Origin: Burkholderiaceae bacterium
Lineage (GTDB): Bacteria > Pseudomonadota > Gammaproteobacteria > Burkholderiales > Burkholderiaceae_A
Direction: 5' to 3'
NCBI GenBank assembly: GCA_018882785.1
Contig: VERI01000003.1
Location: 1 to 64,000 of the forward strand
DNA: 64,000 bases
The notes under the pieces are model-generated. The model was not told where the DNA came from, made no database searches, and saw only the letters and a program-made list of their open reading frames with translations. A program made the position numbers and the translations under genes. Shown here piece after piece: positions 1 through 64,000 of this stretch (positions are counted from its first letter, which is position 1; each line of letters begins with the position of its first letter).

Positions 1-938
1 GGATTGATCGTGTGATTGCGGATTATGGCGACGGCGCATCCCAGATCCTGGACGCATTGTCTGCAAGAGCGCCCCTTACGATCCGACTCAGTGATCACGT
101 GCAGCATATCCCGCAATATCTCGAGAGGCTTATTCAAAAAGGTCTAAAGGGATTTCAGGTGGGTCCGCGGGCCGTGGTGATCGAGCCCGCCGTACCTGTC
201 CAGCAGATTCCCGGTTTCTCTGAGGGCCAGGTGAGCGTTCAAGACAGCGCAGCCCAGCGGGTGTGTGAGATTTTTCAACAGGCGGCGCTTCGTATCGGCC
301 GGCCATTGAAGGTATTGGATGCCTGTGCCGCACCCGGTGGCAAGACATTTGCGATCGCCCAGACAGTTGACTGTGAGATCTGGGCGGTCGATGGGTCTTC
401 CGCCCGCCTGCAGCGGATGCAGGATGACTGGTCGAGGGTGGCGCAATGTGCTGTTGGCCAGGTCCACTTTCGAGAATTCGATCTGCTTGATGAGCGTGCG
501 TGGGGCAGCCAAGACCTTGCGCAGCAGTTCGACATGGTCTTACTCGATGCACCTTGTTCGGCCTCTGGGATCACGCGAAGACGTCCGGAGATCGCCTGGC
601 GCCGAGATCCTTCAGCATTGGCCGCTGTGGTTGATATCCAACGCAGAATGATGGATACCCTTTGGACTAGGGTGGCTCCCGGGGGAGAATTGGTGTTTGT
701 GACCTGCTCAATTTTTTCCGAGGAGGGGGAGCAGCAACAGCAGGCATTTCTCAGTCGAACCCCGGATGCACAGCTGCGTCCCTCCCCGGGTAGGCTGTTG
801 CCTTTATCGGATGCGGGCTGCGGAGAGGATCAGGACGGATTTTTTTATGCCAGGTTTGAAAAGTTTAATGATCGTCACGCTGCGACTGGTCATGATCGTG
901 CTGATAGCGCTGCCCATGGCGCCGTCGCGCGCCAATGA
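1..938 (+). CDS. rsmB: 16S rRNA (cytosine-967-C5)-methyltransferase RsmB, 5' part missing
   Basis: Methylates C967 of 16S rRNA with S-adenosylmethionine. The frame is open to the window's left edge (first full codon at base 3), so the N-terminal NusB-like RNA-binding domain lies outside. Seen: the SAM-binding motif DACAAPGGKT, the motif LLDAPCSASG holding the first conserved cysteine, the catalytic-cysteine motif FVTCSI, and a C-terminal DGFFYARFEKF, all in RsmB order. After that usual family end the frame runs on about 23 residues (NDRHAATGHD...) inside the signal-peptide region of the next gene. That tail looks like overlap-forced sequence rather than a domain. Confidence 0.95.
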   Translation, partial: IDRVIADYGDGASQILDALSARAPLTIRLSDHVQHIPQYLERLIQKGLKGFQVGPRAVVIEPAVPVQQIPGFSEGQVSVQDSAAQRVCEIFQQAALRIGRPLKVLDACAAPGGKTFAIAQTVDCEIWAVDGSSARLQRMQDDWSRVAQCAVGQVHFREFDLLDERAWGSQDLAQQFDMVLLDAPCSASGITRRRPEIAWRRDPSALAAVVDIQRRMMDTLWTRVAPGGELVFVTCSIFSEEGEQQQQAFLSRTPDAQLRPSPGRLLPLSDAGCGEDQDGFFYARFEKFNDRHAATGHDRADSAAHGAVARQ

Positions 939-1482
939 GACCGAGTCCGTTCGGCTATCCCGTCCGGTATTGACCGCGATCGCGGACAATCAATGGATGA
1001 TGGATGCCGATGTACAGGTCACATTGAACTCTGTACTGATCGATGCTTTAAAGCGGGGCGTTTCCCTGGTGTTTGTTGCTGAGCTCGATATCTCAAAAAA
1101 ACGCTGGTATTGGTTTAACGAAAAATTATTGGGCCAGATTCGTTCAACCCGGCTCTCCTATCATGCGGTGACCCAGCAGTTTCGGGTCAGTCTTGGGGAA
1201 CAGCAGATTTTGGCGAGCCCTTATCTTGATGAGGCGTTGGCAGCGGCATTGAACGTGCGGCAGTGGCCACTCGTGGCCCCCAGCGATATGACCCTTTCAG
1301 AGCTGATGCAGCAGGTTATGAAAAATCCAGACGGTTATGAAATCCGATTTAGAACACGCCTAGACAGCGGCCAGCTGCCCAGGCCGCTTCAGGTCAATGC
1401 GCTCACCAATCGTGATTGGAACCTATCCACAGATTGGGTTAAGCCCCGGCTGATGCCGCAGCCGTCAGGCCAGGGCCAATGA
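847..1482 (+). CDS. DUF4390 domain-containing exported protein
   Basis: Protein of about 211 residues from ATG 847, or 204 from ATG 868. Either start gives a hydrophobic signal peptide (MIVTLRLVMIVLIALPMAPS, cut near SRA). A longer upstream frame would put extra sequence before the signal and lies wholly inside rsmB, so it was not used. The mature part resembles DUF4390 proteins, which in Burkholderiales sit between rsmB and ntrY; their function is unknown. Position and export suggest a periplasmic partner of the NtrY sensor, but that is inference. The gene overlaps rsmB by 71-92 nt in another frame and shares an ATGA overlap with ntrY. Confidence 0.85.
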   Translation: MPGLKSLMIVTLRLVMIVLIALPMAPSRANETESVRLSRPVLTAIADNQWMMDADVQVTLNSVLIDALKRGVSLVFVAELDISKKRWYWFNEKLLGQIRSTRLSYHAVTQQFRVSLGEQQILASPYLDEALAAALNVRQWPLVAPSDMTLSELMQQVMKNPDGYEIRFRTRLDSGQLPRPLQVNALTNRDWNLSTDWVKPRLMPQPSGQGQ

Positions 1483-3704
1483 GCCTGATCTTAAGAATCT
1501 CGCTCCTGCTGGTCTTTGTGCTTGCAGGAGCATTGATGCTTCTCTTGGCATCGGCGAGCTCAAGCAGTTCGGCGCTTGACGAGGTCTATCCATGGCTTAT
1601 CGGCGCAAGCATTGCGGTTGCCCTGGTGATGGCGGGGCTGACAGTCGGTGTCGTTGTGCGGGTCTGGCGCCGATTTCGTCGAGGTGTATTCGGCACCCGC
1701 ATCATGGTGCGCCTGGCCATTGCGTTTGCGTTAATCGGTGTTGTTCCGGTCGCACTCGTGTCCTTTGTGTCAGCGCAGTTTTTAGCGAAAACGATCGATA
1801 GCTGGTTTAGTCATGGCGTAAACGTGGCCTTGGAGTCGGGCGTCTCGCTTGGGCGTGCATCGTTGGAAAGTCTGCAGGCCGACGCCTTATCAAAGGCCCG
1901 ACGATTGGTGATATCGATTGAAGACTCATCGACCGGCCAGATGATTGGCACGATTGAAAAGCTGGTCGATGGCCGTGAAGGCGTGGATGTATTGGTCATG
2001 AGTGGTTCGGGCGCGGTGCTCGCCAGCCGGAGTGCCCGACTGGGCACCCTGGTGCCCGAGCTGCCGCCCGCAGAGGCATTAAACCGCGCCCGGGTTTCAC
2101 GCCAATTTGTGGCCATTGAGCCGACCCAAGGCGACGCAGAGAAAGGCCTCCAGGTTCGTGCCATTGCCATGACCAGTCGTGTCTCAGCCCAAGGAGAGGA
2201 GACACGTTTTGTGCAATGGGTAGAACAGGTGCCCGCGGCCTTGGCAAAAAATCTTGAGACGCTTAACGAAGGTGTTCGTGACTATGACCAGCTTGCCCTG
2301 GGTAAACAGGGGATACGGAAACTCTACGGCGCCACACTGCTCTTGACACTACTGCTGGCATTTTTTGGCGCCTTGCTGACGGCGGTGTTGCTGAGCGCCT
2401 GGCTCGCCGGCCCATTACGGCAGCTTGAGCGTGCGACCAAGGCGGTTGCCTCAGGAGACTATCGGCCGTTGCGCTATGACCCAGCCTCAGGCGATGAGTT
2501 AAATGTTCTGGTGGGGTCGTTTAATGAAATGACAGCCCAGCTCAATGAGGCCCGCGAGATTGCCCAGCGAAGCCGTCTTCGGCTCGAGGAATCAAACCTG
2601 TTTCTTCAGCAGGTGCTTGGCCACCTGTCAGCCGGTGTCATGATTATGGATGCCCAGTGGCGGCTATTGGATTTCAATGCCAGTGCAGAGCGTATTCTGT
2701 CACTCGGGCTGCGTGAAGAGCGGCTGCGCTCTCTGGCCTTGCTGCCGGTGCTGGGGTCATGCAGTGATCAGTTGACGCGCGGATTAAAAGACAAGGAAGA
2801 AGTACAGTTTCAACACGAAACATTTCAGGAAAATGGCCGGGCCCTTACCCTGCTGGTCAGTGGCTCACGATTGCCGGGCAGCCCTCCTCAGTATGTCGTG
2901 ATTTTTGATGATATTGGAGAATTGCTATCGGCACAGCGATCACGTGACTTTGCCGAAATGGCGCGTCGGCTGGCCCATGAAATTAAAAATCCACTTACGC
3001 CGATACAGCTCTCTGCAGAGCGGCTTGAGCGTCGACTGCTGGAGCGACTCGGCCCCGAGGATGCCGAGCTTCTTGGCCGCTCAACCCGAACGATCGTCAA
3101 TCAGGTCACCGCCCTCAAGGCGATGGTCGATGAGTTTCGTAACTATGCACGGCTGCCGGCGCCAAACCCCGAGCCCGTCGATCTGGGCAGGCTGCTTAAG
3201 GAGATCTATCCGCTCTATGGCAATGACCGACGGATTCAGTGGCCAGTGGAGTCCGCCCCGATCTGGGTGCTTGTCGATCGCGCCCAGCTGATCCAGGTGG
3301 TGCACAACCTGATTCAGAACGCCCAAGACGCGATTGCCGACCAGGTGTCGGGAGAGATACGCCTATCGCTGGAAACGCTGGCAGGATCCAAGTTGGGAGA
3401 TTCCAATGAAAAGCAAGGCCGGGTGCGATTGGCGGTCATTGATAACGGCCCAGGAATCAGTGCAGAAGCCCAGTCCCGATTGTTTGAGCCTTACTTCACC
3501 AGCAAGACCAAGGGTAGCGGCCTGGGACTGGCGATTGTGAAAAAAATTGTCGAAGAAAATAACGGCAGTGTTACCCTGACCAATCGGTCAGAGCTCTGGC
3601 CGGGTGATGAGGCTGGTGCGGTGGCCTGCGTGGAATTTGCGAAACTTGAAAATGCGGCCGACAATTCCTCTGTGACTTCTGAGAAACAACGTCAGTATGG
3701 CTGA
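1479..3704 (+). CDS. ntrY: NtrY-like membrane sensor histidine kinase
   Basis: Large (741 aa) inner-membrane sensor kinase of the NtrY family, which signals nitrogen or redox state to NtrX. Seen in order: two N-terminal membrane segments (about 5-25 and 38-60), a third near 75-98, a periplasmic or linker region, a membrane segment near 285-310, then HAMP, a PAS-like region (GHLSAGVMIMDAQWRLLDFN), and the dimerisation domain with phospho-acceptor His500 in LAHEIKNPLTP. The ATPase part has N-box IQNAQDAI, DNGPGI and GSGLGLAIV. Start ATG overlaps the DUF4390 stop (ATGA) and the end overlaps ntrX by 8 nt, so the three are translationally coupled. Confidence 0.95.
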   Translation: MSLILRISLLLVFVLAGALMLLLASASSSSSALDEVYPWLIGASIAVALVMAGLTVGVVVRVWRRFRRGVFGTRIMVRLAIAFALIGVVPVALVSFVSAQFLAKTIDSWFSHGVNVALESGVSLGRASLESLQADALSKARRLVISIEDSSTGQMIGTIEKLVDGREGVDVLVMSGSGAVLASRSARLGTLVPELPPAEALNRARVSRQFVAIEPTQGDAEKGLQVRAIAMTSRVSAQGEETRFVQWVEQVPAALAKNLETLNEGVRDYDQLALGKQGIRKLYGATLLLTLLLAFFGALLTAVLLSAWLAGPLRQLERATKAVASGDYRPLRYDPASGDELNVLVGSFNEMTAQLNEAREIAQRSRLRLEESNLFLQQVLGHLSAGVMIMDAQWRLLDFNASAERILSLGLREERLRSLALLPVLGSCSDQLTRGLKDKEEVQFQHETFQENGRALTLLVSGSRLPGSPPQYVVIFDDIGELLSAQRSRDFAEMARRLAHEIKNPLTPIQLSAERLERRLLERLGPEDAELLGRSTRTIVNQVTALKAMVDEFRNYARLPAPNPEPVDLGRLLKEIYPLYGNDRRIQWPVESAPIWVLVDRAQLIQVVHNLIQNAQDAIADQVSGEIRLSLETLAGSKLGDSNEKQGRVRLAVIDNGPGISAEAQSRLFEPYFTSKTKGSGLGLAIVKKIVEENNGSVTLTNRSELWPGDEAGAVACVEFAKLENAADNSSVTSEKQRQYG

Positions 3705-4416
3705 CATTCTGATTGTGGATGATGAGATCGGCGTGCGGGAGCTGCTCAGCGAGGTCCTGCAGGACGAGGGCTATTCCGTATCTCTGGCAGAAAACGCTGC
3801 CCAGGCCCGCGATCTCCATCAGAGCAAGCGACATGACCTGGTGCTCCTCGATATCTGGATGCCTGATATGGATGGCGTGTCCTTGCTCAAAGAGTGGGCC
3901 GCCCAACAACAGCTGACCGCACCGGTCATCATGATGTCTGGGCACGCAACCATCGAGACAGCCGTCGAGGCCACCCGAATAGGCGCAATTGATTTCCTTG
4001 AAAAACCAATTGCATTGACCAAACTCCTGCAGACCATTGAGTCCGCCTTAACGCGTCAGACCCGGCCAGCACCACCGGCCGATTCCAGCCGGCCATCCGC
4101 CTATTCGATGGAGCAGGAGCCGGAGACAGAATACGATACCCGTGTACCGATTGCGGCATCACCGCAGGTGGCCGCATTGCCAGCATCACCGATCGCCGGG
4201 CCGCCGCGCTCGCAGCGCGAGATGGCCCAGCAGGCCCTATCGGCAATTGATGTCGATGCGCCCTTACGCCAGGCCCGAGATGATTTTGAGCGGGCGTACC
4301 TGATTTATCACTTGGAAAAAGAGCTCGGAAGTATGACCCGGGTCGCTGAGAGCACTGGCCTTGAGCGGACCCATCTGTATCGAAAACTTAAACAGCTCGG
4401 TATCGACAAACGCTGA
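3697..4416 (+). CDS. ntrX: NtrX-like response regulator lacking the AAA+ domain
   Basis: Response regulator of 239 aa paired with NtrY. Residues 1-120 form a receiver domain: acidic pocket D9/D10, phospho-acceptor D52 in LLDIWMPDMDG, S81 and K103. Residues about 125-185 are a Pro/Ala-rich linker. The C-terminal 45 residues are a Fis-type helix-turn-helix (TRVAESTGLERTHLYRKLKQ). The central AAA+ sigma-54-activating domain of canonical NtrX (about 450 aa) is absent, so it cannot activate sigma-54 polymerase directly. It more likely binds DNA in the way of short ActR/RegA-like regulators. The gene is intact: receiver, linker and HTH are in one frame. Confidence 0.92.
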   Translation: MADILIVDDEIGVRELLSEVLQDEGYSVSLAENAAQARDLHQSKRHDLVLLDIWMPDMDGVSLLKEWAAQQQLTAPVIMMSGHATIETAVEATRIGAIDFLEKPIALTKLLQTIESALTRQTRPAPPADSSRPSAYSMEQEPETEYDTRVPIAASPQVAALPASPIAGPPRSQREMAQQALSAIDVDAPLRQARDDFERAYLIYHLEKELGSMTRVAESTGLERTHLYRKLKQLGIDKR

Positions 4417-4429
4417 TCGCTTTTTCCCC

Positions 4430-5821
4430 ATGAAAATTCTTATCCTTGGTGCCGGCAGGGTGGGGGCCAGCCTGGCAGAGCAGCTGGTATTAGAGAAAAA
4501 CGACATTACTGTTGTCGATACCAATCCGGAAAGCCTGGCTGCACTTCAGGAGCGTTTCGATCTGCGAACCATCTGTGGAAGTGCGACAGCGTTGTCCGTG
4601 CTTGAAGAAGCAGGCGCGCAAGACTCCGACATCTTGATTGCGGTTACGGCCAACGACGAGGCTAACCTTGTGGCCTGTGCGCTGGCCCAGCGGCGCTTTA
4701 ATGTACCGCGCCGAATTGCCCGCTTTCGCTCTTCGCAGTGGGTACAGAACCCTGATCTGATGGCGCCGGAGGCCTTTGCAGTCGATCGGGCGATTAGCCC
4801 TGAACAGACCGTGACGGATTATCTGATCAAGCTGATCGAGATCCCCGAGGCCCTGCAGGTGATTGAATTTGTAAAAGGACTGGTGAGTCTTGTTGCAGTC
4901 AAGGCCGATGCAGTGAGTCCGTTGGTGGGACATCCTGTGCGGGATTTGCGGGCGCATTTGCCGCACATTGAGTCCAGAATCGTTGCGATTTTTCGCGGTG
5001 ATCGGGTCATCATGCCCGACGGTGACACCATGATTGAGGCCAATGATGAAGTCTTCTTTCTCGCCTCCAGCCGGCATATACGCCAGATCACGAAGGAGTT
5101 ACGCAAAGAAGAGCATACGGTGCGCCGAATGATGATCGTGGGTGGCGGCAATATCGGCCTGCGGGTAGCCAAGGGCGTGTCGTCTTACATGACACCCAAG
5201 ATTATTGAAGGCAATCGCGCCCGATGCACCATGCTTGCCCAGCAGCTGAGCGGACAGGCCCTCGTGCTGCATGGCGATTCCACCGATGAGGAACTGCTGT
5301 CGCAGGAAAACGTTGGGGGCATGGACCTGTTTCTTGCCCTGACCAATGATGACGAGAACAACATCATGTCGGCCTTGTTGGCTAAAAAGATGGGCGCCCG
5401 TCGTGTCATTGCCCTGATTAACCGGCGGGCCTACGCAGAGCTCATGGAGGGCGGCCAGCTTGACGTTGCCATTACCCCCTCGCACGCCACCATCGGGGAG
5501 CTTTTAAAGTATGTCCGTCGGGGGGATGTTGCGGCGGTGCACAGCCTCAGGCGGGGGGCCGCCGAGGCCCTTGAGATCGTGGCCCATGGCAGCAAGACCA
5601 CCTCGAAGGTCGTTGGCCGAGAGATCCAAGAAATTCCCTTGCCGCCGGGATGCAGCATTGTGGCCCTGGTCCGTGATGTCGATGCAGAGCATCCCCAGGT
5701 GCTAATGGCGCACCACAACACGGTCATTCTTGGGGATGACCATGTCATTTTGTTCGTTGCTGACAAGCGAATGATTCCAAAGGTGGAAAAGCTGTTCCAG
5801 GTCAGCGCGGGCTTTTTCTAA
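4430..5821 (+). CDS. trkA: Trk potassium uptake system NAD-binding subunit TrkA
   Basis: Cytoplasmic regulatory subunit of the Trk K+ uptake system, 463 aa. Two tandem RCK units are visible. The first begins at residue 1 with MKILILGAGRVG and an acidic residue (VVDTNP) binding the ribose; the second starts near residue 230 with MMIVGGGNIGLRVA. Each is followed by an RCK_C region (for example SPLVGHPVRDL near 165 and TSKVVGREIQEI near 390). ATG 4430 was chosen because it starts directly at the Rossmann strand; the longer open frame reaches back into ntrX. It lies 13 nt after ntrX. Its channel partner trkH is 4 kb downstream, beyond a TRAP transporter. Confidence 0.95.
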   Translation: MKILILGAGRVGASLAEQLVLEKNDITVVDTNPESLAALQERFDLRTICGSATALSVLEEAGAQDSDILIAVTANDEANLVACALAQRRFNVPRRIARFRSSQWVQNPDLMAPEAFAVDRAISPEQTVTDYLIKLIEIPEALQVIEFVKGLVSLVAVKADAVSPLVGHPVRDLRAHLPHIESRIVAIFRGDRVIMPDGDTMIEANDEVFFLASSRHIRQITKELRKEEHTVRRMMIVGGGNIGLRVAKGVSSYMTPKIIEGNRARCTMLAQQLSGQALVLHGDSTDEELLSQENVGGMDLFLALTNDDENNIMSALLAKKMGARRVIALINRRAYAELMEGGQLDVAITPSHATIGELLKYVRRGDVAAVHSLRRGAAEALEIVAHGSKTTSKVVGREIQEIPLPPGCSIVALVRDVDAEHPQVLMAHHNTVILGDDHVILFVADKRMIPKVEKLFQVSAGFF

Positions 5822-6005
5822 TCGGATGGAAAAACCCGTCAAAAATCGATCACCGGGGTATTCCCTAGGCAATCCAGCCAGTAGCGGACAGGCATAATTC
5901 GCCTTCGGTTTGCCGCCAGCAAGGCGGTGTCCTTAGGCTCGGTATCGCGCGAGAAGGCTGCGATGGTGCCGATAAAAAAATTTCCTCAATATTCAGGAGA
6001 TACGA

Positions 6006-7184
6006 ATGGCTGACGCCAAGAAAACAACCGCTGCGGTTTCCAAGCAGGCAGCACCCACACGTCGTAAGTTTCTTGCTGGCGCTGGTGCCGCTGGAGCAGG
6101 CGCCCTGGCATTCCCGATGATCGCTAAGTCCCAGGGGACTACCAACTTCCGTTTCCAGTCGACCTGGCCCGCAAAGGACATTTTCCACGAGTACGCAAAC
6201 GACTTCGCCAAGAAGGTCAATGACATGACCGGCGGCGAACTGAAGATCGAAGTGCTGCCTGCCGGCTCCGTAGTGCCTGCATTCGGCCTGCTGGATGCAG
6301 TGTCCAAGGGCACACTGGATGGCGGCCATGGCGTGATTGTTTATCACTATGGCAAGAACTCCGCGTTAGCGCTCTGGGGATCGGGCCCTGCTTTCGGTAT
6401 GGACGCCAATATGTTGCTGGCCTGGCACAAGTATGGCGGCGGCGCAGCCCTGCTTGAAGAACTCTACAAAGCGGTCGGCGCTGACGTGAAATCCTATGTC
6501 TACGGCCCGATGACCTCTCAGCCCCTGGGCTGGTTCAAAAAGCCCATCACCAAGTTGGAAGACCTCAAGGGCTTAAAGTTCCGTACCGTGGGCATCTCGA
6601 TCGATATGTTCACTGCCATGGGTGTTTCCGTAAATGCCCTGCCCGGTGGCGAGATCGTTCCCGCCATGGACCGTGGCCTCTTGGATGGTGCTGAGTTCAA
6701 CAACGCATCCTCGGATCGCCTCTTGGGCTTCCCTGATGTCTCCAAGGTCTGCATGCTGCAGTCTTACCATCAGAACTCCGAGAATTTCGAGATTATGTTT
6801 AACGGCGCGAAATATCGCGGTCTGCCCGCCAAGCTGCGCGCCGTTTTGGATAACGCCGTTGAGGCCGCATCCCAAGACCTCGCCTGGAAGGCGTTTGATC
6901 GATACTCCAAAGACTACACGGAGATGCAGACCCAGCAGGGCGTGAAATTCTTCAAGACACCGGATTCGATCCTGCGCTCCCAGCTCAAGATCTATGACGA
7001 GATTGTGGCCAAGAAGTCCGCCGAGAATCCTCTGTTCAAGAAGATCGTCGATTCGCAAAAAGCATTTGCTGCACGCGTCGTGAAGTGGGATATGGACACC
7101 ACCACCTCCCGCCGTATGGCTTATGACCATTATTTCCGGCCCGCCGCCGCAGCACCCGCAAAGAAGGCCGAGGCAAAGAAGTAA
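6006..7184 (+). CDS. dctP: TRAP transporter substrate-binding protein (DctP family, TakP-like)
   Basis: Periplasmic binding protein (392 aa) of a tripartite ATP-independent transporter, delivering an organic anion to the DctQM permease. The N-terminus carries a twin-arginine signal (R19-R20 in TRRKFLAG, then an Ala/Gly-rich hydrophobic stretch ending near PMIAKSQG). The mature part starts NFRFQSTWP and holds the family's ligand arginine region (LKGLKFRTVGI) and the GGEIVPAMDRGLLDG segment. It resembles TakP-type proteins that bind 2-oxo acids or lactate, but the substrate is a guess. The C-terminus is an Ala/Lys-rich tail. A ribosome-binding site (CAGGAG) lies just before ATG 6006. Hairpins separate it from dctQ. 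Confidence 0.93.
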   Translation: MADAKKTTAAVSKQAAPTRRKFLAGAGAAGAGALAFPMIAKSQGTTNFRFQSTWPAKDIFHEYANDFAKKVNDMTGGELKIEVLPAGSVVPAFGLLDAVSKGTLDGGHGVIVYHYGKNSALALWGSGPAFGMDANMLLAWHKYGGGAALLEELYKAVGADVKSYVYGPMTSQPLGWFKKPITKLEDLKGLKFRTVGISIDMFTAMGVSVNALPGGEIVPAMDRGLLDGAEFNNASSDRLLGFPDVSKVCMLQSYHQNSENFEIMFNGAKYRGLPAKLRAVLDNAVEAASQDLAWKAFDRYSKDYTEMQTQQGVKFFKTPDSILRSQLKIYDEIVAKKSAENPLFKKIVDSQKAFAARVVKWDMDTTTSRRMAYDHYFRPAAAAPAKKAEAKK

Positions 7185-7210
7185 TATAGGCTTCTTGCTG
7201 GGTTAGGCGT

Positions 7211-7239
7211 CTGGGACTGCTCCACCGTGGCAGTCCCAG
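7211..7239 (+). repeat. perfect inverted repeat between dctP and dctQ
   Basis: CTGGGACTGC, 9-nt loop, GCAGTCCCAG: a perfect 10-bp stem 26 nt after the dctP stop. It has no T-run of its own and stands just before a second, terminator-like hairpin. In RNA it could protect the dctP message from 3' degradation, which would favour a surplus of binding protein over permease (inference). Confidence 0.8.
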
Positions 7240-7245
7240 GTTATG

Positions 7246-7278
7246 AAGGCAGCCTTGCCACAAGCAGGCTGCTTTTTT
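7246..7278 (+). terminator. intrinsic terminator, probably partial, between dctP and dctQ
   Basis: Stem GCAGCCT / AGGCTGC around a 10-nt loop, extended by A-T pairs and followed by six T. It lies 26 nt before the dctQ start. The short stem suggests incomplete termination, so that some transcripts continue into dctQM; no independent dctQ promoter was recognised. Confidence 0.7.
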
Positions 7279-7303
7279 ATTGTTTTCGAGAGGTGATCAC
7301 ACC

Positions 7304-7891
7304 ATGCAAAAAATTTTTCTCACCGTAGACAGAATCTCGACTGTGGTCGGCCAGATTTTTTCTTGGTTGATTGTTGCGCTTACCCTGTTAATTGGCTTTG
7401 AGGTCTTCTCCCGTTATGTGATGAACAATCCGCATCCCTGGGCATTTGATGTCCAGATGATGCTCTATGGAACGCTCTTCATGATGGCGGGTGCCTATAC
7501 ATTGGCTAAAAGCGGCCATGTGCGGGGCGATATTCTGTATGGATTCTTGCAGCCTAGAACTCAGGCAACCCTGGATCTGATTCTGTACGTTGTGTTCTTC
7601 ATTCCCGGCGTCTGTGCCCTCATTTATGCGGGCTACTTTTATGCTGCGGATTCTTGGCGGATTTTGGAACATTCTTCGATCACCGCCGATGGTCCGCCGC
7701 TGTATCCATTTAAAACCATCATCCCGATTGCAGGTGTATTTCTGATTGTTCAAGGATTGATTGAGATCCTGCGCTGTGTGGTCTGTATTAAAGAAGGCGA
7801 GTGGCCTTCTCGTGAACATGATGTGGAAGAGGTGGATGTGGAAGAGCTCAAGGCGATGATCTCTCACGAAGGAGAGACCAAAAATGCGTAA
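7304..7891 (+). CDS. dctQ: TRAP transporter small permease DctQ
   Basis: Small membrane subunit of the TRAP permease, 195 aa. Four hydrophobic segments are visible (about residues 17-38, 50-70, 88-110, 137-160), as expected for DctQ, including the typical early motif FEVFSRYVMNNPHPWAFDVQ. The C-terminal 30 residues are acidic (EEVDVEELKAM) and cytoplasmic. ATG 7304 is preceded by GAGAGGTGAT, a good ribosome-binding site; an upstream in-frame TTG overlaps the terminator region and was not used. The 3' end overlaps dctM by 8 nt, so Q and M are translationally coupled. Confidence 0.93.
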   Translation: MQKIFLTVDRISTVVGQIFSWLIVALTLLIGFEVFSRYVMNNPHPWAFDVQMMLYGTLFMMAGAYTLAKSGHVRGDILYGFLQPRTQATLDLILYVVFFIPGVCALIYAGYFYAADSWRILEHSSITADGPPLYPFKTIIPIAGVFLIVQGLIEILRCVVCIKEGEWPSREHDVEEVDVEELKAMISHEGETKNA

Positions 7892-9776
7892 GGAACTCCT
7901 CTTTGGTTTTTCGATCATGGCCCTAGTCGTGATCGGTACCCTGGCACTCATGCCCTGGGGTGCGTTGGAGTCAGGCCATGTGGGCCTACTGATGCTCGCC
8001 CTGGTTGTAGTGGCGATCATGATGGGATTTCCCACGGCCTTCACGCTGATGGGCATGGGCGTGCTCTTTACTTTTTTCGCCTATTACTTTCGGGAGCCCA
8101 ACGCCGCCCTCACAAACACACTGACCCTGATGGTCCAGCGGACCTGGGGGGTCATGAATAATGATGTACTGATCGCAATTCCGCTCTTTGTGTTTATGGG
8201 CTATTTGGTTGAGCGGGCCAATCTGATTGAAAAGCTTTTTAAATCACTCCACTTGGCGCTGGTGCGTGTGCCCGGATCTCTTGCAGTGGCCACGATCTTT
8301 ACCTGTGCTGTGTTTGCAACGGCCACAGGCATTGTCGGTGCAGTGGTGACGCTGATGGGACTTTTGGCGCTGCCGCAGATGCTTAAGAGTGGCTACGATG
8401 TCCGTGTTTCCGCGGGCGCGATTACTGCAGGCGGCACCCTAGGCATTTTGATTCCGCCGTCGGTCATGCTGATCGTGTATGGCGCCACGGCCGGTGTGTC
8501 GGTGGTGCAGTTGTATGCCGGCGCGTTTTTCCCCGGCATCATGCTCGCCGGGCTTTATGTGCTCTACGTGATCGTAATAGCCAAGATCAAGCCGGCATCC
8601 ATGCCGCCGCTCGCTGAAGAAGAGCGTCGCATTGATCTGCCCCAGGTATATGCGTCACTCAAGCGCGCCTTCAGTGATCGGGTGATTCCCTCGCTGTTGC
8701 GTGGATTTACGGGCGCAAGCAATACCGGTATCTCGGCAGGCCAGCTGCTCAAAACCCTTTTTGTTGCCTTGCTGCCGGCGATCTTCTTTTTCGCCTTTAT
8801 GGGATCTCTGTATTCCATCGTCACGGCACCCATCAAGGCGGATGAAACCGCCGGCCTTCAAGCGATGGGTATCGGTATGGATGCGCCGGCCGAAGAGATT
8901 GATGAAGAAGCCGAGGAAGAACTCCAGGAGATCACTGCAACGCCCGCTCCTATTCAGGAAAAGGAAGAGGCCCCTACTACCGCAGCACAACCTGCGGCTG
9001 ATCAGCCGCCTGCAGAGCGACAGCCTGCCCCGAATTGGTATTGGTGGATGCTTGGGATCGGTTCGTTATTGGGTGTTGCGTTTTATACGATCTTTACCTG
9101 GGCGCGGTTAGAGATTTTCAAGATGCTGCTGGGATCATTCTTCCCCTTGGCAGTCTTGATTCTGGCGGTTCTGGGATCGATTGTATTTGGCCTTGCTACA
9201 CCCACAGAAGCTGCGGCCGTGGGCGGCATCGGTGGCGCACTCCTGGCTGCGGCCTATCGCAGACTGAATTATCAGGTGGTTAGGGAGTCGGTATTTCTGA
9301 CCGGCAAGACCAGCGCCATGGTCTGTTGGCTCTTTGTGGGCTCATCGATTTTCTCTGCGGCCTTTGCCCTATTGGGCGGCCAGGAGCTGGTCGAGAAATG
9401 GGTGCTGGGTCTGGGTCTGACGCCGGTGCAGTTTTTGATTCTTTCCCAAGTCATCATCTTTTTGCTGGGCTGGCCGCTAGAGTGGACCGAGATCATCGTG
9501 ATTTTCATGCCGATCTTTATTCCACTTTTAGACAACTTTGGCATCGATCCCCTGTTCTTTGGATTACTGGTTGCGCTGAACCTGCAGACCGCATTCTTAT
9601 CGCCGCCAGTCGCCATGTCGGCGTTTTATCTGAAAGGGGTTGCACCTCCGCATGTCACGTTAAATCAAATTTTTGCGGGCATGTTGCCGTTTATGGGTAT
9701 CCAGGTCTTTGCCGTAGTTCTCCTTTACGTGTTCCCTGCTATCGGTATGTGGCTGCCAACGGTGCTCTACCGATAG
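7884..9776 (+). CDS. dctM: TRAP transporter large permease DctM with a long internal insertion
   Basis: Ion-coupled transport subunit of the TRAP system. DctM proteins are usually about 430 aa; this one is 630. Residues 1-232 and about 415-630 carry the conserved family halves (GGTLGILIPPSVMLIVYG; LATPTEAAAVGG; LGWPLEWTEIIVIFMPIFIPLL). Between them lies about 180 extra residues: a soluble stretch, two added hydrophobic segments (about 288-315 and 388-405), and between those a strongly acidic Pro/Ala/Glu-rich stretch (317-384). The reading frame is clean across it. Longer DctM forms exist, but I cannot say how common this insert is. The gene ends 33 nt before a strong terminator. Confidence 0.92.
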   Translation: MRKELLFGFSIMALVVIGTLALMPWGALESGHVGLLMLALVVVAIMMGFPTAFTLMGMGVLFTFFAYYFREPNAALTNTLTLMVQRTWGVMNNDVLIAIPLFVFMGYLVERANLIEKLFKSLHLALVRVPGSLAVATIFTCAVFATATGIVGAVVTLMGLLALPQMLKSGYDVRVSAGAITAGGTLGILIPPSVMLIVYGATAGVSVVQLYAGAFFPGIMLAGLYVLYVIVIAKIKPASMPPLAEEERRIDLPQVYASLKRAFSDRVIPSLLRGFTGASNTGISAGQLLKTLFVALLPAIFFFAFMGSLYSIVTAPIKADETAGLQAMGIGMDAPAEEIDEEAEEELQEITATPAPIQEKEEAPTTAAQPAADQPPAERQPAPNWYWWMLGIGSLLGVAFYTIFTWARLEIFKMLLGSFFPLAVLILAVLGSIVFGLATPTEAAAVGGIGGALLAAAYRRLNYQVVRESVFLTGKTSAMVCWLFVGSSIFSAAFALLGGQELVEKWVLGLGLTPVQFLILSQVIIFLLGWPLEWTEIIVIFMPIFIPLLDNFGIDPLFFGLLVALNLQTAFLSPPVAMSAFYLKGVAPPHVTLNQIFAGMLPFMGIQVFAVVLLYVFPAIGMWLPTVLYR

Positions 9777-9809
9777 GCAGTCCGACAGCATCGTAAAAGG
9801 TGTATCTTA

Positions 9810-9836
9810 GGGGGCTGGTTGACCAGCCCCCTTTTT
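9810..9836 (+). terminator. strong intrinsic terminator after dctM
   Basis: GGGGGCTGGT, 2-nt loop (TG), ACCAGCCCCC, then TTTTT. A perfect 10-bp GC-rich stem closing the TRAP operon. It lies directly before the next gene, trkH. Confidence 0.93.
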
Positions 9837-9839
9837 ATT

Positions 9840-11330
9840 GTGGATAGCACCCAGGACGCACGCATCACTCTGGACCGGCCGATTTGTTCGATGCTCAGAA
9901 TTCTGGGCATGGTGGTCATGCTGTTTTCTCTCACCATGATCTTGCCTTGGATATTTGCCCTGGCAGGCGATGAGCCGGCCGCCCTGATCTATGGCGAAGC
10001 GCTGCTCATCACCCTGATCACCGGAGCGCTTTTATCGGGACTGAACTGGTGGCATCGTCGAGAGCTCTATCCTCGCGAGGGATTTCTTTTGGTGGCCTTG
10101 GTCTGGCTGGTGTTGCCGGCGTTTGCTGCACTCCCGTTTTTTCGGCTATTTCCCGATCTGACTTTTAGTCAGGTCTACTTCGAGGCGACCTCAGGACTCA
10201 CCACAACCGGTGCGACTATCCTCACGGGCTTAGATCATTTACCGCACTCCATTTTGCTCTGGCGGTCATTTCTGCAGTGGCTCGGTGGTATGGGAATTCT
10301 TATTTTGGCCCTCGCGATTTTGCCGCTTCTGGGTGTTGGCGGCATGCAGATCTACCGTGCTGAAATGCCTGGCCCGATTAAAGACAGCAAACTCACACCA
10401 CGTATCGCCGAGACAGCAAAGCTGCTGTACGGTGTTTATTTGTATCTATCAATCGCCTGTTTTTTTGCCTATTGGTGGGCGGGCATGACGCCATTTGATG
10501 CGCTTATTCATACCGGATCCACGATGTCGCTGGGCGGCCTGTCGTCCCATGACAGCAGTTTCGGCTATTTTGATAACCCATTGATTGAGCTAGTAGCCAT
10601 CTGGTTCATGCTGATTGCCGGCGTTAATTTTGTGACCCACGCCATTGCGATTCAGCGTTTGTCTATCCGCTCCTATCGGGCAGATGTACAGGCGCGATGG
10701 TTTTGGTTCACTAGCCTTACCGGCAGTCTGATTGTTGGTGTTTTTCTATATGTTCATGGCATCTATCCAACCCTGTTGGAATCAATGCGGCACGCGCTTT
10801 TTAATACAGTATCAGTGGCGACAGGCACTGGTTATTCCACGCAGGATTATGGTCTGTGGCCGCCCTTTACCGGCTGGTTCATGATTTTTCTAAGTGCATT
10901 TGCCGCATGCTCAGGATCGACCGGCTCAGGGATCAAGATGATTCGACTGATTCTTCTGTTTAAGCAGGCCCAGCGCGAACTACTTCAAATTATTCATCCA
11001 CGCCTAGTCCAGCCAGTCGAGCTCGGGGGCTCGCCGGTGAGTAATCAGGTGATATTCGCGATCCTGGCGTATATGTTGTTCTATGGCGCCACAGTCATGG
11101 TGATGTCATTTCTGATGCTCATGACAGGGCTCGATGCGATTACCGCAGTCAGTGCGGTTCTTGGCAGTGTCAATAATCTGGGCCCCGGCCTGGGTGAAGT
11201 AGGTCCCGCGGCAAGCTATGCGGGCTTCAATAGTTTTCAGCTCTGGATTTGTTCGATTACCATGCTGCTCGGACGACTTGAGTTGCTTACGCTCTTGGTG
11301 GTGTTGATTCCGGCATTCTGGCGGGAGTAG
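9840..11330 (+). CDS. trkH: Trk potassium uptake channel TrkH
   Basis: K+-translocating membrane subunit that works with TrkA; 496 aa from GTG 9840, or 479 aa from ATG 9891. It aligns through its length with TrkH: LRILGMVVMLFSLTMILP at the N-terminus, selectivity-filter regions SGLTTTGATILTGLD, STMSLGGLSSHDSS, VSVATGTGYST and LGSVNNLGPGLGEVG, and the PFWRE-like end PAFWRE. The start is uncertain. GTG 9840 leaves only 3 nt after the terminator T-run, ATG 9891 gives a slightly short N-terminus, and neither has a clear ribosome-binding site. The 3' end overlaps the convergent MFS gene by 44 nt. Confidence 0.93.
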   Translation: MDSTQDARITLDRPICSMLRILGMVVMLFSLTMILPWIFALAGDEPAALIYGEALLITLITGALLSGLNWWHRRELYPREGFLLVALVWLVLPAFAALPFFRLFPDLTFSQVYFEATSGLTTTGATILTGLDHLPHSILLWRSFLQWLGGMGILILALAILPLLGVGGMQIYRAEMPGPIKDSKLTPRIAETAKLLYGVYLYLSIACFFAYWWAGMTPFDALIHTGSTMSLGGLSSHDSSFGYFDNPLIELVAIWFMLIAGVNFVTHAIAIQRLSIRSYRADVQARWFWFTSLTGSLIVGVFLYVHGIYPTLLESMRHALFNTVSVATGTGYSTQDYGLWPPFTGWFMIFLSAFAACSGSTGSGIKMIRLILLFKQAQRELLQIIHPRLVQPVELGGSPVSNQVIFAILAYMLFYGATVMVMSFLMLMTGLDAITAVSAVLGSVNNLGPGLGEVGPAASYAGFNSFQLWICSITMLLGRLELLTLLVVLIPAFWRE

Positions 11331-12612
11331 TCACGTCACGGGTCTGCCACTGGGCCAGCGCGGCAAGGGCGAGCCAGAGGGCGGTTGCCGCGAATCCCCA
11401 TTGAAATGCACTGATGTCATAGCGCCGTATGCCATCGGTAATCAGACCATCCCAGCGCCAGTCAAGGATTATGCCAAATAAAGGCTGTAGGCCAATCGAG
11501 CCCACTGTGACAGACAGGTTTACCAGTGCAATGATGGTGGCCGTTCGATGGCCACCGACCAAGTCCTTGCCGTAGGCAAACGAAACCGCCATCGAGCCTG
11601 AGCTGACGCCAATCAGCCACAGCAATAAAGCGGTGATCCACAAGGACTGAAATGTGATGCCGGTTGCAAGAATGATAAAACCCAGGAGTACGCACAGCGT
11701 GCCGGTGAGCATGGGCTTTTTTCTCTGACCGATCCGATCCGACCAGGGACCAAAAATTAGACTACCCAGCGCAAATCCAACCGTGATCAACGAGGTCAGT
11801 GCAACCGCAGTTCTTCCGCTGAGTTCAAAAGCGGTTGTGAGAAAGGGCACTCCCCAAAGGCCGGCCATCATGACCATACTGCCGGTGACGGCAGTCTGTC
11901 CGAGACACAGCAGGACAAGATCTCGCATCGGAAGACTGGCAATCGAATCCCGCAGGCGCATTGGTGCCAGGGCATCTTCGGTCTGTGGCGCCGGAGCCCA
12001 GCTTCGGTAGCCGCGCTCCACGGGATCATCACGCAAGATAAAAATCATACCCAGCAGCAAAATCACGGCAAACCCTGCACTTCCCGCCACCACGACACGC
12101 CAGCCGAATTCATCGGATAACAGTCGAAGCGGAAACCCAGCCAGCACCGCGCCGCTGGTGCCCACCGCAAGCGATAGTCCGGAAATAGATGCGAATTTCT
12201 GCGGGGAGAACCAATGGGCTGCAAGTTTAAGCATGCCGATCCAGCCGACTGCAGCGGCACCCCCGATGATGCCTCGGCCGATCGCTGCCATTGTGAAAGT
12301 CTGTGCCCAGGCAAATAGCAATGTACCCACCGCACCTGCTGCCGTTGCTGCTATAAAGAGCCGCCTTGGCCCGTAGCGATCGGCAAGCAGCCCAGAGGGC
12401 AGCTGCATCAATGCATAACAGTAAAAATATGTGGCCGATAGCCATCCGAGCGCTGTCGCAGTCGGGGCGAGTTCCTTGGCCAGTTCATTGGCCAGGGCGG
12501 CCGGGGTGACCCGCTGAAAAAAACCGAACAGATAAAAAGCGGCAGCCAGCCCCCACATCAGCAGGGCTAAGCCAAGCGGAGGTGCTGCCGACCTCAGTGC
12601 ATCTTGCTTCAA
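11287..12612 (-). CDS. MFS transporter, substrate unknown
   Basis: Major facilitator carrier of about 441 aa with roughly 12 hydrophobic segments. The cytoplasmic loop signature between segments 2 and 3 is clear (LPSGLLADRYGPRRLF), and its repeat in the second half reads FGPWSDRIGQRKK. Inner-membrane location follows. Nothing in the sequence fixes the substrate. The start is taken as TTG 12612, three bases after the upstream stop; the next in-frame ATG falls inside membrane segment 1. It is last in the run metX-metW-dehydrogenase-MFS, and its 3' end overlaps trkH head-on. Confidence 0.85.
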   Translation of the reverse strand: MKQDALRSAAPPLGLALLMWGLAAAFYLFGFFQRVTPAALANELAKELAPTATALGWLSATYFYCYALMQLPSGLLADRYGPRRLFIAATAAGAVGTLLFAWAQTFTMAAIGRGIIGGAAAVGWIGMLKLAAHWFSPQKFASISGLSLAVGTSGAVLAGFPLRLLSDEFGWRVVVAGSAGFAVILLLGMIFILRDDPVERGYRSWAPAPQTEDALAPMRLRDSIASLPMRDLVLLCLGQTAVTGSMVMMAGLWGVPFLTTAFELSGRTAVALTSLITVGFALGSLIFGPWSDRIGQRKKPMLTGTLCVLLGFIILATGITFQSLWITALLLWLIGVSSGSMAVSFAYGKDLVGGHRTATIIALVNLSVTVGSIGLQPLFGIILDWRWDGLITDGIRRYDISAFQWGFAATALWLALAALAQWQTRDVTTPARMPESTPPRA

Positions 12613-12615
12613 GAC

Positions 12616-13464
12616 CTAGTAGGTGTAAAAACCCCGGCCTGACTTACGGCCAAGATAGCCGGCATCGACCATCTCTTTCAGGAGTGGTGCCGCCCGATAT
12701 TTCGGATCTTCAAAATTACTGTAAAGAACCTCCATGACCGCTAAAAGCACATCCAGGCCGATCAGATCAGCAAGGGCCAGTGGCCCGATCGGATGATTGC
12801 AGCCAAGTTTCATGCCGTCGTCTATTTCAGCAGCAGAGGCAAGCCCCTCAGCATAGACAAAGATTGCCTCATTAATCATCGGACAGAGGATTCGATTCAC
12901 GACAAAGCCAGCACTATTTTTTACGCCGATCGGTGTCTTGCCTACGGCCTTCGCAAGCTCAGAGACTGCGTGGATAGTGGCCTCGGTGGTCTGTAAGCCA
13001 CGAATAATTTCAACCAATGCCATCAGCGGCACAGGATTAAAAAAATGCATGCCGACAAATAAGCCCGGACGCTGGGTGGCTGCCGCCAGACGGGTGATGG
13101 ATAGAGACGATGTATTGGTGGCAATGATGGTGTCGGGTTTCAAGCCCTTTTCTACAGACTGGAGAATTTTGATCTTCACAGCCTCGTTTTCAGTGGCGGC
13201 CTCAATCACCAGATCCGAATGGGCCAAGTCCTCGACCTTTGTCGTGGTGCAGATCCGGGCAAGTGTTGCCTGCTTGGCCTCTTCGGTGAGGCTGCCTTTT
13301 TTAATGAGTCGATCCAGTGAACCTGTCAGAGCATTGAGCCCCCTGGCCAGTGCAGGCTCGGCAATATCCTGCATGATGACGTCAAACCCCTTTGCGGCAA
13401 AAGCCTGAGTAATGCCGTTGCCCATGGTGCCAGCACCAATAACGCCGATCGTCTTAATGGTCAT
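12616..13464 (-). CDS. 3-hydroxybutyryl-CoA (3-hydroxyacyl-CoA) dehydrogenase
   Basis: Soluble NAD-dependent dehydrogenase of 282 aa, the usual length for the short-chain Hbd/PaaH type. It oxidises (S)-3-hydroxybutyryl-CoA to acetoacetyl-CoA, or the reverse, in butyrate/PHB or fatty-acid metabolism. Seen: N-terminal NAD motif GVIGAGTMGNGI, catalytic region TNTSSLSITRL and GMHFFNPVPLM (conserved His and Asn), and the C-terminal domain with NSAGFVVNRIL and GCNHPIGPLALADLIGLD. The start ATG has AAGGA upstream. It lies 12 nt after metW and 3 nt before the MFS gene; no thiolase or hydratase gene is nearby. Confidence 0.92.
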   Translation of the reverse strand: MTIKTIGVIGAGTMGNGITQAFAAKGFDVIMQDIAEPALARGLNALTGSLDRLIKKGSLTEEAKQATLARICTTTKVEDLAHSDLVIEAATENEAVKIKILQSVEKGLKPDTIIATNTSSLSITRLAAATQRPGLFVGMHFFNPVPLMALVEIIRGLQTTEATIHAVSELAKAVGKTPIGVKNSAGFVVNRILCPMINEAIFVYAEGLASAAEIDDGMKLGCNHPIGPLALADLIGLDVLLAVMEVLYSNFEDPKYRAAPLLKEMVDAGYLGRKSGRGFYTY

Positions 13465-13476
13465 AAGTAGAGTTCC

Positions 13477-14100
13477 TTAAACACGAAATGATTTTTTACG
13501 AAAACGATATACCGCCAATGTACTGCGTAGACTGGGAAGCAGACGAATGATCTGGTCGTCATCTAAATACGCCTGATCGAGGATCTCAAATCCCAGCCGA
13601 TCCAGCAGATCTTCAAAGTCCTGGGCGGTCGCAAAGTGAAAGTTTGGCGTGTTATACCAGGCATAGGGCAGCCGTTTGTTGACAGGCATATGTCCTGCTA
13701 ATAGCGAGGCCACATGTGACCAATGTCCAAAATTCGGAATACTCACAAGGCACTGAAGACCAATTTCCCCAATCTCACGAAGTACCCGCTCGGTCTCCCG
13801 AGTGGACTGCAGTGCCTGAGAAAGCACCACGCTGTCAAACCGACCGCGGGCGAACATGGCCAGCCCCCGATCAATATCCGCCTGAATAACACTCACACCC
13901 CGTTGTACGCAGGCCAACACATTTTCATCGGCGATCTCCACACCTAAAGACTGGCAGGAGCGATGGACCGACAGCCAATGCAGCAAGGTGCCATCCCCGC
14001 AACCAAGATCCAGTACGCGAGTGTTCGGGGCGATCCATTTGGCGATCTGGGCCAGATCGCTGCGCAGAGAGTCGCCGTGAGGATCAATGGATAAGCTCAT
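13477..14100 (-). CDS. metW: methionine biosynthesis protein MetW
   Basis: SAM-methyltransferase-fold protein of 207 aa that accompanies MetX in proteobacteria and is needed with it for homoserine acylation; its own catalytic activity is not settled. Seen: the Gly-rich motif [15 protein letters not shown], a second strand GVEIAD with the acidic residue, and the MetW-typical [11 protein letters not shown] and [15 protein letters not shown]. It starts inside the end of metX (4-nt ATGA overlap), so the two are translationally coupled. Confidence 0.95.
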
Positions 14101-15251
14101 ACGCCAGCCTCCTGACCGATCCGGTCAAAGTATGCGCCAATCAGCCGGTGGTAACGGGGGTCATTCATCAGAAATGCATCATGCCCGTGGGGAGCATCAA
14201 TTTCTGCATATGTCACGGGTTTTCTTTGTGTCAGGAGGGCCTCAACAATTTCCCGGGAGCGCTCGGGTGGAAAACGCCAGTCTGTTGTAAACGACACCAA
14301 GAGGCTGCTGCATTGAACGACCGATAACGCCTGGGACAAATCTCCGGAAAAATCCTTTGCTGGATCAAAGTAGTCCAGCGCCCGAGTGATGAGCAAATAG
14401 GTATTGGCATCAAAATAAGTCGAAAACTTTTCTCCCTGATGGCGTAGATACGATTCAATTTCAAACTCAACATCAAAACCAAAACGATATTGGTCGGAAC
14501 CACGCAGCTGACGGCCAAATTTTTCCGCCATATCATCATCTGACAGATAGGTAATATGTCCGATCATGCGGGCCACCGATAGGCCTGTACGCGGCACCGT
14601 ATTTTTCTCGTAGTAGTGACCGCCATGAAAATCAGGATCGCTGACGATTGCCCGCCGGGCGACCTCGTTAAATGCGATATTTTGTGCAGATAACCGTGGC
14701 GTTGATGCGATCACCACCGCATGGCGAAGCCGTGTTGGGTAAGCGATCGACCACTGCATGGCCTGCATGCCGCCAAGACTGCCGCCCATGACGGCGGCAA
14801 ATTGCGCAATGCCCAGCTGATCGGCAAGTCGGGCCTGGGCATGGACCCAGTCATCTACGGTGATCACCGGAAAGTCAGCCCCATAGGGCCGGCCGTTCAT
14901 AGGATTGACAGAGGCTGGACCGGTGGAGCCGAAGCAAGAGCCCAGATTATTCACGCCGATCACAAAAAAACGATTTGTATCGACTGGCTTACCGGGTCCC
15001 ACCATGTTGTCCCACCAGCCAATTGCGTTGGGATCATCTGGTCGGCTGCCCGCCACATGATGCGAGGCATTCAGTGCATGGCAGATCAGCACCGCATTGC
15101 TGCGATCCTGGTTCAGGCGGCCATAGGTTTCGTAGACCAGCTGATACGGCCCGAACGACTGTCCGCTGGCAAGCCGCAGGGGCTCTGAGAAATCTGCAGT
15201 CTGCGGCTCAATCGGCCCGACAGAGCCGGTATTTGGGGAGATGGGGGCCAT
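14097..15251 (-). CDS. metX: homoserine O-acyltransferase MetX
   Basis: First committed step of methionine synthesis: acylates homoserine using acetyl- or succinyl-CoA. The acyl donor cannot be told from family membership alone. It is an alpha/beta-hydrolase-fold enzyme of 384 aa. Seen: nucleophile Ser158 in the elbow [12 protein letters not shown], the Asp region [11 protein letters not shown] and the His region [13 protein letters not shown] 15251 was chosen because it leads straight into the family's N-terminus; an upstream in-frame start adds eight residues without a better ribosome-binding site. First gene of metX-metW-hbd-MFS. Palindromic DNA and a consensus -35 lie about 50-80 nt upstream. 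Confidence 0.94.
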
Positions 15252-15299
15252 AACGAGTTCTGAAGCGAGCCGCAAAAGTTACCTATCCGGGATGGGGGA

Positions 15300-15330
15300 T
15301 GTCAATTTTTTGACACTTTGACACAAAGTG
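15300..15330. promoter_or_regulatory. palindrome cluster upstream of metX (possible operator and -35)
   Basis: Two overlapping perfect inverted repeats: TGTCAA-N4-TTGACA (15300-15315) and CACTTTG-ACA-CAAAGTG (15314-15330). Read on the minus strand, the first contains a consensus -35 (TTGACA, 15305-15300) pointing at metX, but only a weak -10 (TAACTT or similar, near 15281-15276) follows at 17-18 nt. The arrangement suits a regulator site over the metX promoter; which regulator is unknown. Confidence 0.5.
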
Positions 15331-15446
15331 CGGCCTGGCTTTGGCGGACAGCGCCACGGACGTTTCATTTGTTGACGTTTTCTACCCCGGCACCCATGAA
15401 TACTGACTAGGACCCGTAAATTTCATTTCAATGGAAGGAGACGTTT

Positions 15447-15776
15447 ATGCCCCGAAGCTTTCACCTCCAGCGTGGAGCCATTCCCCCAACCTCCCTATTA
15501 CTCAAGGAGGCCGCAGGCCGGCCCTATCGGCAGCTTCAGCCGGATCAGCTCGAGGCCACACAGGCCATCACGCCGCGCCAGCAGGAAGTCTTATTTTGCC
15601 TCGTTGAGGGTAAACCGACGAAAAAAATTTGTACCGAGCTGGGTATTTCAGAGGGAACCGCAAAAGTACATATCAGTGCCATATTTCGTGCGCTACGGGT
15701 TCGCAATCGTACCCAGGCCACCCTGGTCGCGCTGCGTGAAGGCTGGATTCAGCCGGAGATGTGGTCCCGATCCTGA
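15447..15776 (+). CDS. single-domain LuxR-type HTH protein
   Basis: Small protein of 109 aa. Residues about 41-100 form a LuxR/GerE helix-turn-helix: ITPRQQEVLFCLVEGKPTKK, then ICTELGISEGTAKVHISAIF and RALRVRNRTQATL. There is no receiver, autoinducer-binding or other sensor domain; the N-terminal 40 residues are Pro-rich and match nothing I know. It is probably a DNA-binding regulator of unknown target. ATG 15447 has an excellent ribosome-binding site (GGAAGGAG). A TTGAC -35-like element lies at 15372 without a good -10. Its 3' end overlaps ptsI head-on by 28 nt; metX is divergent upstream. Confidence 0.85.
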   Translation: MPRSFHLQRGAIPPTSLLLKEAAGRPYRQLQPDQLEATQAITPRQQEVLFCLVEGKPTKKICTELGISEGTAKVHISAIFRALRVRNRTQATLVALREGWIQPEMWSRS

Positions 15777-17533
15777 TTCCATTTCGACAATGCTGCCGAC
15801 AGCTTGGCAGGATCGCCTTGTCGCAGAATCCGGGCGGCCTGCCGGGCACAGTCGCTCGAACGTGACCGAAGAATCTCCTGCTTTACTAGCAGCACCTGGG
15901 CAGGGTGCATGGAGAACTCCTTCAGTCCGAATCCGAGTAGCAGTCGGGTGAGTTCAGGGTCGCCTGCCATCTCTCCGCAGACCGAGACCGGTGTGCCGTG
16001 CCGATTACAGGTCTTGATCACATCGTGCACCAGGCGTAACACCGCCGGATGTAGGGGGTTATATAAATGGGCGACATCGCCATCGGCCCGATCAATGGCA
16101 AGGGTGTATTGAATCAAATCATTGGTGCCGAGCGAGGCAAAGTCCAAGACGGGCAGCAGTCCGTCAATGGCAAGAGCGGCGGCGGGCACTTCAATCATTG
16201 CGCCCACTGGGATATGAGCGTCAAAGGCCTGTCCGTTTGCGGCTAATTGCGCCATTGCTGTGGCGATCATTTTTCTTGCTGCGACCATTTCCTGTGGCCC
16301 GCTGACCAGAGGAATTAATAGCTTGATTGGCCCATGCGCCGAGGCGCGCAGGATGGCCCGAAGCTGGGTCATAAACAGATCGGGCTCGGCCAGGCACAGG
16401 CGAATGGCGCGCAAGGCGAGGGCAGGATTAGAGGGAATCTCGCGATGGCCTGATACGCTGGGCACATCCTTGTCGGCCCCTGAATCAAGGGTTCGGATTG
16501 TCACGGGCCGGCCCTTTAAGGCCAAGACAACATTTCGATACGCCTGATACTGCTCATCCTCGGATGGCGGATCAGCGCGATTCATATACAGAAACTCGCT
16601 TCGGAAAAGTCCGACACCCTGACAGCCGACGTCCATGGCGTGGGCTGCATCAGCGGGCAGGTCGAGGTTTGCCAGAAGCGTGACGGCCTCACCGTCGAGG
16701 GTCTGGGCGGCAACATTTTTAAGTCGTACAAGCCGGCTTTTGGCGACCGCCTGTTCGGCCTGGCGGACTTCGTAGATGCTCCGAATGGGCGCATCGATGC
16801 TGCCCAATACCACCCCAGCCTCTGCATCAATGATGATCGGCTCACCCTGTTGAATCAGCCCGTACAGTGTCTGCAAACCCACAACGGCCGGCAGTCCGAG
16901 GCTGCGGGCCAGTATCGCGGTGTGGGAGGTTGGGCTTCCGGTGTCGGTTGCGAACCCGACGAATGAATGTTGTTTCAGCAGCAGCATATCGGCCGGCGCG
17001 ATATCGTGGGCGACAAGAATCCAGGGCAGATCTGCATGGGGCCCTGTCTCCGAGGCCGAGGGCTGTGGCAGGCTGATTCTCGGGCTGCCCCCAGGATTGC
17101 GCATGGCCTTGAGAATTCGCTCAACGATCTGACGCACATCTGTTCGCCGCTCACGCAGGTAGGCATCTTCAATCGAATCAAACTGCTCTGCAACGAGCTC
17201 GTATTGCTGCACCAGCGCCCACTCCGCATTGCACTGTTCGGCGAGAATGCGATCGCGTGTGGCCTCAATCAACATGGGGTCATGCAGCACGATCGCCTGC
17301 AGATCCAGAAATGCACGCAGCTCCGCAGCCACTTCTTTGCCGAGGTCCTGCCGCATTTTTTCAAACTCTTCGTCTACGGCGCGCACTGCGGTATAGAGCC
17401 GATCAACCTCAGTGTGCCCTTCGTCCCGCTCAATCGTGCGACGGGGCACGTCTAGAGATGCGGGTGCAAGAACCCAGGCGCGGCCGATGGCGATGCCACG
17501 TCCAACGGGAATTCCTGAGACCGAAAATGCCAT
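15749..17533 (-). CDS. ptsI: phosphoenolpyruvate-protein phosphotransferase (PTS enzyme I)
   Basis: Cytoplasmic enzyme I of the phosphotransferase system, 594 aa, which passes phosphate from PEP to HPr. Seen: the N-terminal domain with phospho-acceptor His204 in GSPTSHTAILARSLGLP, and the C-terminal PEP-binding barrel with FRSEFLYMNR, LGTNDLIQYTLAIDR and VCGEMAGDP. There is no GAF domain, so it is the ordinary EI form rather than EI(Ntr). It is last in gshA-gshB-EIIA-HPr-ptsI, 3 nt after HPr. With no sugar-specific EIIBC in the window, the relay probably has a regulatory role, as proposed for Burkholderiales (inference). Confidence 0.95.
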   Translation of the reverse strand: MAFSVSGIPVGRGIAIGRAWVLAPASLDVPRRTIERDEGHTEVDRLYTAVRAVDEEFEKMRQDLGKEVAAELRAFLDLQAIVLHDPMLIEATRDRILAEQCNAEWALVQQYELVAEQFDSIEDAYLRERRTDVRQIVERILKAMRNPGGSPRISLPQPSASETGPHADLPWILVAHDIAPADMLLLKQHSFVGFATDTGSPTSHTAILARSLGLPAVVGLQTLYGLIQQGEPIIIDAEAGVVLGSIDAPIRSIYEVRQAEQAVAKSRLVRLKNVAAQTLDGEAVTLLANLDLPADAAHAMDVGCQGVGLFRSEFLYMNRADPPSEDEQYQAYRNVVLALKGRPVTIRTLDSGADKDVPSVSGHREIPSNPALALRAIRLCLAEPDLFMTQLRAILRASAHGPIKLLIPLVSGPQEMVAARKMIATAMAQLAANGQAFDAHIPVGAMIEVPAAALAIDGLLPVLDFASLGTNDLIQYTLAIDRADGDVAHLYNPLHPAVLRLVHDVIKTCNRHGTPVSVCGEMAGDPELTRLLLGFGLKEFSMHPAQVLLVKQEILRSRSSDCARQAARILRQGDPAKLSAALSKWNQDRDHISG

Positions 17534-17536
17534 CGG

Positions 17537-17806
17537 TTAGGATTCCTCCCCAAAGCGCGATGCAAATAACGCCACCAAGGCGTCTAGCGCCTCCTGCTCT
17601 TGGTCACCAATGGTTTCGATATCGACCTGTGTGCCTTTGCCTGCGGCCAACATGGTCACACCCAGCACACTCTTGGCGTTTACGCGTTTACCGTTGCGTG
17701 ATAGCCAGACCTCACAAGGAAATCGGCTTGCAAGCTGACTAAGTTTGGATGAGGCCCTCAGGTGAAGGCCTAGGGTGTTGATTACAGGGACCGTCTGACT
17801 GGGCAT
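17537..17806 (-). CDS. ptsH: phosphocarrier protein HPr
   Basis: Phosphocarrier of 89 aa between enzyme I and EIIA. Seen: phospho-acceptor His15 in NTLGLHLRAS, and Ser46 in NAKSVLGVTML, the site HPr kinase uses where it is present. ATG 17806 was chosen because it places His at position 15; the longer frame would add 12 residues reaching into the EIIA gene. It lies 8 nt after the EIIA stop and 3 nt before ptsI. Confidence 0.95.
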   Translation of the reverse strand: MPSQTVPVINTLGLHLRASSKLSQLASRFPCEVWLSRNGKRVNAKSVLGVTMLAAGKGTQVDIETIGDQEQEALDALVALFASRFGEES

Positions 17807-17814
17807 GGCGTGAC

Positions 17815-18216
17815 CTATCGGATAGCCGAGAGTGGTGCACAAGAGGGGGATACCGTATCTGCGAGCCTCTCGACAAGTTCTGCGGGCGGCAGCTCACGAT
17901 AAGTCATTGCCTTTAGCATCATCGGCACACTCACTCCAGTCAGCCCTCGGGCATTAAGTTCAGGATGCAGTGCCAGCCATCCACAGGCCGCATTACAAGG
18001 TGTAGCACCCAGGATATCGCCGAGCAGCACAATCTCTTTGGGCTTGCCCTCTTGCTTCCACACAGTTTCAATGGTGCTAATGGCATCGTCCAGAGAGGCA
18101 TTGGCCGCAATATCGGCAACCACCACCTCTGCAATATAGCGGCCAAAGGCATGGCAGGCGACGGCATGCAAGGCATGGCCTAAGGGAGCATGACAGATCA
18201 GCATGAGTGCAGTCAT
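17815..18216 (-). CDS. PTS EIIA component, mannose (EIIA-Man) family
   Basis: EIIA-Man fold protein of 133 aa, accepting phosphate from HPr on His9 (MLICHAPLGHAL). The second family motif is GDILGATPCN. No EIIB, EIIC or EIID genes are nearby, so it probably does not serve sugar uptake directly but acts as a phosphorylation-state signal (inference). It starts in the last codons of gshB (4-nt overlap). Confidence 0.93.
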   Translation of the reverse strand: MTALMLICHAPLGHALHAVACHAFGRYIAEVVVADIAANASLDDAISTIETVWKQEGKPKEIVLLGDILGATPCNAACGWLALHPELNARGLTGVSVPMMLKAMTYRELPPAELVERLADTVSPSCAPLSAIR

Positions 18217-19169
18217 GATGGTAGGGCCGCCTCCATAAATAGCTGTGCAACATCAATGCCGGACTGGGCCGTGATCTCCTGAAATCCGGTAGGACTGGTG
18301 ACATTGATCTCTGTCAAGCAATCACCGATCACATCTAGGCCCAGCAGCATGAGCCCCCGAGGCGCCAGTCGTGCGCCCACTGCGATTGCAATATCGCGGT
18401 CCCGTGGGGACAGCGGCCTGGCCACGCCCCGGCCTCCCGCGGCAAGGTTACCGCGGGATTGGCCTTCTGGCGGAATTCGCGCCAAGGCAAACTCCACTGG
18501 CGTACCGTCAATCACAATAATTCGCTTGTCGCCTTCACGAATTTCAGGGAGATAACGCTGCATGACAATCTGTCGCTGGCCATGCTCTGTAAGCAGCTCC
18601 ATGGCAGACGGCAGATTTGGATCCGTTGCGGCGAGAACAAAAACACCCATACCGCCCATGGCATCCAGAGGTTTAATCACAATCTTTTGATGATGGACTG
18701 CGAATTCTTTTAACGAACGCAGGTCAGCCGAGACCAGTGTCTCGGGCGTGAACTCTGGAAACTCTAGGGCAGCAATTTTTTCGCCGTGATTTCGCAGGGC
18801 GGTGGGGCAGTTCAGCACGCGAACGCCCTGACGCTGGGCGATCTCCAGCATCTGGGTGGCCACCAAATAACGGCCATCAAACGGCGGATCTTTGCGCATC
18901 AAAATGACATCAAAGTGCAACGCTGGCTGCCAATGTGCCGCATCTTCAACCCACCAGAGTGGTGCTTCGGGGTTATCGATTCGGATCTGATGGGCAAATA
19001 CCTCCAGCACGCTGCCTGTCGATGACCGCTGTGCGCGTAACTCGTGCAGCTCTGTGGCGTAAATTTCAATGCCACGGCGCTGACACTCCCGCATCATCGC
19101 AAACGTTGTGTCTTTGTATGTGCGGAAGTCTTTCAGCGGATCACAGACAAAGAGCACACTGCGGTTCAT
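18213..19169 (-). CDS. gshB: glutathione synthetase
   Basis: ATP-grasp ligase of 318 aa that adds glycine to gamma-glutamylcysteine, completing glutathione. Seen: the N-terminal domain with VLFVCDPLKDFRTYKDT, the substrate motif LMRKDPPFD, the ATP-grasp lysine region KIVIKPLDAMGGMGVF, and the metal/ATP site LLGLDVIGDCLTEINVTSPTG. Its start overlaps the gshA stop by 4 nt. The gshA-gshB-EIIA-HPr-ptsI order is typical for Burkholderiales. Confidence 0.96.
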   Translation of the reverse strand: MNRSVLFVCDPLKDFRTYKDTTFAMMRECQRRGIEIYATELHELRAQRSSTGSVLEVFAHQIRIDNPEAPLWWVEDAAHWQPALHFDVILMRKDPPFDGRYLVATQMLEIAQRQGVRVLNCPTALRNHGEKIAALEFPEFTPETLVSADLRSLKEFAVHHQKIVIKPLDAMGGMGVFVLAATDPNLPSAMELLTEHGQRQIVMQRYLPEIREGDKRIIVIDGTPVEFALARIPPEGQSRGNLAAGGRGVARPLSPRDRDIAIAVGARLAPRGLMLLGLDVIGDCLTEINVTSPTGFQEITAQSGIDVAQLFMEAALPS

Positions 19170-20446
19170 GGCCGGGCCTGTTCCAGTTCAAGGGATGCCG
19201 CCAATAGTGCCAGACGGGCAATGACGCCGTAAACGTAATAGCGGTTGGGCGCAGCATCCGGATGGATTGACTGGTCTGGCTGCATGCAGCTTTCATCAAA
19301 TGGCAGGGGAACGAATTTCATTCCCGGGGCATTCAGGTTCTCATCGGGTCCCCGTTCCGCATGGATCCGATAAAAGCCACCGACGACATATCGATCCACC
19401 ATGTAGACCACAGGCTCGGCGACCGCCTCATCGACATTTTCGACAGTGGGGACACCCTCCTGAATCAATACATCCGAGACCGCAAGCCCTTCTTTCACCA
19501 CCGCCATTTTGTTGCGCTGTTTCCGATTCAGGTTGACGATCTCCTGGGCATCTTTCACCATCATGATGCCCATGCCGTAGGTGCCGGCATCGGCCTTAAC
19601 GACCACAAACGGCGTCTGCTGTACACCAAGTTCTCGATATTTGATCCGGATCCGGTCCAGCATGGTCGAAATGTTGTCGGCCAGACAGGACTCGCCCTCA
19701 CGGGCATGAAAGTCAACTTTGGAGCAGGTGGCATAAAAAGGATCGAGCACCCAAGGGTCGATCTGCAGGCGCTCTGCAAACTGCCTGACCACAGACGAAT
19801 AGGCCGCGAAGTGTTGGGATTTTCGTCTGACTGACCAGCCGGCATGCAGAGGGGGAATGACCTGCTGGCCCTTAATGCCAGACAGCACGGCAGGAATGCC
19901 CGCGGACAAATCATTGTTCAGCAGAATCGCACAGGGATCAAAACCCTCCACTCCCAGTCGGTCGTTGCGTCGCTGCAAAGGCTCAAGCAACAGCTGAGAG
20001 CCATCTGGCAGGTCAATCGGCGTGGGCTGGGTGATCTCGGGAATGAGGGTACCAATCCGAACTTCAAGCCCTGACTGTTTGAGCAGGGCGACCAGACGAG
20101 ATACGTTGCTGAGGTAATAGGTGTTTCGGGTGTGGCTCTCAGGAATTAAGAGAAACCGACGGGCATCCGGACAACGGCGCTCGACGGCCGCACTCATCGC
20201 CTGCACCGCCAGCGGCAGTGCGTGCTCTGACAGATTGTTAAATCCCCCTGGGAAGAGATTGGTATCTACGACCGAGAGCTTAAAGCCCGCATTTCTTATA
20301 TCGACAGAGGCATAAAACGGCGGTGTGTGGGAAAGCCACTGAGACCGAAACCAATGTTCGATTTCAACACTGGCCTGCAATATGCGCTGCTCTAGGGCGG
20401 CAAGCGGACCCCCGCCATCGGGACGATTTAGAGTGTAAGGCACCAT
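19166..20446 (-). CDS. gshA: glutamate-cysteine ligase, betaproteobacterial type
   Basis: First step of glutathione synthesis, joining glutamate and cysteine. It is the roughly 430-aa family found in beta- and some gammaproteobacteria and acidithiobacilli, not the E. coli GshA type; here 426 aa. Seen: SVDIRNAGFKLSVVDTNLFPGGFNNL, VVKADAGTYGMGIMMVKD and the C-terminal NAPGMKFVPLPFDES (motifs quoted in part). ATG 20446 was chosen because the longer frame runs through the amtB terminator. A TAAAAT element lies 8 nt upstream, leaving almost no leader. First gene of the glutathione-PTS operon. Confidence 0.93.
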   Translation of the reverse strand: MVPYTLNRPDGGGPLAALEQRILQASVEIEHWFRSQWLSHTPPFYASVDIRNAGFKLSVVDTNLFPGGFNNLSEHALPLAVQAMSAAVERRCPDARRFLLIPESHTRNTYYLSNVSRLVALLKQSGLEVRIGTLIPEITQPTPIDLPDGSQLLLEPLQRRNDRLGVEGFDPCAILLNNDLSAGIPAVLSGIKGQQVIPPLHAGWSVRRKSQHFAAYSSVVRQFAERLQIDPWVLDPFYATCSKVDFHAREGESCLADNISTMLDRIRIKYRELGVQQTPFVVVKADAGTYGMGIMMVKDAQEIVNLNRKQRNKMAVVKEGLAVSDVLIQEGVPTVENVDEAVAEPVVYMVDRYVVGGFYRIHAERGPDENLNAPGMKFVPLPFDESCMQPDQSIHPDAAPNRYYVYGVIARLALLAASLELEQARP

Positions 20447-20454
20447 AGTTGGGC

Positions 20455-20482
20455 ATTTTAGCCAAGCTGGCGCTTTTGTCCG
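20455..20482 (-). promoter_or_regulatory. candidate gshA promoter
   Basis: Minus-strand CGGACA (20482-20477), 16-nt spacer, TAAAAT (20460-20455). Transcription would begin around 20448, within about two bases of the gshA ATG, implying a leaderless message. It sits between the amtB terminator and gshA, the only room for a promoter. Confidence 0.5.
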
Positions 20483-20485
20483 ATT

Positions 20486-20515
20486 AAAAAAAAAGCCCGC
20501 CGTTTCCGGCGGGCT
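20486..20515 (-). terminator. intrinsic terminator after amtB
   Basis: On the minus strand: AGCCCGCCG, GAAA tetraloop, CGGCGGGCT, then a run of T. A perfect 9-bp stem with a stable tetraloop, 27 nt after the amtB stop. It closes the porin-glnK-amtB operon and insulates gshA. Confidence 0.95.
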
Positions 20516-20542
20516 CAAGCAGACATCAACTAGGAGAATGTG

Positions 20543-21973
20543 TTACAGGTAGTACGCCTTTTCACCGTGCGATGTGGTATCCAAGCCCTCACGCTCGGAC
20601 TCCTCGGGTACACGCAGGCCCACGATCATTTTCACGATCAACAGGGCAATGACTGAGACCACTGCCGAGAGGACAATCGTGGTGATGACGGCCTCGGCCT
20701 GAATCAGCAGCTGGCCACTGATGGAATATTCCTCACCCACCTTATCGGCAACGTAATCAAAGATGCCGGTGCCGCCAAGTGAGGGTGCTGCGAATACGCC
20801 GGTCAGCAGTGCGCCGATAATTCCGCCCACGCCGTGAACGCCGAAGACATCCAGGGAGTCATCTGCCTTGAGCATGCGTTTCAGACCGGTCACGCCCCAG
20901 AGGCAGACAAATCCTGCCGTCAGACCGATGATCAGCGCGCCGACCAGGCCCACAAATCCAGCGGCGGGCGTGATCGCGACCAGGCCAGCAACCGCGCCGG
21001 ATGCAGCACCCAGCATGGAGGGCTTGTTACGGAAGATGGCCTCGCCGAGTGTCCATGCAACGATGGCCGCTGCAGTCGCAAACAGGGTGTTGGTGACCGC
21101 AAGCGCTGCGGTACCCGTGGCCTCGAGGTTAGACCCGGCATTAAATCCGAACCAGCCCACCCAGAGCATTGCTGCGCCAACCATGGTCAAGGTCAGATTG
21201 TGTGGCGGCATCGGCTCTTTGCCATAGCCGGTGCGCTTGCCCACCATGTAGGCGGCGACGAGACCGGCGACACCTGCATTGATGTGGACCACGGTACCAC
21301 CTGCAAAGTCCAGGGCACCTTTGGCCCAGAGCGCGCCAGCAGCAGCGATCACGGCCTCCAGGGATTTTGCATCCGTAATTGCATCTGGACCGTCCCAATA
21401 CCAGACCATGTGTGCGGTTGGAATGTAGGCAAACGTAAACCAGAGCACCAGGAACATCAGTACAGCAGCAAATTTCATACGCTCAGCAAACGCGCCCACG
21501 ATAAGAGCGCAAGTGATGGCGGCAAATGTGCCCTGGAACGCAACGAACATAAGCTCAGGGATGACCACCCCTTTGCTGAACGTGGCAGCCACTGAATCGC
21601 CTGTAATCCCGGACAGAAATGCCTTGTCAAACCCGCCGACAAAGGGACTGCCTCCAGTAAAGGCCAGCGAGTAGCCATAGATCGCCCAGAGAACGAAGAT
21701 TAATGCTGCGCCAACCATGACCTGCATCAGGACCGAGAGCATATTCTTGGAGCGCACCAGGCCACCATAGAACAGTGCAAGACCGGGTACGATCATCGAC
21801 AACACCAGAACGGTCGAGATCATCATGAAGGCGGTATCACCCTTGTTGGGAACGGGTGGTGCTGCGGCTGCCGGAGCATCTGCAGCAAACGCCAGCGACG
21901 CCAGGCCAACCGTGCCAAGCACGGCCAGCAGCGGCTTTAACAGGCGCGCGATGGGGAAGTGAAGGAGTTTCAT
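20543..21973 (-). CDS. amtB: ammonium transporter AmtB
   Basis: Inner-membrane ammonium channel of 476 aa. It begins with a signal peptide (MKLLHFPIARLL, then hydrophobic, cut near AFAADAP), followed by about 11 membrane segments. Family motifs seen: FYGGLVRSKNMLSVLMQ, DFAGGTVVHINAGVAGLVAA (pore histidine), GWFGFNAGS, and DDSLDVFGVHGVGGIIGALL (second pore histidine). ATG 21973 has AGAGG upstream; an in-frame TTG 15 nt earlier was rejected. It follows glnK by 31 nt, the classic pair in which GlnK plugs AmtB under nitrogen sufficiency. Confidence 0.96.
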   Translation of the reverse strand: MKLLHFPIARLLKPLLAVLGTVGLASLAFAADAPAAAAPPVPNKGDTAFMMISTVLVLSMIVPGLALFYGGLVRSKNMLSVLMQVMVGAALIFVLWAIYGYSLAFTGGSPFVGGFDKAFLSGITGDSVAATFSKGVVIPELMFVAFQGTFAAITCALIVGAFAERMKFAAVLMFLVLWFTFAYIPTAHMVWYWDGPDAITDAKSLEAVIAAAGALWAKGALDFAGGTVVHINAGVAGLVAAYMVGKRTGYGKEPMPPHNLTLTMVGAAMLWVGWFGFNAGSNLEATGTAALAVTNTLFATAAAIVAWTLGEAIFRNKPSMLGAASGAVAGLVAITPAAGFVGLVGALIIGLTAGFVCLWGVTGLKRMLKADDSLDVFGVHGVGGIIGALLTGVFAAPSLGGTGIFDYVADKVGEEYSISGQLLIQAEAVITTIVLSAVVSVIALLIVKMIVGLRVPEESEREGLDTTSHGEKAYYL

Positions 21974-22004
21974 AAATGCCTCTTTCAAAGGTTATACACA
22001 GTGA

Positions 22005-22355
<351 letters not shown>

Positions 22356-22366
22356 TTATCGGACGC

Positions 22367-23107
22367 TTAGAAAGTCTTGGTGAGCGAGATCACCGTGCCA
22401 TTACCAGAGAGTTTCTTGCCGGCGGCATTAGTAAACCAGGCATGGCCAGCTTTCTCGTCTTTCAGATCTACAGAGGTAAAGGCCAGTCCTGCTGCGTAGC
22501 CATCGCCAAGGTCATAGGTCAGACCGACCTTCAGATCCCGGAAGTCTTCACTTCGGTTTTTAATATTCTGAATACCGATGTGGGCAGACAGCGTGACCTT
22601 TTCGGTGAGGCTGAATGTGGCGGTAACGTCGTGATACATGGAGCCCGATGAGTTATCGAGTCCGAACCAGTTTCCGGTGGTTCTAAAAAGCTTGTAACTC
22701 ACGGGGCCAGCACTTAACCCTACATACAGCTCCCGGGTGTTGTTTTTCGGGCTGGCAGTGTTGCCGGGGTATTGATAGGCGATATAGCCAATGTCAAAGC
22801 CGATGCCGGCCGGGGGAAGGGTGCCTTTATAGCCGCCATAGATGTCAATCTCCTGGCTAGCGCCGGTGGCTGTCCACTGGGAAACATTCGATGTCCAGGT
22901 GCCTGCGTACAGACCAGACTTCGCTGCTACGTCAAACCCACCCTGACCCGCAGGCTTTGTGTCGGTCTGGGAAACCCCACGGAATCGATAGTCGCTGACC
23001 AGGGAGAAGTTACCGGTCAGGCTGATGTCCGGCTCGGGCGCCTTATTCTGGGCAGCAGCAGCGACGCTGATCGCCGATAGAGACAGGGCAAGGATGGTTT
23101 TTTTCAT
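22367..23107 (-). CDS. TorF-family putative porin
   Basis: Predicted outer-membrane beta-barrel of 246 aa with a signal peptide (MKKTILALSLSAISVAAAAQ). The start of the mature part (SLTGNFSLVSDYRFRGVSQTD) is the signature of the TorF/Gcw_chp family, followed by alternating amphipathic strands and a terminal Phe (LTKTF), as in outer-membrane proteins. Family function is poorly known; members often sit upstream of glnK-amtB, suggesting outer-membrane entry of a nitrogen compound (inference). It is first in an operon with a sigma-54 promoter about 40 nt upstream. Confidence 0.88.
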   Translation of the reverse strand: MKKTILALSLSAISVAAAAQNKAPEPDISLTGNFSLVSDYRFRGVSQTDTKPAGQGGFDVAAKSGLYAGTWTSNVSQWTATGASQEIDIYGGYKGTLPPAGIGFDIGYIAYQYPGNTASPKNNTRELYVGLSAGPVSYKLFRTTGNWFGLDNSSGSMYHDVTATFSLTEKVTLSAHIGIQNIKNRSEDFRDLKVGLTYDLGDGYAAGLAFTSVDLKDEKAGHAWFTNAAGKKLSGNGTVISLTKTF

Positions 23108-23157
23108 GAAATGGCTCCTAAAGTGAAATTCGATCCGCAGTGATCGCTAGGAGATAT

Positions 23158-23173
23158 AGCGAAAGCTGTGCCA
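23158..23173 (-). promoter_or_regulatory. sigma-54 promoter of porin-glnK-amtB
   Basis: Minus strand TGGCACAGCTTTCGCT matches the -24/-12 consensus TGGCACG-N4-TTGCW at 10 of 12 fixed positions, with the obligatory GG-N10-GC spacing. Transcription would start near 23147, giving a 40-nt leader before the porin ATG. Confidence 0.82.
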
Positions 23174-23212
23174 GGCCAAAACGTACGGGTTTACCCTGAA
23201 AATCCACACTTT

Positions 23213-23261
23213 TGCGCAGAATTGACGCATTTAAGTTCAAGGGGCGCACTAAGAGAGTGCA
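23213..23261 (-). promoter_or_regulatory. two NtrC-like enhancer sites
   Basis: Minus-strand 17-mers: TGCACT-N5-AGTGCG (23261-23245; 9 of 12 against TGCACC-N5-GGTGCA) and TGCGTC-N5-TGCGCA (23229-23213; 8 of 12). Their centres are 32 bp apart, about three helical turns, at roughly -106 and -74 from the predicted start. That spacing is typical of NtrC dimers activating a sigma-54 promoter. No ntrC gene is in this window. Confidence 0.6.
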
Positions 23262-23326
23262 TTTTTAGCGCCACGCTTGTGCGGCAGGGCCGCCGGCCTT
23301 CTGCACCATCTGTGGCCGTACCCGTC

Positions 23327-23352
23327 CACGAGCGTGATAGATTGCGCTCGTG
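23327..23352 (+). repeat. inverted repeat covering the ubiK start codon
   Basis: CACGAGCG, 10-nt loop, CGCTCGTG: a perfect 8-bp stem whose 3' arm ends in the GTG start codon of ubiK (23350-23352). In mRNA it would hide the start; in DNA it could be an operator. There is no T-run, so it is not a terminator. Confidence 0.6.
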
Positions 23353-23616
23353 AATAAACCGCCTTTTCCTCCTTTTCCCCCCTTGCCAAAGGCATTTGCG
23401 GACCTGCAGCAAAAGGTCGGTGACCTGATGCGCGCCTCGCCGGCCGGGGAGGTAGAGCAGCATATGAAGACAGCCCTCTCCGCTGCCATGGCAAAGATGG
23501 ATGTGGTCACCCGCGAGGATTTTGACCTGCAACAACAGATGCTCGCTAAGGCCTTGGAAAAACTGGCGGTGCTCGAGCGTCGCGTTGCCGAGCTAGAGTC
23601 TGTAAAAAAGACTTAA
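23350..23616 (+). CDS. ubiK: ubiquinone biosynthesis accessory factor UbiK (BMFP family)
   Basis: Small coiled-coil protein of 88 aa that assists the Ubi complex in aerobic ubiquinone synthesis. The C-terminal half is the membrane-fusogenic/BMFP region with the family pattern VVTREDFDLQQQMLAKALEK followed by a leucine-zipper-like coil (LAVLERRVAELE). The N-terminus is Pro-rich (PPFPPFPPLPKAF). GTG 23350 is the only start giving full family length; no clear ribosome-binding site precedes it, and it lies inside an inverted repeat. Another ubiquinone gene, ubiB, is elsewhere in the window. Confidence 0.85.
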   Translation: MNKPPFPPFPPLPKAFADLQQKVGDLMRASPAGEVEQHMKTALSAAMAKMDVVTREDFDLQQQMLAKALEKLAVLERRVAELESVKKT

Positions 23617-23664
23617 GCGGATTGTTCGGTTCCGTTCAGAACCGAGGCCGACAACAATGGCTGG

Positions 23665-25239
23665 ATGGCTTTTTCTGTGGTTCAGTCTCGGGCAATTGCC
23701 GCCCTGACCCTACTCCCTGTCTCTGTTGAAACCGATCTGTCCAACGGCCTGCCGCAATTTTCAATCGTGGGCCTGCCCGATGCCGCAGTGCGCGAGGCGA
23801 AGGAACGGGTTCGCTCTGCGATTATCAACTCTGGTTTTGAGTTTCCTCAGCGACGAATTACGGTCAATCTTGCACCCGCGGATCTGCCAAAAGATTCTGG
23901 CCGCTTCGATCTTGCCATCGCAATTGGAATTCTGATTGCCAGCGGGCAGATCAGCTCGGCCAGACTGTCGGCGACCCTAGGCGAGCTGATCTTTGTCGGA
24001 GAGCTGTCGCTTACGGGCCAGCTACTGCCGATTCGTGGCGCCTTTGCGATGGCAGTTGGATTTCTGCGTGAACAGACCAGCCAGCACCGCCTCATTCTGC
24101 CGCTACAAAATCAGGCGGAGGCCTCGCTGACGGACTCTGACCGCCTGTGTTTTGCTGCAAGCCTTGCCCAGGTGGCCGCCCATCTGAAAACAGCGACATC
24201 ACTGGCCGGGCTGCAGCCGCAGGGCCGGCATTCTCGGAGTCAGCGGAGCCAAGAGTCATGGTCAGATGTGCGTGGCCAGCATGCAGCCAAGCGTGCGGCC
24301 TTAATTGCTGCAGCGGGACAGCATAATCTGCTGATGCTGGGACCACCTGGGATTGGCAAATCGATGATTGCATCCCGTATGGCGACGTTACTACCGGATC
24401 TCAGCCATGCACAGGCCTGCGAGCTGGCAGCAGTACAGAGCCTGTCGGGCAGCATCGATCTTGCTTCCTGGCAGCGGCCACCCTATCGGGCACCCCACCA
24501 TAGCGCATCATCGCGGGCACTCATTGGAGGTGGCCAGCCGGTGCGTCCGGGAGAGATCTCCTTGGCCCATCATGGTGTTTTATTTCTTGACGAATTTCCT
24601 GAGTTCGCCCGGGATGCCCTTGAGTCATTGCGTGAGCCGCTCGAAAAATCGGAAGTGAGCATTGCGCGCGTTCGGGATCGCGTGACGTTTCCCGCGGACA
24701 TCATGTTGATTGCCGCAATGAACCCATGTCCTTGCGGCTATTTTGGCGTTCGTCATCCCAAGCGGCATTGCCGTTGTACCCCGGATCGTATCGCCCGCTA
24801 TCGCAACCGAATCTCGGGCCCATTAATGGACCGCTTCGATATGGTGATCGGACTCGAAGCGCCCAGCGCCGATGAGCTCTTACATCCGTTGACCGAAATC
24901 ACGCAGGGTCAGGCCGCAGATAGGCAGGACGATGCCACCATCAAATCCTCCGTTGATAAGGCACGACACCATCAACAAAGACGTCAGTCATGCCTGAATG
25001 CCCGTCTTAGCATTGCAGAGATTCAACGCCATGCGCCACTCGATGTGCAGGCAGAGCAGCTGATGTCTAAAGCGGCCCGGCACTGGGGCTGGAGCGCCCG
25101 CTCCTGGCATCGGGTGCTACGGGTGTCACGAACGATCGCGGATCTCGCAGATGCGGCCGATGTTGGACTTACGCATGTTGCCGAGGCGATTGAACTGCGG
25201 CGTGCTATTGATCTCGGGGCGCAAGACGGTGTGACCTAA
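23665..25239 (+). CDS. comM: ComM/YifB family Mg-chelatase-like AAA+ ATPase
   Basis: AAA+ helicase of 524 aa that promotes branch migration during integration of transformed DNA in competent species. Seen: N-terminal Lon-protease-like fold (GLPDAAVREAKERVRSAI; VNLAPADLPKDSGRFDLAIA), Walker A LGPPGIGKSMIASR, Walker B FLDEFPEF, the cysteine cluster NPCPCGYFG ... HCRC, and a C-terminal Mg_chelatase_C domain. The second of two nearby ATGs (23665) fits the family start MAFSVV. It is convergent with, and overlaps by 35 nt, the next MFS gene. Confidence 0.94.
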   Translation: MAFSVVQSRAIAALTLLPVSVETDLSNGLPQFSIVGLPDAAVREAKERVRSAIINSGFEFPQRRITVNLAPADLPKDSGRFDLAIAIGILIASGQISSARLSATLGELIFVGELSLTGQLLPIRGAFAMAVGFLREQTSQHRLILPLQNQAEASLTDSDRLCFAASLAQVAAHLKTATSLAGLQPQGRHSRSQRSQESWSDVRGQHAAKRAALIAAAGQHNLLMLGPPGIGKSMIASRMATLLPDLSHAQACELAAVQSLSGSIDLASWQRPPYRAPHHSASSRALIGGGQPVRPGEISLAHHGVLFLDEFPEFARDALESLREPLEKSEVSIARVRDRVTFPADIMLIAAMNPCPCGYFGVRHPKRHCRCTPDRIARYRNRISGPLMDRFDMVIGLEAPSADELLHPLTEITQGQAADRQDDATIKSSVDKARHHQQRRQSCLNARLSIAEIQRHAPLDVQAEQLMSKAARHWGWSARSWHRVLRVSRTIADLADAADVGLTHVAEAIELRRAIDLGAQDGVT

Positions 25240-26443
25240 ATAGCCAGAAAAGGGCGACCACCTGGGCCACAATCCAGCAGACAAATGCCGTCTTCAGTCC
25301 CTGTGCATTGTCTTGGCCCGCGAGCATCGCAAGGTCAACAACCACGCCAAGACCCCACTGCATAAAAAAAGCGCCGGCAAACACAATGAAATTCACGCTG
25401 GTGTTGGCCCTGCCACCCATGTCGACTGGAAAGGCAAGGCTGGTCTGGGCATAGATAATTGCGGTAACTGAGGTGGTCATAAACATCAGCGACCAGCCGA
25501 CAATGGGATTACCCCAGACATCAAAAACGGCACAGAGCGTCAGCAGCAGCATGACGGAGCACCCGCCAAGCAGCACCCGGTCAAGAGAAATATTCCAAGA
25601 TGGAAATCGTGATCCAAGCCAGCTCATGACCATATGCGAGCCCATCACCACAATACCCAGGATCAGCAGACTGGTCGCCGCCTGACCCGCCGGCTGCCCC
25701 TCGACCGTGCGCAGCCAGGGACCAATCCATAATCCTTGCACTGCCAGGAATCCGCCATAAGTGAAAATACAAAGAGGAATAAGCCGTTTTACCCGCGGAT
25801 GGGTGAAGACCATCTTGGCACCAGCGGTGACATCCTGCCAGTAGGGCAGTGTCGCTTTTGGCGGCTCTGGAAGTCTGGGCAGGACCCACAGCAGTCCGGC
25901 AACAGACAATAAAAAGAGCAGTGCAGCGAGTATAAAAACACCACGCCAGTCGAGCATCGGCAGCAGCAATTCAACCGGAAGCGTCGCGGCAAGTGCACCG
26001 AAGGATCCCACCATCAGCATTAAAGAGGCCAGACTCGTCTGCTGCTCATCACGAAAACAGAGCCGATAGGTGGTGTAGGCCGCCATAAGACAGGCAGAGA
26101 CGCCGATGCCGATCATCGCCCGGCCGATCCACAGGGCGACGAATCCCTGAGCAAACGCGCTGATGACACAGCCCGCTACGGCAAACATCAGCAGACCGAT
26201 CTCTACTTTTCTCGGACTGTGACGATCGAGCAAGGCGCCCAAGGGAATCTGCATCGCCGCAAAGGTCAGAAAATATCCGCTGGAGAGCAGGCCGAGTTCA
26301 GAGGCTGTGAGTGAAAACTCATCGGTAAGGGGGCCCGATAAGACCGCATTCACGGTCCGCATGACATAAGATAAAAAGTACGCACCCGCAAATGGCAGAA
26401 AAACCTGCATCAGGCTTAATGATCGAGAGGAAGAGGTCTGCAT
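25205..26443 (-). CDS. MFS transporter, substrate unknown
   Basis: Major facilitator carrier of 412 aa with about 12 hydrophobic segments. Signature loop: MQIPLGALLDRHSPRKVE; the first segment reads FLPFAGAYFLSYVMRTVNAVL. ATG 26443 was chosen because the 35 residues before it in the open frame reach back into the upstream lipoprotein gene. No strong ribosome-binding site is seen. It is broadly like the carrier at 11287-12612 (both have the pattern MQ-P-G-L-DR-PR), but the two differ in detail and are not duplicates. It lies 28 nt after the lipoprotein gene on the same strand. Confidence 0.83.
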   Translation of the reverse strand: MQTSSSRSLSLMQVFLPFAGAYFLSYVMRTVNAVLSGPLTDEFSLTASELGLLSSGYFLTFAAMQIPLGALLDRHSPRKVEIGLLMFAVAGCVISAFAQGFVALWIGRAMIGIGVSACLMAAYTTYRLCFRDEQQTSLASLMLMVGSFGALAATLPVELLLPMLDWRGVFILAALLFLLSVAGLLWVLPRLPEPPKATLPYWQDVTAGAKMVFTHPRVKRLIPLCIFTYGGFLAVQGLWIGPWLRTVEGQPAGQAATSLLILGIVVMGSHMVMSWLGSRFPSWNISLDRVLLGGCSVMLLLTLCAVFDVWGNPIVGWSLMFMTTSVTAIIYAQTSLAFPVDMGGRANTSVNFIVFAGAFFMQWGLGVVVDLAMLAGQDNAQGLKTAFVCWIVAQVVALFWLFRSHRLAPRDQ

Positions 26444-26471
26444 CGACAGATAAAGAATAAAAAGGACTGGC

Positions 26472-27056
26472 CTAACGAATGAATCGAAGTGATTCGATAA
26501 ACTGCCGGGCGTTTTCCTCTTGAAGCTCATACGTGGGCCCTGCAGCAACTATCTCGACCACCCGTACCGCACCTTTTTTTAATGGTGCTGGATCTGCAAT
26601 AACCAGGCTGCGCATCCAGATCCGGGCCGGCACTGGGGCCGTGCCGTTTGCAATGGCCATCTGCCCCGTAGCGGTCACCTCATAGATCAGCAGATCACCG
26701 TGTTGGATTTCTTTGCGTTCAATGGACTCGGGCCTTGCACCAATATTGGCGAGCATTGCAGACTCCAAAACAGAACGAATTTCTGCATTTGCATCCAGTA
26801 CCCAGCCGACTGCAAACACGGTGTGATCGATTCGGGCCGATCGCAGCGTGAGCATAAAGCTTGCCGCATTTTTGGCCGACGCGAGCGTCCGACTGACCTC
26901 GACAGGTTTTGCAGGAAAAAGTGCGGATGCCGCGATCGGCTCAAGCTGAATGTCGCGCCAGTCTAGACGCGGTGTGCATCCATTCACCAGCCCCACAATG
27001 CCCAGTATGAGTGCCCATTGCAGGACTGGCCGCACTAAAATGAATGGTCCGTTCAT
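26472..27056 (-). CDS. predicted lipoprotein, function unknown
   Basis: Protein of 194 aa not recognised as a named family. From ATG 27056 it has a short hydrophobic signal (LVRPVLQWALILGIVGLVNGC) with a lipobox ending at Cys27, so it is probably lipid-anchored. The soluble part mixes strands and helices (LTLRSARIDHTVFAVGW; EIRSVLESAMLANIGARP; VRVVEIVAAGPTYELQEENA). The open frame continues upstream across the divergent DUF1840 gene and was cut there. The two divergent starts are only 15 bp apart, so at least one promoter must lie within coding sequence. Confidence 0.75.
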   Translation of the reverse strand: MNGPFILVRPVLQWALILGIVGLVNGCTPRLDWRDIQLEPIAASALFPAKPVEVSRTLASAKNAASFMLTLRSARIDHTVFAVGWVLDANAEIRSVLESAMLANIGARPESIERKEIQHGDLLIYEVTATGQMAIANGTAPVPARIWMRSLVIADPAPLKKGAVRVVEIVAAGPTYELQEENARQFIESLRFIR

Positions 27057-27071
27057 CAGGAGCAGTGTAGC

Positions 27072-27404
27072 GTGATCATTGAATTCAAGAGCAAGGCTGC
27101 CGGCGCGTTTTTCATGACCGAGCCTGTCATGAAGATGGTCTTCTCGGCAATCGGAACAGAGTTTTCGCCCAAGGGAATTTTTACTGCGGAGCGTATTCCG
27201 GAGATTCGTCGTCAATTGGCTGCGGCAATCGAGCGTTCACGTCAACAGGACCAGGCGCGGATTGATCAGCATCACGACCAGGTTCGAGAGGGCGAGGCAA
27301 GTGCCCAGGAATTCCCGATCGGCCTCTCTCAGCGGGCATTCCCGCTCCTGGAGATGCTCTCAGCAGCAGAAAAAAAGAAAGTGCCGGTCGTCTGGGGCGT
27401 CTAA
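27072..27404 (+). CDS. DUF1840 domain-containing protein
   Basis: Cytoplasmic protein of 110 aa. The family's N-terminal pattern (IIEFKSKAAGAFFMTEPV, FSAIGTEFSPKGIF) and C-terminal LSQRAFPLLEML ... VPVVWGV are clear. DUF1840 is common in betaproteobacteria and has no known function. The start is GTG 27072. It is divergent from the lipoprotein gene and convergent with metH, with a 20-bp perfect palindrome between the two ends. Confidence 0.85.
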   Translation: MIIEFKSKAAGAFFMTEPVMKMVFSAIGTEFSPKGIFTAERIPEIRRQLAAAIERSRQQDQARIDQHHDQVREGEASAQEFPIGLSQRAFPLLEMLSAAEKKKVPVVWGV

Positions 27405-27416
27405 CCCGATGGGTGT

Positions 27417-27436
27417 GCTGGGCCTATAGGCCCAGC
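27417..27436. repeat. 20-bp perfect palindrome at the metH 3' end
   Basis: GCTGGGCCTATAGGCCCAGC reads the same on both strands and includes the metH stop codon; it lies 12 nt after the DUF1840 stop. As RNA it forms an 8-bp stem with a TATA loop in either direction. Without a T-run on either side it is a stabilising or pausing hairpin rather than a standard terminator. Confidence 0.7.
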
Positions 27437-30400
27437 GCGGGCGCAAGCCGAGACCGCGCGACATCTTCTTTGACTTCGGCACGGTGGGCGTAATCTTTGA
27501 GCTGGTCATCACCGATGATGCCCAGATTGAAATACTGTGACTGGGGATGCCAGAAATAAAACCCAGATACTGCAGAGGCGGGCATCATGGCGAGGTTCTC
27601 GGTGAGTGACATGCCGATTTCTTCAGCCTGCAGAATCTGAAAGAGTGCTGACTTTACCGTATGGTCAGGGCAGGACGGATAGCCTGGTGCAGGCCGGATT
27701 CCTTGATAGCGTTCTGCAATGAGATCCGCGTTGGTCAGCCGCTCCTGTGGACAGTAGCCCCAGAATTCGGTGCGAATACGTTGATGCAGACGTTCAGCAA
27801 ATGATTCGGCGAGTCGATCCGCAATCGCCTTCACCAAGATCGCGTTGTAGTCGTCACCCTTTGATTCGTATTCCCGTGCAATCGCATCAGCCCCATCAAT
27901 GCAGACCGCAAATCCCCCCAGATAGTCGCCAATGCCGCTGCCCTGCTTCGCCACATAATCAGCGAGGCTCTTATTAAATTCTCCAGCGGGTTTCTGAGTC
28001 TGCTGCCGTAGTCCGATCCAGGTCAGAATCGGCGTCTGACGTGATTCGTCGGCGTACAGTGTGATGTCTTCTGGGCCGGTACGCTGCGCTGGATACAGAC
28101 CAAAGACCCCGTTGGCGGTCAGTCTGCGTTGGGCCAGTAGTTTTGCCAGCATGGCCTTGCCATCGGCATAGACCTGGCGCGCCTGGAGGCCAACGACCTC
28201 GTCGTCCAAGATGGCAGGAAACGATCCTGCAAGATCCCAGGTCTGAAAAAAGGGTGTCCAGTCAATCGTATCGACCAGTTCATTCAGGTCATAGGATTTC
28301 AGTACTCGCCGGCCAAGTGCTTTCGGTGTCGGCGGCACATGTTTTTTGAAATCGACTGTTGGTGCATTGGCCCTGGCCTGATCCAGTGTCAATAATGGGG
28401 TAGCGGTTTTTGCTGCATGGCGTTCGCGCAACTTCTGATAGTCGCGCATGACATCACCAAGATAGGCACCCCGTTGCGCGGCATCGCTGGTCAGCGACTG
28501 GGCCACGGGAACCGAGCGGCTCGCATCCGGCACCCATATCACTGGGCCAGAATAGCTGGGCGCGATCTTGACGGCGGTATGGATGCGCGATGTCGTCGCC
28601 CCACCAATCAGCAGCGGAATCTGTCTGCAGCGGCACCACTCATCGCGCTCCATCTCCCGAGCCACGGTGGCCATCTCTTCAAGCGAGGGTGTGATCAGGC
28701 CCGAAAGCCCGATGATGTCTGCATTGTGTTCGCGGGCCGCCTGCAAAATCTGTTGGGCAGGCACCATGACCCCGAGATTCACGACCTCGAAGTTATTGCA
28801 CTGGAGCACTACCGAGACAATATTTTTCCCGATATCGTGCACGTCACCTTTCACGGTGGCAATGATGATTTTGCCCTTGGCCTGTGTCGTTCCTGAGGCC
28901 TTTTGCTCTTCTTCAATAAAGGGAACCAGATGGGCAACCGCCGCCTTCATTACCCGGGCGGACTTCACGACCTGGGGCAGGAACATCTTGCCTTGCGCAA
29001 AGAGATCGCCGACCACATTCATGCCGGACATCAATGGCCCCTCGATGACCTCAATCGGCCGACCACCGCGGGCATGGATCTGTTGACGGACTTCTTCGGT
29101 GTCCTCAACAATAAACTCGGTCAGGCCGTGGACCAGCGCATGTTCGAGCCGTTTCTCTGGGGCCAGGCTGCGCCACTGATGCTGTGCCTCTTCGCGACGA
29201 CCCTCGCCTTTTAGTGTTGCCGCGAATTCAATCATTCGTTCTGTGGCATCGGAGCGTCGGTTGAGAACGATGTCCTCGACCCGCTCGCGCAGCTCGGGAT
29301 CGAGATCCTCGTACACCCCGAGCTGTCCCGCGTTCACAATGCCCATGGTCATGCCGGCCTTGACTGCGTGATACAGGAAGACGGTGTGGATCGCCTCCCG
29401 CGCAGGATCGTTGCCGCGGAAAGAAAAACTCACATTAGAGACACCACCCGAGATTTTGGCGTATGGCAGATGCTGGCGAATCCATCGCGTGGCCTCGATA
29501 AAATCAATGGCGTAGGCATTGTGTTCTTCAATTCCCGTCGCAATCGCGAAGATATTGGGATCGAAAATAATATCCTGGGGCGCGAATCCTACGGTCTCCG
29601 TGAGCAGTCGATATGCCCTGCTGCAGATTTCTTTGCGCCGCTCCAGGCTATCGGCCTGACCCTGTTCATCAAAGGCCATCACGATTACGGCAGCCCCATA
29701 TTTTCTGCATAGCTGGGCCTGACGTAGAAACTCTGTCTCACCTTCTTTTAGGCTAATTGAGTTCACGATCGCCTTGCCCTGTACACACCTCAGTCCGGCT
29801 TCAATCACGCTCCATTTCGATGAATCGATCATGATCGGCACGCGGGCGATGTCGGGCTCAGAGGCAATTAGATTGAGGAATCGAACCATGGCGGCCTCAG
29901 AGTCAAGCATGGCCTCGTCCATATTGATATCGATTACCTGTGCGCCATTTTCAACCTGTTGTCGCGCGACCGCGATGGCCTGCTCAAACTCACCGGCAAG
30001 AATGAGCCGGGCGAATTGCTTGGATCCGGTCACATTGGTCCGTTCGCCGACATTGACAAAAAATGACTGTTCATCAATGTTGCAGGCCTCCAGGCCTGCC
30101 AGTCTGAGCTTAGGCACCACCGCCGGAATCTTGCGGGGAGTGAACTGTTGCACGGCCTCCGAGATCGCCTGAATATGCTCCGGCGTCGTGCCACAGCATC
30201 CACCGACAATATTCACCCAGCCCTGTTCGGCAAACTCTTTTAAGAAGCCGGAAGTGATCGGAGGCGTCTCATCAAAGCCGGTTGGGGCCATAGGATTCGG
30301 CAGGCCTGCATTGGGGTAGACGCAAATGGCGGTATCCGCGAGACGCGATATCTCTTCCACATAAGGCCGCATCAATGCAGCCCCGAGCGCACAGTTCAGG

Positions 30401-31185
30401 CCGACCGTAATGGGCTGGGCATGAGAAACGCTATTCCAGAAAGCCTCTACGGTCTGGCCTGAAAGAATTCTTCCGGAGGCATCGGTAATCGTGCCGGAGA
30501 TCATCACCGGCCAACGCATCCCGCGTTCTTCGAACACAGTCTCCATCGCAAAGAGGGCGGCCTTTGCATTCAGGGTGTCGAAAATTGTCTCCAGCAAAAT
30601 CAGATCGGCACCGCCATCAAGGAGTGCTTCCACCTGCTCCTGATAGGAGATGCGGAGCTGCTCGAAATTAATATTCCGGGCGCCCGGATCGTTTACGTCG
30701 GGAGAAATCGAGGCGGTTCTCGGTGTGGGACCGATGGCTCCGGCGACAAAGCGCGGCCGATCGGGTGTCGAGAATGCGTCGCAGGCCTGTCGTGCAAGCC
30801 GGGCAGAGGCAAGATTCATCATCCGCGCCAGCTGTGGCAGGCGATAGTCCTCTTGGGCGATGGTGGTCGCACCGAACGTGTTGGTCTCCACAATATCGGC
30901 GCCTGCTGCGAGATATTGATGGTGAATCTCGGTGATGACCTCCGGCCGGGTCAGAGACAACAGTTCATTGTTGCCCTTTACATCAATGCCCTGGCCGGTC
31001 GCATGCGCGATGGCAGACGCAATCTCCTGAGAGATATCGGATCGGCCACCCCCGCGGTACTGCTCTTCAGAGAGCTTGTACTGCTGGATCATTGTCCCCG
31101 TGGCCCCATCAAGGATCATGATGCGCCGGGCCAGTTGCTGGCGAAGCGTGGCAAACGCTGAGGATTCAGGCAATCGGCTGGGCAT
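27424..31185 (-). CDS. metH: cobalamin-dependent methionine synthase MetH
   Basis: Transfers a methyl group from 5-methyl-THF to homocysteine through B12; 1253 aa, full length. Domains in order: homocysteine-binding ([13 protein letters not shown]; metal cysteines in [11 protein letters not shown]), pterin-binding ([18 protein letters not shown]), B12-binding with the axial-ligand motif [10 protein letters not shown] and [13 protein letters not shown], and a C-terminal SAM-dependent reactivation domain ([27 protein letters not shown]). ATG 31185 was chosen; an upstream in-frame start lies beyond a terminator-like hairpin. Function joins it to metF, ahcY and metK later in the window. Confidence 0.97.
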
Positions 31186-31191
31186 AGAAAT

Positions 31192-31215
31192 AAAAACGGG
31201 GATCTGGGATCCCCG
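31192..31215 (-). terminator. terminator-like hairpin directly before metH
   Basis: Minus strand: CGGGGATC, loop CCA, GATCCCCG, then TTTTT: a perfect 8-bp stem with a T-run ending 7 nt before the metH ATG. It is either the terminator of the upstream metallo-hydrolase gene or an attenuator in the metH leader. A shorter competing hairpin (CCCG-ATG-CGGG) could form just upstream, using part of the same arm. Confidence 0.75.
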
Positions 31216-31239
31216 CATCGGGCATGGGCAAATGGACGC

Positions 31240-32232
31240 CTATTTTAGACTGTCCAGCCAGCAGACAAGACCGTCGCTATTGAGCTTGAGGTCGAGATCC
31301 AGCACCTCCAGGCACTGCGCATCGGAGAGCGTCACCCCGTGCGCTCGCAATTCGCCGAGCATCAGCGCCGTGAGGTCTTCCCGGATACGGGCTGCCCGCG
31401 CGGGGCCCGCATCTCGGTGGCGCAGGGCGATATCGGCGAAGGCATCGATCTGATGGGCCAGATGCTGGGCATGCCGATCGACATCGCGGACTTCCGCGTA
31501 ATGGGTCAGGTAGACCGCGGGCGGCTTGGCGGCAGCCACCCGCAGAACAGAGGCCTTGAACTCTTTAGGGTCAAACTGGGATGGCGAGGATGTGACAAAC
31601 ACATAGGCACCCTGTGCGGTGTCGAAATCTCGGTATGAAATTCCAAAAGTGTCGCCTGTGAAAAATGAATTTGTGCGCACATCGCGAATAAAGACATGGT
31701 GGCGGGCATGGCCGGGGGCATCCCAGAACTCAATGGCTCTGCCCGCAAGGCTGACCTGCGCGCCCTCTGGGGTCTCGATAATGCGTTCTGCGGCAATAGG
31801 ATCCAGCCCACCATACTCCCGGGCCGCCATCTCGGGGCCGTAGACCTCGCAGACTGCAGCCCAGAGCTTGGACGGATCGGTCAGGTGGCGAAGTCCCCTG
31901 GGGTGTACCGTCACGGTGGCGTTTGGGCAATGCCGCAGCAGACTGCCCGCACCGCCGGCATGGTCAAGGTGGACGTGAGAAAGCAGAATCCAGTCCACAT
32001 GCTCGGGGCCCAGGCCGAGCGCCCGGATGGACTCAAGAATTCTTGGCACCGCGTATTGGGTCGAGGTGTCCACGATGGCAATGCGGCCCTGCTCAACAAT
32101 CAAGTGGACGGCATCGAACTCGTCCCGATAGTAGCCAGAGTCCATGGCGTAAATGCCCTGTCCAAAATCGCGCAGCAGTGAAGTGGGCTGCGGTGCCTGC
32201 GCGTGCTGATGAAAGGGATTTGGAAATGTCAT
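31240..32232 (-). CDS. metallo-beta-lactamase fold hydrolase
   Basis: Soluble protein of 330 aa with the MBL metal-binding motif LSHVHLDHAGGAG (HxHxDH), a further His in WDAPGHARHH, an Asp in FFTGDTFGI and a late His in YLTHYAEV. These suit a two-metal hydrolase of the glyoxalase II/lactonase-like group. The C-terminal 90 residues are helical. Substrate unknown; no signal peptide. It sits between gatB (8-nt gap) and metH, probably transcribed with gatCAB. Confidence 0.85.
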   Translation of the reverse strand: MTFPNPFHQHAQAPQPTSLLRDFGQGIYAMDSGYYRDEFDAVHLIVEQGRIAIVDTSTQYAVPRILESIRALGLGPEHVDWILLSHVHLDHAGGAGSLLRHCPNATVTVHPRGLRHLTDPSKLWAAVCEVYGPEMAAREYGGLDPIAAERIIETPEGAQVSLAGRAIEFWDAPGHARHHVFIRDVRTNSFFTGDTFGISYRDFDTAQGAYVFVTSSPSQFDPKEFKASVLRVAAAKPPAVYLTHYAEVRDVDRHAQHLAHQIDAFADIALRHRDAGPARAARIREDLTALMLGELRAHGVTLSDAQCLEVLDLDLKLNSDGLVCWLDSLK

Positions 32233-32240
32233 GGATGACC

Positions 32241-33698
32241 TTAGGAATGAAGCCTGGAGCGAATCAGTTCAGTGACCTGTTGCGGATTGGCCTTGCCTTG
32301 CGATTTTTTCATGACCTGGCCCACCAAGGCATTTAAGGCCTTGTCTTTTCCAGCCTTGAATTCCTCGACCATTTTTGGATTAGCGGCGATCACCTCATCC
32401 ACAAAGCCGGTAATCAGCCCGCTGTCTTGAATCTGCTCAAGGCCTTTGGCGGCGATGACAGCATCGGCCGTGGGATATTCCCCACTCCACAGGCTTGCAA
32501 AGACATCGCGGGCGATCTTGTTCGAAATAGTGCCATCCGCGACCCGTGCAATCAGACCCGCGAGCTGCGCTGCCGACACCTTTGTCTGGTCAATATCTAG
32601 ACCTTCACGATTCAGATTAGACGCCACATCGCCCATGATCCAGTTGGCAGCCAGCTTTGCATCAACACCCTGGCCCTCACCGGCGCGGATCACCTGGAAA
32701 AAATAATCCACCGTGGGCCGTGTGGCGGACACCATCAGTGCGTCGTAGTCAGAGAGCCCAAATTCCTGTGATAGCCGTGTCCGTAATGCCTCAGGAAGCT
32801 CAGGCAGCTCGGACCGAATCTGCTCGATCCAGTCGGCAGAAATGATCAGAGGCGGAAGATCCGGGTCCGGAAAGTAGCGATAGTCGTGGGCATCTTCTTT
32901 GGAGCGCATCGCGCGCGTCTGTTCTGCATCCGGATCATACAGACGCGTCTCTTGGATCACCGCACCACCGTCTTCGATCAGCTCAATCTGTCGTTGCGCT
33001 TCGACTTCAATTGCACGCTCGAGAAAACGAAACGAGTTCAGATTCTTGATTTCACAGCGGGTGCCAAAGGCCTGCTGGCCGACAGGCCGCACAGAAACGT
33101 TGGCATCGACCCGAAATGAGCCCTCTTGAAGGTTGCCGTCGCAGATCCCGATCCAGGTCACCAGCGTGTGCAGCGCCCGCGCATAGGCGGCCGCCTCTTT
33201 TGCCGATCGCATCACGGGCTCACTGACGATTTCAAGCAGTGGTGTTCCGGCGCGGTTCAGATCGATGCCCGAGCAGCCTGACGGAATCTCATCTACCCCC
33301 TCATGGAGAGATTTTCCGGCGTCTTCTTCAAGATGTGCGCGCGTCAGTTCGATGGACCGTTGACCCTGATCGGTGATGATCCGAATCTGTCCGCCTGAGA
33401 CCACGGGAATTTCATACTGGCTAATCTGGTAGCCCTTGGGAAGGTCTGGATAAAAGTAATTCTTTCGCGCAAAGATCGAGCGCTGGGCGATCGTGCCGCC
33501 CACCGCCAGACCGAAGCGAATCGCGCATGCGGCCGCCTCACGATTCATCACGGGCAGCACGCCGGGTAATGCCATATCCACCATATGGGCCTGGGTGTTC
33601 GGCGCCGCTCCAAACTGTGTCGATGCGGGCGAAAATATTTTCGATCGGGTTGCGAGCTGCACGTGGCACTCTAGTCCGATCACGATCTCCCAGTTCAT
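32241..33698 (-). CDS. gatB: Asp-tRNA(Asn)/Glu-tRNA(Gln) amidotransferase subunit B
   Basis: Kinase/tRNA-binding subunit (485 aa) of GatCAB, which phosphorylates misacylated Glu-tRNA(Gln) or Asp-tRNA(Asn) and aminates it with GatA-derived ammonia. Seen: [54 protein letters not shown] and the C-terminal YqeY-like tail ([20 protein letters not shown]). Its start overlaps gatA by 4 nt. Confidence 0.97.
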
Positions 33699-35229
33699 GC
33701 GGACCTCCGTACCGGCGGCGGGGTTCTGGTATGCCAGTCGGTGGCTGCCTGCAGGTGATAGGCGGTCTGTAACAGCAGCGATTCTTTTAGCCGAGGGCCA
33801 ATGAGCTGCATGCCGATCGGACGTTGTGCGGCACCGGCCTGTCCAAACCCAACCGGAACCGACATCGCGGGCAGTCCCGCCAGGTTCACGCCAAGGGTAT
33901 AGATGTCGGCAAGATATTCCTGCAAAGGATTGGTTGTTGGCGCATCAATGTCCCAGGCCACGGTCGGGGCCACGGGCCCTGCAATCAGATCGCAGTCAGC
34001 AAAGGCCGCATCAAAGTCCTGGGCGACGAGCCGGCGTACCCGCTGGGCCTGAATGTAATAGGCATCGTAGTAGCCATGCGAGAGCACAAATGTGCCGATC
34101 AGAATTCGTCGTTTGACCTCATGGCCAAACCCCTCGGCCCGCGACCGACAGTACAGGTCCATCAGGTCTTTCGGGTCTGCCGCCCGATGCCCATAGCGCA
34201 CGCCATCAAAACGGCTGAGATTGCTGGAGGCCTCTGCAGGCGCAATCACGTAATAGGCGGGAATGCTCAGCCCGGTTCGGGGCAGCGAGACCTCGCGGAT
34301 CTGAGCCCCGAGCCGGGTGAGTTCGGCAAGCGCTGCATCGATGGCGGCCCTTACCTCTGTGCTTAAGCCGTCGGCAAAAAATTCTTTTGGCAGTCCAATC
34401 CGAAGTCCTGCCAGTGGCGTTGCGGCCTTGGCCTGCGGCAGGGGCTGATCGATGCCGGCAGCAAAGTCTTCGGCATCAAGCTCCAGGCTAGTGGAGTCTT
34501 TCTGATCAAAGCCGCACATGGCCGACAACAGCACCGCGCAGTCCAGTGCGGTCCGCGCGATTGGCCCGGCCTGATCAAGGCTGGAGGCATAGGCGATCAT
34601 CCCCCAGCGTGAGGCACGGCCATAGGTCGGTTTGATTCCGGTCAGACCACACATTGCTGCCGGCTGGCGAATCGAGCCGCCGGTATCAGTCCCCGTAGCG
34701 GCGGGGACCAGGCCGGCGGCCACGGCCGCTGCCGAGCCCCCAGAGGAGCCCCCGGGAATTGCCCGGTGGTCCCAGGGATTTTTTGTCGGGCCATAGGCGG
34801 AATGGGTGTTGCCCGAGCCCATGGCGAACTCGTCGCAGTTCAGCTTGGCCACGCACACCATTCCGGCGTGATGGAGCTTCTCGACCACAGTGGCGTCAAA
34901 AGGGCTCATGTAGCCGGCAAGGATTTTCGAGGCGGCTGTGGTGGGCCAGTCTCGGGTAACGAAGATATCTTTATGAGCAATCGGGAGCCCACACAGCGAA
35001 AATCCGCGCCCAAGGCTGCCCGCCTGCCCCGCCACGGCAGACCTAAGCTGTGCCTGGGCGGCCTCTGCCTGCCGCAGGCTGGCCTCTGGATTGACAGCCA
35101 ACACGGCATTTAGGCCGTCGTCGGCAAGTCTGCGAAGTGTCCATTGGGTCAGCTCAGGCGCGGTGAAAGCCCCGTCCGCAAGCCCTTTGGCCAGTCCAGC
35201 CAGATCTGAGAAGTCGGGGATTGAGGCCG

Positions 35230-35233
<4 letters not shown>
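33695..35233 (-). CDS. gatA: Asp-tRNA(Asn)/Glu-tRNA(Gln) amidotransferase subunit A
   Basis: Amidase-signature subunit (512 aa) that hydrolyses glutamine to supply ammonia to GatB. Seen: catalytic lysine in [14 protein letters not shown], the Ser-rich signature [16 protein letters not shown], then [24 protein letters not shown] with the nucleophile serine. Start and end overlap gatC and gatB by 4 nt each, so the three subunits are translationally coupled. Confidence 0.97.
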
Positions 35234-36620
<1,387 letters not shown>

Positions 36621-36641
36621 GGGGGTTGCCATCGCCTAGCT

Positions 36642-37550
36642 ATGGCACTTTCCCAGAGTCCTCCACCGCTTTTTAAACAAGGCCTTCCCGCCCGGCTTCG
36701 TATGCTGATCGCTGTGCTTGCAGCGGTCGGCATGCTCTATTCCGACCTTCATTTCGGCATGCTCAAGCCCCTGCGACAGGGGCTCTCGATGGTGCTGTAT
36801 CCGATTGAACAGCTGCTGATCCTGCCCCGTGATATCGCCTTGTGGCTCGGCCGATATGGCGCAGTGGTCTCCGACGTGGCGAGTCAGCGGGTGTCATTAG
36901 AGCGAAAAGAGGTCGAGTATTCCGAAAGCCTGCTGCAGACCGAGCAGCTACGCCTGGAAAACGAAAGCCTGCGCGCCTTGCTGGAGCTGCGCAAACTAAT
37001 TAAACACAAAACGGTCGCCGCCCAGATCAGCCATGAGACCCGAGATGCATTCTCAAATCGGATCGTGATTGATCGTGGAAGTCAGCATGGGGTTGCGCCA
37101 GGACATCCGGTCATCAATGCCCATGGCGTAGTGGGCCAGGTCATGCGTGTCTCGCCGATCACTGCAGAGGTCTCACTGGTGACCGATCCATCGTTGATGA
37201 TTCCGGTGAGTCTGCCTCGTTCCGGACTGCGTAGCCTGGCCTCGGGCACGGGCGATGGCCAGCAGGTGGAATTGAAATACCTCAATATCAACGCCGAGGT
37301 AGATGTCGGCGATGTACTGGTCACATCGGGCCTGGATGGCCTGTATCCGAGTGGACTGCCCGTTGCAAAAATTAATCGTGTCGAGCGTGCGGGCAGCGGA
37401 CAGTTTCCTCGTATTACGTCAACTCCGGTGGCGGTGATCGGCACCTTGCAGCATGTGCTGGTGATTCTGATTGACCAGGAACTGATTCCACCCGCGCCGC
37501 GTGAGATGGACCGCCCAATTCCGAAGGCCAGAAATGAGATGAACAAATGA
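36642..37550 (+). CDS. mreC: rod shape-determining protein MreC
   Basis: Inner-membrane-anchored periplasmic scaffold of the elongasome, 302 aa. Seen: a cytoplasmic N-tail, one membrane helix (RMLIAVLAAVGMLYSD), a coiled coil (about 85-115, TEQLRLENESLRALLELRKL), then the beta-domain with IVIDRGSQHGVAPGHPVIN, GVVGQVMRVSP and VLVTSGLDGLYPSGLPVA. It lies 21 nt after mreB. Confidence 0.95.
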   Translation: MALSQSPPPLFKQGLPARLRMLIAVLAAVGMLYSDLHFGMLKPLRQGLSMVLYPIEQLLILPRDIALWLGRYGAVVSDVASQRVSLERKEVEYSESLLQTEQLRLENESLRALLELRKLIKHKTVAAQISHETRDAFSNRIVIDRGSQHGVAPGHPVINAHGVVGQVMRVSPITAEVSLVTDPSLMIPVSLPRSGLRSLASGTGDGQQVELKYLNINAEVDVGDVLVTSGLDGLYPSGLPVAKINRVERAGSGQFPRITSTPVAVIGTLQHVLVILIDQELIPPAPREMDRPIPKARNEMNK

Positions 37551-37560
37551 GGAACATCCG

Positions 37561-38067
37561 ATGAAACGGACCATGCTTGGCCGCACGCCGAGCACCTCCA
37601 TGATCACCGGCTCCCTGGCCGTTGCGCTGGCGCTGGAGATGCTGCCCTGGGGCGGATTTCCGGCTCCGGATTTTGTCGCCTTAATGCTCGTGTTCTGGAA
37701 TATCTTTCAGCCGCGCCGGGTGGGCATTGCCCTGGCCTGGCTGCTCGGGATTCTGATGGATGTGCATGCGGGATCTCTGCTGGGCCAGCATGCCCTGGCC
37801 TATTCAATTCTGTCGTATGGTGCGATCGCCCTGCATCGACGGCTGTTGTGGTATTCCTTAGCGGGCCAGGCATTGCAGCTGTTGCCATTATTTTTTCTTG
37901 CCAAAATCATCGTTGTACTGGTGCATCTGTTTTTCTCTGGCGTGGGCCCCTCGTGGACATTCTTTGTCTCGCCATTGCTTACAGCCGCACTTTGGCTGCC
38001 GGTGACCAGCGCCATTTTGAATCGGCTGAATCGGCCCCTAAGCTCAACCGCCGCGATCGGCCGATAG
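37561..38067 (+). CDS. mreD: rod shape-determining protein MreD
   Basis: Membrane protein of 168 aa, about five hydrophobic segments, partner of MreC in the elongasome. Family features: LPWGGFPAPDFVALMLVFW, RRVGIALAWLLGILMDVHAG and LLGQHALAYSI. It lies 10 nt after mreC and 22 nt before mrdA. Confidence 0.92.
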   Translation: MKRTMLGRTPSTSMITGSLAVALALEMLPWGGFPAPDFVALMLVFWNIFQPRRVGIALAWLLGILMDVHAGSLLGQHALAYSILSYGAIALHRRLLWYSLAGQALQLLPLFFLAKIIVVLVHLFFSGVGPSWTFFVSPLLTAALWLPVTSAILNRLNRPLSSTAAIGR

Positions 38068-38089
38068 GGATCGGGAGTCAGGGCCGGTG

Positions 38090-39934
38090 ATGACCGAATT
38101 CCGCTCCAGCGACACAAAAGACTTTCGTCTTCGCGCCTCCTTTATTGCGGGATTGGTGTTGATTGCGTTCGCACTATTGGTGCTGCGGTTTGCCTACCTT
38201 CAGGTCTGGCGTTACTACGATTTCCATGCCCTATCAGAGGAAAACCGTGTCGCATTGCTGCCCGTTCAGGCACCCCGCGGCGAAATTTTTGATCGATTTG
38301 GCAACATCATTGCGAGAAACGGATCTGCGTTTGCGCTCGAGATAGAGCCCCATAAAGTGCCGGATCTTGAACAGACCCTGCAATTTCTCGGCACGTTGAT
38401 CAAGCTCGACGAGCTGGATCTGCGCCGGTTCCGACGACTGAAAGGCGAGCTGCGTCGGTTTGACACTATCCCGCTTCGGCCCACGCTCAATGATGCAGAA
38501 GTCGCCCGGGTGGTCGTCCACCTGCACCAGCTGCCCGGGGTGTCGGTCAATGTGCGCAGCATGCGTTACTACCCTTATGGAGATTCATCCTCGCATCTGT
38601 TGGGTCATATCGGACGGATCTCCAAGCGTGATCGAGAGCGCATCGAACAATCGGATCTGGCATCTAGCTACTTTGGCACATCACATATCGGCAAGCTGGG
38701 ACTTGAGCAGGCCTACGAAGAGCAGCTTCGTGGCCGAACGGGATTTGATCGAATGGAGATCACCGCCGGCGGACGGATGGTCAGAAGCCTGGCGCGCAGA
38801 CTCCCCGTTCCGGGTAAAAACCTTCGGCTGTCCATCGATGGTGAGCTCCAGCGCACCGTGGAACTGGCCTATGGAAAGCGGCGTGGCGCCTTAGTCGCAA
38901 TGGTGCCTGGCACCGGCGAGATCTTGGCATTCGTATCGATGCCCAACTTCAATCCCGCCTTATTTATTGATGGCATTGATTCAACGACCTGGGATGCATT
39001 GAATAACTCTCCGGACAAACCGTTGCTGAATCGCCCGCTGCGGGGCACCTATCCGCCAGGCTCGACCTATAAGCCTTTTATGGCGCTTGCCGCACTAGAG
39101 TCGGGAACCCGAAAACCGGAGGACACGATCAATGATCCGGGCTATTTTATGTTCGGCAATCACAAGTTTCGTGACAGCAAGCCCGAGGGCAATGGCGTTG
39201 TCGATCTGCGCAAATCGATTGTCGTATCCAGCGATACCTACTACTACATCGTCGCCCGCGACATGGGCGTCGATCTGATCCATCAATACATTGAACCCTG
39301 GGGATTCGGCCACAAAACCGGGGTCGATCTGATTGGCGAGGTCAATGGCATTCTTCCCTCCTCGAAGTGGAAGCTGGAGCGTTTCAAGCAGCCATGGCAT
39401 CCTGGCGAGAACATGTCGATCGGCATTGGCCAAGGCTACAACTCGTTTTCTATGCTTCAGCTGGCAGTGGCCACTGCAGGCCTTGCAAATCGTGGCGTGA
39501 TGATGAAGCCTCGGCTTGTCCAGTCGATCGAGGATCCGAATACGGGAGATGTCATCAAGACCGAGGCCGAGACCCTGCGCAAGGTCGAGGTCAGTGACAA
39601 ACACCTGGACCTGGTAATCGACGCTATGGTTGAAGTGAATAAGTCCGGAACGGGCGCCCGGGTGTTTGCTGGGGCACCCTATCGCGTGGCCGGAAAGACT
39701 GGCACCGCCCAGGTGATCAGCATCGGCCAGAATGAAAAGTACAGCGCCTCGCGGGTAGCAGAGCGCCATCGGGACCACTCGCTATACATCGCCTTTGCAC
39801 CAGCGGAGCAGCCCGAGGTTGCGGTGGCATTGATTGTAGAAAATGGCGGCTTCGGCGCTGCGGCGGCAGCACCGATTGCGCGACTTGTGTTTGATCATGT
39901 TCTTTTGAAAAAAGGTGGCCCGCGTGTCCAGTGA
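38090..39934 (+). CDS. mrdA: penicillin-binding protein 2 (elongation transpeptidase)
   Basis: Class B transpeptidase (614 aa) that cross-links peptidoglycan during elongation with RodA. Seen: one N-terminal membrane helix (about 18-38), pedestal motif APRGEIFDRFGN, active-site Ser325 in PPGSTYKPF (E. coli Ser330), SSDTYYY as the SxN-type motif, and KTGTAQ. ATG 38090 is preferred over the overlapping GTG 38087. The end overlaps rodA by 11-20 nt. Confidence 0.96.
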   Translation: MTEFRSSDTKDFRLRASFIAGLVLIAFALLVLRFAYLQVWRYYDFHALSEENRVALLPVQAPRGEIFDRFGNIIARNGSAFALEIEPHKVPDLEQTLQFLGTLIKLDELDLRRFRRLKGELRRFDTIPLRPTLNDAEVARVVVHLHQLPGVSVNVRSMRYYPYGDSSSHLLGHIGRISKRDRERIEQSDLASSYFGTSHIGKLGLEQAYEEQLRGRTGFDRMEITAGGRMVRSLARRLPVPGKNLRLSIDGELQRTVELAYGKRRGALVAMVPGTGEILAFVSMPNFNPALFIDGIDSTTWDALNNSPDKPLLNRPLRGTYPPGSTYKPFMALAALESGTRKPEDTINDPGYFMFGNHKFRDSKPEGNGVVDLRKSIVVSSDTYYYIVARDMGVDLIHQYIEPWGFGHKTGVDLIGEVNGILPSSKWKLERFKQPWHPGENMSIGIGQGYNSFSMLQLAVATAGLANRGVMMKPRLVQSIEDPNTGDVIKTEAETLRKVEVSDKHLDLVIDAMVEVNKSGTGARVFAGAPYRVAGKTGTAQVISIGQNEKYSASRVAERHRDHSLYIAFAPAEQPEVAVALIVENGGFGAAAAAPIARLVFDHVLLKKGGPRVQ

Positions 39935-41114
39935 GATTATTCCCAGGGGCTGGCGCGGCATCTGGGTTCGACTTCAGCCCTGGATTGCAGTGCTCGATGG
40001 CCCATTCATGATGTTTTTTCTCGGCATCGTTTTTCTGTCCTGCCTGACCTTGTATAGCGCAGGCCATGACTTTGACGGCCGGTTCGCCGGCCATATCCGT
40101 AACCTTGGTATTGCCGTTTTGATCATGTGGGCGGTAGCCCACGTATCCCCAGGGCAGATCCAGCGTATTGCCGTGCCGCTCTTTATCACCGGGGTACTGC
40201 TATTGATTGCGGTGGCGCTGGTCGGAGACGTATCGAAAGGCGCGCGACGTTGGCTCAATATTGGCGTGACCCGCATCCAGCCCTCAGAGCTGATGAAAAT
40301 TGCCATGCCGATGATGCTGGCCTGGCTGGTGCATCGTATGGAGGGACTGCGTACAGTCCAGCATTGGATTCTGGCGTTACTGCTCTTGGGTGTGCCGACT
40401 GCCCTGATTCTTGCCCAGCCCGATCTGGGTACCGCCATCCTGGTGTTCTCTGCAGGCTTATTCGTGCTGTTTTTTGCTGGCCTGCCGTGGCGTTTGGTGC
40501 TCATCGCACTGGGGGTGGGCGTAGCGGGTGTGCTGGTGTTGGTGATCTTTGGCGATGCTGCCTGTGCAGATGGCATCAACTGGCCGGGCCTAAGAGAGTA
40601 TCAACGCCAACGGGTCTGTACCTTACTTGATCCCATGCGTGATCCATTGGGCAAAGGCTTTCATATCATTCAATCCATTATTGCAGTCGGATCAGGTGGC
40701 ATTTTTGGCAAAGGCTGGATGCAGGGCACCCAGACCCATCTCGAATTTATTCCGGAGCGCACCACCGATTTTCTATTTGCAGCCTATTCCGAAGAGTTCG
40801 GACTGCTGGGCAATCTGCTGCTGGTGGCCCTGTATGGCGGACTGATTCTTCGCGGGCTTTGGATTGCCATCGGCGCCCCGACATTATTTACTCGGCTGCT
40901 TGCCGGAGCAATTTCGCTCACGATTTTTAACTATGCATTTGTCAATATGGGCATGGTCACGGGCGTACTGCCTGTGGTGGGCGTTCCGCTGCCATGGATG
41001 TCATATGGCGGCACCGCGATGGTGACGCTGGGCTTTGGTGCAGGAATTCTGATGAGCATTGCCCGGACCCGATCCCAGACAGTACAGGGCTTTGTCATGC
41101 AACGTCAGTCATGA
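39915..41114 (+). CDS. rodA: peptidoglycan glycosyltransferase RodA
   Basis: SEDS-family polymerase of 399 aa (396 from the alternative GTG 39924), polymerising lipid II with PBP2. About ten membrane segments. SEDS motifs seen: GARRWLNIGVTRIQPSELMKI, QPDLGTAILVF, GSGGIFGKGWMQGTQ, FIPERTTDFLFAAYSEEFG and GVPLPWMSYGGTAMVTLGFGAG. Both start candidates lie inside the end of mrdA, indicating coupling. Last recognised gene of the elongasome operon. Confidence 0.95.
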   Translation: MARVSSEIIPRGWRGIWVRLQPWIAVLDGPFMMFFLGIVFLSCLTLYSAGHDFDGRFAGHIRNLGIAVLIMWAVAHVSPGQIQRIAVPLFITGVLLLIAVALVGDVSKGARRWLNIGVTRIQPSELMKIAMPMMLAWLVHRMEGLRTVQHWILALLLLGVPTALILAQPDLGTAILVFSAGLFVLFFAGLPWRLVLIALGVGVAGVLVLVIFGDAACADGINWPGLREYQRQRVCTLLDPMRDPLGKGFHIIQSIIAVGSGGIFGKGWMQGTQTHLEFIPERTTDFLFAAYSEEFGLLGNLLLVALYGGLILRGLWIAIGAPTLFTRLLAGAISLTIFNYAFVNMGMVTGVLPVVGVPLPWMSYGGTAMVTLGFGAGILMSIARTRSQTVQGFVMQRQS

Positions 41115-41135
41115 ATCTTCATCACGGCGGTTTTT

Positions 41136-42815
41136 GTGCAGGCTGACATCATCATTATTGGCGCGGGCAGCGCGGGCTGCCTGCTCGCCAATCGCCTGTC
41201 TGAGGATCCCTCGCGTCAGGTGCTGCTGATCGAAGCCGGTGGCGAAGACGACTGGATCTGGATCAAGATTCCTGTCGGCTATCTTTTTGCAATCGCCAAC
41301 CCACGAACAGACTGGTGCTTTAAGACCGAGCCCGATCCAGGACTCAATGGCCGATCAATTCACTATGCCCGAGGCCGGGTGATCGGCGGCTGCTCATCGA
41401 TTAACGCCATGATTTATATGCGTGGCCAGGCCTCTGACTACGACCGATGGGTGCAGGCGACCGGAGACTCGCGCTGGGACTGGGCGCATGCCCTTCCTGT
41501 GTATCAATCGATGGAAGATTATTTCGGCGGCGCCAATGACTGGCATGGCGTTGGCGGTGAGATGCGTGTGGAGTCTCCTCGGGTCCGTTGGCCAATACTC
41601 GATGCCTGGCGCGAGGCGGCCCGCCAACAGGGAATCCCTTCGATTGAGGAGTTCAATCGAGGCGATAACCTCGGCTGTGCGTATTTTCATGTCACCCAGA
41701 AAAAAGGGGTGCGTTGGTCAATGGCAGATGCATTTCTGCATCCCGTTCGGCATCGGGCCAATCTGAAGGTGATCACCAAAGCCCAGGTGCTGCGCCTCAT
41801 CACTGCCCCTATTTCAGAACAGACACTGCAGCAGCCGCGTTATCGGCAGCGTGCCTGGGCCGATGCGGGCCTGGAAATCACCGGTGTGGAGATTCTGCAT
41901 GAGGGCGTACGACAGCAGGTGATGGCCCGTGATCAAGTGATTCTCTCTGCCGGCGCGGTGAGCTCTCCGCATCTGCTGCAGGTATCGGGAATCGGCAATG
42001 CATCGATGTTGTCCTCGATCGGTATTACGCCGGCGCATGACCTGCCTGGGGTTGGAGAAAATCTACAAGATCATCTTCAGATTCGCACCGTCTATCAGGT
42101 TCAGAACTGCGCCACAGTGAATACGCTGTATAAAAACCTGTTCACCCGAATCGGCATGGCCCTGCAGTACGCCCTGCTGCGCTCCGGGCCGATGACCATG
42201 CCGCCCTCAACATTGGGTGCCTTTGCCAAAAGCCGTCCTGATCTGGCAACACCTGACCTGGAGTGGCATGTTCAGCCCCTGTCATTGCCAAAATTTGGCG
42301 AACCGCTGCATCCATTTAACGCGATTACGCCGAGTGTCTGTAATCTCCGGCCAAGCTCGCGTGGCTGGATTCGTCCCGCACATCCGGATCCCATGGCCTC
42401 GCCCCGAATCATGTGTAATTACCTCTCGACTGAAGAGGATCGTCAGGCCGCGGTGGCGGGCCTGCGGATGACGCGCGCCATCATGAAAAGCGCGGCCTTG
42501 TCGCCCCACCGGCCTGTGGAGATGCTGCCTGGACCCTCTGTGCAGACCGAGCAGGAGCTTGAGCATGCAGCCCGAGATCTCGGCACAACAATTTTTCATC
42601 CGGTGGCCACCTGTGCCATGGGCAGGGTAGACGCCCAGGGCCGTGCAGATAATCCAATGACTGTTTTGGACTCCGAGTGCCGGCTTCGTGGTGTGGCCAG
42701 ATTGCGTGTCATTGATGCATCGGCCATGCCCACCATTACATCAGGCAATACCAACGCCCCGGTGATGCTGATTGCTGAATGTATCGCCCGGCAGATGCGT
42801 GCCGAGGCCACCTGA
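41136..42815 (+). CDS. GMC-family FAD-dependent oxidoreductase (choline/alcohol dehydrogenase-like)
   Basis: Flavoprotein of 559 aa, the usual GMC length. Seen: FAD motif IIIGAGSAGCLLANRL with ribose-binding Glu in LLIEAGG, GMC signature 1 (ARGRVIGGCSSINAMIYMRG), signature 2 (SAGAVSSPHLLQVSGIG), catalytic His region TTIFHPVATCAMG and the second His/Asn region ITSGNTNAPVMLIAE. Members oxidise alcohols, choline, glucose or polyethylene glycol; no substrate can be assigned. The start is GTG 41136, 21 nt after rodA, so it may share the mre transcript, an unexpected place for a catabolic enzyme. Confidence 0.92.
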   Translation: MQADIIIIGAGSAGCLLANRLSEDPSRQVLLIEAGGEDDWIWIKIPVGYLFAIANPRTDWCFKTEPDPGLNGRSIHYARGRVIGGCSSINAMIYMRGQASDYDRWVQATGDSRWDWAHALPVYQSMEDYFGGANDWHGVGGEMRVESPRVRWPILDAWREAARQQGIPSIEEFNRGDNLGCAYFHVTQKKGVRWSMADAFLHPVRHRANLKVITKAQVLRLITAPISEQTLQQPRYRQRAWADAGLEITGVEILHEGVRQQVMARDQVILSAGAVSSPHLLQVSGIGNASMLSSIGITPAHDLPGVGENLQDHLQIRTVYQVQNCATVNTLYKNLFTRIGMALQYALLRSGPMTMPPSTLGAFAKSRPDLATPDLEWHVQPLSLPKFGEPLHPFNAITPSVCNLRPSSRGWIRPAHPDPMASPRIMCNYLSTEEDRQAAVAGLRMTRAIMKSAALSPHRPVEMLPGPSVQTEQELEHAARDLGTTIFHPVATCAMGRVDAQGRADNPMTVLDSECRLRGVARLRVIDASAMPTITSGNTNAPVMLIAECIARQMRAEAT

Positions 42816-42823
42816 GGAGTGCG

Positions 42824-43633
42824 CTACGCAGCCGTCTGGTAATCAATGACCAATGGTGCATGGTCTGAGAATCGATCAGCGGTATGAATGAAGGCGGCCC
42901 TGGCAATCCCCGCAATGCCTGGAGTGGCGATCTGATAGTCGATACGCCAGCCGACATTATTCTGACGGGCCTGGCCGCGCTGACTCCACCAGGTGTACTG
43001 ATCGGGCCGCGGATCAAGCCGGCGAAAAACATCCACCCAGCCGAGTTCGTCAAAGACCCGTGTCAGCCAGGTCCTCTCCTCGGGCAGAAAGCCAGAATTT
43101 TTTAGGTTGCCTTTCCAGTTTTTTAGATCGATTTCCTTGTGGGCAATATTCCAGTCACCACATACGATAAATTCCCGGCCGGTCGACCGATGTTCCGTGA
43201 ACCAATCTCTTAGCACGGGATAAAAGGCCTCAAGAAAACGAAACTTGGATGCCTGCCGTTCCTCAGAGGCAGAGCCAGATGGAAGATAGACACTCACAAT
43301 AGATACCGGTGTTGCCGCCCGGTCAAAGTCGGCCCGCAGCACGCGGCCCTCGTCGTCAAACTCACGAACGCCAATGCCGCGGAGCACTCTGCTGGGGGTG
43401 ATACTGCTGTAGATGCCGACACCGCTATAGCCTTTTTTCTGCGCTGCGTAGAACACGCCCTTCATTTCCCTGCCGTCATGAAGAACGCTCAGATGTTCAT
43501 CGGAGAGATCCTGCTCTTGGGCCTTTAGCTCTTGTACGCAGACCACATCGGCGTGCTGCCCGCCGACCCAGGCCAGGGCCCCTTTAGAGGCGGCCGACCG
43601 GATGCCATTGAGATTCAAAGAGATGACACGCAT
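42824..43633 (-). CDS. exodeoxyribonuclease III
   Basis: AP endonuclease/3'-5' exonuclease of the ExoIII (Xth/ExoA) family, 269 aa, acting in base-excision repair. Seen: LNGIRSAASKGALAWV, metal-binding Glu in VCVQELKAQE, YSGVGIYS, GDWNIAHKEIDL (catalytic Asp/Asn) and the terminal RIDYQIAT ... SDHAPLVIDY with the catalytic His. Divergent from pyrE with only 20 bp between starts; convergent with the GMC gene. Confidence 0.95.
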   Translation of the reverse strand: MRVISLNLNGIRSAASKGALAWVGGQHADVVCVQELKAQEQDLSDEHLSVLHDGREMKGVFYAAQKKGYSGVGIYSSITPSRVLRGIGVREFDDEGRVLRADFDRAATPVSIVSVYLPSGSASEERQASKFRFLEAFYPVLRDWFTEHRSTGREFIVCGDWNIAHKEIDLKNWKGNLKNSGFLPEERTWLTRVFDELGWVDVFRRLDPRPDQYTWWSQRGQARQNNVGWRIDYQIATPGIAGIARAAFIHTADRFSDHAPLVIDYQTAA

Positions 43634-43637
43634 GCGG

Positions 43638-43643
43638 TATATT
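43638..43643 (+). promoter_or_regulatory. possible -10 for pyrE
   Basis: TATATT ends 10 nt before the pyrE ATG, so the message would have a leader of about three or four bases. It overlaps the 5' end of the divergent exonuclease gene. The -35 region is poor. Confidence 0.35.
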
Positions 43644-43653
43644 GTCGCGCATC

Positions 43654-44346
43654 ATGACCTCGGCATTTGATCCCCGCCCCGCAGACCAGGAATTCATCCG
43701 GTTCGCGATCGATACAGGGGTGCTCCGATTTGGCCGCTTCATTACCAAGGCGGGCCGCGAGTCCCCCTATTTTTTTAATGCTGGGCTCTTTGATCACGGC
43801 GGAACCCTTGGAGCACTTGCAGATTTTTACGCCAAGACATTTTTGGCCGCCGAGTTCGATGGCCGACTGCAAGCCAATGGCCTATTTGGCCCTGCCTATA
43901 AAGGCATCACCCTCGCAAGCGCCACTGCGGTGGCGCTTGCTAAGGCTGGCCGTGATATTGGATTTTCGTATAACCGCAAAGAGGCAAAGGATCATGGCGA
44001 GGGCGGGATCGTCGTAGGCAAGAAGCTTGAAGGCCGTGTGCTTATCATTGATGATGTGATCTCTGCGGGCACATCCGTCAGAGAGTCTGTTGAAATTATT
44101 CGCGCCCATGGCGCCACCCCGGCAGGCGTGTTGATTGCGCTGGACCGCATGGAGCGCGGCGGCACCGCGGCGGCACCAACGGAGCGTTCAGCGGTTCAGG
44201 AGGTACAGGACCAATATGGCATACCCGTGATTGCAATTGCCACGCTCGCAGATCTTTTGCAGTTTCTTCAGGCAAGCGATGACAACGATCTGATCCAGCA
44301 TCGGGACGCGGTTGCGGCATATCGAAAACAGTGGGGTGTTGGCTAA
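43654..44346 (+). CDS. pyrE: orotate phosphoribosyltransferase
   Basis: Converts orotate and PRPP to orotidine monophosphate in pyrimidine synthesis; 230 aa. Seen: GRESPYFFNAGLFDHGG, AYKGITLASATAVAL, SYNRKEAKDHGEGG (catalytic Lys loop) and the PRPP motif VLIIDDVISAGTS. ATG 43654 follows the family start; an upstream TTG is unlikely. Close divergence from the exonuclease gene is noted there. Confidence 0.95.
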   Translation: MTSAFDPRPADQEFIRFAIDTGVLRFGRFITKAGRESPYFFNAGLFDHGGTLGALADFYAKTFLAAEFDGRLQANGLFGPAYKGITLASATAVALAKAGRDIGFSYNRKEAKDHGEGGIVVGKKLEGRVLIIDDVISAGTSVRESVEIIRAHGATPAGVLIALDRMERGGTAAAPTERSAVQEVQDQYGIPVIAIATLADLLQFLQASDDNDLIQHRDAVAAYRKQWGVG

Positions 44347-44380
44347 CCGCCGCACCCCATTAGCAGCCTAGCTGCGCGAT

Positions 44381-45253
44381 CTATTGCACAGAGGGGTCTG
44401 GCGGCAGGGCATCGAGCCGAACGCCGATGGCCTGGGCATACAGGGGAAGCACCTGATCCAGATGCCGCTCAATCTCGGTGATCCGATTGCTTCCCGATGG
44501 ATGCGTAGAAAGCCATTGGGGTGGATTATTTTTGGATGCAGAGGACATCTTGCGCCAGAGGGTAATGCCGGCGCGGGGATCGAATCCTGCGCGTGCGGCG
44601 ATGTCCAGACCGATCAGATCAGCCTCGCTCTCATCGTCGCGGGAAAATTTCAGCATGGTGAGCTGGGCGCCATAGTCCATGACGGTGCGCCCAACATCAC
44701 CTAGCCCGAGTACCGAAGACAACACGCCAGCCCCAATGCCGGTGAGTTGATTCTTTGCCAGCCGCTCACGGGAGTGTTCTCGCAGGGCATGGGCCATTTC
44801 ATGGCCCATGATCATCGCCACCTCGTCATCGTTGAGCTTCAGACGATCCAGAATGCCGGTGTAAAAGCCGATTTTCCCCCCGGGCATGCAGAATGCATTG
44901 ATGGCGTTTGATCCAAAGAGCTGAACCTCCCACTGCCAGCGGACTGCCTTTGCGTTCCAGCGGCCAATATGGGGCAACAAGCGTTTCGCAATCTCCCGCA
45001 GTCGAATGAGCTGAGGATGATCATCACTGGCCAGGGCGTTTTTCTCTGATGCCTGACGTTTCATTTGGCTGAACTGCTGCTGGGCTGCGCGTTCAAGCTG
45101 CTCTGCAGGAACCAGATTTTTGATGCGCGAGGGCCGATCAACGGTGATGCCTTCCGAGGCGTTCTGGGCAAAGGAAGGAGTGGCAATCAGCGGCCCAGCC
45201 AGGAGGATGAGCAGAACCAAATGAGGCCGTCGGAAAGCAGCAAAAAATTTCAT
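44381..45253 (-). CDS. M48 family metallopeptidase, exported
   Basis: Zinc metallopeptidase of 290 aa with a signal peptide (LVLLILLAGPLIATPSFAQ) and no tetratricopeptide tail, unlike BepA. Seen: zinc-binding HExxH in MIMGHEMAHALREHSRER, the third ligand Glu in DDESEADLIGLDIAARAGFDP, and STHPSGSNRITEIERHL. Probably periplasmic or membrane-associated quality control, like LoiP (inference). ATG 45253 is used; an in-frame TTG 12 nt upstream is less likely. Convergent with pyrE and divergent from the AmpG-like gene. Confidence 0.93.
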   Translation of the reverse strand: MKFFAAFRRPHLVLLILLAGPLIATPSFAQNASEGITVDRPSRIKNLVPAEQLERAAQQQFSQMKRQASEKNALASDDHPQLIRLREIAKRLLPHIGRWNAKAVRWQWEVQLFGSNAINAFCMPGGKIGFYTGILDRLKLNDDEVAMIMGHEMAHALREHSRERLAKNQLTGIGAGVLSSVLGLGDVGRTVMDYGAQLTMLKFSRDDESEADLIGLDIAARAGFDPRAGITLWRKMSSASKNNPPQWLSTHPSGSNRITEIERHLDQVLPLYAQAIGVRLDALPPDPSVQ

Positions 45254-45274
45254 ATGCGCAGACAATAGCGCCTC

Positions 45275-46573
45275 ATGGACCCCTATCGCAATGGCCCAAC
45301 ACCGGCCATCGCCTCCGCGCCCTCAAAGCCACTCCTGGCAATGACCCTGTTGCTGGGTTTTGCCAGCGGCATGCCGCTGGCGTTATCGTCCGGGACCCTG
45401 CAGGCCTGGCTGACGGTGGAAGGAGTTAATCTCAAGACCCTGGGCTGGCTCACGCTGCTTGGACTGCCGTATACCTATAAGTTCCTCTGGGCCCCGCTGC
45501 TGGATCGCTATCGTCTGCCGATCGGAGGCGCATCATGGCGCCGGCGACGTGGCTGGCTTGTTGTACTGCTCTTGATGATGGCCGCAGTATTGGCCGCGAT
45601 GTCGCATCAGACGCCATCAGCGGAGCCGGATAGCCTGTGGTGGCTAGCGTTTTTTGCATTTACCCTGGTGATCCTATCGGCGAGTTTTGACATTGTCTTT
45701 GACGCCTGGCGTGCCGAGTCGCTCTTGCCAGCCCAGCGCGGCCTGGGCGCTGCCTGGTCAGTCATTGGCTATCGCCTGGCCATGCTCACATCGGGGGGAC
45801 TGGCCCTGATGCTGGCAGATCTGTGGCTTGGCTTTCAAGGCGTCTATCTGCTCATGGCGGGCCTGGCAGCCTGTCTTGCGGTAGTCGCGCTCTTCGCACC
45901 TGAGCCATCCGAGGCGCCTGCGCCGCGTTCACTGACATCGGCCGTGGTGGAGCCATTTCGGGAATTTTTTAGTCGTCCCGGCGCATGGCTGCTTCTGCTG
46001 ATGATTCTGCTCTACAAGTTTGGAGATGCGTTTGCGGGCAGCCTTTCAACGGCGTTTCTGATTCGTGGAGCGGGATTTAGCCCTGCCGAGGTTGGTGCCG
46101 TGAATAAGGGGATGGGCCTGTTGGCCACCCTGGTCGGGGGGCTTGCTGGTGGATTCTTGATGTCACGCTTATCGTTATGGCGGGCGCTGATGATCTTTGG
46201 GGTGTTGCAGGCGATCACGAATCTGGGATTCTGGTGGCTGGCCTCCAGCCCGCCGACCCTTGCCGGTATGACAGCCGTAGTACTGCTTGAAAATCTCGCA
46301 GGCGGCATGGGCACAGCAGCCTTTGTTGCATTGTTAATGGGGCTGTGTGACGTGCGGTTTACAGCCACTCAGTTTGCCCTGCTGTCGGCACTGGCATCGG
46401 TCGGCCGTGTAGTCATCGGCCCAGTCGCCGGTGTGGTGGCCACCGACTGGGGCTGGGCCGATTTTTTCCTGCTGTCGACGGCGCTGGCCGTTCCGGGACT
46501 GGTGGTGCTGGCCTTGATGCGCCAACGACTTGATAGCGGCCTTATTTCACGACCAGCACAGGAACCGGACTGA
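45275..46573 (+). CDS. ampG: AmpG-family MFS permease (muropeptide transporter-like)
   Basis: Inner-membrane carrier of 432 aa with about 12-14 hydrophobic segments. AmpG-type features: FASGMPLALSSGTLQAWL, GWLTLLGLPYTYKFLWAPLLDRY, SFDIVFDAWRAE, RGLGAAWSVIGYRLAML and ENLAGGMGTAAFVALLMGLC. AmpG imports anhydro-muropeptides for wall recycling, which fits nearby slt and glmS/glmU. The start lies 21 bp from the divergent M48 gene; the end overlaps uspA by 32 nt head-on. Confidence 0.85.
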   Translation: MDPYRNGPTPAIASAPSKPLLAMTLLLGFASGMPLALSSGTLQAWLTVEGVNLKTLGWLTLLGLPYTYKFLWAPLLDRYRLPIGGASWRRRRGWLVVLLLMMAAVLAAMSHQTPSAEPDSLWWLAFFAFTLVILSASFDIVFDAWRAESLLPAQRGLGAAWSVIGYRLAMLTSGGLALMLADLWLGFQGVYLLMAGLAACLAVVALFAPEPSEAPAPRSLTSAVVEPFREFFSRPGAWLLLLMILLYKFGDAFAGSLSTAFLIRGAGFSPAEVGAVNKGMGLLATLVGGLAGGFLMSRLSLWRALMIFGVLQAITNLGFWWLASSPPTLAGMTAVVLLENLAGGMGTAAFVALLMGLCDVRFTATQFALLSALASVGRVVIGPVAGVVATDWGWADFFLLSTALAVPGLVVLALMRQRLDSGLISRPAQEPD

Positions 46574-46967
46574 TACTGATCAGTTTGGTGGTGATGGATC
46601 CCAGGATCAGGTCGCTCAGGCTGCTGCGGCCTTTCCCGCCCATCACCATCATGTCGATGTTTTCTTTTTTAATGATATCGATGATGGTGGGCGCAACCTC
46701 ACCATGGCCTTTGATCACTTTGACTGCGATACCCGCCTCTGACATGGCCTGCCGAGCCTCTTTGAGTTCCTCTTCGGCGATCTGATCCATGTACTGCTCA
46801 ATCTGATGACGATCAATGCCTTTGGCCACGGGCGAGACCAGCGCAGACAGATGCACATTAATCAGTGTCAGCTGTGGCGCTGTCTTTAGGTCTGCTGCCA
46901 GGGCGATCGCATGCCTGACTGCCCGTAATGAATTTGCTGATCCATCAACTGCAATTCCAATATGCAT
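46542..46967 (-). CDS. universal stress protein, UspA family
   Basis: Cytoplasmic protein of 141 aa with the USP fold: N-terminal HIGIAVDGSANSLRAVRHAI and the ATP-binding pattern G-x2-G-x9-G-S (MGGKGRSSLSDLILGSIT), so probably nucleotide-binding. Ribosome-binding site GGGAGGTG upstream. It lies 28 nt after glmS and may be transcribed with it. Confidence 0.93.
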   Translation of the reverse strand: MHIGIAVDGSANSLRAVRHAIALAADLKTAPQLTLINVHLSALVSPVAKGIDRHQIEQYMDQIAEEELKEARQAMSEAGIAVKVIKGHGEVAPTIIDIIKKENIDMMVMGGKGRSSLSDLILGSITTKLISISPVPVLVVK

Positions 46968-46995
46968 AGCCCACCTCCCAGACGAGTTTCTCGGG

Positions 46996-48855
46996 CTATT
47001 CTACCGTGACACTTTTGGCCAGATTCCTTGGCTTATCGACATCGTGGCCTCTTGCACAGGCCACGTGGTAGGCGAGAAACTGCAGGGGAATCACGTGAAG
47101 AATCGGCGATAGCGGACCGGCATGATCCCCAAGCGTGATGACATGAACGCCATCGGCGGGCATGAGGCCAGAGCCTTTATCGGCAATGATGTAGAGCTCC
47201 CCACCGCGGGCCCGGACCTCCTGAAGATTGCTTTTGAGCTTTTCGGTGAGCTGATCATTGGGGGCAACCGCGATCACCGGCATTTGCGCATCTACCAGGG
47301 CGAGCGGCCCATGTTTAAGCTCTCCGGCGGCGTAGGCCTCGGCATGGATATAGCTGATCTCTTTGAGTTTGAGCGCACCTTCCATGGCGATCGGATAGTG
47401 AATTCCCCTGCCCAGAAATAGGGCATGCTGTTTATCGACGAATCGGCCTGCCCAGGCCTTGAACTCTTGTTCTGCAGTCAGAATCTGCATCATCGCTGAG
47501 GGCAGGTGCCGGAGTGCAAGCAGGGCATCATGCTCCTCGGATTCAGAGAGATAACCGCGGGATTTCGCAAGCACCAGGGTAAGCAGAAACAGCGCCACTA
47601 ATTGGGTGGTGAATGCCTTGGTCGAGGCGACACCGATCTCCGGACCCGCCCGGGTCAGAAACCGTAGGCCACAAACCCGCATCAAGGATGATTCAGGCAC
47701 ATTGCAGATCGCCAGGCTGGCCATCGCCCCGTTTTTGTTGGCGAAGTTCAGGGCAGCAAGTGTGTCAGCGGTCTCTCCCGACTGGGAAATGGCGACCACC
47801 AGGGTATTGGGCTGCATCACAGCGTCGCGATAGCGATACTCGCTGGCGATTTCAATCGAAACGGGAATCTGGGCGATAGACTCCATCCAGTAGCGGGCCA
47901 CCAGTCCGGCATGAAAGCTGGTGCCGCAGGCAAGAATCAGCACATGACGGACATGGCCGAGCTGCTCATGGGCCTGGGGACCAAATAGGCCTGGCGATAA
48001 CGACCGTGCGCCAGCGACCTCTTCGAGTGTGGCGGCAACCGCGCCAGGCTGCTCAAGAATTTCTTTGTGCATGTAGTGGGCATGTGGCCCAAGCTCGACA
48101 TCTTCAGCGGACAGAGTGCTGATCACGGCTGCCCGCTGAACAGGTTCTCCATGAACATCCCAGATCTGCACTTGTGCGGGCTGCAGTTCGACCAGATCTC
48201 CATCTTCCAGATAAATGATCTGTCGGGTGACCTGCAGCAGCGCCGATGTATCCGATGCAAGAAATCGTTGCGACCGGGCAGCATCCTCGGGCACACCGAG
48301 CAGCAGCGGCGCACCCTGTCGGGCGCCACACATGATGTTCGGATCCCGGCTGCTGATGACCGCGATTGCAAATGCACCTTCGAGATACTGACGGGCCTGA
48401 TGAACCGCCTCGCGCAGGCCGGGCGCAGTCCGACGGCAGTCGTGAATAAGGTGGGCGATGACCTCGGTATCGGTCTCCGAGGTAAACCGATAACCTTTGC
48501 CGGTGAGCATGCTGCGCAGCGATTCGTGATTCTCGATGATGCCGTTATGTACAACGCAGACGCTAAATCCATGGCCTTCTGAGAGATGTGGATGGGCATT
48601 ATCGGCGGTCACGCCGCCATGGGTCGCCCAGCGCGTGTGGGCAATGCCCATCGATGCGGCCATGCCTGCTGACTGCTGCTCTAATTCGGCGACCCGGCCG
48701 ACCGCACGGTGCCGACGGATGTCTGATCCGGAAACAACAGCCAGTCCGGCCGAGTCATATCCGCGATATTCGAGTTTTTTTAGTCCCTCGATGAGAACAG
48801 GAACGATGTTGATCGATGACCCAGGAACGGCGACTGCGCCGACAATGCCACACAC
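46996..48855 (-). CDS. glmS: glutamine-fructose-6-phosphate aminotransferase (isomerizing)
   Basis: Makes glucosamine-6-phosphate, the entry to peptidoglycan and LPS amino sugars; 619 aa. GTG 48855 is the start because it puts the nucleophile at Cys2 (CGIVGAV). Seen: glutaminase residues THGGVTADNAHPH and GIIENHESLR, then two SIS domains (ACGTSFHAGLVARYW, SQSGETADTLAAL) and the C-terminal PRNLAKSVTVE. It lies 4 nt after glmU. No glmS ribozyme or GlmZ-type leader was seen. Confidence 0.97.
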   Translation of the reverse strand: MCGIVGAVAVPGSSINIVPVLIEGLKKLEYRGYDSAGLAVVSGSDIRRHRAVGRVAELEQQSAGMAASMGIAHTRWATHGGVTADNAHPHLSEGHGFSVCVVHNGIIENHESLRSMLTGKGYRFTSETDTEVIAHLIHDCRRTAPGLREAVHQARQYLEGAFAIAVISSRDPNIMCGARQGAPLLLGVPEDAARSQRFLASDTSALLQVTRQIIYLEDGDLVELQPAQVQIWDVHGEPVQRAAVISTLSAEDVELGPHAHYMHKEILEQPGAVAATLEEVAGARSLSPGLFGPQAHEQLGHVRHVLILACGTSFHAGLVARYWMESIAQIPVSIEIASEYRYRDAVMQPNTLVVAISQSGETADTLAALNFANKNGAMASLAICNVPESSLMRVCGLRFLTRAGPEIGVASTKAFTTQLVALFLLTLVLAKSRGYLSESEEHDALLALRHLPSAMMQILTAEQEFKAWAGRFVDKQHALFLGRGIHYPIAMEGALKLKEISYIHAEAYAAGELKHGPLALVDAQMPVIAVAPNDQLTEKLKSNLQEVRARGGELYIIADKGSGLMPADGVHVITLGDHAGPLSPILHVIPLQFLAYHVACARGHDVDKPRNLAKSVTVE

Positions 48856-48859
48856 GGAA

Positions 48860-50245
48860 TTAGTGTTCCTTTTTCTGGGGCCGTCGATACCCCTTGATCG
48901 AGACCTGTTGGGCCCGTGACAGCGTGAGCTGGTGGGCGGGCGCATCTGCTGTGAGTGTTGTTCCGGCGCCCAGGGTGGCGCCTTTGCCAACAGTCACAGG
49001 GGCGACCAGCTGCGTATCGGAGCCGATGAATACATCGTCTTCAATGATCGTGCGATGTTTCTCCGCCCCGTCGTAGTTACAGGTAATGGTGCCCGCACCG
49101 ACATTGACGCGGCTTCCAATCGTGGCGTCACCCAGATAGGCCAGGTGATTGGCCTTGGATCTTGGACCGAGGCTGCTGTTTTTGATTTCGACAAAATTAC
49201 CCACATGCACGCCTTCGGCAATCGCTGTGCCGGGACGAAGCCGGGCATAGGGACCGATGACGGCACTGGGCCCGATTTCTGCGCCATCAATATGGCTAAA
49301 TGCCTCGATGATGCTGCCCGCGCCGATGCGCGCATTGCGAATAACGCAGTGTGGACCGATCGTTACGCCTTGATCAATCTGAACTTCTCCCTCAAAGAGG
49401 CAGCCCGCATGGATCGAGACATCTGCGGCGCAGTCTAAGCTGCCAAGGACATCGATCCGGTCGGGATCTTGCAGTCGCACGCCGGCCTGCATCAGCACAT
49501 CGGCAATCTGGCGCTGATAGAGCCGTTCAATGCGGGCCCGCTCCTGCTGGCTATTCACGCCAAAGGTTTCCTCAATGTGTCCGGGGGCAACAGAGGTAAT
49601 CGGCATGCCCTCTGCGACAGATTTGCCAATGATGTCGGTGAGATAGAACTCTCCCTGGGCATTGTGATTGTCGAGTGCGCCTACCCATCTGCACAGCGCT
49701 TGTGTAGGGGCGGCCATGAATCCGGTATTGATCTCTTGAATACTGCGAAGCGCATCATCTGCATCCTTCTCTTCCACAATACGAAGGATCTGGCCCTGCG
49801 GATCGCGAACGATGCGGCCATAGCCTTTCGGCTGGTCAAAGCGGGCGGTCAGCAGTGTGATGCCGTGATGTGTCTGTACGCCCTGAACAAGCGCAAGCAA
49901 CGTGGCAGCGCGAATCAAGGGCACATCTCCGTAGAGCACCAGGGTCGGACAGTCTTGATCCAATAACGGGAGTGTCTGTGCCACCGCATGGCCCGTGCCC
50001 AGCGGCGGATCCTGAATCACCCAGTGCATGATCGATTGCAATGCAGGTGTCAGCCCGGCTTCAATCGTCTGGCGTACCTGATCGGCACCATGGCCAATCA
50101 CCACAATTATTTTTTTTGGCTCTAGAGACTGCGCCGTGTGAAGAACATGGCTCAGCATCGGACGGCCACCAATGGGATGCAGGACCTTGGGCAGTCCGGA
50201 GCGCATCCGGGTGCCCTTGCCTGCTGCCAGAATGACGACGTTCAT
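48860..50245 (-). CDS. glmU: bifunctional UDP-N-acetylglucosamine pyrophosphorylase / glucosamine-1-phosphate acetyltransferase
   Basis: Last two steps to UDP-GlcNAc; 461 aa. N-terminal uridyltransferase with [20 protein letters not shown] and GDVPLI; C-terminal left-handed beta-helix acetyltransferase ([43 protein letters not shown]). ATG 50245 fits the family; the longer frame reads through the end of the symporter gene. It overlaps the symporter gene by 4 nt (ATGA) and precedes glmS. Confidence 0.97.
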
Positions 50246-51675
50246 ATATGCCGTGGGTCTCCACCGTGGCCGTGGCCTCGGTTGGGCGCAATAAGAGAGC
50301 CAATGACCATGCCGATCGCACTGGCCACGAGGCCCACAAGCTGAGGCTCGACCGGCTCTTCGATGCCAAGAAATTCCAGCATTAGCCAGACCGCAAGGCC
50401 TGCCGTAATTGACAGGCCCGCCCCAAGATTGCTCGCCTTCTTCCAAAACAGGCCGGCGGCAAGCGGAACGAATGCACCGGCCAGCGTGATCCGATAGGCG
50501 TGTTCGACCATGCTGTGAATACTCTCGTCGGTCATGATGGCGTAAAACGTCACAATCACCGCAAACGTAAATACAGTAGCGCGCAGAGACCAGAGAAACT
50601 GCTGATCGGTCATGCGTGGGGCAAAGCCCTTGAGAATATTTTCTGCAAAGGTCACCGATGGGGCGAGCAGAGTTCCGGAGGCGGTGCTCATGATCACGGA
50701 GAGCAGGGCACCAAAAAAGATGACCTGCATCGTGAAGGGCATGTGATTCATGATCAGGCTTGGCAGAATCATCTGGGAATCATCATGAAGAAATTTCTTG
50801 ACCATCTCAGGGTCAATCATGGTCGCGGTGTAGGCAAGAAAGAGCGGCACTGCTGCGAAAAAGAAATAACTGATGCCGCCTAGCGTGGTGCCCCAGACTG
50901 CCACAGTCTGGTTTTTCGATGAGTTCACACGCTGAAATACATCCTGCTGGGGAATCGAGCCGAGGGCCATGGTGGTGAGCGCGGCTACCCAGCCGAGCAG
51001 ATCGATCGGATCGAGTGTCGGCAGCCATTCAAATTTTCCCTCTGCCGATGCCTTGGCCAGCACCTGGCTGAATCCACCGGCCTGATCGGCGGCGTGCTGT
51101 GTGACCAGCAGCAGACCAATCACGATCACGATCATCTGAACAAATGTAGTGAGCGCCACCGACCACATGCCACCGAACAGGGTATAGATCAGGACAACCC
51201 CAGAACCGATCAGCATGCCCTGGGTCTGCGAGATCAGGCCATCGGAGAGGACATTAAAGACCAGCCCCAGCGCAGTGATCTGCGCGGAGACCCAGCCCAG
51301 GTAGGACACCACAATACAGATGGAAAGAATAAGCTCTGTCTGACGGTTATAACGAATACGAAAATAGTCACCGAGCGTCATCAGGTTCATGCGGTAAAGC
51401 GGCCGTGCAAAGATCAGTCCAAATAGCACCAGGCACAGCGAGGCACCGAGCGGATCAGAGATCAGGCCGCGCGCACCCTCTTCAAGAAACGTGGCGGAAA
51501 TTCCCAGCACAGTCTCCGCACCAAACCAGGTTGCGAAGACCATGGCGAGCACCACCACCATAGGGAGATTGCGGCCGGCGGTGACATAGTCGCGGGCGTT
51601 GTGAACCTTAGTGGCGCCATACAGCCCGATGGCAATTGAGATGACTAGGTAAGCGATGACCAGACTGAGCAGCAT
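50242..51675 (-). CDS. sodium:solute symporter family protein
   Basis: SSS-family carrier of 477 aa with about 12-13 membrane segments ([77 protein letters not shown]). Substrate unknown. The tail is Gly/His-rich ([12 protein letters not shown]). ATG 51675 has AAGGAGG at 8 nt, better than the GTG six bases upstream. Its stop overlaps the glmU start (ATGA), an unusual coupling of a solute importer to amino-sugar synthesis. A perfect TATAAT lies 54 nt before its ATG. Confidence 0.92.
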
Positions 51676-51729
51676 GGACACGACCTCCTTTTGGCCGGGA
51701 TGAAGGGTGGGGCAGACAGAGCAGTCCCG

Positions 51730-51735
51730 ATTATA
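51730..51735 (-). promoter_or_regulatory. -10 element before the symporter-glmU-glmS genes
   Basis: Minus strand TATAAT, a perfect -10, in the 84-bp gap between ubiB and the symporter gene. No recognisable -35 at 16-18 nt, so strength is uncertain. It would let symporter-glmU-glmS-uspA be transcribed apart from the genes upstream. Confidence 0.45.
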
Positions 51736-51759
51736 GGAGGGGCGTTGTCGGGATTTCGT

Positions 51760-53334
51760 TTAGGGATATAGCGGGGTTGCACCGAGCCCCAGCCCGAGCA
51801 CCGCGAGCACTGCAAGCAGCAGGCCGGCGAGAATCCAGACGGACCGGCGCAGTCGCTGCTGTTCGGCAGCCAGCGTTCGAAGCTGGGCCTGGAGCGCACC
51901 ATGATCGTCATGGGCTGCCTGCTGAAGGGCCTGATGCACCAGCCGGGGCAGCTGGGGCAGGGTCTGCGCCCAGCGTTCAGATTCTTTTTGCAGGGCCTTT
52001 CTCAGGGCGCGAAAGCCGATCTGCTCCTGCATCCATCGCTCGAGAAACGGCATGGCCGTTTTCCAGAGGTCCAGATCCGGATCGAGCTGGCGGCCGAGGC
52101 CCTCGACATTGAGCAGGGTCTTTTGCAGCAGGGTCAGCTGCGGCTGAATCACCACGTTAAATCGCCGTGAGACCTGAAAGAGCCGCACCAGGACCTGGCC
52201 AAGTGAGATTTCTTTTAGTGGCCGATCGAAATAAGGTTCGCAGACACCGCGAATGGCGATCTCAAGCGCATCAATTCGGGTCTCGGCCGGAACCCATCCA
52301 GACTCAACATGCAGCTCGGCAACACGACGGTAGTCGCGACGGAAGAAGGCCAGAAAGTTGTACGCGAGATAATTTTTATCGACATCGGAGAGCGTTCCCA
52401 TAATGCCGAAATCCAGGGCGATATATTTTCCAAAATGGGGTCCGCGATCGGACACCAGGATGTTGCCCGGATGCATATCGGCATGAAAATATCCATCCCG
52501 AAACACCTGGGTGAAAAAGATCTCTACGCCATGCCGTGATAGCTGCTTAAGATCAATGCCTTTTGCTTTGAGTTCTTCAAATCGATTGATTGGAATGCCA
52601 TAGATGCGCTCCATCACGATGACATCAGACCGGCACAGATCCCAGACCATCTCGGGGACCTTGAGCAGGCCGGAGTCTACGAAATTTCTCCGCAGCTGGC
52701 TGGCATTGGCCGCCTCTCGAACGAGGTCGAGCTCGTCATGAAGATAGCCATCAAACTCTTGGACATTTTCTACGGGCTTGAGCCTGCGGCCATCGCTGGA
52801 GAACCGGGCCACAAAACGCGCCATCAGCTTAAGCCAGGCCAGATCCTGCTCAATGATGTTGAGCATGCCGGGCCGCAATACCTTGATGGCCACCTCACGG
52901 CCGTCGATTAGCCGGCCCAGATGCACCTGGGCGATAGAAGCACTTGCGATGGGTGTTCGATCGAACTCAGAGAAAATTTCCGATATGGGCCTGCCCAATG
53001 AGCGCTCGATGGTGGCGACCGCGAGGCCAGAATCAAATGGTGGTACTTGATCCTGAAGCTTTGCGAGTTCATCGGCGATGTCTTCAGGCAGTACATCACG
53101 CCGCGTAGATAACACCTGGCCGAATTTCACAAAGATCGGCCCCAGATGCTCCAAGGCCATCCGCAGACGGACGCCACGGGCCGTCGAGATGGAGCGGCCA
53201 ATTCTGGATAGTTTCAATACGGCGGTGAGCAGCCGTGAGTCAAAGGTCCGGGCGGCACCATCCAGTGCAAGCTGGTCAAGGCCAAATCGCAGACAGACAC
53301 GCAGAATGGTCAGAAGCCGAAACAAAGATCGCAT
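51760..53334 (-). CDS. ubiB: ubiquinone biosynthesis regulatory protein kinase UbiB
   Basis: Atypical kinase/ATPase of the ADCK/ABC1 family, 524 aa, required for ubiquinone synthesis. Seen: the family KxGQ motif ([16 protein letters not shown]), the Ala-rich loop [11 protein letters not shown] replacing the kinase Gly-loop, VAIKVLRPG (catalytic Lys), DMHPGNILV and ALDFGIMG. The C-terminus has the two hydrophobic segments typical of UbiB ([20 protein letters not shown]). Follows ttcA by 11 nt. Confidence 0.95.
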
Positions 53335-53345
53335 CAGTGGTGTGC

Positions 53346-54182
53346 CTAGTTCGGATCAAACGCCCGATCGCCATCGGGATGGGGCACAAAATCAGGCCGA
53401 ATATTTTTGAAGTCGTGCTGCTTCGGATCCAGCAGATGGGACGGCCGAATATTGCCGAGCGCCTGAAAGATTGAGGCCGCACGCCCCGGATAGCGCCGCT
53501 CCCAGTCATGAAGCATCTGTTTGATCTGCTGACGCTGAAGATTTTCCTGCGATCCGCAGAGATCACAGGGAATAATCGGAAATTCTTGAAGCTCTGCCCA
53601 GCGTGCGAGATCGGTCTCTTCACAGTAGGCCAGCGGCCGGATGACCACATGCCGTCCGTCATCAGAAACAAGTTTCGGGGGCATCGATTTCAGACTGCCA
53701 CCGAAAAATAGGTTCAGAAAAAACGTCTGCACAATATCATCACGATGATGCCCCAGGGCAATCTTGGTGGCCTTCAGTTCGGTTGCCACGCGATACAGTA
53801 TGCCGCGCCGTAGCCGTGAGCACAGCGAACACATCGTCTTGCCCTCGGGGATCAGCCGCTTCACGATGGCATGGGTGTCTTGGGTTTCAATATGAAACGG
53901 AACCCCACGCCCCTGCAGATAACGGGGCAGGGTGTCTTTTGGAAAGCCTGGATGGCCCTGATCGAGATTGACCGCCACAATTTCGAAATCAATGGGGGCG
54001 CGGGACTGAAGGCCCAGCAGAATATCCAGCATGCCGTAGCTGTCTTTGCCGCCCGACATGCAGACCATCACGCGGTCGCCCTGCTCGATCATATTGAAAT
54101 CAATGATCGCCTCGCCCGCCAGGCGATGCAGACGTTTTGAGAGTTTGTTGGCCTCGAAGGCCTCTTTGTCATGATGCCCCAT
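53346..54182 (-). CDS. ttcA: tRNA 2-thiocytidine(32) synthetase TtcA
   Basis: Thiolates C32 of certain tRNAs using ATP and an Fe-S cluster; 278 aa. Seen: PP-loop [12 protein letters not shown], first Cys pair [12 protein letters not shown] (CxxC), second cysteine CDLCGSQ, and [18 protein letters not shown]. Located 2 nt after folB and 11 nt before ubiB in the same direction. Confidence 0.96.
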
Positions 54183-54184
54183 GG

Positions 54185-54571
54185 TTATGCGCCCCAGCGA
54201 AAGACTTCCACGCCGACCGTTTTGCAGTCTGGATAGACATCTGGCTTTTGGCTTTCGACCCGTACGGCGCGAACACCGGGCTGGCCCAGACAGAGTGCAC
54301 AGATCTGATCGATCAAGGTTTCTTGCAAATTAAAATGCCGCGACTGTGCGAGCGATTCAATACCGTGACGTAAAAAATCATAGTCCAGCACATCATCAAC
54401 CTGATCGTTAGAGGATGTGCTCGCACTGATGGGCACAAACAAATCTACGCTGATGAGAATGCGTTGGGCCGTTTTTTTCTCGAAGTCGTGAAAGCCAATC
54501 GATGCAGATACCGCAAAGTCTTGCAGAAAAATGCGTCGGCAGTCGGTCAGTCGGGGGTCAAGGAGCATCAT
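54185..54571 (-). CDS. folB: dihydroneopterin aldolase
   Basis: Folate pathway enzyme of 128 aa that splits dihydroneopterin. FolB-fold features: [47 protein letters not shown] and [21 protein letters not shown]. It begins inside the end of the SDR gene (4-nt overlap), suggesting a joint pterin role, and lies 2 nt before ttcA. Confidence 0.9.
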
Positions 54572-55392
54572 GATCGGATCATCATCATGACATCACGCGG
54601 ATGGGCAGCCAGGTGCTGGCCTCCGTCGACCAGGAGCATGGTGCCGGTCACGGCACGTGCCCGAGACAGCCAGACGACCGCATCCGCAATTTCTTTTGGC
54701 CGGCTGGAGGCCCCCAGAGGTGTCATCTGATGGGCCTGCTGAAACTCGGCCTCGGTCTGGTCGGCCGATGGCAGGGTGATACCGGGCGCGACTGCCACCA
54801 CGCGCAGCACTGGCGCCAGCGCGCTCGCGCACAGTCGGGTCGCCTCCAGAAGCGCCGCCTTCGATAGGGTGTAAGAGAAAAAATCAGGATTCGGATTGGC
54901 CAGCTTCTGATCCAGCAGGTGAATCACCACGCCGATGGGGTCGGCGCCTTTTTGATGCATCGGTGCCAGTGCATCATGCAGGCATCGCGTCAGAATCACC
55001 GGCGTGACGAGATTGGCCTGAAAATGCCGGCTGAGGGATTCGGCCCGCACGTGCTCAGGCCGATCAAACTCGAACTCTGAGGCGTTATTCACGACACACG
55101 ACAGCGCAGGAAATGCACGATGCGCCCGCTCAAAAAGATCGCAGACCGCAGCCTCGCTCTCCAGATCTGACTGAAAACATTTTGCCTGTCGGCCAGGCTG
55201 ACTGAGTTCACCGGCCAGCGCCTGCGCCGGCCCTGCTGATTGGCGGTAGTGAATGGCGATATCCCAGCCGGCCTCGGACATGGCCTTCGCAATTTCGCGT
55301 CCGATCCGTGCGCCTGCTCCAGTGATCAGGCAGGCGGGCCTCACGCCCGGATGCGGCGCGGCCTCTGAAGACGATGGGTGCGAGGTCTGCAT
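54568..55392 (-). CDS. SDR-family oxidoreductase, possible pteridine reductase (FolM-like)
   Basis: Short-chain dehydrogenase of 274 aa. Seen: cofactor motif LITGAGARIGREIAKAM with an Arg suiting NADPH, NNASEFEF, active-site SYTLSKAALLEATR (YxxxK), VAPGITLP and LLVDGGQHLA. The Arg-Ile-Gly motif and coupling to folB suggest a dihydropteridine or dihydromonapterin reductase; this is inference. ATG 55392 used; the longer frame runs under the divergent methyltransferase start. First gene of a run through uspA. Confidence 0.85.
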   Translation of the reverse strand: MQTSHPSSSEAAPHPGVRPACLITGAGARIGREIAKAMSEAGWDIAIHYRQSAGPAQALAGELSQPGRQAKCFQSDLESEAAVCDLFERAHRAFPALSCVVNNASEFEFDRPEHVRAESLSRHFQANLVTPVILTRCLHDALAPMHQKGADPIGVVIHLLDQKLANPNPDFFSYTLSKAALLEATRLCASALAPVLRVVAVAPGITLPSADQTEAEFQQAHQMTPLGASSRPKEIADAVVWLSRARAVTGTMLLVDGGQHLAAHPRDVMMMIRS

Positions 55393-55425
55393 GGGCTGAA
55401 GTTTAGCTTTGATAACCTCGGCCTC

Positions 55426-56646
55426 ATGAAAGCGCTCAAATCCCGGATTCTCGACCAGATTCAACAGGCAGGTGGATGGATCGGTTTTGATGAATTTATG
55501 CAGGCCGCCCTCTATACCCCTGGGCTGGGTTATTACGGCGGCGGCGGCGTGCCATTTTCCGATCCGCAGGCGGTCGGCCGAGGCGACTTTGTGACATCCC
55601 CCATGCTGGGACCGTGGATGGCGGATGCGATCTGGTCATGGGCCCAGCCGCTGTCTGTGCCGAGTACAGGCCTGGGCGGGCAGCCGGGCCGGCTCAGGAT
55701 TAGAGAGTTTGGCGGCGGCCGGGGGGATCTTGCAGCGGAATTACTGCGACGGACCCCTGCGGGTGCCATCGATTTCGAAATGCTCGAGACCAGCGCTGAT
55801 CTGCAGCAGATGCAGCGTGAACGGACCCATGGGCTTGGCGCCATTCGATGGGCCCGACAGCTCGAGCCAGGATTTCAGGGCCTGGTCATTGCCAATGAGG
55901 TGCTGGATGCGATGCCTGTGAAGTGCTTTGAATGGATGGGTCCCGAAGGGGTAAGGGAATGGGGGGTAGCGCTTGCAGACGCACACCGTGCAGCCGATGA
56001 CGGGCATGAATTTCTCTGGGCGGCCCAGCCTGCAGGCCATCTGCTTGCCGATGCGGTGGCGGCCCGTGCAGCAGCCGCGGCAGCACGCGGACAGGCCTGG
56101 GATCGCGGCTACCGGGGCGAATGGAGTCCATGGTTTGGCCCCTGGCTGCAGTCCTTATTTGAGTCGATGGATGTTGGCGCGGTGCTGCTGATTGACTATG
56201 GATTTGCCCGGCCTGAGCTGGACCATCCTGGCCGTTGTGACGGCACCATCTGCGCCCATTATCAACATCGACGCATCGATGCGCGCGAGGAACTGTTAAG
56301 GCGTATCGGCCTACAGGACCTAACGGCCCATGTGGATTTCACGGAGGTGGCACAGCAGGCCCGTTCGGTGGGATTTGATGTGAGTGGCTTTGTAACCCAG
56401 GCGCGTTTTCTAATTAATTCGGGCCTCTTGCACAGGGCGCAGCCAGTCATCGAGCGCACAACAGATCCTGCCGACAGAGCCAGGCTGCTTCATCAGTTAC
56501 AGATGCTGGTCTCCGAGTCCGAGATGGGCGAAGTATTTAAAGTGTTACTGCTGACAAAGGGGCTGGAAACCCAATCCCTTGCCGCACTTACAGATCCCGC
56601 ATTTGCATCGGGCGATCGATTGGCCTCGCTTTTTTCAGACCAATGA
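55426..56646 (+). CDS. MidA/NDUFAF7-family SAM-dependent methyltransferase
   Basis: Class I methyltransferase of 406 aa in the COG1565 family; the mitochondrial member NDUFAF7 methylates an arginine of complex I, while bacterial targets are unknown. Seen: IGFDEFMQAALYTPGLGYYGG, DFVTSPMLGPWMADAI, the SAM motif IREFGGGRGDLAAELL, VIANEVLDAMPVKCFEW and LLIDYGFARPEL. ATG 55426 used. Divergent from the SDR gene by 33 bp; 12-nt head-on overlap with cca. Confidence 0.92.
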   Translation: MKALKSRILDQIQQAGGWIGFDEFMQAALYTPGLGYYGGGGVPFSDPQAVGRGDFVTSPMLGPWMADAIWSWAQPLSVPSTGLGGQPGRLRIREFGGGRGDLAAELLRRTPAGAIDFEMLETSADLQQMQRERTHGLGAIRWARQLEPGFQGLVIANEVLDAMPVKCFEWMGPEGVREWGVALADAHRAADDGHEFLWAAQPAGHLLADAVAARAAAAAARGQAWDRGYRGEWSPWFGPWLQSLFESMDVGAVLLIDYGFARPELDHPGRCDGTICAHYQHRRIDAREELLRRIGLQDLTAHVDFTEVAQQARSVGFDVSGFVTQARFLINSGLLHRAQPVIERTTDPADRARLLHQLQMLVSESEMGEVFKVLLLTKGLETQSLAALTDPAFASGDRLASLFSDQ

Positions 56647-57885
56647 GCTGAGCTCAGGGTGTGAGTGCAGCACGGACAGCCGGCCAGCCGTTGCGCCATC
56701 GGCAGCCGACTGCCCCGATAGCCGGGCATGTTCAACCGCCTTGGCAATCATCTCGTGTGCTGCGGGTGTGTTCAAGAGTGCGGCAGCGGAGCGTAAAAAC
56801 GAGATCCGATCTGCTGGCAGCGCATCGGCAAATTGAAGGGCATCAAGCAGCAATGCAAACCGTTCGGGCCGCCGTTGTACATCAGTCTGCATTAGCCACT
56901 CCAGTAGGGCTGTAATGCCGTTAGCGTTTTTTGGCGTGGCCAATTCGGCCAGCTCGTTCGGCTGTGACGATGGGCGTGTCAGCAGTCCGGCAAGTTCATG
57001 GCAGGGCCGGGGCACCTTAAATATAGACTCAGGAATTGGGCGTTGGCCTCCTGAATTGCGCATCAGGAGTCCATACCGAATCTCAAGCGGTGCGGACGCG
57101 TTAGCGGCCCGATCCAGCTGTGTCCGCATCACCAACGAGACCTGCGGCATCTGCGGGCTGAATTCAGACCATGCACCTGTCTCCTCGAGCACATCGATCA
57201 TGCGTGATGGGCGCGCCTCCATCAGGCCCTGCGCGATTTCTTGCCAGACCCGTTCGGCCACGAGGGCGCGTGTTTCTCCTGAGGCCACGATGTCTTTGCA
57301 TAGAAGCAGTGTCTCAGGAGCGATAGAAAACCCTGGCCATCGCGCGGCAAAGCGAGACAGTCGAAGCAGCCGCACCGGATCCTCAGAAAAAGCCGCACCG
57401 ATATGCCGTAAGACATGGCCCTGTAAATCTTTTAATCCACCATGAGGATCCACCAACTGGCCATCTCTGCCCAGGGCGATCGCATTAACCGTGAGATCCC
57501 GACGCATCAGATCTTCCTCGAGGCTCACAGAGGGATCAGCGTGAAATGCAAATCCTTTGTAGCCCGCGGCGGTCTTGCGCTCTGTTCGCGCCAAGGCAAA
57601 TTCCTCGTGATGGATGGGATGCAAGAAGACGGGAAAGTCTTTGCCGACGGGTATAAATCCAGCGGCCACCATCTGAGCAACCGAAGCACCGACGACCACA
57701 AAATCCCGATCGCCCGCCGCGTATCCCATCAGGGCATCGCGAACCGCACCACCCACGCAGAAGATCTGAACCGACTGCGGGAGTTTTTCTAGTATCGGAT
57801 CCGCCCGATGAAGCGACTCGATGAGCGGCCGCAAATCTTGCTGGCCGTCCACCGACAAGGGTGCGTGCGGATTAGGTTTTTGCAC
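56635..57885 (-). CDS. cca: CCA-adding enzyme with decayed HD domain
   Basis: tRNA nucleotidyltransferase adding or repairing the 3' CCA, about 416 aa from GTG 57885 (start uncertain: no ATG before the catalytic core; GTG 57852 is possible). Seen: IFCVGGAVRDALMG (41-54), catalytic carboxylates in GDRDFVVVGAS, RRDLTVNAIALG, DPVRLLRLSRFAARW. C-terminal to the core, where E. coli Cca carries its HD phosphohydrolase motif (CHDLGKG), this protein reads LMRNSGG (about 274-280), and the other HD histidines I can align are absent too. Nucleotidyl transfer should be intact; phosphatase activity should not. It overlaps the NDUFA9-like gene by 14 nt. Confidence 0.9.
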   Translation of the reverse strand: MQKPNPHAPLSVDGQQDLRPLIESLHRADPILEKLPQSVQIFCVGGAVRDALMGYAAGDRDFVVVGASVAQMVAAGFIPVGKDFPVFLHPIHHEEFALARTERKTAAGYKGFAFHADPSVSLEEDLMRRDLTVNAIALGRDGQLVDPHGGLKDLQGHVLRHIGAAFSEDPVRLLRLSRFAARWPGFSIAPETLLLCKDIVASGETRALVAERVWQEIAQGLMEARPSRMIDVLEETGAWSEFSPQMPQVSLVMRTQLDRAANASAPLEIRYGLLMRNSGGQRPIPESIFKVPRPCHELAGLLTRPSSQPNELAELATPKNANGITALLEWLMQTDVQRRPERFALLLDALQFADALPADRISFLRSAAALLNTPAAHEMIAKAVEHARLSGQSAADGATAGRLSVLHSHPELSSLV

Positions 57886-58834
57886 GTCGTTCGGCAAGCC
57901 TTGCACGAGGCGTTTCTTGGCCAAGCGTGGTGGGTGCGACGGCGTGAATCGATTGCGGATGTGCGATGCCAAGATCGGCCGACATGGGCGCACTTCCGAC
58001 GTTTGGAACACTTGCGGATGCGAGGTTATCGCGCGATAGCAGCGGCTTTCCCGGAAGATTTTCCATAATCCATGCCTGCACCCATGCAGCGCCATCGGGC
58101 AGAGGAATAATCGGCCGCGGGCAGCCTGCATACACGCCTGCCCAGTGCACCAGTTCATACAAGGTGAGCACCTCGGGGCCGACACACTCGTAGTGTTTGC
58201 CGATGGTGGCGGGATTTTCTAGACAATTGGCAATCGCTGCAGCAAGGTCGGTGACCGCGATCGGCTGAAATCGTGCATGGGGCGTGGCCAGGGGAATAAC
58301 GGGCAGCACCTTTTGCATGCGGGCAAAAAGATTCAGGAACTGATCCTCTGCGCCAAAGACGACGGATGGCCGAATGATGGTCAGATCAAGGGATTGATTG
58401 GCCCGCAGGGCCGCCTCACCGGCGGCCTTCGAACGAAGGTACATGGACGGCGCCTGGTCGGCAGCCCCCAGGGCGCTGATATGAATAAGGCGGCTGATTT
58501 TTCTGCGATTCATGCAGCGGGCAATGCGCGCGGGAAGCTTGACATGGGCAGCGTCAAAATCAGGCCCCCATGGCCGACCGGTCTTGCTGTGGAGCACGCC
58601 GACTAAATTCACCACCGCATCGGCGTTATCGAGCGCCTCATAGAGCGCAGCCTCGTCGTTGGGGTTGGCCTGAACAATTTGGATTCGCGGCAGCGGCCAG
58701 AGATCCCGTGCCTGCTCACGCCGACGGGTGATGATGCGCACCGACTTATTGCGAGAGATGAGCGTAGCGGCCAGCGCCCGGCCGATGAATCCCGACCCTC
58801 CGACAATCACTACATCTGCATGCATCAACGGCAT
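57872..58834 (-). CDS. NAD(P)-binding atypical SDR, complex I NDUFA9-like
   Basis: Protein of 320 aa in the atypical short-chain dehydrogenase group similar to mitochondrial NDUFA9. Seen: VVIVGGSGFIGRALAATL, an Arg cluster (IITRRREQARDL) suiting NADP, LVGVLHSKTG, HISALGAADQAPSMYLRSKAAGE (YxxxK) and IIRPSVVFGAEDQFLNLFA. Its exact reaction is unknown. ATG 58834 has GGGAGAAG upstream. Between slt (38-nt gap) and cca. Confidence 0.9.
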   Translation of the reverse strand: MPLMHADVVIVGGSGFIGRALAATLISRNKSVRIITRRREQARDLWPLPRIQIVQANPNDEAALYEALDNADAVVNLVGVLHSKTGRPWGPDFDAAHVKLPARIARCMNRRKISRLIHISALGAADQAPSMYLRSKAAGEAALRANQSLDLTIIRPSVVFGAEDQFLNLFARMQKVLPVIPLATPHARFQPIAVTDLAAAIANCLENPATIGKHYECVGPEVLTLYELVHWAGVYAGCPRPIIPLPDGAAWVQAWIMENLPGKPLLSRDNLASASVPNVGSAPMSADLGIAHPQSIHAVAPTTLGQETPRARLAERRAKT

Positions 58835-58872
58835 AACACTTCTCCCAACAGAAAATGATTTCGCCTATGCCC

Positions 58873-60795
58873 TTAAGAGGATTCCCCGGGCGCGACTTCA
58901 CCAAGAAGCCGTCGAAGCGAAGGTACTGCACCGCCATTATGAACGGCGTGGTAGAGCACCGCGTTGGCCAGCACCCGTTTGACGTAATCCCGGGTTTCAG
59001 GAAAGGGGATCGATTCTGCAAACGCCGCACCATCAACCCGTTTGGGCAGGGCCGCACGCCAGCTTACCGCCCGAGAGGGGCCGGCGTTATAGGCGGCTGA
59101 AGCCAGCAGCGCCGAGCCACCGAAGCGATCCTGAAGCTGCCGCATATAGGCCGTCCCAAGTTTTACATTCAGGTCAACATCGGTCAGGGATAGGTGCCGT
59201 GCATTGCCCAGCCCCGCCTCCTTGGCAAGCATTTTTCCGGTAGCCGGCATGATCTGCATCAGTCCGGCTGCACCGACCGGGGATTTGATGTCGGCAATAA
59301 AGCGCGACTCCTGACGAATGAGTCCGAGCACCCACCATGGATCAAGCGATTTCTGTTTTGCTGCTGACATCACTTTATCTTTGAAGGGCGTGGGATACCG
59401 TAACGTAAAGTCGTGCTCCTGCTGTGTGCGGTCCGCAGCCGCAATCATGCGGTCATATAGCCCTGCTTTTTTTGCATGTTCGGCGGCACGAATTAAATCC
59501 GCGTCACTACGGTGTCGCATGGCCGCTGACCACTCCACGACGGCCTCTGCCCGCATGCCGGCCCGCACCAGCATGTAGCTGCGTTGAACAGCCGGATCAC
59601 GATCGAGCCGCCTCTGATCGTCAGCACTGAGAACAATCTCAGGACGTGCAGGAAGTTGTACCGTGCTGCCCAGCTGCTCCTGTGCGAGCAGGCCATAGAA
59701 ACCAAAGTCATCTCGCAGATCCCGCAGCACGTCTTGAGCCTGTTCTCGCTGATGCGTCTCCATCAACGCAATGGCGCGCCAGTACTGCCATGTTGGTTCG
59801 AGCCGCGTCGAAGGACGCATGGCGGCGATAATTTCAAGCAGCTTCGGCCAGGCGGATCGACGAATTGCCTCGCGGCCTGCTGCCGCAAGGGCATCGTCGG
59901 GCTGCGACCGCAGGCTCGCCCAGCCTTCTTGCATCATCGGCCATGCGTTTGCATGACTGCGCCGCCAGATCGCCGCACCAACGGCAAACGCACCATATTC
60001 CGCCTGCTCATGGCTCAGATCTTTTTTATGTTTTAAATACAACGGCAGCGACGACAGGCTATCCACACGTGAGACCTTCAGCACCTGGCCCAGCAGGGCC
60101 TCGGTCTTAAAAGGATCCGGCCCCCGACCGCCTGTCTCGTGGGCCTTGGCATGGTCCCGTAGAATATCCATCATGCGATGGTGGCCTGCATCGCTGCCAG
60201 ACTGGGCAGCCCAGCGGGCGCGCTGCCGCAGGTAGCCAAGGGCGACCTGCTCGGATTTCGCGAGATCGGCGATCAGCGCCAGGCATGCATCAAGCGTCTC
60301 TTGGCCGACCGCTAGTACCGCAAATTCGCCTTTACCGGAGGTTCTCTCTGCGCTCGACAGGCCGAGCTTGGCCCGGGCGCATTGGATATTCGGGCTGCTG
60401 ATCTGGCCGGGCAGTTCATCCAGCGCTACAGCCGCATCGGACCAGAGATTCTTGGTCGCCAGCGCGGCGATCCAATCACGCTGGGCATGCTCACGCAGCG
60501 GATGATGGGGGTGCCGCGCCAGAAAGGCCAAGACATTGCTGCGAATGGTCTTGGCATCTGAACTTGGGATTCCAATCAATAGTTTGAGGCGCCAGTAATC
60601 AGGCCACGCCGAGAGAGGATGGCCCTGACTTTTGGCCAACAGCCGATCGAGTTCTCCGAGTTTTCCTTTTGAGAACGCATCCTTGGCCTGCTGAATGATC
60701 GCCGTGGATGTGCTGTGATCAGAAGGAGCGTTCTTCGCAATCGCGGGCAGATGGCCGAGCAGCAGCAGCGCGACCATGGCCACGCAACAAAACAA
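58873..60795 (-). CDS. slt: soluble lytic murein transglycosylase (Slt)
   Basis: Periplasmic transglycosylase that cleaves peptidoglycan to 1,6-anhydro-muropeptides; about 640 aa, close to E. coli Slt70 (645). The N-terminal two-thirds are helical superhelix repeats; the C-terminal domain holds catalytic Glu in GLIRQESRFIADIKSPVGAAG, LMQIMPATGKMLA and ASAAYNAGPSRAVSW. Signal peptide: VAMVALLLLGHLPAIAK. The start is uncertain: TTG 60795 has AGGGGA at a suitable distance; GTG 60837 and ATG 60777 are alternatives. Divergent from the cyclo-ligase gene. Confidence 0.92.
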   Translation of the reverse strand: MFCCVAMVALLLLGHLPAIAKNAPSDHSTSTAIIQQAKDAFSKGKLGELDRLLAKSQGHPLSAWPDYWRLKLLIGIPSSDAKTIRSNVLAFLARHPHHPLREHAQRDWIAALATKNLWSDAAVALDELPGQISSPNIQCARAKLGLSSAERTSGKGEFAVLAVGQETLDACLALIADLAKSEQVALGYLRQRARWAAQSGSDAGHHRMMDILRDHAKAHETGGRGPDPFKTEALLGQVLKVSRVDSLSSLPLYLKHKKDLSHEQAEYGAFAVGAAIWRRSHANAWPMMQEGWASLRSQPDDALAAAGREAIRRSAWPKLLEIIAAMRPSTRLEPTWQYWRAIALMETHQREQAQDVLRDLRDDFGFYGLLAQEQLGSTVQLPARPEIVLSADDQRRLDRDPAVQRSYMLVRAGMRAEAVVEWSAAMRHRSDADLIRAAEHAKKAGLYDRMIAAADRTQQEHDFTLRYPTPFKDKVMSAAKQKSLDPWWVLGLIRQESRFIADIKSPVGAAGLMQIMPATGKMLAKEAGLGNARHLSLTDVDLNVKLGTAYMRQLQDRFGGSALLASAAYNAGPSRAVSWRAALPKRVDGAAFAESIPFPETRDYVKRVLANAVLYHAVHNGGAVPSLRRLLGEVAPGESS

Positions 60796-60859
60796 AGGGC
60801 TTCCCCTAGTGAAATGAATCGGCTGAATGTAATTCACAGAGAGTAAATTTAACCCCGAA

Positions 60860-61447
60860 ATGTCGAGAATCCTATCCATGCAGAAAGACCCATTGCGCAG
60901 ACGGCTTTTAGAGCAGCGTGAACGGTTGTCACAAGACCAGCGCCGCGCCGCTGAAAAGGCCATTGCGGACACCTTGTCGGCCAAGGCCGTTACCCAAGGA
61001 TGGTCTCGAATCGCGGTGTTTCTGCCGTGGCGTGGCGAACCGGACCTGATGTCCATGTGGAAGGCCTGGCACGCCCGTGGCATGTTGCTGGCCCTGCCGG
61101 TGGTCGTAAGCCGTGATGCGCCACTGGTGATGCAGCTCTGGCAGCCGGGTGCATCCCTGATCCGTGATGCGATGGGCCTGCAGGTTCCGGCGGAATCTCA
61201 GACGCTGCGCTGTGATACCTGGCTGGTACCGTGCGTGGGAATTGATGCCCAAGGGGGCCGTCTGGGTGCGGGCAAAGGTTTTTATGACCGAACCATCGCG
61301 GTGACACCGCGTCCCTGGCCCAGGCTTATTGGCATCTGCTTTGATCATGCCCTGCATGATGAAGCGGTTTCTGAATCCCATGACCTGCAGCTCGATGCCT
61401 GCGTCACGGAATCAGGGTGGCGAGACTTCAAGCCCCGATCAGCTTGA
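60860..61447 (+). CDS. 5-formyltetrahydrofolate cyclo-ligase
   Basis: Converts 5-formyl-THF to 5,10-methenyl-THF with ATP, returning folate to the one-carbon pool; 195 aa. Seen: LRRRLLEQRERLSQDQR, AVFLPWRGEPDL, and the ATP-binding motif GGRLGAGKGFYDR near residue 137. ATG 60860 or 60878 could start it. It converges on metF with a 20-nt overlap; both act on folate one-carbon units. Confidence 0.93.
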   Translation: MSRILSMQKDPLRRRLLEQRERLSQDQRRAAEKAIADTLSAKAVTQGWSRIAVFLPWRGEPDLMSMWKAWHARGMLLALPVVVSRDAPLVMQLWQPGASLIRDAMGLQVPAESQTLRCDTWLVPCVGIDAQGGRLGAGKGFYDRTIAVTPRPWPRLIGICFDHALHDEAVSESHDLQLDACVTESGWRDFKPRSA

Positions 61448-62270
61448 GTCCGCGCAGAATTGCCAGCGTCGGCTCTGCCCGGTTCATGGTGTAGAAGTGC
61501 AGACCCGGTACCCCGGCGGTCAGCAGCTGATCGCAGAGATCGGTAATCACCTCCTGACCGAAGGCGGTAATCGAGGCAACATCATCGCCGTATCCGGCCA
61601 GCCGCTGACGGATCCAACGCGGAATTTCTGCACCACAGGCGTCTGAGAATCGTGCCAGTTGTGAAAAGTTAGTAATTGGCATGATGCCCGGAACAATCGG
61701 CACATCGATGCCCAGCGCAAATGCATCGTCCACAAATCGGAAGTACGCATCCGAGTTAAAGAAATACTGGGTGATCGCACCATCGGCGCCGGCCTGAATT
61801 TTTTCTGCAAAAAATCTCAGATCGTCTTGCGCGCTTCTGGCCTGCGGATGAATCTCGGGATAGGCCGCGACCTCGATGTGAAAGCTATTCTGATATCGGG
61901 CGCGGATAAATCGGACCAGATCGACGGCATGCTGAAACTCGCCGCCCTGGCCATAGCCGGACGGCAGGTCACCACGCAGGGCGACCAGCCGGGCAATCTT
62001 CATCTCGGCATATAACGACAGCAGCTCCTCCATCTGTTCGGTGCTCGCACCGATGCATGAGATGTGGGGCGCTACCGACGGAAATACCGACAGCATCTGG
62101 CCAACGGAATCCAGCGAACCTTCTCGGGTGGATCCGCCTGCGCCATAGGTGACAGAAACATAGTCGGGCGCCACGCAAGTGAGCGCCTGGGCAGTCGTCT
62201 GCAGTCGATCCCGGGCCTCAAGTGTTTTCGGTGGGAAAAACTCGAGGCTCAGGCTGGGCCGGTTTGCCAT
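61428..62270 (-). CDS. metF: methylenetetrahydrofolate reductase
   Basis: FAD enzyme of 280 aa making 5-methyl-THF, the methyl donor used by MetH. Seen: SLEFFPPKTLEARDRL (catalytic Glu), YVSVTYGAGGSTREGSL, ALRGDLPSGYGQGGEF, GADGAITQYFFNSDAYF and PGIMPITNFSQLARFSDACG. It lies 3 nt after ahcY, so metF is probably under the same SAH riboswitch. Confidence 0.96.
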   Translation of the reverse strand: MANRPSLSLEFFPPKTLEARDRLQTTAQALTCVAPDYVSVTYGAGGSTREGSLDSVGQMLSVFPSVAPHISCIGASTEQMEELLSLYAEMKIARLVALRGDLPSGYGQGGEFQHAVDLVRFIRARYQNSFHIEVAAYPEIHPQARSAQDDLRFFAEKIQAGADGAITQYFFNSDAYFRFVDDAFALGIDVPIVPGIMPITNFSQLARFSDACGAEIPRWIRQRLAGYGDDVASITAFGQEVITDLCDQLLTAGVPGLHFYTMNRAEPTLAILRGLKLIGA

Positions 62271-62273
62271 GAA

Positions 62274-63704
62274 TCAGTAGCGATAGGTGTCGGGCTTATA
62301 AGGGCCTTCGACAGGCACGCCGATGTAACGGGCCTGGTCATCACTGAGCTCGGTGAGCTGGGCACCAAGTTTTTTCAGCTGCAGACGGGCAACCTTTTCA
62401 TCGAGATGCTTTGGCAGCACATAGACCTTGCCGCTCTCGTAGTAGTCCTTGTGTGTAAAGAGCTCAAGCTGCGCGATCACCTGGTTGGCAAACGATGAGC
62501 TCATCACATAGCTCGGGTGGCCTGTGCCACAGCCGAGATTGACCAGACGGCCCTTGGCCAGAAGAATCACCCGCTTGCCATCGGGGAAGATTACATGGTC
62601 GACCTGCGGCTTGATCTCTTCCCATTTGCACTGGGCGAGCGATGCGACATCGATCTCATTGTCAAAGTGGCCAATATTGCAGACGATGGCCTGGTCCTTC
62701 ATCTTCGCCATGTGATGATAGGTAATCACATTCTTGTTGCCGGTCGCAGTCACAAAAATGTCTGCCTGCTCTGCGGCGTATTCCATGGTGACCACGCGAT
62801 AGCCTTCCATTGCGGCCTGAAGTGCACAGATGGGATCGACCTCGGTGATCCATACCTGGGCAGATAGCGCACGCAGGGCCTGCGCAGAGCCCTTGCCCAC
62901 ATCTCCGTATCCGCAGACCACGGCAACCTTACCGGCGATCATCACGTCGGTCGCGCGCTTGATGGCATCCACCAGGGATTCACGGCAGCCGTAGAGGTTG
63001 TCGAACTTACTCTTGGTGACGGAGTCATTGACGTTAATGGCGCGAAATGCGAGCGTGCCTTTGGCTGACATTTCCTTCAGACGATGCACGCCGGTCGTGG
63101 TCTCTTCGGTGACACCGATCACGGCCTTCAGGTTGCGCTCATAAAAACCTGGATCTTTTGCCAACTGAAGCTTGATGGCATTAAAGAGGCAGACCTCTTC
63201 TTCGCTCTTGGGATTGGAAAGAACCGAAGGGTCCTTTGCCGCCTCAGTGCCGAGATGCAGCAGCAGTGTGGCATCGCCGCCGTCATCCAGGATCATGTTT
63301 GAGGGCTTGCCATCAGGCCAATTAAAGATCTGATGGGTGTAGTCCCAGTACTCCTCGAGGGTTTCGCCTTTGTAGGCATAGACCGCAACGCCGCTGGCTG
63401 CAATTGCAGCCGCTGCATGATCTTGTGTTGAAAAAATATTGCACGAGGCCCAACGGACTTCAGCGCCAAGGTCGACCAGGGTCTCGATGAGCACCGCCGT
63501 CTGAATCGTCATGTGCAGCGAGCCGGTAATGCGGGCACCCTTTAACGGTTTTTTTGCGGCGTATTCCTCGCGGATCGCCATCAGGCCGGGCATTTCGGTC
63601 TCTGCGATCTTGATTTCTTTGCGGCCCCAGTCGGCCAGGGAGAGATCGGCAACCTTGAAGTCGGGCTGGCCGTTGGCAGTAACAGGTTTCAATACAGCGC
63701 TCAT
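62274..63704 (-). CDS. ahcY: adenosylhomocysteinase
   Basis: NAD-dependent S-adenosylhomocysteine hydrolase (476 aa), clearing the product inhibitor of methyltransferases and giving homocysteine to MetH. Seen: [35 protein letters not shown], the NAD motif [25 protein letters not shown]-like [13 protein letters not shown], and the terminal [13 protein letters not shown] 63704 has AAAGGAG upstream. It is preceded by an SAH riboswitch and followed by metF. Confidence 0.97.
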
Positions 63705-63739
63705 CTCGCGCTCCTTTCACAATGGTGTTGAAGGGTTTC

Positions 63740-63816
63740 GCGAGCGCCGTTCATACGGACCACCACCCAAGCCTGGGAGGGCCGATAGGCCCCCTCGCAG
63801 CGCTCCTTGAGCGGGG
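63740..63816 (-). ncRNA. SAH riboswitch upstream of ahcY-metF
   Basis: The leader matches the S-adenosylhomocysteine riboswitch class: on the minus strand CAAGGAGCGCTGCGA, a GGGGGCC-TATC-GGCCCTCC hairpin, CCAGGCTTGGG, then AACGGCGCTC. GAGCGC (63806-63801) pairs with GCGCTC (63747-63742), giving the class's pseudoknot. SAH riboswitches turn expression on when SAH accumulates, and are known upstream of ahcY in beta- and gammaproteobacteria. The element ends about 35 nt before the ahcY ATG. Confidence 0.92.
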
Positions 63817-63822
63817 AAGCGA

Positions 63823-63851
63823 AGTGTAAATTAAACCGACTTGTTCGTCAC
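63823..63851 (-). promoter_or_regulatory. candidate ahcY promoter
   Basis: Minus strand GTGACG (63851-63846), 17-nt spacer, TACACT (63828-63823). Each hexamer matches consensus at about four of six positions. Transcription would start near 63816, exactly at the 5' edge of the riboswitch, which supports the call. Confidence 0.5.
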
Positions 63852-63953
63852 CTCGATGAAGGCGGGGCCGTGGGGCGTTTTCTCGTCCCGGTCGCCGACT
63901 AAATCATCGGCTCCGACGCTCCTCAAAACCCCCACGCCCACCGCTCAGCGTGC

Positions 63954-64000
63954 TTACAAGCCGCAGGCTGCCTTCAGCGCTGCTGCCTTATCGGTGCGCT
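63954..64000 (-). CDS. metK: S-adenosylmethionine synthetase MetK, C-terminal end only
   Basis: Only the last 14 codons and stop are inside the window: RTDKAAALKAACGL, then TAA. This matches the conserved C-terminus of proteobacterial MetK (W-E-x-T-D-K-A-A-x-L-K-A-A-x-G-L). MetK makes SAM from methionine and ATP. metK upstream of ahcY on the same strand is a known betaproteobacterial arrangement. The 100-odd bp between them holds a weak hairpin (CACGC ... GCGTG) after the stop, the ahcY promoter candidate and the riboswitch. Confidence 0.85.
   Translation of the reverse strand, partial: RTDKAAALKAACGL

Follow-up and report, generated by a model that had tools for sequence, protein, structure and literature searches.

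The window analysed here comprises 64,000 nt and belongs to the genome designated G000, from a bacterium of the Burkholderiales type. On its minus strand it contains metH (27424-31185), which encodes a cobalamin-dependent methionine synthase of 1253 amino acids. The assignment is based on matches above the cut-offs of NCBIfam NF007024 and TIGR02082 and on start alignment: the gene reads from an ATG at 31185 to 27424, and this ATG aligns with an ATG in all seven genomes of the genus. Upstream, on the same strand, lies a gene for an MBL-fold protein of 330 amino acids (31240-32232; PF00753), which is preceded at a distance of 8 nt by gatB (32241-33698, minus strand) and further upstream by gatA (33695-35233, minus strand). 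Because of the short gatB-MBL gap and the overlap of gatA and gatB, the three genes probably form one operon. The MBL gene ends with a TAG stop codon at 31242-31240, and 54 nt separate this stop from the metH ATG. The gap holds a hairpin of nine pairs, a T-rich tract and then the start codon.

The hairpin (31196-31216, minus strand) consists of the 5' arm CGGGGATC at 31215-31208, the loop CCA at 31207-31205 and the 3' arm GATCCCCG at 31204-31197. An outermost G-U pair of G31216 and T31196 lengthens the stem of eight Watson-Crick pairs to nine (31216-31208 with 31204-31196). The T-rich tract TTTTTATTTCT fills the space from the stem to the metH ATG (31186-31196, minus strand); it starts with T5 at 31196-31192, followed by ATTTCT, and from the last T of T5 it is 7 positions to the A of the ATG. 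The U-tract of the relatives is TTTTATTTTT. The metH start codon comes 11 nt after the end of the perfect stem, and the hairpin begins 23 nt past the MBL stop. The 8-bp stem, the T5 run, a TAAAAT hexamer at 31247-31242 and an alternative hairpin CCCG-ATG-CGGG at 31222-31212 had been pointed out in an earlier note on this DNA, and the sequences and coordinates given there proved to be exact.

The metH-leader hairpin exceeds the chance expectation. With nine pairs, a loop of three and a U-tract immediately 3' of the stem, it has the GC-rich stem of at least 7 bp, the short loop and the U-tract of an intrinsic terminator. In a 12-kb scan (25000-37000) it ranks first among 13 terminator-like sites, against 10.0 sites expected overall from shuffles. 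Among 20000 shuffles of the 69-nt stretch, 116 gave a hairpin of at least eight pairs with a T-run, and such hairpins are present in 33 of 12516 genomic windows of the contig. The leader fold has a z-score of -2.9, and none of 200 shuffles was equally stable. A terminator score of the d'Aubenton-Carafa type is positive in every genome that carries the hairpin (32 in G000; 42 in G002, G004 and G005).

The comparison covered the seven genomes of the genus (G000-G006) and, from sister genera, ten loci of genus g2 and six loci of genus g3. Both metH and the MBL gene are present in all seven genus genomes; in the family the MBL gene was found in 23 of 26 genomes, and metH adjoins it at all 23 such loci. 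The hairpin with its U-tract and its spacing to the ATG occurs in G000, G002, G004 and G005, that is, in four of the seven genus genomes. As judged by reading the upstream regions, this element is absent from G001, G003, G006, the ten g2 loci and the six g3 loci, so that the overall frequency is 4 of 23. In a protein tree of the MBL protein and the MetH N-terminus from nine genomes the four carriers are one clade with a support of 0.998. Among 300 genomes drawn from the order (a draw without G002, G004 and G005), the hairpin pattern with up to three mismatches was found only in the window's own genome.

At fourfold degenerate sites the identity of G000 to the other three carriers is only 35-38%, i.e., these sites are saturated, and 53 of 268 fourfold columns are invariant across the four. 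In the hairpin arms, 17 of 18 positions are invariant: eight of the nine stem pairs are the same in all carriers and only the ninth differs, being G-U in G000 and G-C in the others, while the first base of the loop varies. The near invariance of the arms at saturated synonymous sites shows that the hairpin is under selection. The earlier note had named conservation of the hairpin and of a competing pairing in relatives, as well as covarying stems, as a check. The hairpin itself was indeed recovered in three further species, but the competing pairing is not conserved, and no compensatory change occurred in the stem among the four carriers, so that covariation provides no proof of the pairing itself.

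The -10-like hexamer TAAAAT (31242-31247, minus strand) overlaps the MBL stop codon and is probably the metH promoter, as judged from its conservation. It is kept in all four carriers and in the outgroup G001, and its first T is supplied by a CTA codon, which accounts for 4.6% of the Leu codons. Six genomes have 43 Leu columns in common (G003, with CTG at this position, was left out), and the only column with CTA throughout is the one that makes TAAAAT. The proposal that a metH promoter lies upstream of the hairpin has therefore become probable. The -35 region of the candidate is weak. If TAAAAT is the promoter, the metH leader would be roughly 50 nt long and contain the terminator. The predicted start site and the 5' end of this leader would fall into 31217-31241 (minus strand), between the -10-like element and the hairpin, where G000 shows no conservation with the other three carriers. 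In the first 144 kb of the window's contig (G000:C51) TANAAT was found 27 times, compared to about 91 occurrences expected from a first-order Markov model, and 10 of the 27 stand at most 60 nt before an ORF on the same strand. This roughly 3.4-fold depletion makes the hexamer a useful promoter marker in the genus.

Outside of the carrier clade, in genus g2, a TATAAT was detected by script 7-11 nt before an in-frame start codon at 8 of 10 loci; inspection by eye revealed the same layout in G007, and G010 is devoid of TATAAT. A TACAAT precedes the metH ATG of G003 by 6 nt, and in G001 the distance from a TAAAAT to an in-frame TTG is likewise 6 nt. These arrangements suggest that the ancestral metH had little or no leader, and that its leader became longer in the carrier clade through the hairpin block. 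At individual loci (L015, L016 and L018-L024 of g2, and L006 and L007), metH appears to be leaderless: its in-frame TTG or ATG is situated 6-11 nt downstream of a TANAAT, and the hexamer sometimes overlaps the MBL stop codon there.

The short distance of the outgroup metH genes to a promoter-like hexamer, exemplified by G003, would also be in line with another view, namely that the hairpin is a plain 3' terminator of the upstream operon, that TAAAAT is fortuitous, and that metH has an unrecognised promoter over the T-tract or the stem. The typical position behind a stop codon and the weak -35 region fit this view as well. However, none of the four carriers contains a TANAAT between the stem and the ATG, and it would leave the exclusive CTA column at TAAAAT to coincidence. 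We regard it as decidedly unlikely.

Terminators elsewhere in the genomes served as a reference for the metH site. A strict hairpin scan of the fetched regions of the seven genomes, which replaced a looser scan with 272 matches at -8 kcal/mol or better, yielded 39 edge or intergenic hairpins, based on crude longest-ORF gene calls. A same-strand stop codon is present within 120 nt of 22 of them, at a distance of 19-32 nt in 14 of the 22 cases; stems 20-25 nt behind a stop codon are thus typical. Only five of the 39 have a TANAAT in the 90 nt preceding the stem, namely the four metH sites and one site in G006. In five others, the amtB-gshA orthologs, it follows the stem. The predicted order of promoter, terminator and start codon is thus unusual in this set, and it is kept in all four carriers.

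The amtB-gshA intergenic region of the window (20440-20570, minus strand) contains a terminator followed by a TAAAAT hexamer in four genomes (TACAAT in G006), and gshA starts a few nt behind this promoter-like hexamer. The core arms of this terminator are unchanged in the four carriers of the metH hairpin, and the loop varies. Similarly, 40 nt at the dctM terminator are identical between G000 and G005 at saturated divergence, although the genes behind it differ. Judged from these two controls only, arm invariance is not special to the metH site, and invariance alone is no argument for a switch.

The interpretation that we favour, with a slightly better than even chance of being correct, is that of an intrinsic terminator with two roles: it ends the gatAB-MBL transcripts and attenuates metH to a fixed, leaky extent. 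Transcription of the gatAB-MBL operon would stop at this terminator, and, as the likely metH promoter lies upstream of it, the same element would also halt most metH transcripts after about 40-45 nt. A fixed leaky fraction would read through into metH, the expression of which would be set by the strength of the terminator and not by a metabolite-sensing fold. Promoter use, termination itself and the read-through fraction are predictions from the sequence. The invariable adjacency of the MBL gene and metH fits the read-through account. As MetE (PF08267) was found in none of the seven genus genomes and metH is the only methionine synthase seen, these bacteria have to express metH; in the absence of a second promoter, this requires appreciable read-through. 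The plain alternative of the earlier note, a terminator for the upstream gene combined with a poorly placed metH start, is retained in its first half, as an upstream-gene terminator fits best, with the addition that transcription from the likely metH promoter must also pass it. The start is not poorly placed, as the alignment of the ATG in all seven genomes has revealed.

Several points speak against a fixed attenuator. Placed ahead of the only methionine synthase it would be wasteful, the candidate metH promoter has a weak -35 region, and only four species carry the hairpin, without any compensatory change. Moreover, the likely promoter of the amtB-gshA region follows the terminator, as expected, whereas that of metH precedes it. 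If the interpretation is correct, two adjacent transcription units use one terminator, and this terminator determines how much of the only methionine synthase found in these small genomes is made. It would represent a compact, fixed form of attenuation, in which 65 nt hold the promoter element, the upstream stop, the terminator and the start codon.

It had also been proposed that the short hairpin CCCG-ATG-CGGG (31212-31222, minus strand) acts as an antiterminator. Its outer C-G pair is present in one and its inner G-C pair in two of the four carriers, and it is complete only in G000. Leaders cut before the 3' arm fold with about -6 kcal/mol, which is no better than shuffles, compared to -16 to -18 kcal/mol for the whole leader. 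Another pairing, of UCC(A)CYG with CGGGGA, can be formed in G002, G004 and G005, but G000 lacks two of its six pairs, and six pairs are also reached by 151-446 of 500 shuffled leaders. A conserved, mutually exclusive antiterminator was thus not found across the four carriers. Near metH no Rfam family scored above its threshold; the best permissive match was to an unrelated sRNA family (15.6 versus 48 bits), and no known model of a methionine, SAM, SAH or B12 riboswitch aptamer matched. Of the suggested attenuator of about 50 nt, the terminator in a likely leader remains, without antiterminator, aptamer or Rfam family, and nothing in the metH leader points to a new metabolite switch. The only Rfam match in the window at the gathering threshold is a SAH riboswitch at 63735-63814 (minus strand).

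Regulation would also be conceivable without a classical riboswitch, if an RNA-binding protein, a small RNA or an NTP-sensing event at the start site decided about termination. The order of promoter, terminator and start codon in all carriers and the invariant arms without compensatory change would agree with such a regulated attenuator, as would the potential pairing of UCCACYG with CGGGGA in three carriers, in which one C-to-U change keeps the pair. Naville and Gautheret (2010) regard 5' terminators as candidate attenuators if the downstream start is closer than the upstream stop, and the metH hairpin passes this distance filter with 11 versus 23 nt (PMC2965389). The same source provides a precedent, the rimP leader, for which a protein was inferred from an invariant stem without visible antiterminator (PMC2965389). 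On the other hand, the arms of the two control terminators are equally invariant, the alternative pairing is no better than in shuffles and is broken in G000, and the leader upstream of the stem differs between G000 and the rest. A regulated attenuator is, therefore, rather unlikely. We consider it unlikely, too, that a clade-specific attenuator of about 50 nt arose in an ancestrally leaderless or nearly leaderless metH and that its invariant stem is recognised by a trans-acting protein or RNA, a system that would be unlike known riboswitches, MetR, SahR and MetJ.

The inverted repeat might not be a terminator at all, and instead represent a DNA operator, or a 5' hairpin that stabilises the mRNA and exposes the start site. 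Conserved arms with a variable first loop base would be compatible with an operator, and an exposing hairpin would suit a gene for which no Shine-Dalgarno-like sequence was seen by eye and the start region of which is U-rich and unpaired. However, the U-tract directly behind the stem is conserved, which is a terminator trait, and no second exact copy exists in the seven genus genomes, unlike for a regulon operator; a repeated element was rejected for the same reason. The repeat is also a different palindrome, compared by eye and without a matrix scan, from the MetR operator, a 15-bp palindrome ATGAA-N5-TTCAT according to Leyn et al. (2014; PMC4239095). Such an operator or 5' hairpin is very unlikely. 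Two coding explanations were discarded. An N-terminal extension of MetH through the hairpin, from an ATG at 31218 that is in frame in G000, has no upstream in-frame start in G002, G004 and G005, and G002 and G004 have an in-frame TGA just before the hairpin. A small upstream ORF from the ATG at 31225 across the hairpin is rejected, as this ATG is missing in the three relatives.

Among known systems, the metH element resembles the rimP leader in having a same-strand terminator that is nearer to the downstream start and an invariant stem without visible antiterminator. It differs in its presence in only four species, as the rimP leader is called the most ubiquitous in that survey (PMC2965389). 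Furthermore, metH is not a gene for an RNA-binding protein or a transcription factor, and its terminator has a suitable position for the upstream gene as well. The proximity of a terminator to a start codon is not new, since 18 candidate attenuators less than 15 nt from the start codon are given there for E. coli (PMC2965389). With ordinary Rho-independent terminators such as those of amtB-gshA and dctM it shares the GC-rich stem, the U-tract, the position 20-32 nt past a stop codon and the invariant arms, but a likely promoter before the terminator and a start codon 11 nt behind the stem set it apart. Leyn et al. (2014) describe metH of Comamonadaceae as controlled by a SAH riboswitch (PMC4239095), which is likewise an RNA element before metH in a betaproteobacterium; metH of the window, in contrast, has no SAH aptamer. 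Cobalamin riboswitches, although B12 is relevant to MetH, are found elsewhere in six of the seven genus genomes and not at metH. In the literature surveyed, i.e., titles and abstract openings, no metH attenuator of this kind is described. If regulated, it would be a switch for methionine synthase of a size far below that of known riboswitches; on the present evidence, it is a sound but unremarkable candidate for the list of 5' terminators.

Two further hairpins of the window deserve mention. The 40-nt block of the dctM terminator, behind the TRAP permease gene (9800-9839, plus strand; C91:18928-18967, L099, in G005), was found in 2 of 41 genomes searched and could be a 3'-UTR-derived small RNA. 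A strong hairpin with a T-tract is located at 7245-7276 (plus strand) between dctP and the next TRAP-transporter ORF (dctP-dctQ). It has no clear G005 counterpart in the alignment that would make it a further control, and G005 has a different strong hairpin (16359) at the same junction. The dctP-dctQ hairpin of the window is possibly an intercistronic attenuator.
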